In this document: positions 1 to 41,031 of the stretch, one piece after another | Position numbering within the stretch: position 1 is the stretch's first letter | Layout: each line of letters begins with the position of its first letter | From: Erysipelotrichaceae bacterium | Lineage (GTDB): Bacteria; Bacillota_I; Bacilli_A; Erysipelotrichales; Erysipelotrichaceae | Assembly (NCBI GenBank): GCA_030526485.1 | Contig: JAUNCS010000015.1 | Location: 1-41,031, forward strand | Direction: 5' to 3' | DNA length: 41,031 nucleotides | Notes under the pieces: generated by a model | What the model was told of the DNA's origin: nothing | Databases searched by the model: none | Seen by the model: only the letters and a program-made list of their open reading frames with translations | Made by a program: the position numbers and the translations under genes

Positions 1-2
1 CA

Positions 3-44
3 CCTTATGAGGTATATCACAAGACCGAGTTGCGATTAGTTTGA
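3..44 (+). pseudogene. C-terminal tail of a probable IS30-type transposase (cut by window edge)
   Basis: The frame open from the window edge reads PYEVYHKTELRLV and then TGA. A TPYEV-type segment about ten residues before the stop resembles the C-terminus of IS30-family transposases; this is recalled similarity, not a search. Only 13 codons are visible, so it cannot be said whether the element is intact to the left. Bases 45-56 after the stop could hold the right end of the element, but no inverted repeat partner is visible. It points toward the terminator of the minus-strand ABC transporter genes. Confidence 0.45.
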
Positions 45-56
45 CAATTCGGGAGC

Positions 57-88
57 CAAAAAAAGAAGTAACCTTTCGATTACTTCTT
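57..88 (-). terminator. Intrinsic terminator of the lysine ABC operon
   Basis: A 9-bp perfect stem (63-71 with 80-88) and an 8-base loop are followed on the minus strand by a run of U (A-run 58-64 on plus). The stop codon of the ATPase gene lies in the hairpin. It closes the three-gene ABC transporter operon. Confidence 0.85.
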
Positions 89-815
89 ATAGAATTTTAC
101 TTAAGAATTCTTTTAGTCTTGGAGACTTAGGATTTTCGAAGAAGTCTTTTGGACTGCCTTCTTCAGCGATTACACCTTCATCCATGAAGATAATTCTATT
201 AGCAACTTCTCTGGCAAAGCCCATTTCATGAGTTACCACAATCATTGTCATACCTTCATTAGCCAGATTCTTCATAACCTGTAATACTTCACCAACCATT
301 TCTGGGTCTAAAGCTGAAGTAGGTTCATCAAATAATAAGATTTCTGGATTCATGCATAGAGCACGAGCAATCGCAATACGCTGTTTCTGGCCACCTGATA
401 AAGTATCAGGATAAGCCTTAATGAAGTCAGCCATACCTACCTTAGTTAAATTGTCTAAGGCAATCTTTTTAGCTTCTTCCTTATTTCTTTTTAAAACCTT
501 TGTCTGAGCCAGGATACAGTTATCCAAAACATTCATATTATTGAATAAATTGAACTGCTGGAATACCATACCAACTCTTTGACGGTAGTTATTAATATTC
601 TTTAGGCTGTTTAAGCTTTCACCAAAGACTTCAATATCACCGCCATCATAGAATTCTAACTGGTTAATACATCTAAGCATTGTACTCTTACCAGAACCAG
701 AAGGACCGATAAGACATAGTACATCGCCCTTATTAACATCGAATTCAATGCCTCTTAAGACACTGTTTGCGCCAAAGCTCTTTTTAACGCCCTTTACTTT
801 AATCAAAGCACTCAC
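87..815 (-). CDS. Polar amino acid (predicted lysine) ABC transporter, ATP-binding protein
   Basis: This is the cytoplasmic ATPase of a polar amino acid importer of the GlnQ/HisP class (242 aa, normal length). Walker [10 protein letters not shown] is at about residues 37-45. The Q-loop is in VFQQFNLF, the signature is LSGGQKQR, Walker B is ILLFDEP, and the switch His is in VVTHEMGF. The chosen start is GTG at 815, because AAGGAGG (825-831) lies 9 bases upstream. A longer frame opening at 836 would place that SD inside the coding region. It overlaps the permease gene by 17 bases, which suggests translational coupling. It is the last gene of an operon headed by a lysine riboswitch, so lysine is the inferred substrate. 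The family alone would allow glutamine, arginine or histidine. Confidence 0.95.
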
Positions 816-1575
816 GTTTTTCTTCCTCCTTGGCAATCTTCATATTAGACATCATAGTATCTGATTGAGGTAATGATGTACGAGAATGATTCATCTTCTT
901 TTCAATTCTATGTAGAACAAAAGAAGTGATAGAAGTCATCAGCAAGTAGATACAAGCTGTCACAAAATATGTTTCAGTGAAAGCATATGTTGAACCAGCA
1001 ATAGATCTAGACTGGAACATTAATTCAGTAATTGAAATGATAGTCAATACTGAAGAGTCCTTGATATTAACGATAAATTCATTACCAATAGCTGGGAATG
1101 AATTCTTGATAGCCTGTGGAAGTACAACAGAGATCATAGTCTGCCAGTTAGACATACCAAGAGCTCTAGCTGCTTCAGTCTGGCCTCTATCTACAGACTG
1201 GATACCACCTCTGATGATTTCAGACATGTAGGCACCAGTATTAATAGATAGTACGAATAGAGCTGCCACAAACTTATCCCACTTAACGATATTTGAATAA
1301 ACCAAGTAATAGATGAATACAGCCTGTACCATCATTGGTGTACCACGGAAAATTTCAATATAGATAGTTGCGACAGTGTCATAAATCTTCTTTAAAACCT
1401 TAGCGGCAGTTGAAGCATTATGATCAAGTTTGATGGCCTTAAAACCACCAACAAGTAAACCAAAACATAGACCTATTATAGTACCAACAAAGGCCACGAT
1501 TAACGTGGTCCTTATTCCTAATGCAAAACTTGGCCAGTACTTAATAAGTAACTGATAAGATTTTACAAGAGACAC
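799..1575 (-). CDS. Polar amino acid (predicted lysine) ABC transporter, permease
   Basis: This is an inner-membrane subunit of the HisM/GlnP family (258 aa). It has several hydrophobic helices and a clear EAA loop ([13 protein letters not shown], then [17 protein letters not shown]) that docks on the ATPase. The C-terminal tail is highly charged ([10 protein letters not shown]). The start is GTG at 1575, with AGGAG about 9 bases upstream. Only four bases separate it from the upstream binding-protein gene. A single permease gene implies a homodimeric channel. Substrate assignment to lysine rests on the L-box upstream of the operon, not on this sequence. Confidence 0.95.
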
Positions 1576-1579
1576 TTAA

Positions 1580-2425
1580 TTATTCTCCTGCAGGTTGTCT
1601 GTCAGTTGCAGCAAGCATCATTTCTAGTCTAGTTTCAGCTGAGATAGTATCTAAAGCAGCCTGAACTCTAGCCTGGAATTCTTCTTCACCTTTTCTTAAG
1701 CCGATAGAAACTGATGTATCAACATCGAAACCATGGCCTTCAGCGAAAGTTACATAAGTTAATGATTGGTTAGCAGTGCAGATACCAACAGCAACTGGAA
1801 GTTCAGCAGTGATAGCATCAGCAACACCAGCAGTTAGATCTGGAATCATTGCAGGATAGTCAGCCTTTGGATCTAAGTGGTTAGCACCGATACCTTCGAT
1901 CTGGTCGATGATTTCATCATAAGTAGTACCCTGCTGACCCATTACCTTGTACTGAGCAAGTTCCTGGATATCAGTTACGTTCTGTACTTCTGAACCATCT
2001 TTAACGATGATTACCATGTCTGATTCATAGTATGGAGTAGTGAAAGAGATTTCTTCTCTTCTTGTTGGAGTATCAGTCATACCAGCGATGATTAAATCGA
2101 TTTCACCCTGGTTAAGAGCTGGGATTAAGCTATCCCATTCAAGCTTAACGATCTGAAGTTCCATACCCATCTGTTCAGCGATCATAGAAGCCATAACTAC
2201 GTCGTAGCCATCAGCTAAGTCTACAGAGTTGATCTGAACTGTGTGTTCACCAGCTTCAAGAGTTGTCCAGTTGAATGGAGCGTAGTTACATTCCATACCA
2301 ACTCTTAAAACATTGTTAGTTTCAGTGTTAGTGTCTGTGTTAGTATTAGCTTCTTCTTTTGATCCACATGCAGCTAAGCCAAATACCATTAAAGCTGCAA
2401 GGACGATTGTCATTAATCTTTTCAT
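1580..2425 (-). CDS. Amino acid ABC transporter substrate-binding lipoprotein (predicted lysine)
   Basis: This is an extracytoplasmic solute receptor (281 aa) of family 3 (SBP_bac_3). The N-terminus is a lipoprotein signal ending in the lipobox LAAC at residues 17-20. An Asn/Thr-rich linker (about residues 24-38) precedes the mature fold beginning LRVGMECNYAPFNW. The segment GMTDTPTRREEISFTTPYYES is typical of family 3 receptors. It is the first gene of the operon. Its leader carries a lysine riboswitch and a terminator hairpin just upstream of the SD (AAAGGGGGAAG), so expression should fall when lysine is plentiful. Confidence 0.94.
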   Translation of the reverse strand: MKRLMTIVLAALMVFGLAACGSKEEANTNTDTNTETNNVLRVGMECNYAPFNWTTLEAGEHTVQINSVDLADGYDVVMASMIAEQMGMELQIVKLEWDSLIPALNQGEIDLIIAGMTDTPTRREEISFTTPYYESDMVIIVKDGSEVQNVTDIQELAQYKVMGQQGTTYDEIIDQIEGIGANHLDPKADYPAMIPDLTAGVADAITAELPVAVGICTANQSLTYVTFAEGHGFDVDTSVSIGLRKGEEEFQARVQAALDTISAETRLEMMLAATDRQPAGE

Positions 2426-2451
2426 TTTAAGTCTTCCCCCTTTTCAGATTA

Positions 2452-2486
2452 AATAAAAAATCGCACCTGCTATCAGATATGCGATT
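2452..2486 (-). terminator. Riboswitch expression-platform terminator
   Basis: Perfect 7-bp stem (2459-2465 with 2480-2486) followed on the minus strand by a U-rich run. It lies between the L-box aptamer and the start codon of the binding-protein gene, the position expected for lysine-dependent premature termination. Confidence 0.8.
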
Positions 2487-2504
2487 CAATAAATAACCTC
2501 ATAC

Positions 2505-2662
2505 ATAATAGCGCCTCTACATAAGTAGGAGTGTTATAAGTGTTCCCTATAACCCCACAAGTTACCTGTGCCCAAGTAAGATGTTCGGCGATGATTACCT
2601 TTCGTTAAGATCACTGCCCGCCGGCTAACTTAACTACTCTTCTACATCGCTACCTCTATATT
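2505..2662 (-). promoter_or_regulatory. Lysine riboswitch (L-box)
   Basis: Read on the minus strand, the leader contains the L-box core blocks in order: AGAGGTAGCGATG, AGAGTAGTTAAG, AAAGGTAATCATCGCCGAAC, CTTGGGCACAGG, GTGGGGTTATAGGG and GTAGAGGCGCTAT. The first and last blocks can close the P1 stem (ATAG with CTAT). Block order and sequences match the lysine riboswitch class. It precedes a polar amino acid ABC operon and is followed by an intrinsic terminator. A covariance-model search would confirm it. Confidence 0.9.
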
Positions 2663-2679
2663 AGATTTTGTACAAATCT

Positions 2680-2708
2680 ACTTTATCAACATTTAAACCT
2701 CCCGTCAA
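2680..2708 (-). promoter_or_regulatory. Promoter of the lysine riboswitch/ABC operon
   Basis: On the minus strand, a -35 box TTGACG (2703-2708), a 17-base spacer and a -10 box TAAAGT (2680-2685) preceded by TG (extended -10). Transcription would begin just before the riboswitch. Confidence 0.7.
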
Positions 2709-2714
2709 CGAAAA

Positions 2715-2800
2715 AATGAAAAATATTCTCAAAAATAATGAAAAATATTTCATTTCAAATCCCAACACGAGAGATTTGGCATTTTCATCACGAGAGATTT
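2715..2800. repeat. Two pairs of short direct repeats upstream of the L-box promoter
   Basis: CACGAGAGATTT occurs at 2766-2777 and 2789-2800 (23-base period). AATGAAAAATATT occurs at 2715-2727 and 2737-2749 (22-base period). Both periods are close to two helical turns. The A-rich pair sits directly upstream of the -35 box, where UP elements or activator sites lie. No function is established. Confidence 0.6.
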
Positions 2801-2801
2801 T

Positions 2802-3605
2802 CTATTCAGGGTCAAAAGAATCAAAAATAAACTGCTGATAATATTCTTTTGCCTGTTCAAGTTCTTCCTTGCTCTTAACAGTCCAGGCTACACACTCCGC
2901 CTTGTAAAGCTTAGAAATAAGCTTAAAAGAAATATTCTGATTATGGATATCCATAGCCACAAAGTCAGGCTTAGTATAAAAATTAGAAAGACAGTAAGTC
3001 ATAACAAAACGCAATAACAAACTCTTATTCTTTAGCTTTTCATCATGAATATAGTCATAAGTAAGCTGACCTCTAATGATATCTGGATACTTATCCTTTA
3101 AATGTTTGACAACCAATGGATTAAAAGACTCCATCACATACTTATTTTCATATTTATTCAATAATTCAATAGCTCTGTCACAGGTCTCGATTGCCCTGTC
3201 CTCCGGCTTAATTTCGACGATAATCGGTACATCTTTGCCTAAGGTATCTAAAACTTCACTGAATAAAGGAATCTTTTCATCAGTATCCAAAAGATGCAAC
3301 TCATTAAGCTCATCATAAGTTAAGTCAGTCAGTTTCATATCGAGATTACACATTCTCTTTAATGAGACATCATGAAAAACCACCAGCTTATTATCACTGG
3401 TAAGCTGAACATCCAGTTCAGTACCCATCTTTTTATCTCTGGTCTTTTTAAAAGCCTTTAAAGAATTTTCTGGAATATCAAGATTATTAAAATAACCGCG
3501 ATGAGTATAAAGAACTTTTTCAAAATCCTTCATTTCAGCTTTTCTTTTTAAATTAGGCTTAATCGCATATAAATATAAAACTATTAACAAAAGTAGAATC
3601 AACAT
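2802..3605 (-). CDS. Membrane-anchored glycerophosphodiester phosphodiesterase family protein
   Basis: This GDPD-family TIM barrel (267 aa) hydrolyses glycerophosphodiesters to glycerol 3-phosphate and an alcohol. One N-terminal hydrophobic helix (residues 1-15) probably anchors it with the catalytic domain outside. Visible signature residues are THRG (H35, R36), PENS (E46), GTELDVQ (E63, D65) and FHD (H78). The ATG at 3605 is chosen because GAGAGG lies just upstream; a TTG four codons earlier would put that SD inside the gene. It is 34 bases downstream of the csoR-like gene and may be co-transcribed with it. Substrate preference cannot be told from sequence. Confidence 0.88.
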   Translation of the reverse strand: MLILLLLIVLYLYAIKPNLKRKAEMKDFEKVLYTHRGYFNNLDIPENSLKAFKKTRDKKMGTELDVQLTSDNKLVVFHDVSLKRMCNLDMKLTDLTYDELNELHLLDTDEKIPLFSEVLDTLGKDVPIIVEIKPEDRAIETCDRAIELLNKYENKYVMESFNPLVVKHLKDKYPDIIRGQLTYDYIHDEKLKNKSLLLRFVMTYCLSNFYTKPDFVAMDIHNQNISFKLISKLYKAECVAWTVKSKEELEQAKEYYQQFIFDSFDPE

Positions 3606-3639
3606 ATTTCCTCTCAAACAAAAAGTCTAGTAACTAGAC

Positions 3640-3927
3640 TTAGTAGAATTTTTCAACCGCTTCCTTAAAAGACTCCAACATACCAACATCACCATCCTCA
3701 ATCGCATGAGCAATGCAATGTTCCATATGTTCATTAATGATTTCCTTACCCAAAGAGTTTAGAGCTCCACGGCATGCTGAAAGCTGAATCAGCACATCAG
3801 CACAATCCTCATCATTTTCAATCATTCTTTTAACCTTCTCAAGATGACCAATAGTCCTTGATAAACGGTTCAGTTCTTTCTTTTTTACTTCCGGAGAATG
3901 GTAATGTTTATGCTCGTGTTTATCCAT
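3640..3927 (-). CDS. csoR: CsoR/RcnR-family metal-sensing transcriptional repressor
   Basis: A small all-helical DNA-binding repressor (95 aa). The copper-coordinating triad of the family is present with the right spacing: Cys42, His67 and Cys71. These correspond to C-x24-H-x3-C of CsoR, so Cu(I) is the most likely effector. An additional Cys52 and a His-rich N-terminus (HEHKHYH) are unusual extras. Of two adjacent ATGs, the second (3927) has better spacing to the GGGGG SD element. No copper ATPase or chaperone gene is nearby; the downstream neighbour is a GDPD. The target is therefore unclear, and a sulfide/persulfide or other metal sensor of the same fold remains possible. Confidence 0.85.
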   Translation of the reverse strand: MDKHEHKHYHSPEVKKKELNRLSRTIGHLEKVKRMIENDEDCADVLIQLSACRGALNSLGKEIINEHMEHCIAHAIEDGDVGMLESFKEAVEKFY

Positions 3928-4015
3928 CATTTTCCCCCTTATGAATCTCTCTTAAACCCTCAAACTCATCGCAAAGTTCCTTCACTGAACAGGAATTACA
4001 GTCATTGACCACCAT
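3920..4015 (-). CDS. Small Cys-containing open frame, unrecognised, possibly a gene remnant
   Basis: An open frame ends inside the start of csoR, and its last codons contain the csoR SD. From the internal ATG it encodes 31 aa with CNSCSVKELC (C-x2-C-x5-C), then DEFEGLREIHKGE. The frame stays open about 15 codons further upstream (DSITETIDHILKG) to a TAA. Its composition looks like real protein, but the SD before the ATG is too close. It could be the 3' end of a gene whose 5' part has decayed (see the fragment at 4074-4187). I do not recognise the family. Confidence 0.35.
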   Translation of the reverse strand: MVVNDCNSCSVKELCDEFEGLREIHKGENDG

Positions 4016-4073
4016 ACCCTTTAAGATATGATCAATTGTTTCGGTGATACTGTCTTTCTTTTAACGATATTGC

Positions 4074-4187
4074 TTAAATCATCAAATCCTTAGCAACGTA
4101 AAACCATCTGTTTGTTTTTTCATCATACAGAGATCTTACAGGCTTATCATCATAAAATCTGATTGAAGTTTTTATTTTATCAGCAAC
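4074..4187 (-). pseudogene. Degenerate fragment resembling a BRO/DinD N-terminal domain
   Basis: The frame reads VADKIKTSIRFYDDKPVRSL and then YDEKTNRWFYVAKDLMI before a stop. This resembles the opening strand pattern of BRO-N / DNA-damage-inducible D-type proteins (IRF...KPVRSLYDE...RWFYVAKD). The match is recalled, not searched. No in-frame start with an SD is visible; the only in-frame ATG (4280) lies inside the upstream GGDEF gene and its terminator. Open frames continue downstream in the two other phases toward 3920, as expected of a frameshifted relic. Confidence 0.4.
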
Positions 4188-4196
4188 ATTATATCT

Positions 4197-4223
4197 CAGT
4201 TGTACATAATTTGCGTACAACTG
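4197..4223. repeat. 9-bp perfect inverted repeat between GGDEF terminator and gene relic
   Basis: CAGTTGTAC (4197-4205), 9 bases, then GTACAACTG (4215-4223). A TATAAT-like box (4188-4193, minus strand) follows a few bases downstream. It has no U-run and looks like an operator or a short terminal repeat rather than a terminator. Confidence 0.55.
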
Positions 4224-4250
4224 AAAAAGCGATGGCTTTACCCATCGCTT
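4223..4250 (-). terminator. Intrinsic terminator of the GGDEF gene
   Basis: Perfect 9-bp stem (4227-4235 with 4242-4250), 6-base loop, followed by U5 on the minus strand. The stop codon of the diguanylate cyclase gene overlaps the hairpin. Confidence 0.85.
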
Positions 4251-5415
4251 ATCCTTGAACACCAATCTTTCTTCTTTCAATATTATTCTTTTGATAATAT
4301 TCGTTTTTCTGCTTATACATTTTTATATCAGCCTCTTTAACATGATCTTCAACTGATAATTCCTTATAATCCGCATGTCTAGCTGCACCGATAGAAAGAC
4401 TTAATTTCTTAACCAGCTTGCCTGACCAGCTTTCAATTTTCTTATTTAAATCATTTAAAGCCAGTTCTAGCTGTTCCTCATTCATATTGGCAAAGACCAC
4501 AAATTCATCACCACCAATACGGAAACTCTGACCATATCTTCCCAAGGCATTATTAATGCATTCTGCTGCCCCACAGATTAATTCATCACCAGCCTCATGT
4601 CCTAACGAGTCATTAGCAAGCTTTAATCCATTAATATCAATAAGACAGGCTACAAAGTCTTCAGGAATACTATCCTGATATTTATTCATCGCATCGACAT
4701 AGGCAAAACGACTGCCAATATGTGTTAAAGGATCAACTGATAACTTTAACTGCTGATCAGAAATGGTTTCATCCATCACAATCTGGAAATACTCGGAATG
4801 ATGAATAAATAAGAAGACCACTCCAAAGGCGATAGCCAGATAAGAGATACGATACTGACTGCCCATGATTTCCTGTACTGCTACTCCAAATAAAGTCATA
4901 AAGACAACTGCATATAAGGAGAAACGATTTTGTTTCTTAAAAGACTTGCCATACTTAAGCATCTTGAACATATAGCTAATTACTACTGAAACATAAAAGA
5001 TAATATATACCGGATAAAACTTACCGTGGGTGTAATGATTGAACTCATCTATTTCAATCATCCAGCCATTAATAGCCGCAATTACCTGAAAGATTGCATT
5101 GCCTAAAAAGAGGCATTTTAAAAGACCATTTTTAGAACCAGGCTTTTCACAAATCATAATCAGGGCTCCACCAATCATTGGTGTAAGTATATAATCACAG
5201 GCCTTAACCATCTTTAAGACAGAACTTGGAATATTAGGATTTAAACCGATATGAACACCACCGCATTCTGCGATAGCCGCCAGCAAAACAATCAGGTTAG
5301 TAGCCAAAAAGAGTCTTCTTTTTTCTGCTGTAATACGATTATTTTCCATAATCAGAATTGATAGAACAGCCAGTGCTAAGATAACAACTATTATTATCAA
5401 GGTATAGTAGTTCAT
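4249..5415 (-). CDS. Membrane-bound diguanylate cyclase (GGDEF domain)
   Basis: A 388-aa protein. Residues 1 to about 205 form an integral-membrane sensory module of roughly six to seven helices. A C-terminal GGDEF domain starts near DPLTHIGSR (residue 229). The catalytic motif GGDEF is intact at residues 301-305, so cyclic di-GMP synthesis is expected. The usual inhibitory RxxD site a few residues earlier is absent (RYGQ), so product inhibition at the I-site is unlikely. The start ATG has a near-perfect SD (AAAGGAGG). The signal sensed is unknown. It appears to be a single-gene unit with its own terminator. Confidence 0.9.
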   Translation of the reverse strand: MNYYTLIIIVVILALAVLSILIMENNRITAEKRRLFLATNLIVLLAAIAECGGVHIGLNPNIPSSVLKMVKACDYILTPMIGGALIMICEKPGSKNGLLKCLFLGNAIFQVIAAINGWMIEIDEFNHYTHGKFYPVYIIFYVSVVISYMFKMLKYGKSFKKQNRFSLYAVVFMTLFGVAVQEIMGSQYRISYLAIAFGVVFLFIHHSEYFQIVMDETISDQQLKLSVDPLTHIGSRFAYVDAMNKYQDSIPEDFVACLIDINGLKLANDSLGHEAGDELICGAAECINNALGRYGQSFRIGGDEFVVFANMNEEQLELALNDLNKKIESWSGKLVKKLSLSIGAARHADYKELSVEDHVKEADIKMYKQKNEYYQKNNIERRKIGVQG

Positions 5416-5463
5416 AAAAGCCCACCTCCTTTATCGGTAAATACATTGTTTATATTGTACCAA

Positions 5464-5496
5464 TAAAAAAGTGATGACTCTCAAAGAAATCATCGC
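5464..5496 (-). terminator. Probable terminator of the metal ABC/methyltransferase operon
   Basis: GATGA/TCATC stem with weak extension, followed on the minus strand by CTTTTTT. It lies a few bases after the methyltransferase stop. The stem is shorter than those of other terminators here. Confidence 0.5.
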
Positions 5497-5502
5497 AAAT
5501 TA

Positions 5503-6090
5503 CTATTTCTTAATTCCTGATACCTGATACATCTCATCATTGGAAATGACTGTCTTTACTTCAAAGTATGGTTCAAACAGTTTAAGCAGGTCTTCTGCCT
5601 CCATTAAACCATTGGAAACTTTAGAAGCTGGTCCATGGTGGTGAGCATCAATCTTAGCTCTACTCATACCATGAGCAATACTTAAAGTACCATTTTCCTT
5701 TAATAAAGAAGCGCACTTCTTTATCAGACTTTGTGGATTGATGAAGTGCGGGAAGGCATTATAAATCATTACCACATCATATTTGCCTTCTTCACTTAAG
5801 TCTTCCACATCAGTGCATACAAGTTTAATTCTTTCATCATTGAATTTCTGTTTAGCAACTTCAATCATGCCAGAAGAGATATCAACACCAGTCAGACTAT
5901 TTACATTTCTATTTAGATAATCATTAAACAGCACACCTGTACCACAGGCTACATCCAGGACATCAATGCCCTCTTTGATATTGGCATTATCCAGGATGAT
6001 ATTAATGATTTCATCATTGTGTTTTAAATCCTTATCCCAATCCGCAGACAATTCATCAAAGAATTCAATTACATCTTCTTTTTTAATCAT
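5503..6090 (-). CDS. Class I SAM-dependent methyltransferase
   Basis: A 195-aa Rossmann-fold methyltransferase. The SAM-binding motif I is VLDVACGTGVL (about residues 44-54). An acidic residue follows at the end of beta-2 (GVDISSGMIEVA), motif II is YDVVMIYNAFPHF, and motif III is LKENGTLSIAHGM. It begins two bases after the stop of the binding-protein gene, so it is the last gene of the metal-type ABC operon. Its substrate is unknown. Co-transcription suggests it modifies the imported chelate or a metallophore, but that is inference. A His-rich stretch (DAHHHG) sits in the variable substrate-binding region. Confidence 0.85.
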   Translation of the reverse strand: MIKKEDVIEFFDELSADWDKDLKHNDEIINIILDNANIKEGIDVLDVACGTGVLFNDYLNRNVNSLTGVDISSGMIEVAKQKFNDERIKLVCTDVEDLSEEGKYDVVMIYNAFPHFINPQSLIKKCASLLKENGTLSIAHGMSRAKIDAHHHGPASKVSNGLMEAEDLLKLFEPYFEVKTVISNDEMYQVSGIKK

Positions 6091-6092
6091 GA

Positions 6093-7244
6093 TTAACCCG
6101 CAAAGAAAGTATCGGTATCAATCTTCTGATAACCACCAAAACTTGACTTAGCACTAAAGATTTCCTCAGCCAGATCTTTACCAAAGAAAGCATTTGTAAC
6201 TCTGTTTGTTACTTCATTCATCTCGATATCAGCAAACTCTTCAGGATAGACACTCTTGGCAATAAACCAGGTATTGATTAACGCAATTTCATAGTTGGTG
6301 TAATAAGCGTTATAAGCCATTTCCAGATATACTTCACCATTTTGCCAAGCCTTGCATTCATTAAACATATCCGGATTTTCCGCATATAAAGGCTTAATAT
6401 TTTTAACAGCCGCCGCATCAATAAACATGATGTCCATGTCCTTACCTAAATCAACAAACTTTTCTTCTTCAATAGCCTGTACACCAGGATTATCAAGACT
6501 CACCACATTGTCAACATTAGCGATCATAAATGAAACATAATTAGGTGAAGTCATTAAGTGATTAGTAGTACCCCAGTTACCTAAACCACAAATATAAGCC
6601 TTAGGCTTTTCAGTCACATTAGCTACTCTTTCTTCAATTGCCTTTGTTTCTAAATCAATAAATTCAATTAAAGAATTAGCCTTTTCTTCTTCATTAAAAA
6701 TCTTGCCTAAAAGTTCCATTGAACCCTTAAACGCTTCATCAAAGACACCCTTGCCACCAGACTTTAAAGTAATTACCGGTACGCCAGTCTGTTCTTCTAA
6801 AGCCTTAGCCTTATCTGCGTCTTCATATTCCGAAATGATGATATCGGGATTGCAGCTCAAGATTTTTTCGGCTTCTGCAGCCTGCGCATTTGGCCCACCG
6901 ACGCCACAGCTAGGCAAAGTATTAAAGATATCACCATATGCCAAAACATAAGGTCTCGCTACCGAGTCAAACATCTTAGGTCTTTCTTCTAAAGAAGTAT
7001 TATCAATATCTTCAACACCACTTAATAAATTAACATCACCAATATAGCTATACATTCTAAGTGCACCCGCACCAATGCAGACAACACTCTTATATGAGCC
7101 AGGAAGTACTTCCACTTCTCTTCCAATCATATCGATTACTGTAATTTTTTCTGTCACATCATTTTCTTCTACCTTGTTTTGTCCACAGGCAGCCAATGTG
7201 CAGATAATTAATAAGCACAATAAACAATTAATAATTTTCTTCAT
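6093..7244 (-). CDS. Iron/corrinoid-type ABC transporter substrate-binding lipoprotein
   Basis: A 383-aa extracytoplasmic receptor of the FecB/BtuF (PBP2, type III) fold. It has a lipoprotein signal with lipobox LAAC (residues 17-20), then a mature region beginning with [12 protein letters not shown], the usual opening strand of this family. [16 protein letters not shown] corresponds to the conserved 'PDLII' region. The gene overlaps the ATPase gene by 17 bases and has its own SD (GGGAG). Ligand is not predictable; ferric siderophores, haem, corrinoids or an oxyanion are all used by this fold. It belongs to a permease-ATPase-receptor-methyltransferase operon. Confidence 0.9.
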
Positions 7245-8004
7245 TTACCCATCTCCCTAACACTACTTTTTGTTTATTTATTTCCACGATTCTTACTTTT
7301 ATACCAAAGCATTCCTCGATGATTTCTTCATTTACAATGTCCCTATTACCTGACTTAAGGACTTTGCCATCTTTGATAAAAAAGAACTTATCACCAGCCA
7401 TTAAAGCCTGATTGATATCGTGTAAAGACATTAAAATTGAAACATTCTTTTCCTTAGCTATTCTTTTAGCCTCTTTTAAAATCAGTTCCTCATTAGCCAG
7501 ATCAAGATTACCGGTTGGCTCGTCAAATAAAAGAATCTTTGGCTCCTGAACCAGGGCCCTGGCAATAGCCACCTTTTGTCTTTCACCACCTGAAAGTTCA
7601 TCGACGTAGCGATCAATATAAGACTCCAGTCCCATTTCCCTGATAACTTTTTCGACGATTTCAATATCAGATTTACCTTCTTTAATATCGAAATAAGCCA
7701 TACGACCAGCAAGAATTGAATCATAGACACTTAAGGAACCAAACTCAATATTCTGTGGCACATAAGCGATATACTTAGCTCGCTCACGCGGCTTTAGTTT
7801 TAATAAATCAGTATCGTTATATGTTATAGAACCACTATTAGCCCTTTCAATACCGATGATATTCTTAAACAGCGTTGTCTTGCCCGAACCATTCTTACCC
7901 AGAACTATTCCAACTTCACCTTCTTTTAAAGATAAAGACAAATCATCTAAAACTTCACTTGAAAAGCGGTGATACTTAAAATTTAAATTCTTAATCTCTA
8001 GCAT
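7228..8004 (-). CDS. Iron/corrinoid-type ABC transporter ATP-binding protein
   Basis: A FecE/BtuD-family ATPase (258 aa). Walker A is GKNGSGKTT at about residues 36-44. The Q-loop is in YVPQNIEF, the signature is [15 protein letters not shown], Walker B is [12 protein letters not shown], and the H-loop is in SLHDINQA. The fourteen-residue variation after the Q-loop is normal for this class. It overlaps the permease gene by seven bases and the receptor gene by 17, so the three are translationally coupled. It drives uptake through the FecCD-type permease. Confidence 0.93.
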
Positions 8005-9050
8005 TTCTTGCCCGCCTTTCTTGAAAAGATAATCATTAAAAAGAAAGGTGCACCCAATAAGGAAGTTATAGCCCCTACCGGTAAGGCTGAGCCACTGCCC
8101 ATGCTGCGTGATAGCGTATCGGCAAATAGTAGAAGTAAGGAGCCCATCAAGGCTGTAGAAACAATTGAGAAGCGATGATCCTGCCCCATAAGCTTTTTAA
8201 TCACATGAGGACAGATAATGCCCACAAAGCCAATTATGCCTAAGTATGATACGCAAACCGCCGTAATAAGTGAGGCCATAAATAAGGAAATGAATCTGAG
8301 TCTTTTTACATCAACGCCCATACTCAAGGCACTGGCATCACCGCTCAATAAGGCATTATATTTCCAGGCGTTAAGAATAAAAATAATTAATCCGATAAAT
8401 ACTACCACAAACATTATTAAGTCTGTCTTATAAGTAGCCCTGCCCAAATCACCAAAGTTCCAGATAACCGCTGCTGATATTCCCACATCAGTCGCATAGA
8501 ACTGCAGTATTGTGGTAGCTGCTGTCCAGATTGATCCAATGGCAATACCCGCTAGCACTACAACATTTGGTGAAAAAGACCTAAGTTGGCATAAAGATAG
8601 AATTAATAAAATTGAAATAATCGAAAAGATAAAGGCCATTAGACTGGTCGCATAAGGATTGGCACTGCTTGCGTAGTTTACTACATTATGGCCCGTATCT
8701 AAGAATCCTCCCGCAAAAGCGATTATTGATAGATTAGCCCCAAAGACCGCTGCATTAGAAACGCCCAGAGTTGATGGGGATGCCATCGCATTATTTAGAT
8801 TAGTCTGCATGATTAAGCCAGCAATTGCCAGTCCAGCCCCGGCAATAATAGCCGCTAGAACTCTTGGTATACGGATATTGTAAAGAATGCGGATATTGGC
8901 AGAACTTGACTTAAAAAACAAGGCCTTTACACATTCAACAAAGCCCATATTAGCTGAACCGGTAAACATACAGATGACAGCCATTACCAATAAGAATATA
9001 AATAATAAAGAAACGATTATTCTTTTCCTTTTTATAGTCTTTTCAAACAT
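7998..9050 (-). CDS. Iron/corrinoid-type ABC transporter permease (FecCD family)
   Basis: A 350-aa polytopic protein of the FecCD/BtuC family, with many hydrophobic helices. Diagnostic segments are [19 protein letters not shown] near residue 57 and the coupling region [19 protein letters not shown], followed by QDHR. It is the first gene of the operon. The start ATG has a short SD (AAGGG). Being the only permease gene, it should form a homodimer. No obvious Fur-type palindrome was seen in the 78-base divergent region with the nucleoside hydrolase gene. Confidence 0.93.
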
Positions 9051-9128
9051 ACCCTTAATAAATTAGCACATATTCTCAATCCCATTAAGCCACCAGGGGG
9101 ATACAATAAATAAAAAGGAATTTTAAAT

Positions 9129-10115
9129 ATGACAAGAAAAATAATAATTGATACCGATACCGGTTCCGATGATGCGGTAGCCATCATGATGTGTCTAAGA
9201 GACCCAGGAGTTGAAGTCTTAGCTTTAACTACAGTCTCTGGCAATGTTCCCCTTGAACAAGCTACCCTAAACTGCCTGATGTCCGTAGAAGTGGCAGTAG
9301 GCAAGGAAAATCATCCTCCTGTATATATGGGAGCTGATAGACCACTATATCGCGAAAGAGTTCATGCCCGCAATGTCCATGGCAATGATGGTATGGCTGA
9401 TTGTGACTTAATTCATCCAAGTATTAAGCCAGTTGAAGGAGTAAAAGCCTGCGATGCGATTATTGACCTGGTAAAACAATATCCCGATGAAATTGAGTTA
9501 GCCGTCATTGGTCCGGTTACCAATGTGGCATTGGCCATGATGAAAGATCCTGAAACCATGAAACACGTTAAATGTATCTGGACTATGGGAACCACTGGCT
9601 TTGGAAGAGGCAATACAACGCCAGTTTCCGAATTTAATGTTTACGCTGATGCGGAAGCCTATAAGGTAATGATGGACTTTGGTGTCCATGTCTACGTCGG
9701 TGGTTATGACTTATGTACATCAGACAATGCCTGGTTTGACGCTGATACAAAGGAACTATTAGACAGTGGCACTAAAGCAGCGAGATTTGCGGTTGAATCA
9801 AATGAAATGCTGGCCAAGTTCTGTGAAGCTATTGGTGGCGAAAGAAGAATTGATTTACCAGATGCAGTATCTTTATCACCAATGTTATGGAGCGATGTAA
9901 TTGAAAAAAGCGTTGACTGTGTATCCTATGTCTGCACAGAGAATCTTCCAACCTATGGCCAGGTCATCTTCTATGATGGCGTTACACTGGCTGCCATGGG
10001 TCCAGGCTTTGATGGCAAGATTTATGGCAAGGAAAAACCAAATTGTACAGTAATTTATAAAGTCAACAGTGAAAAATACAAGAGCAGACTGGCTAAATTA
10101 TTAATGGAAAGATAA
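9129..10115 (+). CDS. Inosine-uridine-preferring nucleoside hydrolase family protein
   Basis: A 328-aa cytosolic enzyme that hydrolyses the N-glycosidic bond of nucleosides to base and ribose. The calcium-binding motif IDTDTGSDDA is present, with Asp10, Asp14 and Asp15 in family positions. Further hallmarks are NVHGNDGMADCD, AVIGPVTNVALAM and EFNVYADAEAYKVM. Length is normal. An SD-like AAAGGA precedes the ATG. A TACAAT box (9102-9107) is a possible -10, but no good -35 accompanies it. It is followed nine bases later by birA, so the two may be co-transcribed though functionally unrelated. Purine versus pyrimidine preference is not predictable. Confidence 0.92.
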   Translation: MTRKIIIDTDTGSDDAVAIMMCLRDPGVEVLALTTVSGNVPLEQATLNCLMSVEVAVGKENHPPVYMGADRPLYRERVHARNVHGNDGMADCDLIHPSIKPVEGVKACDAIIDLVKQYPDEIELAVIGPVTNVALAMMKDPETMKHVKCIWTMGTTGFGRGNTTPVSEFNVYADAEAYKVMMDFGVHVYVGGYDLCTSDNAWFDADTKELLDSGTKAARFAVESNEMLAKFCEAIGGERRIDLPDAVSLSPMLWSDVIEKSVDCVSYVCTENLPTYGQVIFYDGVTLAAMGPGFDGKIYGKEKPNCTVIYKVNSEKYKSRLAKLLMER

Positions 10116-10124
10116 AATCAAGTC

Positions 10125-10877
10125 ATGGATCAACTTGATAAAAAGCAGATACAATCACAGGTTAATGATTTCTTTGAAGTACATATAGTAGATAGTACCG
10201 ATTCAACTAATGATGCGCTAAAAAGAAACAGTAAACATCTTAGTGAAGGCTTTGTTCTGATTGCCAATAATCAAAGTAAGGGAAAAGGAAGAAATGGCAA
10301 CAGTTTCTCATCACCTTCTGATATGGGTATCTATTTATCAATCTATTTAAAGCCGGACTTTAACAATTCAATAAAGCTTACTCTAATCAGCTGTCTGGCA
10401 ACAGCCAAGACCATTGAAAAACTATACGGCATTAAACCTGGTATTAAATGGGTTAACGATATCTTAATCAATAATAAGAAAGTCTGTGGCATTCTTTGTG
10501 AAACTTCTTTAATCAACGAAGAACTCGACTATGCGATTGTGGGTATTGGCATTAATCTTCATTCATATCAGATGAATGAAGAAATAAGAGATATTGCGGG
10601 ATGTGTAGAAGATTTCAGTGATAAATATATTTCAAGAAACATCTTTATTGGGGAGATGCTCAATACTTTCTATGACTTATATCTGAATTTCGATATTGAA
10701 GAATACAAGAAATATTCCTGTACATTAAATACCGAAATAAAGGTTATCGAGCCAAAGGAAACTTATCTGGCCAAGGCAATTGATATTGATGAGAACGGCT
10801 ATCTGATAGTTGAAAGAGAAAATAAAAAATTTCCCCTGGTTTCAGGAGAAATTCATATCAGGCCTCAAGAGAAATAA
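10125..10877 (+). CDS. birA: Biotin--[acetyl-CoA carboxylase] ligase
   Basis: A 250-aa monofunctional biotin-protein ligase. It activates biotin to biotinyl-AMP and transfers it to the lysine of AccB. Visible motifs are DSTNDALK, the nucleotide/biotin loop SKGKGRNGNSF, GIKWVNDILI and KVCGILCE, then a short C-terminal SH3-like domain. There is no N-terminal helix-turn-helix, so it should not be a biotin repressor. It faces the fatty acid operon that encodes its substrate AccB and overlaps plsC by 20 bases tail to tail. The DNA encoding its C-terminus also holds the likely terminator of the opposing operon. Confidence 0.93.
   Translation: MDQLDKKQIQSQVNDFFEVHIVDSTDSTNDALKRNSKHLSEGFVLIANNQSKGKGRNGNSFSSPSDMGIYLSIYLKPDFNNSIKLTLISCLATAKTIEKLYGIKPGIKWVNDILINNKKVCGILCETSLINEELDYAIVGIGINLHSYQMNEEIRDIAGCVEDFSDKYISRNIFIGEMLNTFYDLYLNFDIEEYKKYSCTLNTEIKVIEPKETYLAKAIDIDENGYLIVERENKKFPLVSGEIHIRPQEK
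10822..10853 (-). terminator. Terminator of the fatty acid operon, inside the birA coding region
   Basis: On the minus strand, an 11-bp stem (10828-10838 with 10843-10853, one G-U wobble) and a 4-base loop, followed by TTTTATTTT. It lies just beyond the plsC stop and within the last codons of birA. Confidence 0.8.
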
Positions 10878-11544
10878 TATTATTTTCAATGATTTTATGA
10901 ACATGTTCGCCAAGTTCTTCGGCGGACATGTTTTTATATTCCTCATACTTTATAGCCTTATCAAAAGTGATATATAAGTCTTTGATATTGACATCCTTGC
11001 GGTCAAGACAATAGGCGCCACTGATGGAAACGGGAACGATAGTTACCTTAGACATTAGGGCAATCTGCAAAGACTTTTCCTTAAAGTCATTCATCTTATC
11101 ACCCTTAGATCTGGTTCCTTCCGGAAACAGCAAAAGATTCTGCTTATTTTTAAGATATCTTAAAGACTCTCTTAGCATATAAACATTGCCTTCTCTTGTT
11201 TCACGATCAAAATGAATGGTCTTAATATTTTGTGCCCATCTGCCCATTAAAGGGAGCTTTTCATTTTCCTTTTTAGAAATAAAACTTAAAGGCTTTTTTA
11301 GTGCTGCACAAATAAGTAATGGATCAATAGTTCCCTGATGGTTGCATACAAAAAGTACACCATCATTCTCAACATTTTCCAAACCCCTGATATTCAACTT
11401 ATAACCCATATATCTCAACAGTCTTTTACTGTTTTTATGACATAAGGCATAATTAGTGGCCAGGTCCTTATTCTTATTTAATAAACCCTTTATCCACATA
11501 TAGGGTATCAGCCAGATAACTCTAAGTATTGGTAATATACGCAT
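10858..11544 (-). CDS. plsC: 1-acyl-sn-glycerol-3-phosphate acyltransferase
   Basis: A membrane-associated acyltransferase (228 aa) that makes phosphatidic acid from lysophosphatidic acid. It has the catalytic HX4D motif NHQGTID (His69, Asp74) and the glycerophosphate-binding motif FPEGTRSKG. The N-terminal 25 residues are hydrophobic. It is the last gene of the fatty acid operon and its ATG abuts the acpS stop directly. Placement at the operon end links fatty acid synthesis to phospholipid assembly. Its C-terminal codons contain the terminator of birA on the other strand. Confidence 0.9.
   Translation of the reverse strand: MRILPILRVIWLIPYMWIKGLLNKNKDLATNYALCHKNSKRLLRYMGYKLNIRGLENVENDGVLFVCNHQGTIDPLLICAALKKPLSFISKKENEKLPLMGRWAQNIKTIHFDRETREGNVYMLRESLRYLKNKQNLLLFPEGTRSKGDKMNDFKEKSLQIALMSKVTIVPVSISGAYCLDRKDVNIKDLYITFDKAIKYEEYKNMSAEELGEHVHKIIENNIISLEA
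10900..10936 (+). terminator. Terminator of birA, inside the plsC coding region
   Basis: A 12-bp stem (10900-10911 with 10921-10932, one G-U wobble) and a 9-base loop, followed by TTTTT on the plus strand. It lies 23 bases after the birA stop, within the codons for GEHVHK and flanking residues of plsC. Confidence 0.8.
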
Positions 11545-11874
11545 TTAATCCCTGCTTTCTATAATCGCAATTGCATTAGCCAGCATACCATCATGGGCTA
11601 TGGAAATATGAGCCTTATAGCCCTTTATATCAACACAAGGCTTATTATCCTTATAATAGATTTCAAAATCAGAAATCAGACTATCAGCAGGCATGGCCTT
11701 AACTAAAGCTTCCTTAGCCGCAAAATGACCACCTAAAAACTCAATTTTGCGATGAGTGCTTAATGTCTTATAAGTAGCATATTCATTTTCCGTTAATATC
11801 TTTTTGGCTAAGTCTTCCTGTTTGGGAAGCAGTCTTTCCATATTAACAAGATCAGTTCCAACACCAATAATCAT
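11545..11874 (-). CDS. acpS: Holo-[acyl-carrier-protein] synthase
   Basis: A 109-aa phosphopantetheinyl transferase that converts apo-ACP to holo-ACP using CoA. It has the AcpS opening GVGTDLVNMERL (Mg-binding Asp8) and the second motif FAAKEALVKA. Length is typical; AcpS works as a trimer. It overlaps the fabZ stop by one base (TAATG) and is followed directly by plsC. Its target, AcpP, is encoded at the other end of the same operon. Confidence 0.93.
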   Translation of the reverse strand: MIIGVGTDLVNMERLLPKQEDLAKKILTENEYATYKTLSTHRKIEFLGGHFAAKEALVKAMPADSLISDFEIYYKDNKPCVDIKGYKAHISIAHDGMLANAIAIIESRD

Positions 11875-12305
11875 TATTCACCAACAGCGCACATGATTTC
11901 GCCCTTGCAGGCTACCTTACCGTCAACTGTAGCCTCAACATCCGCAAAATAAATACCCGCTTTCTGATTGGTTAAAGTCACCTTTAAAGTTAAGACATCA
12001 CCAGGAATAACCTGCTGTCTGAATCTCATCTTATTAATACCGGCGAAATAGCCAATCTTACCCTTATTTTCAGGCTGAGACATTAAAAGTACACAACCTG
12101 TCTGGGCTAGAGCTTCAACAATTAAAACACCAGGCATTACATGTTTTTGCGGGAAGTGGCCCAAGAAATGCATCTCATTGGCAGTAACACATTTTCGGCC
12201 AATGATAGTCTTCTGGTCTTCACTGATTTCATCAATCGCATCAACTAAAAGAAATGGATAGCGATGAGGAATAATCTTCTGAATATCGTTAGAATTATAG
12301 ATCAT
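11874..12305 (-). CDS. fabZ: 3-hydroxyacyl-ACP dehydratase
   Basis: A hot-dog fold dehydratase (143 aa) that removes water from 3-hydroxyacyl-ACP to give trans-2-enoyl-ACP. It has PHRYPFLLVD and the catalytic helix region HFLGHFPQKHVMPGV, with His50, then Glu64 in LIVEALAQ. A His replaces the usual Pro in FPxxPVMPG. No FabA, FabM or FabN gene lies in the cluster, so the source of unsaturated acyl chains is not evident here. It begins one base after the fabF stop in the fatty acid operon. Confidence 0.93.
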   Translation of the reverse strand: MIYNSNDIQKIIPHRYPFLLVDAIDEISEDQKTIIGRKCVTANEMHFLGHFPQKHVMPGVLIVEALAQTGCVLLMSQPENKGKIGYFAGINKMRFRQQVIPGDVLTLKVTLTNQKAGIYFADVEATVDGKVACKGEIMCAVGE

Positions 12306-12306
12306 C

Positions 12307-13545
12307 TTATTTACCAGTCTTCTTTAAGATAATTGAAGCGTTATGACCACCAAAACCTAATGAGTTACTCATAACATAATTCAATTCTTTATGAACATTC
12401 TTATTTAAAACAACATTAACATTGCAGGCTTCTTCTTTTTCTTTACTGTTGATAGTACAAGGTACTAAATCATTTTCTACAGCCTTAACACAGATAATAG
12501 CTTCAATAGCACCACTGGCACCTAATAAGTGACCAGTATTAGACTTGGTACTTGAAACAAGGACATTAGGAGTATGTTCACCAAAAGCCACATTTAAGGC
12601 ATTAGATTCAGTTGAATCATTTAAAGGTGTACTTGTACCATGGGCATTAACATACTGAATGTCTTCTTTAGCAATACCAGCATCTTCAATAGCCTTGCTC
12701 ATCGCTAAAGCTGCAATTGCACCACTGCTTTCTGGAGCAGTAATATGATGAGCGTCGCATGATGCACCATAGCCTACAACTTCCGCATAAATCTTGGCAT
12801 TTCTTTTTACAGCATGTTCATATTCTTCTAGTAATAATACGCCAGCACCTTCGCCCATTACAAAGCCACTTCTTTCCTTATCAAAAGGAATAGATGCACG
12901 GTTTTTATCATCACCCATATGCAGTGCGCGCATTGACTGGAAACCAGCTACACCTAATGGTGTAATACTGGCTTCTGAGCCACCTGCCAGCATTAAATCT
13001 TCATAGCCATCTCTAACGCGGTGGAAAGCTTCACCAATTGCATTTGTAGCTGCAGCACAAGCTGTAACAACAGCTGAACAATAGCCCTTGGCTTTATGAT
13101 CAATAGCTACCTGACCAGCAGCCAGATTGATTAAAGACATTGGAATAAAATAAGGCGATACTCGACCTGGACCCCTATCGCTCATAGCTTCCTTACAAGA
13201 TTCGATGGTTTCAATACCACCAATACCAGAAGCGATAAGAACACCAAAACGAGTATTATCAATTGCTTCAAGATCAAGTCTGCTGTCAGTCATTGCCTGT
13301 TTGGCAGCGATTCTGGCAAACTGCGTAAATCTGTCATTAAACTTTAAATCACGAGCTGCAAAGTATTCATCAGTATTAAGATTCTTTACTTCAGCAGCCA
13401 GCTTTACCTTATATTCATCAGTATTGAAATGTGTAATAAAATCGATGCCACACTTGTTTTCTTCGATTGACTTCCACATTTCATCAACGGTATTACCAAT
13501 AGGAGAAACAACTCCCATACCTGTTACTACAACTCTTCTTGTCAT
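12307..13545 (-). CDS. fabF: Beta-ketoacyl-ACP synthase II
   Basis: This condensing enzyme elongates acyl-ACP with malonyl-ACP (412 aa). The catalytic triad is visible: the nucleophile Cys in VVTACAAATNAIGEAF (about residue 163), His in NAHGTSTPLND and His in KSNTGHLLGASGA. The thiolase-fold opening RRVVVTGMGVVSPIG is intact. The ATG at 13545 is preferred because AGGAGG lies just upstream. A frame from 13563 would include that SD in the coding region and overlap fabG. Eight bases separate it from fabG. Length and motifs fit FabF rather than FabB. Confidence 0.95.
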   Translation of the reverse strand: MTRRVVVTGMGVVSPIGNTVDEMWKSIEENKCGIDFITHFNTDEYKVKLAAEVKNLNTDEYFAARDLKFNDRFTQFARIAAKQAMTDSRLDLEAIDNTRFGVLIASGIGGIETIESCKEAMSDRGPGRVSPYFIPMSLINLAAGQVAIDHKAKGYCSAVVTACAAATNAIGEAFHRVRDGYEDLMLAGGSEASITPLGVAGFQSMRALHMGDDKNRASIPFDKERSGFVMGEGAGVLLLEEYEHAVKRNAKIYAEVVGYGASCDAHHITAPESSGAIAALAMSKAIEDAGIAKEDIQYVNAHGTSTPLNDSTESNALNVAFGEHTPNVLVSSTKSNTGHLLGASGAIEAIICVKAVENDLVPCTINSKEKEEACNVNVVLNKNVHKELNYVMSNSLGFGGHNASIILKKTGK

Positions 13546-13553
13546 ATTTCCTC

Positions 13554-14288
13554 CTACATCCACATGCCACCATTGACATTAAATACCTGGCCAGTTGTAT
13601 ATTCACACGCATCGCTGGCAATAAATAGTGCTGTATCAGCGATATTTTTAACCTGACCAAACTTTTTCATTGGAATATTTTTAAGCGTTTCTTCTTTGAC
13701 ATTATCGCTTAAGACACTGGTCATTTCGGTATCAATAAAGCCTGGAGCAATCGCATTTACACGAATATTTCTTGAAGCCAGTTCCTTGGCTAAAGACTTA
13801 GTAAAACCGATGATACCAGCCTTGCTGGCAGCATAGTTACACTGACCGGCATTGCCCATAACACCAACAATACTTGCCATATTGATGATGCTGCCACATC
13901 TTTTCTTCATCATCATCTTAGAAGCCTGCTTGGAACATAGGAATGTGCCCTTCAGATTGATATTAATGACATCCATGAAGTCTTCTTCACTCATTCTTAA
14001 CAGTAAGCCATCTCTTGTAATACCTGAATTATTCACTAAAACATCCAGATGACCATAGTGTTCATCAATGGTCTTAAACATCGCCTCAACCTCTTCACCA
14101 TTAGCCACATTAGCCTTGATGATGATTGAATCATTTGAATATTTACTTACTTCTTCTAATGTTTCTTCAGCAGCTTTTTGATTGCCATTATAGTTAATAA
14201 CGACATCATAGCCATTTCTTGCAAAGCTAATCGCTAATTCTTTACCAATGCCTCTGCTGGAACCGGTAACCAGTACAACCTTACTCAT
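13554..14288 (-). CDS. fabG: 3-oxoacyl-ACP reductase
   Basis: A short-chain dehydrogenase (244 aa) that reduces 3-ketoacyl-ACP with NADPH. It has the cofactor motif TGSSRGIGKE near residue 8, NNSGITRD, and the Ser-Tyr-Lys triad in NMASIVGVMGNAGQ and NYAASKAG. The C-terminus ends GQVFNVNGGMWM, typical of FabG. It overlaps fabD by eight bases and lies between fabD and fabF. Context makes the fatty acid role secure, although the family is broad. Confidence 0.95.
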   Translation of the reverse strand: MSKVVLVTGSSRGIGKELAISFARNGYDVVINYNGNQKAAEETLEEVSKYSNDSIIIKANVANGEEVEAMFKTIDEHYGHLDVLVNNSGITRDGLLLRMSEEDFMDVININLKGTFLCSKQASKMMMKKRCGSIINMASIVGVMGNAGQCNYAASKAGIIGFTKSLAKELASRNIRVNAIAPGFIDTEMTSVLSDNVKEETLKNIPMKKFGQVKNIADTALFIASDACEYTTGQVFNVNGGMWM

Positions 14289-15207
14289 TGCTTAACTCCT
14301 GTAATAATTTATCTACATCTTCAACTTTGTCGATATTAAAGACTCTTACATCTTTATTGATCTTTTTGATAAGTCCACTTAAAGTATGACCAGGACCAAT
14401 TTCAATAAAGGTATCAACACCTTTTTCAACCATATATTCAATAGAAGGATAGAATAGAACACTGCTCATAATCTGTTTCTTCAATAAGTTTTTAATATCA
14501 CCATCATTTTCTTTCGCATTCACATTGAAAATAACGGGAATTTCCTGCTTATTGAACTCATAATTCTTTAAGACAGCCATCAGCTTTTCACTAGCTTCAG
14601 ACAATAAAGGTGAATGGAAAGCACCACTGACCTTTAGTTCTACTATTCTTCTAACACCATTCTCTTTTAAGAATTCACTTGCCTCAACGACCGCCTTATT
14701 AGTACCAGTAATTACAATCTGGTTATAGGCATTGTAGTTGGCGATAGTACAGATTTCATCGCCCTTAGTAGCGGTTTCACAAGCCTTTTTAATCAAGTCG
14801 ATATCATCAGACATAACAGCTGCCATCTTGCTGGTACCAGCAGGCAGACTGTTTGCCATGATTAAGCCTCTTTCTCTAACAATCTCTAAGGCATCAGAAA
14901 GACCAATAGCCTTAGAAGCACATAGAGCACTATATTCACCCAGGCTTAGACCACAAAGATAATCAGCCTTAAGATTAAGTGTTTTTAAAACTTCATAGAT
15001 AGCCATACTGGTAGCCAAAACACAAGACTGCGTATACTCAGTGCTATTTAACTTTTCAATAGGACCATTAAAACAGATATCTTTTAAATCAAAATCCATT
15101 TGAATATTGTCATAAACATTTCTGGCTTCAGGATATTTTTTATAAAAATCCTGGCCCATACCGACATACTGACTGCCCTGTCCAGCAAACACAATTCCTA
15201 ATTTCAT
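14281..15207 (-). CDS. fabD: Malonyl-CoA:ACP transacylase
   Basis: A 308-aa transacylase that moves malonyl groups from CoA to ACP. It has FAGQGSQYVGMG at the N-terminus and the nucleophile elbow GLSLGEYSAL. The commoner GHSLG has His before Ser; Leu there is seen in other Firmicute FabD proteins. The catalytic His is in VSGAFHSPLL. It overlaps both neighbours by a few bases (four with the upstream flavoprotein, eight with fabG), showing a tightly packed operon. Confidence 0.94.
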   Translation of the reverse strand: MKLGIVFAGQGSQYVGMGQDFYKKYPEARNVYDNIQMDFDLKDICFNGPIEKLNSTEYTQSCVLATSMAIYEVLKTLNLKADYLCGLSLGEYSALCASKAIGLSDALEIVRERGLIMANSLPAGTSKMAAVMSDDIDLIKKACETATKGDEICTIANYNAYNQIVITGTNKAVVEASEFLKENGVRRIVELKVSGAFHSPLLSEASEKLMAVLKNYEFNKQEIPVIFNVNAKENDGDIKNLLKKQIMSSVLFYPSIEYMVEKGVDTFIEIGPGHTLSGLIKKINKDVRVFNIDKVEDVDKLLQELSNE

Positions 15208-16283
15208 CTCAATACCTCGTTAGCTTCTTCTTGAAGTTCCTTCATTAATTTTTCAACTGTTGTAAGTTCCTTGATTCTATAGCCATTAAAACCAGTGAAA
15301 ACCAGGCCCTCTTGAATATTTCCCTTAACCGCTTCGATTAAAGCTCTGCTGATACAATAAGGTGTATCCAAAGGATTACAAGGCTTTAAGCATCCAATAC
15401 AGTTAGTAATTTTTCGATTGCCCTCTTCCTTAACCCTCTTCATATAGTCATTTAAGACTGCACGACCTGGGAAGCCTGTTGGACTTTTTACAAGTACGAT
15501 GTCTTTTTCATCAGCCTTGATAATTTCTTCCTTAAATCTGATATCGGCATCACATTCCTCAGTGGCAATAAATCTAGTCCCCATCTGTACACCACTGGCA
15601 CCATTATTGATATAGTGAGCGATATCCCTTCCATCATAGATACCACCAGCCACAAAAACTGGAATATCTCTTTGATATTTATCAGCATAAGGCTTAATAC
15701 ATTCCAGTACCTCAGATAAGATTTCATCTAAAGACTGACAGGTACCTTCCTCAAGATCCTTTAATTTAAAACCCAAATGGCCACCAGCCAGACTGCTCTC
15801 AATTACGATAAAGTCCGGAGTGCGATTATATTTCTGATCCCAGGCCCTAAGAATTAAGTTAGCTGCCTTGCCACTGGAAACAATTGGTGCCAGTAAGATA
15901 TCACTGTCACCTGCATATTCCGGTAATGACAAAGGCATACCCGCACCAGAAATAATGGCGTCATAGCCTGCCTTTACACATTCCTTTACATAAGTGTCAT
16001 AGTTATTGCAGGCAAACATGATATTTACGCCAAGTAAACCCCTGCCATTGCTGATAGCTCTGGCACTTTTTGCACATTCATGTAAGGCCTTGATATTAGC
16101 CTTTAAAGGATTAACGAAGAAATCATTTTCTCTATATCCTGGATGAGCTGCACTGATTACGCCTAAACCCCCTTGTTTCATGACATTACCAGCCAGGCCA
16201 TCCAAAGAAACACCAACACCCATTCCCCCTTGGATAATTGGCACTTCCAGGACTCTGTTTCCTAATTTAACGGGCTTTAGCAT
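15204..16283 (-). CDS. FabK-like flavoprotein (nitronate monooxygenase / enoyl-ACP reductase II family)
   Basis: A 359-aa FMN TIM-barrel paralogue of the adjacent FabK. Shared features are PIIQGGMGVGVS, SLAGGHLGFK and FVAGGIYDGRDI followed by GVQMGTRFIATEE. It is longer than FabK and carries a C-terminal Cys cluster NCIGCLKPCN...YCIS that FabK lacks. It could be a second enoyl reductase with different chain preference or a nitronate monooxygenase-type oxidase. Position inside the fatty acid operon, overlapping fabD by four bases and fabK by one, argues for a lipid role, but the reaction is uncertain. Confidence 0.8.
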   Translation of the reverse strand: MLKPVKLGNRVLEVPIIQGGMGVGVSLDGLAGNVMKQGGLGVISAAHPGYRENDFFVNPLKANIKALHECAKSARAISNGRGLLGVNIMFACNNYDTYVKECVKAGYDAIISGAGMPLSLPEYAGDSDILLAPIVSSGKAANLILRAWDQKYNRTPDFIVIESSLAGGHLGFKLKDLEEGTCQSLDEILSEVLECIKPYADKYQRDIPVFVAGGIYDGRDIAHYINNGASGVQMGTRFIATEECDADIRFKEEIIKADEKDIVLVKSPTGFPGRAVLNDYMKRVKEEGNRKITNCIGCLKPCNPLDTPYCISRALIEAVKGNIQEGLVFTGFNGYRIKELTTVEKLMKELQEEANEVLR

Positions 16284-17224
16284 TAGATTTCCTCTAATTT
16301 ATTATTAAGATTTACTATTTCTGCCTTAGCCGAAATAATCATGTCATCTAAAATTTCTTTAACAGTTTTTCTCTCACTTACCAAGCCAGCAATCTGACCC
16401 ATCATAACTGAACCCATTTTGATATCACCATCAAAGACAGCTCTTCTTAAAGCACCTAAAGTAAGCTTTTCCAGTTCTTCTCTAGAACCCGCTTCCTTTT
16501 CGAGCTTCAAGTATTCTCTACTCATATTATTCTTAAGAATTCTTACAGGAGAATTCATACTTCTGCCTGTAACAACTGTATCTGTATCCTTGGCATTGAT
16601 TACAGCCTGCTTATAGTTTTCATGAATTGGACACTCATCAGCAACCAGTAAACAAGTACCAACCTGAACGCCACAGGCACCTAAAGATAAAGCCGCATTA
16701 AAGCCCCTTCCATCAGCGATACCACCAGCTGCTACAACTGGAATATTTACCGCCTTAACAACCTGGGGAACTAAAGACATCGTAGTCTGTTCACCAACAT
16801 GGCCACCAGCTTCGGTTCCTTCAACGATTAAACCATCAGCACCACTTCTTTCAAGTCTGATAGCTAGGGCAACACTTGGAACAACCGGAAAGACCTTTGC
16901 ACCGCTGTTCTTTAACATCTCCATATAAACACCAGGATTACCGGCACCAAGAGTTACCAAGGCAACCTTTTCTTCACAAATCATCGCAATCATATCTGGT
17001 GTATTAGGATTCATCATCATAACATTTACACCAAAAGGTTTATCAGTAAGACTCTTGCATAGTCTGATCTGATCTCTTGCCTTATCAACTGTCATACCAC
17101 CTGTACCAATAACGCCCAGTCCACCAGCATTAGAAACTGTTGCGGCAAACTCAGCAGTTGCGATATTGGCCATTGCGCCCTGAATAATTGGATATTTAAT
17201 ATTTAATAACTTATTTAACATCAT
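16283..17224 (-). CDS. fabK: Enoyl-ACP reductase II (FMN-dependent)
   Basis: This enzyme catalyses the last step of each elongation cycle, reducing trans-2-enoyl-ACP (313 aa, typical FabK length). Motifs are YPIIQGAMANIAT, GGLGVIGTGGM, IVEGTEAGGHVGE and VVAAGGIADGRG, then GVQVGTCLL. No FabI or FabL gene lies in the window, so this is the expected triclosan-insensitive enoyl reductase. Two adjacent ATGs exist at the start; the first is listed. It follows fabH by nine bases. Confidence 0.92.
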   Translation of the reverse strand: MMLNKLLNIKYPIIQGAMANIATAEFAATVSNAGGLGVIGTGGMTVDKARDQIRLCKSLTDKPFGVNVMMMNPNTPDMIAMICEEKVALVTLGAGNPGVYMEMLKNSGAKVFPVVPSVALAIRLERSGADGLIVEGTEAGGHVGEQTTMSLVPQVVKAVNIPVVAAGGIADGRGFNAALSLGACGVQVGTCLLVADECPIHENYKQAVINAKDTDTVVTGRSMNSPVRILKNNMSREYLKLEKEAGSREELEKLTLGALRRAVFDGDIKMGSVMMGQIAGLVSERKTVKEILDDMIISAKAEIVNLNNKLEEI

Positions 17225-17233
17225 ACTTTTTAC

Positions 17234-18199
17234 CTACCATTTCAAATAAACAGCACCATATGTAAAACCGGCACCAAAGCCAGTAAGAATCAGATTCATT
17301 CCCTCTTTTACAAGACAATTTTGTTTAGCCTCACTTAAGGCAATCGCCACGCTGGCTGCACTGGTGTTTCCATATTCATTAAGATTTATGTAAACTTTCT
17401 CATCGGGAAGATTCAGTTTCTTTTGTACGTGATTTATAATTCGAACATTGGCCTGATGAGGAATCACCAGATCAATATCTTCAATATTTAATTCCGCTTT
17501 TTCACTGACCTTAAGTATTGCGTCCTGCATCGCATTAATAGCGAATCTAAAGACTTCCTTGCCATCCATTGTCAGATATGATGGACTGATATCTGTATTT
17601 GTCAAAGCTTTTTTAAGCGGAAGACCCTCAGCGATTAAAACCTTGTTTAAATCGCCAATACTTAAGCAGACTGTTTCTAAACAACTGTTTTCACTTCTTT
17701 TTAGAAGCAGTGCGCCAGCCCCATCACCAAACAGGACGCAGGTATTGCGGTCGCTGTAGTCAACAATCTTACTAAGGGTTTCGGCACCGATAACCAGTGC
17801 ACACTTATAGTTTTTAAGCATTGTCGAAGCTACACTTATCGCATAAATAAAACCTGTACAAGCCGCATTGATATCAAAGGCCATAATCTCACAATCATTT
17901 AAGCCCAGTTTAGCCTGCACCACGCAAGCCACTGAAGGTGTGAAATTATCAGGCGTCATTGTAGCCACTACAATCAGGTCAATTTCTTTTTTATCGATTC
18001 CCGCATCCTCAATAGCCTTTATTGAAGCTCTATAAGCCAAATCAGAAGTATTTTCATCTTCACTTAAGTATCTGTTATGAATACCAGTTCTTTGAACAAT
18101 CCATTCATCACTGGTATCAACCACCTTTTCCAAGTCATGGTTGGTAACCAGATGCTTAGCCCTGGCATGACCACAACCAATAATCCTTACATTTTCCAT
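17234..18199 (-). CDS. fabH: Beta-ketoacyl-ACP synthase III
   Basis: This enzyme starts fatty acid synthesis by condensing acyl-CoA with malonyl-ACP (321 aa). The Cys-His-Asn triad is visible in DINAACTGFIYA, IPHQANVRI and NEYGNTSAASVA. The N-terminal DEWIVQRTGI is typical of FabH. The gene overlaps accA by 13 bases. Primer preference (acetyl versus branched acyl-CoA) cannot be judged from sequence here. Confidence 0.95.
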   Translation of the reverse strand: MENVRIIGCGHARAKHLVTNHDLEKVVDTSDEWIVQRTGIHNRYLSEDENTSDLAYRASIKAIEDAGIDKKEIDLIVVATMTPDNFTPSVACVVQAKLGLNDCEIMAFDINAACTGFIYAISVASTMLKNYKCALVIGAETLSKIVDYSDRNTCVLFGDGAGALLLKRSENSCLETVCLSIGDLNKVLIAEGLPLKKALTNTDISPSYLTMDGKEVFRFAINAMQDAILKVSEKAELNIEDIDLVIPHQANVRIINHVQKKLNLPDEKVYINLNEYGNTSAASVAIALSEAKQNCLVKEGMNLILTGFGAGFTYGAVYLKW

Positions 18200-19119
18200 G
18201 GCGGTACTCCCAGGTTTCGATACTTGTTTAATCTTTCCTCAACCAGAACACTTTTCTTTTTTGCGCTTAATTCCTTAAGATTGTCATGCAACAGTCTTTT
18301 TATCTGATCTATCACTGACATGAAGTTTTCTTCAATCTTGCCAATAGGTTCTTTAACAATATAATCGACAATCTTTTCTTCTTTTAAGTCATAGCTGGTC
18401 ATCTTCATAACCTCAGCTGCCTCTTTGACTTTGGAATCATCCTTCCACAGGATACTGGCAAAGCCTTCTGGCGAAAGAATAGAATATACCGCGTTTTCCA
18501 GCATGATGATTCTATCAGCTACACTAAGCGCTAAAGCGCCACCACTGCCGCCTTCTGAAATAACAATGCAGATAACCGGAACCTTTAAATCAGCGAAAGT
18601 ATATAAACACTTGGCAATCGCTTCAGCCTGACCATGTTCCTCTGCCACCTTACCAGGATAAGCACCTGGTGTATCGACGATAGTGATAATTGGTCTATTA
18701 AACTTTTCAGCCTGTTTAGCCAGACGCAAGGCTTTACGATAGCCTTCTGGCGAAACCATGCCGAAATTCATTTTCATATTTTCTTCAAAGCTTTTACCCT
18801 TTGATTCGGCAATTACGGTAACCGGCATATCTTCAAAATAGGCCAGACCACCAATGATTGCCCCATCATCCTTACAGCCCCTATCACCATGCAGCTCAAT
18901 AAAGTCTGTAAACAGATGTTTGATATAGTCCTGGGCCTTAGCTCTTTTAGGATCTCTTGCCAGAGTCACCCTGTCCCAGGCACTTAAAGAAGAAAAGAAT
19001 GTTTTCTGTAAGTCATAGATACGGTCCTTTTGGTTTTCATATTCAGGTGAACCGACTTCCATGGCATCCATCTCAAGTCTTAACTTTCGAATTTCTTCTT
19101 CTATTAATTCAATCGACAT
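18187..19119 (-). CDS. accA: Acetyl-CoA carboxylase, carboxyltransferase subunit alpha
   Basis: AccA (310 aa) forms the carboxyltransferase with AccD and moves CO2 from carboxybiotin to acetyl-CoA. Recognisable segments are RDPKRAKAQDYI, HGDRGCKDDGAIIGGL, IVDTPGAYPGKVAEEHGQ and VISEGGSGGALAL, all in crotonase-fold order. It overlaps the accD stop by one base and fabH by 13, in the order accD-accA-fabH. Nothing unusual is seen. Confidence 0.95.
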   Translation of the reverse strand: MSIELIEEEIRKLRLEMDAMEVGSPEYENQKDRIYDLQKTFFSSLSAWDRVTLARDPKRAKAQDYIKHLFTDFIELHGDRGCKDDGAIIGGLAYFEDMPVTVIAESKGKSFEENMKMNFGMVSPEGYRKALRLAKQAEKFNRPIITIVDTPGAYPGKVAEEHGQAEAIAKCLYTFADLKVPVICIVISEGGSGGALALSVADRIIMLENAVYSILSPEGFASILWKDDSKVKEAAEVMKMTSYDLKEEKIVDYIVKEPIGKIEENFMSVIDQIKRLLHDNLKELSAKKKSVLVEERLNKYRNLGVPPWKM

Positions 19120-19976
19120 TACTTTCCTCCATGCATTCTAAGTAAAAGATTTAGTTCACTCTTTAAATCTTTTCTTTCAACAATTCGATCAATAAAGCCA
19201 TTTTCCAGTACAAATTCCGCTGTCTGGAAATTATCTGGCAGTTTCTCATTAATGGTTTTTTCAATTACTCTTCGACCCGCAAAGCCCACTAAACATTTAG
19301 GCTCAGCCAGGATAATGTCACCCAGCATTGCAAAGCTGGCACTGACACCACCAGTCGTTGGATGTGTAAGTAAAGAAATATATAAGCCCCCATTATTTGA
19401 AAAACGCTTTAAAGCTGCTGAGGTTTTAGCCATCTGCATTAAAGAAACTATTCCTTCTTGCATTCTGGCGCCACCTGAAGTACAGCTTATTAAAAGTGGC
19501 AGTTTCTTTTTATCAGCCAGTTCAATAAGTCTGGTGATCTTTTCGCCTACCACACTACCCATCGAGCCCATCATGAAATTAGAATCCATAACCGCCAGGG
19601 CCAAGGGCTGTCCATTAATCTTGCCAATACCACAAACTACAGCTTCATTCATACCAGTACTGCTTTTTGCGGCATTTAATTTTTTATCGTAATCAGGAAA
19701 ATTATTAATATTTTTAGTTATATATTTAGCATCAGTTTCCTTGAAACTGAAATCGTCGCAGAGCTGTCTGATTCTTTCATTGGCACTGATCTTAAAGTGA
19801 TAGCCACAATTTGGACAGACATACAGGTTGTCTCTTAAAGTAACAACCGAAATATCATTTTCACATTCCGGACACTTCTTAAATACGTGGTCAGGAATTT
19901 CTTTTTTAACTGCTTCTTTTCGACGATTCTGATGAAAGATGTTTAATTTATCGTGTCTTAGCTTAAATATATTCAT
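19119..19976 (-). CDS. accD: Acetyl-CoA carboxylase, carboxyltransferase subunit beta
   Basis: AccD (285 aa) has an N-terminal zinc ribbon with two CxxC pairs, CPEC and CPNC, at about residues 35-57. A crotonase-like domain follows with ISCTSGGARMQEGI and HPTTGGVSASFAM. It works with AccA, the next gene. It overlaps accC by 14 bases. The basic N-terminal 25 residues before the zinc ribbon are common in this subunit. Confidence 0.95.
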   Translation of the reverse strand: MNIFKLRHDKLNIFHQNRRKEAVKKEIPDHVFKKCPECENDISVVTLRDNLYVCPNCGYHFKISANERIRQLCDDFSFKETDAKYITKNINNFPDYDKKLNAAKSSTGMNEAVVCGIGKINGQPLALAVMDSNFMMGSMGSVVGEKITRLIELADKKKLPLLISCTSGGARMQEGIVSLMQMAKTSAALKRFSNNGGLYISLLTHPTTGGVSASFAMLGDIILAEPKCLVGFAGRRVIEKTINEKLPDNFQTAEFVLENGFIDRIVERKDLKSELNLLLRMHGGK

Positions 19977-21327
19977 TAGCTATCAGCTCCTCAATCAAAC
20001 CAGACGCAAATGCTGTATCATATTTGCCTTCAATAAACTGTTTGTTATGTAAAACCAGGTAATGGAATTCTTCGTTTGTCTCTATGCCATCAAGAATGAA
20101 CTCTTCCAAGGCAACACGCATCTTCTTGATACATTCAAGTCTGCTAGGAGCGAAAGTGATGATTTTAGCAATCATCGAATCATAGTACGGTGGAATAAAG
20201 CAACCATTATAGACAGCACTTTCAATTCTTACCCCACGACCTCCTGGCAGATTCAAGAATTCTATCTTGCCAGCTGAAGGAGCAAAGTTTCTCTTTGGAT
20301 CTTCAGCATTTATACGACATTCCAGGGCATAACCCTGTCTTTTAATATCTTCCTGTTTATATCCAAGTTGTAAATTATTAGCTATTCTGATTTGTAATTT
20401 AACCAGATCAATACCAGTAATCATTTCCGTAATTGGATGTTCAACCTGAATTCTGGTATTCATTTCCATAAAATAATAGTCGCCATGTTTATCAAGCAAA
20501 AACTCGATAGTGCCTACAGAGTTATAGCCAACTTCTTTGCAGGCCTTAATGGCATCGTTACACATGTTTTCTCTTAATTCTTCACTTAAGACGAAGCAAG
20601 GTGCTTCTTCAATCATCTTCTGATTTCTTATCTGGAAAGAACAGTCTCTTTCAAATAAGTGAATGACGTTGCCGAAATTATCACCGGCAACCTGTACTTC
20701 GATATGTTTTGGACACTCAATATATTTTTCAATGAAAATATCTTCACTGCCGAAACATACCTTTGATTCATTTTTGGCTTCCAGGAACAGGTGCGCAAAA
20801 TCACTTTCATCATAGACAATACGCATACCTCTGCCACCACCGCCATTGCAGGCCTTAACAATCACCGGATAGCTAATATCTCTGGCAATCTTTAAGCCTT
20901 CTTCAACTTCCTTAACCGGTTCATTGCAGCCTTTTACAATTGGTACACCGGCATGCATCATTGATTTTCTTGCCTCAGTCTTGTTGCCCATTTTTTCAAT
21001 AATTTCTGGACTTGGACCAATAAAGATCAGTCCACACTCCTGTACGAGTCTTGCAAATTCTGAGTTTTCTGATAAAAAGCCAAAGCCAGGATGAATGGCA
21101 TCACAACCCGTTAAACAAGCCGCCTGAATAATGGCATGCATATTCAGATAACTGTCTAAGGGTTTAGGACCGCCAATGCAGACTGATTCACTGGCCAGCT
21201 GTACATGCAGGCTATCCTTATCAGCGGTTGAATAAACCGCTACGGTTTCAATGCCCATTTCCTTGCAGGTACGAATGATGCGGACAGCTATTTCTCCTCT
21301 ATTGGCGATTAAAAGCTTACTAATCAT
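19963..21327 (-). CDS. accC: Acetyl-CoA carboxylase, biotin carboxylase subunit
   Basis: AccC (454 aa) carboxylates the biotin on AccB using ATP and bicarbonate. It has the N-terminal domain KLLIANRGEIAVRIIRTCKE and the ATP-grasp glycine loop ACNGGGGRGMRIV. Catalytic segments are FMEMNTRIQVEHPITEM and ECRINAEDP. Length is standard. It overlaps accB by eight bases and accD by 14, so the four acc subunits are arranged accB-accC-accD-accA. Confidence 0.96.
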   Translation of the reverse strand: MISKLLIANRGEIAVRIIRTCKEMGIETVAVYSTADKDSLHVQLASESVCIGGPKPLDSYLNMHAIIQAACLTGCDAIHPGFGFLSENSEFARLVQECGLIFIGPSPEIIEKMGNKTEARKSMMHAGVPIVKGCNEPVKEVEEGLKIARDISYPVIVKACNGGGGRGMRIVYDESDFAHLFLEAKNESKVCFGSEDIFIEKYIECPKHIEVQVAGDNFGNVIHLFERDCSFQIRNQKMIEEAPCFVLSEELRENMCNDAIKACKEVGYNSVGTIEFLLDKHGDYYFMEMNTRIQVEHPITEMITGIDLVKLQIRIANNLQLGYKQEDIKRQGYALECRINAEDPKRNFAPSAGKIEFLNLPGGRGVRIESAVYNGCFIPPYYDSMIAKIITFAPSRLECIKKMRVALEEFILDGIETNEEFHYLVLHNKQFIEGKYDTAFASGLIEELIANEYI

Positions 21328-21754
21328 TCACATCACCTATCACAAACATTGCCTGGCCGTATTCAACCATGTCACCATCATTAACAAGTACTTCCTTAAT
21401 CACACCATCTTTATCTGATTTGATTTCATTCATACTCTTCATAGCTTCAATAATGCAGACGACATCACCCTTCTTAACCTTGCTACCAACTTCCACAAAT
21501 GGCTTGGCACCAGGTTTTACCGCAGTATAGAAAGTTCCTACAAGTGGTGAATCGATTGTAATCAGAGGCTGCTCAGCGCTCTTTGTTTCCTTAACTGTTA
21601 GATTTTCAGTTACAACAGGCGCAAGAGGAGCAGATACCACCGTTAAATTCTTTTCCAATTTAATCTTCATGTCACCGATTTCCAGATCCATACTAGAAAT
21701 CTGTGACTTTTCAAAAATCTCAATAATTTGTCTAATGTTTTCTGTTTCCATCAT
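21320..21754 (-). CDS. accB: Biotin carboxyl carrier protein of acetyl-CoA carboxylase
   Basis: AccB (144 aa) carries biotin between AccC and AccA/D. A helical N-terminal segment and a Pro/Ala/Thr linker (about residues 38-65) precede the biotinyl domain. The modified lysine is Lys106 in EAMKSM. AGGAGG lies seven bases before the first of two ATGs. It follows acpP by about 25 bases. Its modifying enzyme BirA is encoded at the other end of the operon, on the opposite strand. Confidence 0.95.
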   Translation of the reverse strand: MMETENIRQIIEIFEKSQISSMDLEIGDMKIKLEKNLTVVSAPLAPVVTENLTVKETKSAEQPLITIDSPLVGTFYTAVKPGAKPFVEVGSKVKKGDVVCIIEAMKSMNEIKSDKDGVIKEVLVNDGDMVEYGQAMFVIGDVND

Positions 21755-21778
21755 GAGTAAGCCTCCTTTTACATTTAT

Positions 21779-22003
21779 TTATTTCTTGTTTTCAACTAAG
21801 TCGATAATGTCCTGAACTGTCTTTAAGTTTGCTAGTTCTTCATCTTCAATACGAATATCGAAAGCAGTTTCAAGCTCTAAAGATAATTCAACTGCAGCTA
21901 ATGAATCAATAGCTAAGTCTTCATTTAATCTAGCTTCAGGAGTAACTAAAGCTCCATCTACATTAATAGCGTCAACTAATACGTTTCTAATCTGTTCTAA
22001 CAT
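21779..22003 (-). CDS. acpP: Acyl carrier protein
   Basis: A 74-aa acidic four-helix protein that carries growing acyl chains. Phosphopantetheine attaches at Ser34 in AIDSLAAVEL. The usual DSL motif and acidic helix II are present. The ATG at 22003 is chosen because GGAGG is eight bases upstream. A longer frame opening at 22033 would run through this SD and a FabT-like palindrome. It is the first gene of the fatty acid operon, directly behind a promoter overlapped by FabT-like sites. Confidence 0.94.
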   Translation of the reverse strand: MLEQIRNVLVDAINVDGALVTPEARLNEDLAIDSLAAVELSLELETAFDIRIEDEELANLKTVQDIIDLVENKK

Positions 22004-22019
22004 TTTTAATTCCTCCATT

Positions 22020-22088
22020 GCTTTGAAGTTCAAAGCTTTTACATTATAGTTCCTTTGAAATTCAAAGTAAATACTTTGATGTTCAAAT
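22020..22088. promoter_or_regulatory. Three tandem FabT-like palindromes at the acpP promoter
   Basis: GCTTTGAAGTTCAAAGC (22020-22036), CTTTGAAATTCAAAG (22053-22067) and TTTGATGTTCAAA (22075-22087, imperfect). All fit the pattern TTTGA-N3-TCAAA, close to known FabT operators. Site 2 lies in the spacer and -35 of the acpP promoter, site 1 just downstream of the start of transcription, and site 3 upstream. The adjacent MarR-family gene is the obvious binder. Confidence 0.85.
22043..22071 (-). promoter_or_regulatory. Promoter of the fatty acid operon
   Basis: On the minus strand, -35 TTTACT (22066-22071), 17-base spacer, -10 TATAAT (22043-22048). It lies about 40 bases upstream of the acpP start codon. 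Confidence 0.75.
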
Positions 22089-22138
22089 TATTATTTTTCA
22101 CTTTTACTCTTATATTGTTAAAATTCAAAAAAGACCAT

Positions 22139-22176
22139 AATAAAAGGCTTTTAGAAGTCTTATCTTCCAAAAGCCC
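22139..22176 (-). terminator. Terminator of fabT
   Basis: A 12-bp stem with one mismatch (22146-22157 with 22164-22175), 6-base loop, then TTTTATT on the minus strand. It separates fabT from the acpP promoter, so fabT is a unit of its own. Confidence 0.8.
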
Positions 22177-22190
22177 TATATAAATATTTT

Positions 22191-22649
22191 TTATTCAGGA
22201 TCCATTTCCAGTGCATATTCTTCTCTAAAGTACTTAAGAATATTATCTAAAGAATTCACCAGAACATCATTATCTTCAAGATTCAGATCAGCAATAGCCT
22301 TATCAATCATATAGCGATGGAACTCATCATGAATAGCCAAGACATTATCTGCCTTATCAGTCACTCTTAAACGAACAATACGACCATCCTTAGGATCCTT
22401 ATATCTTTCAACATAACCCTTTTCTTCCAGTTTCTTAACACTGGTAGTAAGTGAACCCTGCGTAATCATACTGCGCTTGGCAATATGTGACATCGTATTA
22501 TTGCTGGCCTTTTTAATACTTTCCAGCAGGTGTACTTCTGTCATTGAAACATTAACGCCATGTTTCTTCAGGTTTCTTTCCTCGATATATAGTATGTAGT
22601 TGAACAAGCCTACAAGCAGCTCGTTTATTGTATGTCTTGCAAATCCCAT
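22191..22649 (-). CDS. fabT: MarR-family regulator of fatty acid synthesis
   Basis: A winged-helix repressor (152 aa). The recognition-helix region is MSHIAKRSMITQGSLTTSVKKLEEKGYVER, about residues 55-84, followed by the wing KDPKDGRIVRLRVTDKA. FabT proteins of streptococci bind TTTGA-type palindromes using acyl-ACP as corepressor and sit at the head of the fab cluster, as here. Three such palindromes lie downstream at acpP. The gene has its own promoter and terminator. No palindrome of this type was seen at its own promoter. Confidence 0.88.
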   Translation of the reverse strand: MGFARHTINELLVGLFNYILYIEERNLKKHGVNVSMTEVHLLESIKKASNNTMSHIAKRSMITQGSLTTSVKKLEEKGYVERYKDPKDGRIVRLRVTDKADNVLAIHDEFHRYMIDKAIADLNLEDNDVLVNSLDNILKYFREEYALEMDPE

Positions 22650-22670
22650 AAAGTCTCCCCTAACAAAGAG

Positions 22671-22699
22671 AATATATATTGTTTTATTAATGGAGTCAA
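22671..22699 (-). promoter_or_regulatory. Promoter of fabT
   Basis: On the minus strand, -35 TTGACT (22694-22699), 17-base spacer, -10 TATATT (22671-22676). It lies between the aconitase stop and the fabT SD (AGGGGAG). Confidence 0.7.
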
Positions 22700-22712
22700 T
22701 AAAAATATTATT

Positions 22713-24617
22713 TTAGATTAATTCACTCTTGATTTTATTTAACAAGCCACCATGCTTAAGGATATCAATTTCTTCATCTGTTAAGTCATGTTTAACCACA
22801 AAAGAACTACCCTTTGTCTTATTTGTTACAGTTAATTCAGACTTACTTAAGTCGATATCCTCAATTAATAATTCATCTAATAAATCAATAGAATCATAGT
22901 CTTCATGATTAATAAATAAAGTAGGTAAGATACCAGAATTAATTAAGTTCTGACGATGAATTCTCGCATAAGAATAAGCGATAACGCACTTAATACCCAG
23001 ATGCATTGGCGCAAGAGCGGCATGTTCTCTACTAGAACCCTGACCATAGTTTTCCTTGGCAATGATAAAGCCCTTCTTATGTTCCTTACATCTGTTTGCG
23101 AAGCCTTCATCAATCTGTGAGAAAACAAATTCTGAAATCTTTTCAATATTACTTCTATATGGAAGAATCTTGGCACCAGCCGGCATGATGTGGTCAGTTG
23201 TAATATTATCTTCAACCTTAATCATAACCTTGGCATCAAGTTCCTTTTCAATTGGTGTATTAATTGGGAAAGGCTTGATATTTGGTCCTCTTAAAACATT
23301 GTCAGTATATGTTGGCTTAATCAGCATCGAATCATCAATTAGATATTCATCAGGAATTTCACCCTTTACAAAGTCAAAGTCTCTTGGATCACTTAAGACA
23401 CCCTTGATAGCTGATACAGCAGCTGTTTCTGGCGATAATAAGTAAATACTTGCAGACATGGTGCCGGAACGACCATAGAAGTTACGGTTGAAAGTTCTAA
23501 GTGAAATGCCATCTGAACAAGGACTCTGGCCCATACCGATACATGGACCACAGGTTGCTTCAATTAGACGGGCACCTGAATCAATGATGTCAGCTAAAGC
23601 ACCACACTTGCTTAACATTGATAAAACCTGTCTAGAACCAAATGACATAACCAGTGATACATCCTTATGAACCTTATGTCCCTTTAGGATTCTCGAAACA
23701 GTTAATAAGTCTGTAAAAGAAGAATTTGTACAAGAGCCGATAGCTACCTGATTAACCTTTAAACCTTCAAGTTCCTTAACAGTCTTGATATTGTCAGGAG
23801 AATGTGGACAAGCCACCATTGGTTCAAGTGTATTTAAATCAACGACATATTCTTCATCATAAACTGCATCATCATCAGCCTTTAATTCAATAAAGTCTTC
23901 AGCACGGTGCTGCTTAGTTAAAAATTCCAGAGTTCTTTCATCGCTTGGGAAAACGGAAGTAGTAGCACCAAGTTCAGCACCCATATTGGTGATAGTTGAT
24001 CTTTCAGGTACTGATAAAGACTTAACGCCCTCACCAGTATATTCAACAACCTTACCTACACCACCCTTAACACTTAGGATTTCTAAGACCTTAAGAATGA
24101 TATCCTTGGCAGAAACACCATGTTGAAGCTCGCCCTTTAATTCCATCTTAATAACCTTAGGACAAACTAGATGGAAGGCTCTACCCGCCATGGCACAGGC
24201 TACATCAAGACCACCGGCACCAATTGCAATAGCACCCATACCACCAGCTGTTGGTGTATGAGAATCTGAACCTAATAAAGTCTTGCCAGGCTTGGCAAAT
24301 CTTTCCAGATGTACCTGATGGCAGATACCATTACCGCACTTTGAAAAGATAACACCATACTTATCCGCAACTGTCTGTAAGTAACGGTGGTCATCAGCGT
24401 TTTCAAAACCTGATTGTAAAGTGTTGTGGTCAACATAAGATACAGACACCTCAGTCTTTACCTTATCAATACCTAAAGCTTCCAACTGCAGGTAAGCCAT
24501 AGTACCGGTAGCGTCCTGGGTTAAAGTCTGGTCAATTCTAATAGAAATAGGACTCCCAGCCTTTAATTCACCTTCTACTAAATGATTTTTTAAAATTTTA
24601 TAAGTTAATGTCGACAT
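22713..24617 (-). CDS. acn: Aconitate hydratase
   Basis: An iron-sulfur enzyme interconverting citrate and isocitrate (634 aa). Cluster ligands are in AIGSCTNSSF and ATCGPCIGMG. The substrate loop LLGSDSHTPTAGGMG and the swivel domain (NYGQGSSREHAALAP near residue 535) are present. It is shorter than AcnA/AcnB of enterobacteria and resembles the compact, 'mitochondrial-like' bacterial type. It diverges from citrate synthase and isocitrate dehydrogenase, with which it completes the citrate to 2-oxoglutarate route. A TATAAT box (24638-24643) lies upstream; no clear terminator was seen before fabT. Confidence 0.94.
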   Translation of the reverse strand: MSTLTYKILKNHLVEGELKAGSPISIRIDQTLTQDATGTMAYLQLEALGIDKVKTEVSVSYVDHNTLQSGFENADDHRYLQTVADKYGVIFSKCGNGICHQVHLERFAKPGKTLLGSDSHTPTAGGMGAIAIGAGGLDVACAMAGRAFHLVCPKVIKMELKGELQHGVSAKDIILKVLEILSVKGGVGKVVEYTGEGVKSLSVPERSTITNMGAELGATTSVFPSDERTLEFLTKQHRAEDFIELKADDDAVYDEEYVVDLNTLEPMVACPHSPDNIKTVKELEGLKVNQVAIGSCTNSSFTDLLTVSRILKGHKVHKDVSLVMSFGSRQVLSMLSKCGALADIIDSGARLIEATCGPCIGMGQSPCSDGISLRTFNRNFYGRSGTMSASIYLLSPETAAVSAIKGVLSDPRDFDFVKGEIPDEYLIDDSMLIKPTYTDNVLRGPNIKPFPINTPIEKELDAKVMIKVEDNITTDHIMPAGAKILPYRSNIEKISEFVFSQIDEGFANRCKEHKKGFIIAKENYGQGSSREHAALAPMHLGIKCVIAYSYARIHRQNLINSGILPTLFINHEDYDSIDLLDELLIEDIDLSKSELTVTNKTKGSSFVVKHDLTDEEIDILKHGGLLNKIKSELI

Positions 24618-24637
24618 ATAATAATCCTCGCTTTTTA

Positions 24638-24705
24638 ATTATACTCCTCTACCAATGTTTGAAAGAAATTTTCATAAATAATGAAAAGGAATGAAAAATC
24701 TTTCA
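24638..24705. promoter_or_regulatory. acn/gltA divergent control region with two palindromes
   Basis: A minus-strand -10 box (24638-24643) serves acn. Two similar palindromes follow toward gltA: TGAAA-N5-TTTCA (24660-24674) and TGAAA-N4-TTTCA (24692-24705), centres about 31 bases apart. They could be operators for a shared regulator; none is encoded adjacent. Confidence 0.45.
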
Positions 24706-24752
24706 ATAAAGAATACTATATTGATAAAATAAGAATATTAGGTGGTATAAAC

Positions 24753-26087
24753 ATGGAAGATAAAGTATTACAAATGTTTAGGGATTCATTCGAAAGAAAT
24801 GCCATCCCCGATGAACTATATAGAAAACACGACGTAAAGAAAGGTTTACGTAATGAAGATGGAACTGGTGTCTTAATCGGACTTACCAGAATCGCCGATG
24901 TTGTCGGCTACAAAAAAGAAGACGGCAAAAAGATTGAAACCGAAGGTCAATTGTACTATCGTGGCTATTCAATTTCTGATATTGTCGCTCATTTAGATGA
25001 AGAAAAGATTTGCGGTTATGAAGAAGTCTGCTTCCTCTTATTAAATGGCTATTTACCAAACAAGGAAGAACTAAAGGCCTTCATGGACAAATTATCAGAC
25101 AACTATGAATTACCAGAAGGTTTCTTATCAAGAATTATCTTAAGATCTCCTTCTTTGAATATTATGAATAAGCTTCAGCGCTCTATTCTAATGATGTATT
25201 CAGAAGATGTTAATCCGGATGAAATATCTATTGAACAGACTTTTGAAAAAGGCTTAGGCTTAATCGCCAAGATGCCAGCTATTATTGCTTATACATTTGC
25301 TGGAAAAAGACATATCTTTGATAATGAAAGCTTAATTATTCATAAAGTCGATAAAAAGAAATCAATTGCGGAAAACATCCTGCAGCTTTTAAGAGCTGAC
25401 CAGAAATATTCATATGAAGAAGCTAAACTTTTAGACTTCTGCCTGGTATTACATATGGACCACGGTGCTGGTAATAACTCTACATTTACTAATATCGTTG
25501 TTTCAAGTACTGGTACTGATATCTATTCTTGTATGGCAGCTGCCATTGGTTCCCTAAAGGGTCCAAAACACGGTGGTGCCAATATCTCCGTTAGAAGAAT
25601 GATGAATGAAGTCATTGAAGAAATCGGCTTAGCAGCTACTGATGAAGAAATCAGAACTATTGTAAATAAAATCCTGGATAAGGACTTCTATGATAAACAG
25701 GGTCTAATCTATGGTATGGGCCATGCGGTCTATACCCTATCTGATCCAAGAGCCCAGCTATTAAAGAAACAGGCTGGCATTGTTGCCAAGGAAAAAGGCA
25801 TGAATTCTGAATTTGTCTTCTATCAGCGTTTTGAAAAGATTGCCAAGGAAGAATTCAAGAAGAGAAAGGGCCAGAATATCTGTGCCAATGTCGACTTCTA
25901 TTCAGGACTTGTTTACTCAATGTTGGAAATCGATGAAGAACTATTCACACCAATGTTTGTCTGCGCCCGTATGACAGGCTGGCTGGCACACAATATCGAA
26001 AACAAGTGCTACTGCAACAAGATTGTCAGACCTGCCGGTAAGTATGTTGGTGAACTATATGACTATGTTGAAATGGAGGACAGATAA
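24753..26087 (+). CDS. gltA: Citrate synthase
   Basis: This enzyme condenses oxaloacetate with acetyl-CoA (444 aa). Catalytic segments are visible: HMDHGAGNNSTF, GPKHGGANISVRRM, YGMGHAVYTLSDPRAQLLK and NICANVDFYSG. The ATG at 24753 is chosen because AGGTGG lies about seven bases upstream. The frame opens 24 codons earlier, but that part covers the probable operator region and lacks an SD. It is somewhat longer than standard type II enzymes, as in clostridial relatives. It overlaps icd by one base (TAATG), so the two are coupled. Confidence 0.93.
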   Translation: MEDKVLQMFRDSFERNAIPDELYRKHDVKKGLRNEDGTGVLIGLTRIADVVGYKKEDGKKIETEGQLYYRGYSISDIVAHLDEEKICGYEEVCFLLLNGYLPNKEELKAFMDKLSDNYELPEGFLSRIILRSPSLNIMNKLQRSILMMYSEDVNPDEISIEQTFEKGLGLIAKMPAIIAYTFAGKRHIFDNESLIIHKVDKKKSIAENILQLLRADQKYSYEEAKLLDFCLVLHMDHGAGNNSTFTNIVVSSTGTDIYSCMAAAIGSLKGPKHGGANISVRRMMNEVIEEIGLAATDEEIRTIVNKILDKDFYDKQGLIYGMGHAVYTLSDPRAQLLKKQAGIVAKEKGMNSEFVFYQRFEKIAKEEFKKRKGQNICANVDFYSGLVYSMLEIDEELFTPMFVCARMTGWLAHNIENKCYCNKIVRPAGKYVGELYDYVEMEDR

Positions 26088-27079
26088 TGAAAATCACATT
26101 ATTAAAGGGTGATGGCATTGGACCAGAAATCGCTGATCAGGTAGTAAGAATTCTTGATACCTTAAACCTGCCATTTGAATACGAAACATATGAAATCGGT
26201 CAGAATGCCTACGATAAGTATGGAGTTCTAATTCCTGATGAAGTTATTGAATCTATTAAAAAGAATAAAATCTGTCTAAAAGCTCCAGTTACCACTCCTG
26301 TAGGCAAGGGCTTTAGAAGTGTAAATGTTGGCCTAAGACTGGCCTTTGACTTATACGCTAATATCAGACCTGCCAAGAATACTGATGGCGTTAAGACAAG
26401 ATACGACAATGTTGACTTAGTAGTCTTTAGAGAAAACACTGAAGACTTATATATTGGTGAAGAAGAAGTGATTGATGATAATACTGTTGAAGCTATCAAA
26501 AGAATCACCAAGACTGCCTCTGACCGTATTATCAGAAGTGCCTTCGAATATGCCAGAGCTAATAATCGTCACAAAGTAACCTGTGTTCATAAGGCTAATA
26601 TCCTAAAGAAGTCTGATGGCCTATTCTTAAGCGAATTCAACAAGATTAAGGAAGACTATCCAGATATTGAAGCTAATGATCTAATTGTCGATAACACTTG
26701 TATGCAGCTGGTTATGAAACCTGAACAGTTTGACATTATGGTTATGCCTAACTTGTATGGTGACATCGTTTCTGACTTAACAAGTGGTCTAATCGGCGGC
26801 TTAGGCTTACTTCCTAGTGTCAACAAGAATGATGATGTTGCAATCTTTGAAGCTGTCCATGGTTCAGCTCCAGATATTGCTGGTAAGGGTATCGCAAACC
26901 CTACTGCCCTTTTATACTCAGCTTGTATGATGTTGGATCATCTAAACTACAAGGATGAAGCAGCTAAGATTAGAAACGCTGTTTCTGATGTCTTAAAGAA
27001 TACTGATGTAAGAACACCAGACTTAGGTGGTTCTTCAAGCACAATCGAATACGTTGATGAAATCATTAAGAGGTTATAA
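26087..27079 (+). CDS. icd: Isocitrate dehydrogenase (isopropylmalate dehydrogenase superfamily, probably NAD-dependent)
   Basis: This enzyme decarboxylates isocitrate to 2-oxoglutarate (330 aa, the short homo-oligomeric form). Motifs are KGDGIGPEI, the substrate loop GKGFRSVNVGLRLAFDLYAN and RENTEDLYIGEE. Lysine and aspartate motifs VHKANI, NLYGDIVSDL and EAVHGSAPDIAGKGIANPTAL follow. The short form and the acidic or neutral residues after the GSAPDIAG loop favour NAD, but cofactor is an inference. With acn and gltA it supplies 2-oxoglutarate for glutamate synthesis. A hairpin overlaps its stop codon. Confidence 0.9.
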   Translation: MKITLLKGDGIGPEIADQVVRILDTLNLPFEYETYEIGQNAYDKYGVLIPDEVIESIKKNKICLKAPVTTPVGKGFRSVNVGLRLAFDLYANIRPAKNTDGVKTRYDNVDLVVFRENTEDLYIGEEEVIDDNTVEAIKRITKTASDRIIRSAFEYARANNRHKVTCVHKANILKKSDGLFLSEFNKIKEDYPDIEANDLIVDNTCMQLVMKPEQFDIMVMPNLYGDIVSDLTSGLIGGLGLLPSVNKNDDVAIFEAVHGSAPDIAGKGIANPTALLYSACMMLDHLNYKDEAAKIRNAVSDVLKNTDVRTPDLGGSSSTIEYVDEIIKRL

Positions 27080-27091
27080 TAACCTCTTTTA
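27068..27091 (+). terminator. Hairpin at the icd stop codon, partial terminator or attenuator
   Basis: An 8-bp perfect stem (27068-27075 with 27081-27088), 5-base loop, then TTTTACTTT. It contains the icd stop codon. The next gene starts 16 bases later with a good SD, so partial read-through is likely. Confidence 0.55.
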
Positions 27092-27106
27092 CTTTAAGGA
27101 GAAATT

Positions 27107-28018
27107 ATGAAAATCGCTATTTTAGGCTCAGGTTCTATGGGCTCATTAATTGGATCTTACTTAGCAGATAAACATGAATTAATCATGATTGATGCCTATG
27201 AAAAACTGGTTGAAACCGTTAAGGAAAAAGGCATTGAAGTAATTAAACAGGATGGTACAACTGTTTCTTATAAGCCAAGCATTTACCTGTCAGGAACATG
27301 TAAGGAAAAAGTTGATTTATTAATCAGCTTTGTAAAGGATACTACTACCGATAGAGCATTAAAAGACAATATCGAAATGATTGGTGAAGATACTATCGTT
27401 TTATCATTACAGAATGGTATGGGAAATGATTTAATCTTTAAGAAATATATTAAAGAAGAAAATATTCTTTTAGGTACTACCAAGCACAATGCCCACACAT
27501 TAGGACTAGGCTCAATTAAACATTCGGGTGCCGGTATTACCCATATTGGTTCTTTGGTTGGTAACTTTAAATTAGCTAACGATATTTCTGATTTATTAAA
27601 TGAAGTAAACTTTGAAACTATTGCCTGTGAAAATGTAAATCACTTATTATGGGAAAAACTGTTTGTTAATATCACCATTAACGCCTTAACCTCTATTTTA
27701 ACTGTTAGTATGGATTTCTTAGACTATGATTCACCAATCGACCCAGCTGTAAGCAACGTCTTAAAAGAAGCAATCGCTGTTGCCAAGGCCGATGGTGAAG
27801 ACTTTGATTATGATACTATCAAGAAACAGCTTTACGATTTAACCAGAACCTATATCGGTGGCAAGGCCAGTATGGAACAGGATGTGGAAATGAAGCGTTT
27901 AACGGAAATTGATTTTATCAATGGCTCAGTTGTAAGAATTGGCAAGAAGTACGGAATCCCTACACCAGTTAATGAAACAATCGTAGCTTTAGTGCATTCT
28001 AAGGAAAAACTGTATTAA
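27107..28018 (+). CDS. 2-dehydropantoate 2-reductase family protein (PanE/ApbA)
   Basis: A 303-aa NAD(P)H-dependent ketoacid reductase. It has a Rossmann motif ILGSGSMGSLIG at the N-terminus, the ketopantoate reductase segment TTKHNAHTLGLG with a candidate catalytic Lys, and a helical C-terminal domain with LFVNITINALTSIL. PanE makes D-pantoate for CoA, but many paralogues reduce other 2-ketoacids. No panB or panC is nearby; the neighbours make 2-ketoacids and a HAD phosphatase is coupled downstream (TAATG). The real substrate is therefore uncertain. The SD is AAGGAG. Confidence 0.8.
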   Translation: MKIAILGSGSMGSLIGSYLADKHELIMIDAYEKLVETVKEKGIEVIKQDGTTVSYKPSIYLSGTCKEKVDLLISFVKDTTTDRALKDNIEMIGEDTIVLSLQNGMGNDLIFKKYIKEENILLGTTKHNAHTLGLGSIKHSGAGITHIGSLVGNFKLANDISDLLNEVNFETIACENVNHLLWEKLFVNITINALTSILTVSMDFLDYDSPIDPAVSNVLKEAIAVAKADGEDFDYDTIKKQLYDLTRTYIGGKASMEQDVEMKRLTEIDFINGSVVRIGKKYGIPTPVNETIVALVHSKEKLY

Positions 28019-28848
28019 TGAATAAACTGGAATGTGTAATCTGTGACTTGGATGGTTCAATTCTTGACAGCAACAGAACACTCAATAGCACTGATTTAAA
28101 TACTATTAAAAAGCTTAAAGAAAAAGGAATTAAGTTTCTTATCTGTACTGGCCGCCCCTTTACTTTTACTAAACAGGTTATTTCTGATATCGGTAAAGAT
28201 ACCATCAGTATCAACTGTAATGGGGCCTATGTCTATGATTATCTAAAAGAAGAAGTAATCTATCACGAAGAGGAAATAGCTAGAGAAGATGTCTTAAATA
28301 TCTATAAGTTCTGTAAGGAAAACAGTTACCCTTATATGATTTATGCCTTAGAAGGAATCTTCTTTGATAATGAAAACTCCAAAAGAACAAGGTTCTGGAT
28401 GAAACAAAGAGATATTAACTTTAAAGATGAAAACAAGTTTGATATCAATTACTTCAATGGAGAAACTGATAATCTTCATTTCATGAAAGTAATTCACCCT
28501 TATGTGCCAGATGACTTTAAAAGTATATTAGATAAAAAGTTCAATTTAAATGAGCGCTATGAAGTCTCATCTTCAGAAAAAGGCATTATCAATATCACTT
28601 CTAAGGGAATTAATAAGGGTCATGCGGTTGAAAAAATGTCTAAACTTTTAGGCTTTGACTTAAAGAATACCCTGATACTTGGCGATAACTACAATGATGA
28701 GTCGATGCTGAAGATAGCTGGCTATGCCGTAGTGCCAAGTAATGGTGAGGAAGCAATGAAAAAGCTGGCAACCTTTATTACCAGCTCAAATGATGAAGCA
28801 CCTTTAACTAATGCCATCAAAAATTTATTTCCTGAGATATTAGACTAA
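28018..28848 (+). CDS. Cof-type HAD-IIB family phosphatase
   Basis: A 276-aa haloacid dehalogenase-fold hydrolase. Motif I is CDLDGSILD (nucleophile and acid Asp near residues 11-13). Motif II is ICTGRPF. The motif III lysine is in GINKGHAV and motif IV is ILGDNYNDESML. The C2B cap lies between. Such enzymes dephosphorylate sugar or cofactor phosphates; the substrate is unknown. It starts on the stop of the PanE-like gene, indicating coupling. It is convergent with and overlaps another Cof-type gene by nine bases. Confidence 0.87.
   Translation: MNKLECVICDLDGSILDSNRTLNSTDLNTIKKLKEKGIKFLICTGRPFTFTKQVISDIGKDTISINCNGAYVYDYLKEEVIYHEEEIAREDVLNIYKFCKENSYPYMIYALEGIFFDNENSKRTRFWMKQRDINFKDENKFDINYFNGETDNLHFMKVIHPYVPDDFKSILDKKFNLNERYEVSSSEKGIINITSKGINKGHAVEKMSKLLGFDLKNTLILGDNYNDESMLKIAGYAVVPSNGEEAMKKLATFITSSNDEAPLTNAIKNLFPEILD
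28759..28786 (-). terminator. Terminator of the minus-strand HAD gene, inside the plus-strand HAD gene
   Basis: A 9-bp stem with one G-U wobble (28763-28771 with 28778-28786), 6-base loop, then TTTTT on the minus strand. It lies 54 bases after the minus-strand stop, within coding sequence of the convergent gene. Confidence 0.7.
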
Positions 28849-29676
28849 TTTATAAATATTTAATAAGGCATATACAACACCACTACTGTTATTATCGGTA
28901 GTGGTTTTTTCAGCTATAGCCTTAAGTTCATCAACTGCATTTTCCATAGCTACTGAATGCTTAATGTTTTCCAGCATTTCGTAGTCATTCATATTATCGC
29001 CAAAGGCAATGATGTTATCTTTATCTATTCCTAAATAATCAGCCAGATAGAAGGCTGCCTTGGCCTTGCTGACGCCTTTTTTAATGACACCAACTATCAT
29101 GTCACCCGTATAAAAGATATTTACATCTTCATCTTTTAAGACTTCATTTAACTGATTAATTAATTCTGTTGGATCATCACCATCAATGCCCATGGAAATC
29201 TGACAGATTTCATCAAACTTATCCAGATCTTCAGCGCAGGTAATTTTACCAGGATAGAACAAGTCATTTTCATTCACTACAAATTCATTGCCCTTTAAAA
29301 AGAACTTGTGACGGGGAGAAGCTTCATTCATATATAGATTATCGGTTGTATGAATGATGATGTTATTCCAGGGAATAATGGTCCTGATCTTGTCCAGTAC
29401 TTTTCTATCAAGTATTTCGGCTTTAATTATTTTATCTGTTATAAAGTCATAAATAATGGTGCCACTTGAAGTAATCATCGGTACTCTTACATCAAGTTCT
29501 CGACAGTATCGCTTGATAGCTCCATAGGGTCTTGATGTAGCCAAAGAAAATGACAGACCCTTATCCTGTAATTCCTTTAAGACTTTTAGACTATAGTCAT
29601 CGATTTTCTTATCTGAGTTTAACAGTGTACCATCCATATCAGATACCACTAATGTTTCGTTAATTTTAAATTCCAT
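28840..29676 (-). CDS. Cof-type HAD-IIB family phosphatase
   Basis: A 278-aa HAD hydrolase of the same class as its convergent neighbour. Motif I is VSDMDGTLLNSD, motif II is SLATSRPYG, the lysine is in VSKAKAAF, and motif IV is IAFGDNMNDYEML. The cap is in the C2B position. Substrate is unknown. It lies downstream of the ula operon terminator. A TATAAT box overlapping the end of that terminator, only nine bases from its ATG, may give a very short leader, or it may depend on read-through. Its last codons hold the terminator of the opposing gene. Confidence 0.87.
   Translation of the reverse strand: MEFKINETLVVSDMDGTLLNSDKKIDDYSLKVLKELQDKGLSFSLATSRPYGAIKRYCRELDVRVPMITSSGTIIYDFITDKIIKAEILDRKVLDKIRTIIPWNNIIIHTTDNLYMNEASPRHKFFLKGNEFVVNENDLFYPGKITCAEDLDKFDEICQISMGIDGDDPTELINQLNEVLKDEDVNIFYTGDMIVGVIKKGVSKAKAAFYLADYLGIDKDNIIAFGDNMNDYEMLENIKHSVAMENAVDELKAIAEKTTTDNNSSGVVYALLNIYKLV
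28879..28911 (+). terminator. Terminator of the plus-strand HAD gene, inside the minus-strand HAD gene
   Basis: A perfect 8-bp stem (28879-28886 with 28898-28905) with an 11-base loop that may pair further, followed by TTTTTT on the plus strand. It lies within the C-terminal codons of the opposing gene. Confidence 0.8.
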
Positions 29677-29684
29677 ACTTCCAT

Positions 29685-29712
29685 TATAAAAGGCTATAGA
29701 TGTCTATAGCCT
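29685..29712 (-). terminator. Terminator of the ula minus-strand operon
   Basis: A perfect 9-bp stem (29691-29699 with 29704-29712), 4-base loop, then TTTATAAT on the minus strand, seven bases after the ulaE stop. Confidence 0.75.
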
Positions 29713-29718
29713 CATTAA

Positions 29719-30585
29719 TTAATCTTCAAATGCCTGATCTAATTTATCTCTTAAGAACTTATTAGATTCCTTTAGCCAGTTCATCCAGTCTTCAGGATGG
29801 TCACACCAGAATTCACCATTGAACATTCTGACACCCATTTCCTTTAGAACCTTGATATCAGCTACATAGTCAGTCAGACCTGTGCCCCAAGGTACACTTC
29901 TATCGGTCTTTGGTGCCGTTTCCTTTAAGTGGCAAGCCACGATATGGCCTTCACCTGTCTTGATATCATCAATAACTGATTTTTCATAACCGAAGTCATT
30001 TCTAGCACCAGCTAAGTTACCGATATCAGGATATACACCTAAGTATGGAGACTTGCAGATATTTACAAATTCCATACCCTTTTCAACAGTATCAATAAAT
30101 GGTCTATCCATCATTGTTTCAAAGCCCATTACGATACCCTTTTTAGCTGCCATTCTGGTTGCGATCTTTAAGTTCTTGATGAATTCAGCACGAGTTTCCT
30201 CATTAGCTTCTTCATAATAACAGTCATAACCAGCCAGCTGGATGATACGGATACCGATATCAGCGGCAAAATCAATTGCCAGCTTCATGATTTCCATAGC
30301 CTTTTCATGTTTTTCCTTGCCTAAAGAACCTAGAGAATACTTTCTTTGAGCAGAGAAACACATTGTATAAATAGGTGTACCAGTTTCCTTGATTAACTGA
30401 ACAAGTTCATCTTTCTGTTCCTTAGTCCAGTAAAGACGAGAAATCTTTTCATCAGTTTCATCAATAGAGATTTCAATCCAGTCGAAATTAGCTTCCTTAG
30501 CAGCTAACAGCTTTTCTTTCCATGTCAAAGTTGTTGGCATGGATTTTTCGTACATACCTAATAGATATTCTCTATCCTTGGCCAT
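29719..30585 (-). CDS. ulaE: L-ribulose/L-xylulose-5-phosphate 3-epimerase
   Basis: A TIM-barrel sugar-phosphate 3-epimerase (288 aa). In the ascorbate pathway it converts L-xylulose 5-phosphate to L-ribulose 5-phosphate. Segments typical of UlaE/SgbU are [55 protein letters not shown] and PDIGNLAG, ending MFNGEFWC. Metal ligands are expected at the Glu in FETM, the Asp in YPDIGN and the His in ACHLKE. It overlaps the upstream ulaF by 14 bases. A second copy lies at 36775-37581 in the divergent ula unit. Confidence 0.92.
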
Positions 30586-31267
30586 AGTAAGCTCCTGGGC
30601 CGTGTTTTCTTAAGAAGTGCTTATCTAACAGTGTATCCTGCATAGGTGGAACACTAGGGTTGATAGTAACGCTCTTTAATGCCATTTCAGCTAAAGTATC
30701 TAATACTACTGAATTGTGTACAGCATCAAATGGATCCTTACCCCAAGTGAATGGACCATGAGAATGAACTAGTACAGCTGGCATATAGTCAGGGTTGATA
30801 CCTCTCTTATTGAATTCTTCAACAACAACCTTACCTGTATTTAATTCATATGCACCCTTGATTTCTTCATCAGTCATAAGTCTTGTGCAAGGAATTGAAC
30901 CATAGAAGTAGTCACCATGAGTAGTACCTAAAGCTGGAATATCCTTACCAGCCTGCGCCCAGGCAACTGCATTAACTGAGTGAGTATGAACTACACCACC
31001 AATATTTGGGAAGTTCTTATAGAACTCTAAGTGAGTAGCCAAGTCACTTGAAGGTTTTAATTTGCCTTCAACAACATTACCTTCCATATCAACAACTACC
31101 ATATCATCAGCAGTCATCTTGTCGTATTCAACACCACTTGGTTTGATTACAACTAAGCCCTTTTCTCTATCGATACCTGAAACATTACCCCAAGTAAATA
31201 CAACCAGGCCATATTCAGGAAGTTCAAGATTGGCTTTAAATACTTTCGCTTTTAATTCTTCTAACAT
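30572..31267 (-). CDS. ulaF: L-ribulose-5-phosphate 4-epimerase
   Basis: A class II aldolase-fold epimerase (231 aa) that converts L-ribulose 5-phosphate to D-xylulose 5-phosphate, the exit of the ascorbate pathway. It has [33 protein letters not shown] and the zinc His pair in [18 protein letters not shown]. The third His is in [11 protein letters not shown]. Length and motifs match AraD/UlaF/SgbE. It follows the beta-propeller gene by 11 bases with SD AGAGGG. AraD of arabinose use is the same family; the ula context decides the name. Confidence 0.92.
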
Positions 31268-31278
31268 ATTCGTCCCTC

Positions 31279-32310
31279 TTATTTAACTTCGTAAATTGCA
31301 GCTTCATTTAATGTGTGGTTAGCACCTAAGATATATTCCTTACCATTGTGGTGGATTACATCAAGGTTAGCAGGACCAACACCAGTATCAACAGTATGAA
31401 CAACAAATTCACCATTTTCATAAGTTAATACGAAGATTTCACAGTTAATTCTTCTGATACCAGCTACAAAGCAAGGCTTACCACCAAGTGTAGTGCCAAC
31501 TAATGCATGAGCAAAGTCGATTTCATTTGGATAAGTATATACTCTTTCATAGCCGCCATCTTTTTCATGATATACATGGATAGCGTTGCCATGGAATGGC
31601 TCAATAGTCATGAATTCTTCCTTGCCATCACCATCGATATCAGCAATAGCGATTTCACCGATCTTGCCATCCATTAGCTTTTCAAGATTCCAGTCCTTAC
31701 CGCCATCTACTGGAGTAAGTCTGTATAGACCAGAATCACAACCAAAGTAACCGCAATCGTTGCCATTGTACTGACCACGAGTGTAACCGTGGTTTCTGTA
31801 TAAGCCATCAGCTACCTGTCTTAATACAACATTTTCATTTTCTAAATCAGCAGGAATTTCACCAACATAGATCTGACCAGGTCTAGTCCAGTCTTCCTTG
31901 TTTGCCTTGTCTCTTGCGATAGTTGCACAAACTACGAAATCCTTGCCATCAATGTGATATATATCGAAACGATGTAGATAAGGTAAATTAAATACATCTT
32001 TTACTTCCCAACCTGTTTCAGTTTTCTTACCCCATACAAGTTTTGCATGAGAAGGAGAAACCTTTAGGTAGAATTCGTTAACTGCTAAGAATTCACCTTT
32101 TCTTGTCTTGAAAGGAATGATAGACATGCAACCGCCACGAGTATCTTCCCAAACAACTTCTTTAGTTTCGAAGTTTTCGCCAGTATATGAATAACATGGA
32201 GCACTTGGATTTTCGCTTGCGAAGAAGGCATAGCACTTATCATCGATATCCATATGGCTAGCGCAATAACATCTTACGATGTCATCTAAATGTGTTTTTT
32301 CAAAAATCAT
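31279..32310 (-). CDS. Cytosolic FG-GAP/VCBS-like beta-propeller protein of unknown function
   Basis: A 343-aa protein without signal peptide or membrane segment. It is rich in short beta repeats of the form W/Y...G..F...V. It contains one clear calcium-loop signature, [18 protein letters not shown] (about residue 220), typical of FG-GAP/VCBS propeller blades. Related blade starts are [18 protein letters not shown] and [18 protein letters not shown]. It lies between ulaB and ulaF, behind a hairpin that may reduce its expression relative to the PTS genes. Propellers include lactonases and sugar-binding domains, so a role in ascorbate or lactone handling is possible but unproven. It has no counterpart in the E. 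coli ula operon. Confidence 0.8.
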
Positions 32311-32332
32311 ATATTTCTTCCCTTCTTGATAG

Positions 32333-32360
32333 AAAAAGGGCTAGTCATTTGCTAGCCCTT
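32333..32360 (-). terminator. Internal terminator/attenuator between ulaB and the beta-propeller gene
   Basis: A perfect 9-bp stem (32336-32344 with 32352-32360), 7-base loop, then TTTTT on the minus strand. The next gene starts 22 bases later with its own SD (AAGGGAAG) and no clear promoter, so partial read-through is inferred. Confidence 0.8.
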
Positions 32361-32372
32361 AAACTTTAATTA

Positions 32373-32657
32373 CTATGCTAAACCGTTATCCTTTAAAGCC
32401 TTAGTATATTCAGCCTGAGATAAAGGACTCTTTACTGCAGCGATCTTAACATTGTTCTTAACTGAATCAAATGTAGATACGAATGCAGGAGATGTAATTA
32501 CGATGTCATATTGTCTAGCTACAGACTTTGCTTCAGCGATAGGAGCATGAGCAACACTAGCTTCGATGCCTAAAGCCTTGCAAGCCTTTTCAGCAGTCAA
32601 TTTCATCATCATGCTAGTTCCTGAACCACTAGCACAGCAAACTAAAATTTTAATCAT
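32373..32657 (-). CDS. ulaB: PTS ascorbate transporter subunit IIB
   Basis: A 94-aa cytosolic phosphocarrier. The phosphorylated cysteine is expected at Cys8 in VCCASGSGTSMMM, the P-loop of the SgaB/lactose-type IIB fold. It accepts phosphate from UlaC and passes it to the sugar bound by UlaA. It follows ulaA by about 45 bases with SD AGAGG. Position and size match the ascorbate/galactitol IIB group. Confidence 0.9.
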   Translation of the reverse strand: MIKILVCCASGSGTSMMMKLTAEKACKALGIEASVAHAPIAEAKSVARQYDIVITSPAFVSTFDSVKNNVKIAAVKSPLSQAEYTKALKDNGLA

Positions 32658-32703
32658 TATAATTTCCTCTTTTCCTTAAGAGTATTGTAACTCAAATAGG
32701 TAA

Positions 32704-34191
32704 TTATTTCTTAGCGATATGTTCCTTGTAAGCTTCCCAGTCTTCAACACATAAGAAGTAACCTTCTGGATCAGCCTTGTACTGTAGCTGAGGGATAGCG
32801 ATAAGGATGATAGCGATAAGAGCAACACCAACGTAACCAAGGTAGTGCATAACAACACCGAATGCAGGCCAGATAACAGCCCAGTCGAACATTGCCATCC
32901 AACCCTTAGCACTAGCTGTCTGAGTTAATACTGATACATCACCAACTGTGAAGAACTGAGCAGCTAATACAGAGCAGAATACCTGTAGTAAACCGTTTAC
33001 GAATGCAGCAGTCATAGCAGCCTTAGCACCTGATTTAGCGTTAACGTATACAGAGATTGTAGCGTTATCGAAGAATACAGGAACGAAACCAGCGATTGCG
33101 ATAACTGGAGACTTAGTAAGAATTAGGATACCGATAGCTAAGAACTGACCGATTGCACCGAAGATGAAACCGAATGTTACAGCGTTAGCTGAACCGAAAC
33201 CGTAAGATGCAGCACAGTCAAGACCTGGAACAGCACCTGGAAGTAACTTGTTAGAGATACCCTGGAATGAGTTAGTTAATTCACCAACGAAGATTCTTAC
33301 ACCAAGCTGTAATACAGCCATGTAAACTGCGAATGCTAAAGCGTTATCCATAATGCAGAAGAAGAAGTTACCCTTAGAACCTGCAACGTTGAATTCAGCT
33401 AGAGTTGGCTTACCAGTGATAACCATGATAACGCCGATAAATAATAACATTAAGATTGAAGTTGATACAGTGTTTTCATTGAACATTGATAACCAACCAG
33501 GTAGTTCGTAATCTTCGAACTTCTTAGCGTTATTTTCAGATTTGAATAGTAGACCACCTAATGCTTCATAGATAGCGATACCGAACATCTGCTGGTGAGC
33601 AACACAGAAACCAGCACCATCAGTTAATCTCTGTGCAGTTTCAACTGTTAAGTTAGAACCAACAGCCCAGTATAGACCAAGTAATACAGCCATTAGAACT
33701 AGCATTGGTCCATCAGCTAAGTTAGGGAAGCAAGTGAAGAAGATCCAGAATGCGAATGTAGCCTGCTGAGTCTGAACGTGACCAGTAGTGAATACAGCTC
33801 TCATCTTAGTTACTTTCTGGAACTTAACTAATAAGATGTTGAATACGAATGCGATAAGTAATAATACCATTGCCTGAGAGAATGATTTACCGCAAGCTTC
33901 CATAGCGCCCTGTGCAGCAGTCTGACCGATGTAAGTATCAAGAACCATTGCATCGATACCAAACTTACTTGATAGAGCAGAGATGATTGGTTTGAAAGTA
34001 GATGATAGACCACCTGAACCAACTAATAGGATTTTGTAACCTACAGTTGCTTTGATGAAGCCTGAAAATACTTCATACCACTGTTTCTTCAATAGGATGT
34101 AACCAACTACTGTGATTAAACCAATGAAGTAAGCTGGAGTCTTTAAGAAGTTATTCGCAAAGAACTCCCAAAATGTCATTAAAACGTTCAT
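32704..34191 (-). CDS. ulaA: PTS ascorbate transporter subunit IIC
   Basis: A 495-aa polytopic membrane permease of the SgaT/UlaA family. About eleven hydrophobic helices are visible. Family segments include FFANNFLKTPAYFIGLITVVGY, written here in part as NNFLKTPAYF, plus IGQTAAQGAMEA and LPGAVPGLDCAASYGFGSANAV. It imports L-ascorbate and presents it for phosphorylation at C6. The codon choice is visibly that of a strongly expressed gene. It lies between ulaC and ulaB, with SD AAAGGGG. Confidence 0.93.
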   Translation of the reverse strand: MNVLMTFWEFFANNFLKTPAYFIGLITVVGYILLKKQWYEVFSGFIKATVGYKILLVGSGGLSSTFKPIISALSSKFGIDAMVLDTYIGQTAAQGAMEACGKSFSQAMVLLLIAFVFNILLVKFQKVTKMRAVFTTGHVQTQQATFAFWIFFTCFPNLADGPMLVLMAVLLGLYWAVGSNLTVETAQRLTDGAGFCVAHQQMFGIAIYEALGGLLFKSENNAKKFEDYELPGWLSMFNENTVSTSILMLLFIGVIMVITGKPTLAEFNVAGSKGNFFFCIMDNALAFAVYMAVLQLGVRIFVGELTNSFQGISNKLLPGAVPGLDCAASYGFGSANAVTFGFIFGAIGQFLAIGILILTKSPVIAIAGFVPVFFDNATISVYVNAKSGAKAAMTAAFVNGLLQVFCSVLAAQFFTVGDVSVLTQTASAKGWMAMFDWAVIWPAFGVVMHYLGYVGVALIAIILIAIPQLQYKADPEGYFLCVEDWEAYKEHIAKK

Positions 34192-34209
34192 TATTATTCC
34201 CCTTTCGTT

Positions 34210-34668
34210 TTAATCTGCATATTTTGCATCTATATCTAGAAGATCCTGGGCAGTTTCGGCCTTTAACAGATCTTCAATGATACCGTCTTTCATAAGCAAT
34301 TCAGATAACATCATCATGTTCTGTAAATGCTTGTCGCTGTCAACGGCAGCTAATGTAAAGAATAAACGTGCATTCTTTTCTGGATCATTTGGATCAAATA
34401 CTACTGGTTCTTTAACCTTGCAGAAACCAATTGCAGTCTTGTTTACACCAACACCACCTAATGTTGAATGCGGCATTGCTACATCTGGCATGATTACAAA
34501 GTAAGGACCATATGTATTTACATTTTCAATGATCTTATCTAAATATTCGTTTTCTAAAGTACCATCTGCTAAAAGTGGTTTAGCAGCACCATATACTGAG
34601 TCCTGCCAAGTATCGAACTTGTCAGTAAATAAGTAATGATTTTGTTCTACGATGTCTCTTAATAACAT
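34210..34668 (-). CDS. ulaC: PTS ascorbate transporter subunit IIA
   Basis: A 152-aa cytosolic IIA domain of the mannitol/fructose type. The phosphorylated His is His67 in MPDVAMPHSTLGG. It takes phosphate from HPr and passes it to UlaB. The ATG at 34668 is chosen because AGGGGAAAG is upstream; a start at 34683 would place that SD in the coding region. It is the first gene of the ula minus-strand operon, behind a promoter with a cre-like site in its spacer. Confidence 0.9.
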   Translation of the reverse strand: MLLRDIVEQNHYLFTDKFDTWQDSVYGAAKPLLADGTLENEYLDKIIENVNTYGPYFVIMPDVAMPHSTLGGVGVNKTAIGFCKVKEPVVFDPNDPEKNARLFFTLAAVDSDKHLQNMMMLSELLMKDGIIEDLLKAETAQDLLDIDAKYAD

Positions 34669-34692
34669 AAACTTTCCCCTCAAATTAATTTC

Positions 34693-34721
34693 ATTCTAAT
34701 AAATGTAAACGCTTAAATCAA
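34693..34721 (-). promoter_or_regulatory. Promoter of the ulaC-ulaA-ulaB operon
   Basis: On the minus strand, -35 TTGATT (34716-34721), 17-base spacer, -10 TAGAAT (34693-34698), about 25 bases from the ulaC start. Confidence 0.7.
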
Positions 34722-34751
34722 TCGATTTTGGAAAATATGTAAGTGTTTACA
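34704..34751. promoter_or_regulatory. Two cre-like sites at the ula promoter
   Basis: TGTAAACGCTTAAA (34704-34717) matches the catabolite-responsive element consensus at all but about one position and overlaps the promoter spacer. TGTAAGTGTTTACA (34738-34751) is a second, weaker copy in which TG replaces the central CG. Repression by CcpA-HPr(Ser-P), or by a LacI-family protein, is inferred. Confidence 0.7.
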
Positions 34752-34829
34752 TAATTTATTCATTTTCTGCATTTAAGAAATTTAATAATAAAATCCGCAA
34801 AAATGAGTGTATAATCTTATATTTCTATA

Positions 34830-35468
34830 TTATTTCTGACCGTAAGAAACCCAACCTGCAGCTTCATCCGCAATTTCTTTATCAGTTAACTCTGGAACTG
34901 AGCCCATGATTCTAGCCATACAGTAAGTCTTAGCTGCTTCTTCCAGATATACAGCTGAATATAACGCTTCTTCCAAATCCTTACCGAAAGTAATAACGCC
35001 ATGGTGCTTCATAATAACTGCACTGGCATCACCGGCATATTCAACGCAAAGCTTGCCCATACCAATATCACTAGATTTGGTCCAAGGCGCTACATTAATG
35101 CGAGCATGAGCCGCATCAATTAAAGTAACCATGCAGGCAGGAAGTGAATCATTATTAAAGCCAATAGCTGTTGCGTAAGGCTGGTGTGTATGGATTACAC
35201 AGTTAACACCTTCAATATGGTCGAAGATATAAACCAAAGCTGTTGAATCGCTTGATGGCTTTCTGTTGCCTTCGATTAAATTGCAGTCATGGTCAATTAC
35301 ACAGATATCTTCTGGAACCATTTCTTCATATAGCATGCCACTTGGAGTAACCAGATAATGATCATCATCCATCTTTAAAGAGATGTTACCACCTGTTAAA
35401 GAAATAAGCTGATACTCTTTTAAGCGCATGCAAGCTCTTAACATTTGTTTCTTTTCTAATTCGTACAT
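34830..35468 (-). CDS. Class II aldolase/adducin-family protein (L-ribulose-5-P 4-epimerase or L-fuculose-1-P aldolase type)
   Basis: A 212-aa zinc enzyme of the AraD/FucA fold. It has SLTGGNISLK, VTPSGMLYEEM, KPSSDSTALVYI and the metal pair CVIHTHQPYATAIG; a further His is in MKHHGVITFG. It is shorter than the ulaF product (231 aa), and its C-terminus differs. It may be a second 4-epimerase or a sugar-phosphate aldolase for a related substrate. It lies between the ula PTS operon and ulaG, sharing the divergent control region with ulaG. No strong terminator separates it from the ulaC promoter. Confidence 0.85.
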   Translation of the reverse strand: MYELEKKQMLRACMRLKEYQLISLTGGNISLKMDDDHYLVTPSGMLYEEMVPEDICVIDHDCNLIEGNRKPSSDSTALVYIFDHIEGVNCVIHTHQPYATAIGFNNDSLPACMVTLIDAAHARINVAPWTKSSDIGMGKLCVEYAGDASAVIMKHHGVITFGKDLEEALYSAVYLEEAAKTYCMARIMGSVPELTDKEIADEAAGWVSYGQK

Positions 35469-35487
35469 TATTTAATACCTCTATACC

Positions 35488-35598
35488 TTGATTGTCATAA
35501 AAAAACATTAAATGCACAATTTCATTCAATTAAACTTTCATAAAAATCCCAAAACAATCATAAACTTCTGTTTATTTCGTGAACAATCTAGATAAAAT
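35488..35598. promoter_or_regulatory. ulaG/class II aldolase divergent control region with repeated motif
   Basis: Read on the minus strand, TTTATGATTGTTTT (35551-35564) and TTTATGAAAGTTTA (35531-35544) fit WTATGANWGTTT. TTTATGACAATC (35490-35501) is a third, diverged copy. The intervals are about 20 and 43 bases. A possible ulaG -10, TAAAAT, lies at 35593-35598. The same motif recurs at 40819-40925 near the DeoR-family gene. Confidence 0.6.
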
Positions 35599-35639
35599 GA
35601 AAGTAGGTTAACAAAAGTTAATAATTTAGGAGGAAATTT

Positions 35640-36719
35640 ATGCCAAACGTTAATGACGTTACACGTGAAAAATGGATTTTAGGCACTTTCCCAGAATGGG
35701 GAACTTGGCTAAATGAAGACATTCAGGACACTGTTGTAGAAAAAGGTAAGTTCGCAATGTGGTGGTTAGGTTGTACTGGTCTTTGGGTTAAGACTGAAAA
35801 CAACACTAACATCATCATGGACTACTGGTGTGGTTCTGGTAAGCAGACTCACTACAATGAAGATGGTTCTTTAAAGAAAATCAGCCCAGACCATCAGATG
35901 GCTAGAATGTCAGGTTGTACAGAATTACAGCCAAACTTAAGACTTGTACCTGCAGTACTTGATCCATTCGCAATCAAAGATGTTGATGCAGTATTAGCTT
36001 CTCATACTCATACTGACCATATCGATATCAACCTTGCTGCTGCAGTATTAAAGAACGTTGACAAACCAGTTCCATTCATCGGTTCTAAGTTCGCTACTGA
36101 TAAGTGGAGAGAATGGGGTGTACCAGAAGAAAGACTAGTAACAGTTAAACCTGGTGACGTAGTAGAAGTTAAGGATATCAAGATCCACGTTGTTGAATCA
36201 TTAGATAGAACTATCCTTATCACTGCTCCACCTTCAGGTAGCGTTATCGGCGCTAAGTTAGATGATATGGACGAAAGAGCTGTATCTTACGTTGTAGAAA
36301 CTCCAGGTGGTACTATCTACCATTCAGGTGACTCTCACTTCGGTAACTTATACGCTAAGCATGGTAATGAATTCAATATCGACGTTGCATTCGGTTCATT
36401 CGGTGAAAACCCTAGAGGTGTAACTGATAAGATGACTGCTTCTGATATCTTAAGAATGGGTGAAGATCTAAACTGTAAAGTTATGATCCCTTATCACCAT
36501 GATTTATGGACTAACTTCCAGGCAGATACAAATGAAATCCTTGTTCTTTGGTACATGAGAAAAGACAGACTTCAGTACAAGTTCAAACCATTTATCTGGC
36601 AAGTTGGTGGTAAGTTCATTTATCCAGATGATAAAGACAAGATGCAGTACCATTACCCAAGAGGCTTTGGTGACGTATTCTCTAAACCAATCAACCTTCC
36701 ATTCCCATCATTCCTATAA
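35640..36719 (+). CDS. ulaG: L-ascorbate-6-phosphate lactonase
   Basis: A metallo-beta-lactamase-fold hydrolase (359 aa) that opens L-ascorbate 6-phosphate to 3-keto-L-gulonate 6-phosphate. The metal motif HxHxDH is intact in SHTHTDHID (His122, His124, Asp126, His127). Additional ligands are likely in [10 protein letters not shown] and [11 protein letters not shown]-terminal [16 protein letters not shown] is typical of UlaG. The SD is AGGAGG. It begins the plus-strand ula unit, followed by a terminator and then ulaE2 and ulaD. Confidence 0.95.
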
Positions 36720-36728
36720 TAGTTATGA

Positions 36729-36767
36729 TAATCAGCTCGTCTATATATAGGGCGGGCTGATTTTTTT
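36729..36767 (+). terminator. Terminator after ulaG
   Basis: A stem of AATCAGC (36730-36736) with GCTGATT plus extra pairs, and a long AT loop, followed by TTTTTTT on the plus strand. It lies immediately before the ulaE2 start codon, so downstream genes depend on read-through or an unseen promoter. Confidence 0.75.
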
Positions 36768-36774
36768 AGACCCT

Positions 36775-37581
36775 ATGAAGAATTTATTAGGTATTTATGA
36801 AAAAGCTCTTCCGATAGAAGTGAGTTGGAGAGAAAGATTTGAACTGGCAAAAAAAGCCGGATTTGACTTTATTGAAGTTTCTGTAGATAAAAGCAGACTT
36901 AATAAACTTGACTGGACAGATGAAGAAATCAAGGAAATGCTTGATCTGGCAGAAGAATTCGGCATGCCATACCACACTCTTACCCTTTCGGCTAACAGGT
37001 ACTGGCCGATTGGCGATAATAAGCTAAGAGATGAGGGTATTAAATTAATAAAAAAAGCCATTGTTCTGGCTAAAAAAATGAATATTGAAATCATTCAGTT
37101 GGCTGCCTATGACGTATATGGCAAAGAATCAACTGAAGAAAGTGCAAGACTATATAAAGAAGCCCTGTTGGAAGTATTGGAATTCAATAAGGACTACAAT
37201 ATCGTATTAGCTATTGAAGTACTGGAAGACTGTAACCTATATAACACTTCTGAAAAACTGGTAGCTTTAATCAAAGATATTAACAGTCCATACTTAAAAG
37301 AATATGCTGATAACGGCAATCTTATCTATAACGGCTATGATCCGGTAGAAGATCTAAAAGCCTGCAAAGATGAAATTGTGGCCCTGCACGTTAAAGATGC
37401 CATCTTCCATAACGAACACAATATTGAATATGGACATGGTGAAGTTGATTTTGAAGGTGTCTTTAAATATCTGAAAGAAATCGACTATCAAGGAATTTTA
37501 GTATCTGAATGCTGGTATGAAGAAGACTTCCATCCAGATCTCGAATACGTCAATAATTTTATAAGGAGATATATGCAATGA
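36775..37581 (+). CDS. ulaE: L-xylulose-5-phosphate 3-epimerase, second copy
   Basis: A 268-aa TIM-barrel epimerase, paralogous to the gene at 29719-30585 but about 20 residues shorter. Shared pattern: GIYEKALP, FDFIEVSVDKSRLNKLDW, IIQLAAYDVYGKES, LAIEVLEDCNLY, EYADNGNL, ALHVKDA and ILVSECWYEEDFHPD. The catalytic Glu in AIEVL and metal ligands Asp, His and Glu are conserved. The ATG follows a terminator U-run directly and has no visible SD; the next in-frame ATG is too far into the fold to be the start. It overlaps ulaD by four bases. Confidence 0.9.
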   Translation: MKNLLGIYEKALPIEVSWRERFELAKKAGFDFIEVSVDKSRLNKLDWTDEEIKEMLDLAEEFGMPYHTLTLSANRYWPIGDNKLRDEGIKLIKKAIVLAKKMNIEIIQLAAYDVYGKESTEESARLYKEALLEVLEFNKDYNIVLAIEVLEDCNLYNTSEKLVALIKDINSPYLKEYADNGNLIYNGYDPVEDLKACKDEIVALHVKDAIFHNEHNIEYGHGEVDFEGVFKYLKEIDYQGILVSECWYEEDFHPDLEYVNNFIRRYMQ

Positions 37582-38225
37582 TTCCAAAAATACAATTAGC
37601 GCTTGATTGTTTAAGCACTGAAGATGCAATCAAAGTATTAGCCAGTGGTGTAGCTGATGAAGTAGACATCGTTGAATGTGGCTACTGCATGATCGCAAGA
37701 GAAGGTGCAAGAGTTGTTAAGTATTTCAGAGAAATGCTTCCAAACAAACCATTACTTGCTGACTTAAAAATCGTTGATGCTGGTAATGCAATCGGTGGTG
37801 CCCTATTAGACGGTAGACCAGACTTCACAACAATCCTTTGTGCTTGTGAACCTGGTACAATCGACGCCGTAATCGCTGAAAGAGAAAAGAGAAATCTTAA
37901 CACTGAATTACAGATTGAACTATATGGTCACTGGTCATTTGACGACATCCCTATGTGGAAAGAAAAAGGCATCAGACAGCTAACTCTACAGCACTCTGGT
38001 GATAAACCTGGTGGTTGGGATGAAGAAGAACTGGCTACTTTAAGAAAGCTTGTTGACTGTGGCATCCCAGTAGCAGCAACTGGCCATATCGATTACGATG
38101 AACTGGATAAGTTTGTTGGCATCCCTGTATCTAACTTCATCTTCGGCTCAGCTATTAAAAATGCAGCTGATCCTAAGGCGGAAGCTAGAAGAATCAGAGA
38201 AAAAATCGAAAAACTTTGGGGTTAA
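37578..38225 (+). CDS. ulaD: 3-keto-L-gulonate-6-phosphate decarboxylase
   Basis: This enzyme decarboxylates 3-keto-L-gulonate 6-phosphate to L-xylulose 5-phosphate (215 aa). It belongs to the orotidine-monophosphate-decarboxylase superfamily. The Mg and catalytic triad Asp62, Lys64, Asp67 lies in ADLKIVDAG, and the first catalytic Asp is in LALDC. C-terminal GIPVAATGHI and NFIFGSAI bind phosphate. Hexulose-phosphate synthase shares the fold, but context fixes the assignment. It has SD AAGGAGA inside the end of ulaE2 and a strong terminator after it. Confidence 0.95.
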   Translation: MIPKIQLALDCLSTEDAIKVLASGVADEVDIVECGYCMIAREGARVVKYFREMLPNKPLLADLKIVDAGNAIGGALLDGRPDFTTILCACEPGTIDAVIAEREKRNLNTELQIELYGHWSFDDIPMWKEKGIRQLTLQHSGDKPGGWDEEELATLRKLVDCGIPVAATGHIDYDELDKFVGIPVSNFIFGSAIKNAADPKAEARRIREKIEKLWG

Positions 38226-38231
38226 TCCATT

Positions 38232-38268
38232 AAGCTAAACATCTATTGGTGTTTAGCTTTTTATTTAT
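38232..38268 (+). terminator. Terminator of the ulaG-ulaE2-ulaD unit
   Basis: A perfect 10-bp stem (AAGCTAAACA with TGTTTAGCTT) and an 8-base loop, followed by a T-rich run on the plus strand. Confidence 0.85.
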
Positions 38269-38271
38269 TAT

Positions 38272-38305
38272 TTTAAAAAATCTGTGCACTTAGAATACAC
38301 AGATT
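38272..38305 (-). terminator. Terminator of the Rpn-family gene
   Basis: A perfect 8-bp stem (38279-38286 with 38298-38305) with an 11-base loop, followed by TTTTTTAAAA on the minus strand, just after the gene's stop. Confidence 0.75.
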
Positions 38306-38309
38306 AATA

Positions 38310-39197
38310 TTAGATGATATTTAATTTTTCCTTAACAATTTCTGCTGTTTTATCATCAGCCTTAAGGATGGTGATGGCTTTCTCAAAAGGTATTCCAGAT
38401 TCAACCAAAGAGATAATATTATTCATCAGCATTTCCTGTTTGCCTTGTTCGAAACCCTGTTGGATGCCCTGTTTTATCCAATTATCCGCGGTAATAGCCA
38501 TACTAGATACCTCCTCTTCATTTATGATTATATCGTATTCTTTGTTGAGGATATCTCTTTTACAGTTTGGAGTTATATTGGACTCTGTAAACAAAATTCT
38601 AAAAAGGTCAAGGATATGCTCGCTCTCTAGTTTCTTCTTTCTGCCTATGCCCAACATCAAAATATGAATGTAATCATAGCTTTCTGGTCTTGCTTTATAA
38701 TTACCCCACAAGTGTTCTTCTTTAAAAATATACCGATTAATACTATCTTCCATCTCCTCTTTGGGATTAGGACAAATCCAGATAGAGTATACCTTCCTCA
38801 TTTTTCCGTAGTCCGAATGATGAAATGTTTCACCTTTTTGTCTGGCTATTAATCTCGTGGAATAATATATAGCCCTTTGAATAAGGTGATAACCAAGTTT
38901 AAAATCGTTCTGAGCTTCGATATCAATATACATCCCTATTGTTTCATCACTATTTGGAAGTTTAGCTGTAAAGAGAATATCATATACTATCTTGGCATTT
39001 TCAGTCCTGAAGTCTTCATTTTGCATTCCTTTGATATTTCTTGATTCATCACCATCTTCTATCAGCTTTACTATTTCATTAATGCCTAAATCAGAGTACT
39101 CAGGAATAAGAGATTTCATCACATTGGCTAATACCTGCTTATTTGATAAGATCTTTCTAACATTTTCATCATATAAAGTTTTGTTTAAATGGTTCAT
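38310..39197 (-). CDS. Rpn-family PD-(D/E)XK nuclease / putative transposase
   Basis: A 295-aa protein of the Rpn (recombination-promoting nuclease, PDDEXK 'transposase') family. The N-terminal nuclease core is visible: FRTENAKIVYDILFTAKL (catalytic Asp), then MYIDIEAQNDF (the E-x-Q motif), and YYSTRLIARQKGE. The C-terminus has the family's Gln/Gly-rich heptad-like helix GIQQGFEQGKQEM and a leucine-rich tail. Such proteins are multi-copy in Firmicutes and are linked to DNA recombination or phage defence. No terminal repeats or target duplications flank it, so it is a single gene rather than an insertion sequence. SD AAGGAGGG. Confidence 0.85.
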   Translation of the reverse strand: MNHLNKTLYDENVRKILSNKQVLANVMKSLIPEYSDLGINEIVKLIEDGDESRNIKGMQNEDFRTENAKIVYDILFTAKLPNSDETIGMYIDIEAQNDFKLGYHLIQRAIYYSTRLIARQKGETFHHSDYGKMRKVYSIWICPNPKEEMEDSINRYIFKEEHLWGNYKARPESYDYIHILMLGIGRKKKLESEHILDLFRILFTESNITPNCKRDILNKEYDIIINEEEVSSMAITADNWIKQGIQQGFEQGKQEMLMNNIISLVESGIPFEKAITILKADDKTAEIVKEKLNII

Positions 39198-39250
39198 ATT
39201 AAAACCCTCCTTATATCTTTATTGAAAAAATATTTGAAAAATCCTCACTA

Positions 39251-39284
39251 TAAAAAAAGAATATGCTCATAATTGAACATATTC
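39251..39284 (-). terminator. Terminator of the DeoR-family regulator operon
   Basis: A perfect 7-bp stem (39259-39265 with 39278-39284), 12-base loop, then U7 on the minus strand, a few bases after the stop. Confidence 0.8.
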
Positions 39285-39288
39285 CATA

Positions 39289-40065
39289 TTACTTATTTAA
39301 AGGTTCTACTTTAATAACTTCCAGATTAGAAACTTCCTTGATTTCTTCCAGTGTATTATTATCTGCCAGTACATCGGTTATCAGATAATCGATGCCACCG
39401 AAGTCTGAATAATTAAAGTTATAGTCTAGACCTATTTTTGTATGATCGCACAGAACAAATCTTTTACCCCTTGTATGATCAATCATCGCCTTATTGACTA
39501 AAGTCTCCTTCATAAGGCCAGTTGATATACCGTTTTTAGTAAGACCGCTGCAACCAATAAAGCACTTATTCGCATTAATAGAATTAATAGTCTTAACCGC
39601 CAATTCTCCCATTAAAGAATTCTTGGGATATCTTACCTCACCACCTGTCAACATGATTACCGCATTAGAGTCAGGATGTGAGTTAATAGCCTTGGCATTG
39701 TTGGTAATAATCGTTACATTCTTATTTTTGATGTAGTCAATTACCGCTACGGCAGTCATTGAAGAATTGATGAAAATGACATCATTATCTTCGACATATA
39801 ATGCTGCTCTTTTGGCAATCGCACGCATATAACGGAATCTGTCATATAAGGAATTATCACTGACAAATTCCTGTATTAAAGAGGCACCACCATAATTTCT
39901 TTCAATGGCACCCTTATCTTCCCAATACTGAAGATCTCTTCTGATTGTCACAGCTGAAACTTTGAAACGGGCAACCAGCTCATCCACAGAAATAAAGTTA
40001 TTTTCCTGGATGGCCTTCATGATTTCGTCTCTTCGTTTATCAACTATATCCTTACTTACTTTCAC
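39289..40065 (-). CDS. DeoR-family transcriptional regulator (candidate ula regulator)
   Basis: A 258-aa repressor. The N-terminal winged helix has the DeoR signature VDELVARFKVSAVTIRRDLQYWEDKGAIERNYGGA (residues about 27-61). The C-terminal sugar-phosphate sensor domain includes VIFINSSMTAVAVIDYI, IITNNAKAI, MLTGGEVRYP and CFIGCSGL. UlaR of enterobacteria is a DeoR-family protein that senses ascorbate 6-phosphate, so a ula role is plausible. The start is GTG with GGAG upstream, overlapping the membrane-protein gene by 14 bases. A repeated motif lies in the promoter of its operon and upstream of ulaG. Another sugar pathway starting at 40982 could be its target instead. Confidence 0.88.
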   Translation of the reverse strand: MKVSKDIVDKRRDEIMKAIQENNFISVDELVARFKVSAVTIRRDLQYWEDKGAIERNYGGASLIQEFVSDNSLYDRFRYMRAIAKRAALYVEDNDVIFINSSMTAVAVIDYIKNKNVTIITNNAKAINSHPDSNAVIMLTGGEVRYPKNSLMGELAVKTINSINANKCFIGCSGLTKNGISTGLMKETLVNKAMIDHTRGKRFVLCDHTKIGLDYNFNYSDFGGIDYLITDVLADNNTLEEIKEVSNLEVIKVEPLNK

Positions 40066-40786
40066 TTACGATCTCCATTAATTTATTAAGTAGTTCCTGA
40101 TACTGAGCTTTTTCCGCATTAGGAGCAGTAATAATTAACTGTTCAAGAATAAATTTCTGTTCCTTTGGATTCATATTGCGCATATTAACATTTTTAAACT
40201 TATTGTATGCTTCACCATTATGACCAATAGCCACTTCATGAATCGCATCAAGTTCATCGTACTGGAAGATTTTTGGTTTCTTTTTCATCTTCTCAATATT
40301 CTTAACATCGGTATAACAGTTGTTGATCTTACCTGTCTGACCAAGAGATAAGTAAGCTCTCATTTCGTAGTAAAGCTTAATCAGCAACATTTCGACATTA
40401 GCAGTAAACTTCTTGTCATTCTGATTAATGATTTCAATTACCTTACGAGGCTGCTTTCTTTCAAGTGCTACCATTACATCAAATAGACCTCTGTTTTCAG
40501 AATGAATCTTAAAGATGTCATATTTAACCATCTTGTTGTAAAGTTCTTCAGCCTTATCACAGTCTAACTTAAAGTTAAGATACCAAAGTGCTTCATTATA
40601 TAAATATTTCAGATATTCATTTAGTGTACCAATGATTAAGGCAATAATACCCAATACTACAAAGACATATCCGCTGATTGAATGATCCTTTAATAGGGCA
40701 ACTATCACAAAATAGATAAATGCCAGATATAAAGCAATATTTAAAATAACCATTGCTTTTTGTTTTGTTGAATAATGTTTTAACAT
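40052..40786 (-). CDS. Membrane protein with a helical (TPR-like) cytosolic domain, unknown function
   Basis: A 244-aa protein. Two transmembrane helices lie near residues 10-65 (IALYLAFIYFVIVALL and YVFVVLGIIALIIGTL). A long helical region follows with paired-helix spacing resembling TPR repeats (EALWYLNFKLDCDKAEELYNK and later units). The ATG at 40786 has AAGGGG upstream; an earlier ATG at 40846 lies across the promoter. I do not recognise a specific family. It is translationally coupled to the downstream DeoR-family gene, so it may be a membrane partner or sensor for that regulator, but nothing in the sequence proves it. Confidence 0.75.
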   Translation of the reverse strand: MLKHYSTKQKAMVILNIALYLAFIYFVIVALLKDHSISGYVFVVLGIIALIIGTLNEYLKYLYNEALWYLNFKLDCDKAEELYNKMVKYDIFKIHSENRGLFDVMVALERKQPRKVIEIINQNDKKFTANVEMLLIKLYYEMRAYLSLGQTGKINNCYTDVKNIEKMKKKPKIFQYDELDAIHEVAIGHNGEAYNKFKNVNMRNMNPKEQKFILEQLIITAPNAEKAQYQELLNKLMEIVSESK

Positions 40787-40808
40787 ATAAAAAATCCCCT
40801 TAGAAAGC

Positions 40809-40837
40809 ATTATATATTTTATGATTGTTTTATTCAA
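40809..40837 (-). promoter_or_regulatory. Promoter of the membrane protein/DeoR operon with internal operator-like motif
   Basis: On the minus strand, -35 TTGAAT (40832-40837), 17-base spacer, -10 TATAAT (40809-40814). The spacer contains TTATGATTGTTT in plus orientation (40819-40830), a position suited to autoregulation. Confidence 0.7.
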
Positions 40838-40925
40838 ACCATTCATTTACAAAAACAAAAATTATAAATATGCCGAATATATGAGTGTTTAGATACCTAT
40901 ATGAATGTTTATTTTATGATTGTTG
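40819..40925. repeat. Four copies of a WTATGANTGTTT motif in a divergent control region
   Basis: Plus-strand copies: TTATGATTGTTT (40819-40830), ATATGAGTGTTT (40879-40890), ATATGAATGTTT (40899-40910) and TTATGATTGTTG (40914-40925). The first lies in the promoter of the DeoR operon and the last overlaps the -35 of the rightward promoter. Direct-repeat arrangement is common for DeoR-family operators. Confidence 0.65.
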
Positions 40926-40951
40926 TTTTTGCCTTGTGTTAGACATAAGAT
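40923..40951 (+). promoter_or_regulatory. Promoter of the partial gene at the right edge
   Basis: -35 TTGTTT (40923-40928), 17-base spacer, -10 TAAGAT (40946-40951). A motif copy overlaps the -35. Confidence 0.5.
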
Positions 40952-40981
40952 AAGGATGTAAACAAAGGAGATATAAAAATA

Positions 40982-41031
40982 ATGAGTTTAGATTTTTACG
41001 CTGATTACAGCAATTGGACAGAAGAATTATT
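40982..41031 (+). CDS. Start of an unrecognised gene, truncated by the window edge
   Basis: ATG at 40982 with AAAGGAG about ten bases upstream, reading MSLDFYADYSNWTEEL before the sequence ends. Sixteen residues are too few to assign a family. It diverges from the DeoR operon and carries the same motif at its promoter, so it may be a target of that regulator. Confidence 0.6.
   Translation, partial: MSLDFYADYSNWTEEL

Follow-up and report, generated by a model that had tools for sequence, protein, structure and literature searches.

In the standard route of L-ascorbate breakdown, ascorbate 6-phosphate is converted by UlaG to 3-keto-L-gulonate 6-phosphate, which UlaD decarboxylates to L-xylulose 5-phosphate for UlaE and UlaF, and a published survey of over 100 genomes found a ulaABCDEF unit in all cases (PMC3219644). 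The E. coli ula regulon (ulaG, ulaABCDEF) provides a PTS, a lactonase, epimerases and a DeoR-type regulator, and the same kinds of gene are found in the window, by which we mean the whole 41,031-nt stretch of DNA analysed (Erysipelotrichaceae bacterium, GCA_030526485.1, contig JAUNCS010000015.1). The E. coli regulon, however, carries UlaD and no propeller, whereas in the window a gene for a 343-aa beta-propeller is embedded among the ula genes. From its genomic context and fold, we consider that this propeller is probably a non-homologous replacement for UlaD, acting as a cytosolic enzyme in the anaerobic fermentation of L-ascorbate.

The propeller gene within the ula operon

The propeller ORF starts with ATG, reads from 32310 to 31279 on the minus strand and has a clear ribosome-binding site, AAGGGAAG. 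The IIB gene lies 62 bases before it and ulaF 11 bases after it. No hydrophobic signal was found at its N-terminus or at the N-termini of 25 homologues. The initial annotation, which described a signal-less 343-aa ORF with a calcium loop between ulaB-like and ulaF-like genes, is thereby confirmed for the ORF and its neighbours. The same annotation called the product FG-GAP-like; the likeness holds, but membership of the FG-GAP family is not supported, as profile PF01839 matches one stretch at 16.0 bits, under its cutoff of 22.1. The AUDH_beta_propeller profile PF22301 is also sub-threshold (15.3 bits, cutoff 27) and an NCBIfam search with the window protein gave zero matches, so the family is without a name in these libraries.

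Table 1. Features of the ula operon and neighbouring genes in the window.
Feature	Coordinates	Strand	Evidence
Cof-type HAD-IIB phosphatase, downstream of ulaE	28840..29676	-	TIGR00099 above cutoff
UlaE copy 1, L-xylulose-5-phosphate 3-epimerase	29719..30585	-	TIGR00542 275.8, cutoff 272
UlaF/AraD, L-ribulose-5-phosphate 4-epimerase	30572..31267	-	TIGR00760 400.7 bits, cutoff 389
PROP, 343-aa seven-bladed beta-propeller, proposed UlaD replacement	31279..32310	-	ORF, AF2 model, AUDH best match, conserved family
Calcium-type loop codons, residues 224-233	31612..31641	-	Sequence, DSSP, loop assignment
UlaB-like PTS IIB	32373..32657	-	PF02302 (PTS_IIB), 1e-17
UlaA-like PTS IIC, ascorbate-pocket residues kept	32704..34191	-	EIIC-GAT 7e-96; 4rp8 match 4e-81
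UlaC-like PTS IIA	34210..34683	-	PF00359
Second class II aldolase/epimerase-like gene, operon head	34830..35468	-	PF00596
UlaG, L-ascorbate-6-phosphate lactonase, divergent operon	35640..36719	+	NF008688 593.8 bits, cutoff 306
UlaE paralogue, copy 2	36775..37581	+	PRK13210.1 233 bits, cutoff 200
UlaD-like protein lacking E. coli UlaD's His136/Arg139 pair	37578..38225	+	NF009832 174 bits, cutoff 250; alignment
DeoR-family, UlaR-type regulator	39289..40065	-	Named by reading the ORF; resembles the DeoR gene beside the L044 operon

The window thus holds a UlaA with ascorbate-pocket residues, UlaG, UlaE and UlaF. What it lacks is an intact UlaD, the UlaD-like gene being sub-cutoff and missing His136/Arg139. 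The class II aldolase gene at the operon head scores under every NCBIfam equivalog cutoff shown; window-type operons and G038 (L063) have such an extra aldolase. The Cof-type HAD-IIB gene is probably accessory. No Rfam elements were found within positions 28000-39000, and at 24681-27079 a citrate synthase gene is directly followed by one for an isocitrate/isopropylmalate-type dehydrogenase, both named by reading the ORFs.

Distribution of the propeller and of UlaD

The propeller occurs in 54 of the 196 genomes of the window's family (Erysipelotrichaceae), in 87/295 genomes of the order sample (family f2 included) and in two more families of the class (G314, G327); a weak match in G534 (E 1e-4) was excluded. 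Named relatives are MAGs recovered from the ileum of sheep, the duodenum of dairy cattle and other sources, labelled Erysipelotrichaceae or Solobacterium, and none of the plasmid sequences searched carries the gene. In the window's family, 38 of 40 propeller loci are tied to ula genes. The propeller is adjoined by ulaF/ulaE in 38 of the 40 and directly preceded by IIB in 28, the usual order being UlaG-IIA-UlaA-IIB-propeller-UlaF-UlaE. Since homologues 28-79% identical recur in the same operon slot, the ORF is not a chance one; the propeller is a real, conserved component of ula operons, neither an artefact nor a stray secreted propeller. Across the 196 genomes UlaG is found in 52, the propeller in 54 and both in 49, against 14.3 expected (kinship ignored). 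The conserved linkage with ulaA/ulaG that had been put forward for survey is borne out by these loci, and homologues proved neither to lie mostly away from ula genes nor to be secreted, the aligned members being signal-less.

A few propeller genes stand outside ula operons. At L069 and L111 a HAD gene overlaps or precedes the propeller gene and UlaG is absent. At L070 (3451-9122), a homologue lies beside an ABC importer of the ribose type and an unrelated metallo-beta-lactamase-fold protein of 314 aa (named by reading the ORFs); a DeoR-type regulator is present, with no PTS and no UlaE/UlaF close by. L071 (346-12722) holds an ABC-importer version of the operon, partly named by reading, with UlaG, an esterase, UlaE, the propeller and UlaF, together with a second metallo-beta-lactamase-fold protein, a UPF0261-like protein and a nucleoside-hydrolase-like gene. 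In some members that break the pattern, namely L069, L111, L070 and the two genomes with both enzymes (G187 and G025, below), the propeller's substrate may be broader or different. At L104 (7884-9812) a HAD-IIB phosphatase is fused to the propeller N-terminus in a protein of 642 aa, and a HAD gene is next to the propeller in L105 and overlaps it in L069. This fusion was set aside as a functional clue, Cof-like hydrolases being frequent members of ula regulons. We also rejected MT836566.1 (L122) as a case of phage carriage: this UNVERIFIED, unannotated human faecal scaffold, labelled Bacteriophage sp., contains UlaE, UlaG, UlaA, the propeller and UlaF and is most likely mislabelled bacterial DNA.

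UlaD was scored as absent when neither of two queries gave a match at E up to 1e-30. By this measure 48 of 57 propeller genomes have no UlaD, 7 (the window included) have a UlaD-like protein without His136/Arg139, and only 2, G187 and G025, have an intact UlaD. Among UlaG-bearing genomes, intact UlaD is present in 2/52 with the propeller vs 4/5 without it (Fisher p=2e-4, kinship ignored). The four carry canonical UlaD inside the ula operon; the fifth, G028, is also without UlaD but is uninformative, being 65% complete and partly N. In G130 and G167, propeller-free genomes of the same family, the order is UlaG-IIA-UlaA-IIB-UlaD-UlaE-UlaF, which places UlaD in the exact slot of the propeller. 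The comparison includes two UlaD-bearing, propeller-free clades, and independent swaps between propeller and UlaD are few. A UlaG tree showed no clean split by operon type, but with a weak key node (0.43) it was given little weight. Weaker matches to the UlaD queries, 25-32% identical, occur in some propeller genomes and are absent from most; the one checked is HxlA.

The window-type UlaD-like protein, found in 7 related genomes, keeps the metal/lysine set Asp11/Glu33/Asp62/Lys64/Asp67, while LQHSGD replaces YHRSRD, the stretch that holds His136 and Arg139. From the KGPDC literature we take these two residues to serve in proton transfer in UlaD. The protein may still work. An activity new to the OMPDC suprafamily is another possibility.

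The clearest propeller operon is that of G031, a 99% complete genome in which UlaG, three PTS parts, the propeller, UlaF and UlaE lie on one contig with a divergent DeoR regulator. A search of this genome found no UlaD, and as the rest of the operon is assigned, the propeller is its only unassigned gene. The UlaG encoded in this operon, which has no UlaD, and that of E. coli match at 1.7e-162. Eleven positions of UlaA touch vitamin C (PMC6048161); E. coli has TYHIQHQDIFM there, the window TYHVQHQDVFM, G031 PYHVQHQDVFM and the UlaD operons PYHIQHQDIFM, so that the G031 pocket agrees with those of UlaD operons at nearly all 11. With UlaG and the UlaA pocket of the ascorbate type in both kinds of operon, the pathway input looks unchanged.

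Predicted fold and conserved face

An AlphaFold2 model built with eight homologues is a seven-bladed propeller (pLDDT 87.9, pTM 0.88). To rank fold matches, the top 1000 PDB chains from Foldseek were realigned. Three AUDH entries came out best, with Z scores of 35.1-35.3 over 333 of 343 residues and rmsd 2.5-2.6; the next group follows at Z 29.2, six Z units lower. Before realignment, Foldseek's own ranking had LGI1 EPTP propellers and various WD40-type propellers on top. A pairwise search against AUDH gave E 0.08, weak alone, in an alignment that pairs H113-R114 with AUDH H155-R156 and EPFHGN with EAFHGN in collinear register. A PDB profile search with the 26-member alignment returned no match, and the AUDH link therefore rests on structure together with the weak pairwise motifs; PDB searches with two divergent members gained little. 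Among the 26 members, PF22301 matches 4 at E up to 0.1 and FG-GAP profiles match 14 weakly. The lactonase-propeller profile PF10282 matches 1 (E 0.042) and does not match the window protein.

Residues H113, R114, D140, W141, H174, H240, H268 and R286 are invariant across the 26 diverse members. When strands were assigned to blades, 20 invariant positions fell in DA and BC loops vs 4 in AB/CD loops (T57, a gap artefact, was left out of the DA/BC count). In propellers the DA and BC loops lie on one face, and the predicted pattern is what an active site at the propeller mouth would be expected to show. The four AB/CD invariants, D224, D228, G229 and E232, belong to the calcium-type loop, a single DIDGDG-bearing stretch in the AB loop of blade 5. 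By loop assignment in the model it sits on the opposite face, and it is probably structural. With invariant His, Arg, Asp and Trp residues on one predicted face, an enzyme is likelier than a sensor. Structure prediction and fold search, as the initial annotation had advised, thus uphold the propeller and give it an enzyme-like face and a catalytic propeller, AUDH, as best solved match; together with the linkage, that face favours the idea of a conserved ula enzyme.

Proposed reaction, alternatives and known systems

The product of UlaG must reach the substrate of UlaE and, with the other genes assigned, elimination leaves beta-keto acid decarboxylation to the propeller, which would convert 3-keto-L-gulonate 6-phosphate to L-xylulose 5-phosphate. 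Decarboxylation of a beta-keto acid is aided by a Lewis acid and yields an enediolate. Because AUDH acts on keto sugars and the titles of its PDB entries name an active-site metal, we propose that the reaction runs through a metal-bound enediolate, with the invariant histidines as its site. A divalent metal would be held at the propeller mouth by some of His113, His174, His240 and His268 and would bind the beta-keto acid, in its open-chain form, by the 2-hydroxy-3-keto group. Loss of CO2 would then leave a metal-bound enediolate, whose protonation to the ketose may be helped by a neighbouring group, with Arg114, Asp140 and Arg286 as candidates. We know of no propeller decarboxylase, and literature searches for one, or for a ula-linked propeller, found nothing in the papers covered.

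It is unlikely that the propeller serves another step of the same pathway, as an isomerase, mutarotase, epimerase or dehydratase whose substrate is 3-keto-L-gulonate 6-phosphate or an ascorbate in oxidised or isomeric form (dehydroascorbate, isoascorbate), in a side branch to the same pentulose phosphates. Its closest fold relative is a keto-sugar dehydratase, the UlaD-like protein, second UlaE and extra class II aldolase of window-type operons could form such a branch, and two genomes hold both intact UlaD and the propeller. Most propeller operons, however, consist only of UlaG, the PTS, UlaF and UlaE, in which the C6 acid cannot reach the C5 epimerases without a decarboxylase, and the product of a dehydratase would be unsuited to UlaE/UlaF. 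The mutarotase role suggested at the outset is less likely; presence and absence across the genomes indicate the missing decarboxylation instead.

We regard as improbable a scheme in which an unrecognised or HxlA-like enzyme elsewhere decarboxylates and the propeller has an accessory or metabolite-repair role. The HxlA-like proteins of some propeller genomes might decarboxylate weakly, but most propeller genomes have none. Three loci associate a HAD phosphatase with the propeller, by fusion, overlap or adjacency, but Cof-like hydrolases are widespread in ula regulons (PMC3219644) and occur in UlaD operons too (L101, L102). A role without catalysis, as a sugar-phosphate sensor, a lectin-like binder or a scaffold for ula enzymes, is very improbable: the polar invariants listed above, mostly on one face, are of the kind usual in catalytic sites, the lack of UlaD would be left unexplained, and several loci already have a DeoR/UlaR-type regulator, which also leaves the sensor suggestion of the initial annotation without support. 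Hardly credible is its other suggestion, a lactonase (or a lactone mutarotase assisting UlaG), for although the Foldseek list includes seven-bladed propellers with a 6-phosphogluconolactonase annotation (3scy and 4qrj), a clear UlaG is present in the same genomes, mostly in the same loci, and suffices elsewhere, the best fold is AUDH and not the PF10282 lactonases, and the missing UlaD is not accounted for.

If the propeller is the decarboxylase in place of UlaD, it would be, to our knowledge, the first sugar-acid decarboxylase with a propeller fold. We also lean, by a little, towards a wider reading, that in much of the window's family, and in some neighbouring families, it took the place of the TIM-barrel UlaD, giving gut and rumen bacteria a second way to ferment vitamin C that does not depend on UlaD, with the leftover UlaD-like protein of window-type genomes freed for another role. 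An unnamed bacterial protein family would then have its first function, a metal-dependent propeller could replace a textbook decarboxylase, so that non-homologous enzymes serve one reaction, and the use of UlaD as a marker would miss ascorbate fermentation in gut bacteria.

The proposed reaction, operon slot and neighbours of the propeller are those of UlaD/KGPDC (NF009831/NF009832). Its fold, in contrast to the OMPDC-suprafamily TIM barrel, and the absence of sequence similarity make it a proposed functional analogue, not a homologue. With the VCBS/FG-GAP propellers (PF13517, PF01839) it shares the fold and one DxDxDG-type loop, but this loop is single, no FG-GAP repeats across the blades score above cutoff, and the protein is cytosolic and encoded in a metabolic operon. 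The closest structural counterpart is the fungal aldos-2-ulose dehydratase/isomerase AUDH of Phanerochaete (PDB 4a7k, 4a7y, 4a7z; PF22301), a keto-sugar enzyme for which PDB titles name, besides the metal, an ascopyrone M intermediate. Both are seven-bladed, the window propeller superimposing on 4a7k residues 19-433 (Z 35.3) with its HR and E-x-FHGN motifs in matching register. Unlike AUDH, it is 13-14% identical and under the PF22301 cutoff, it has no cupin or lectin domains, the propeller filling all 343 aa, and it is a bacterial, cytosolic, operon-bound protein whose proposed reaction is decarboxylation, not dehydration.
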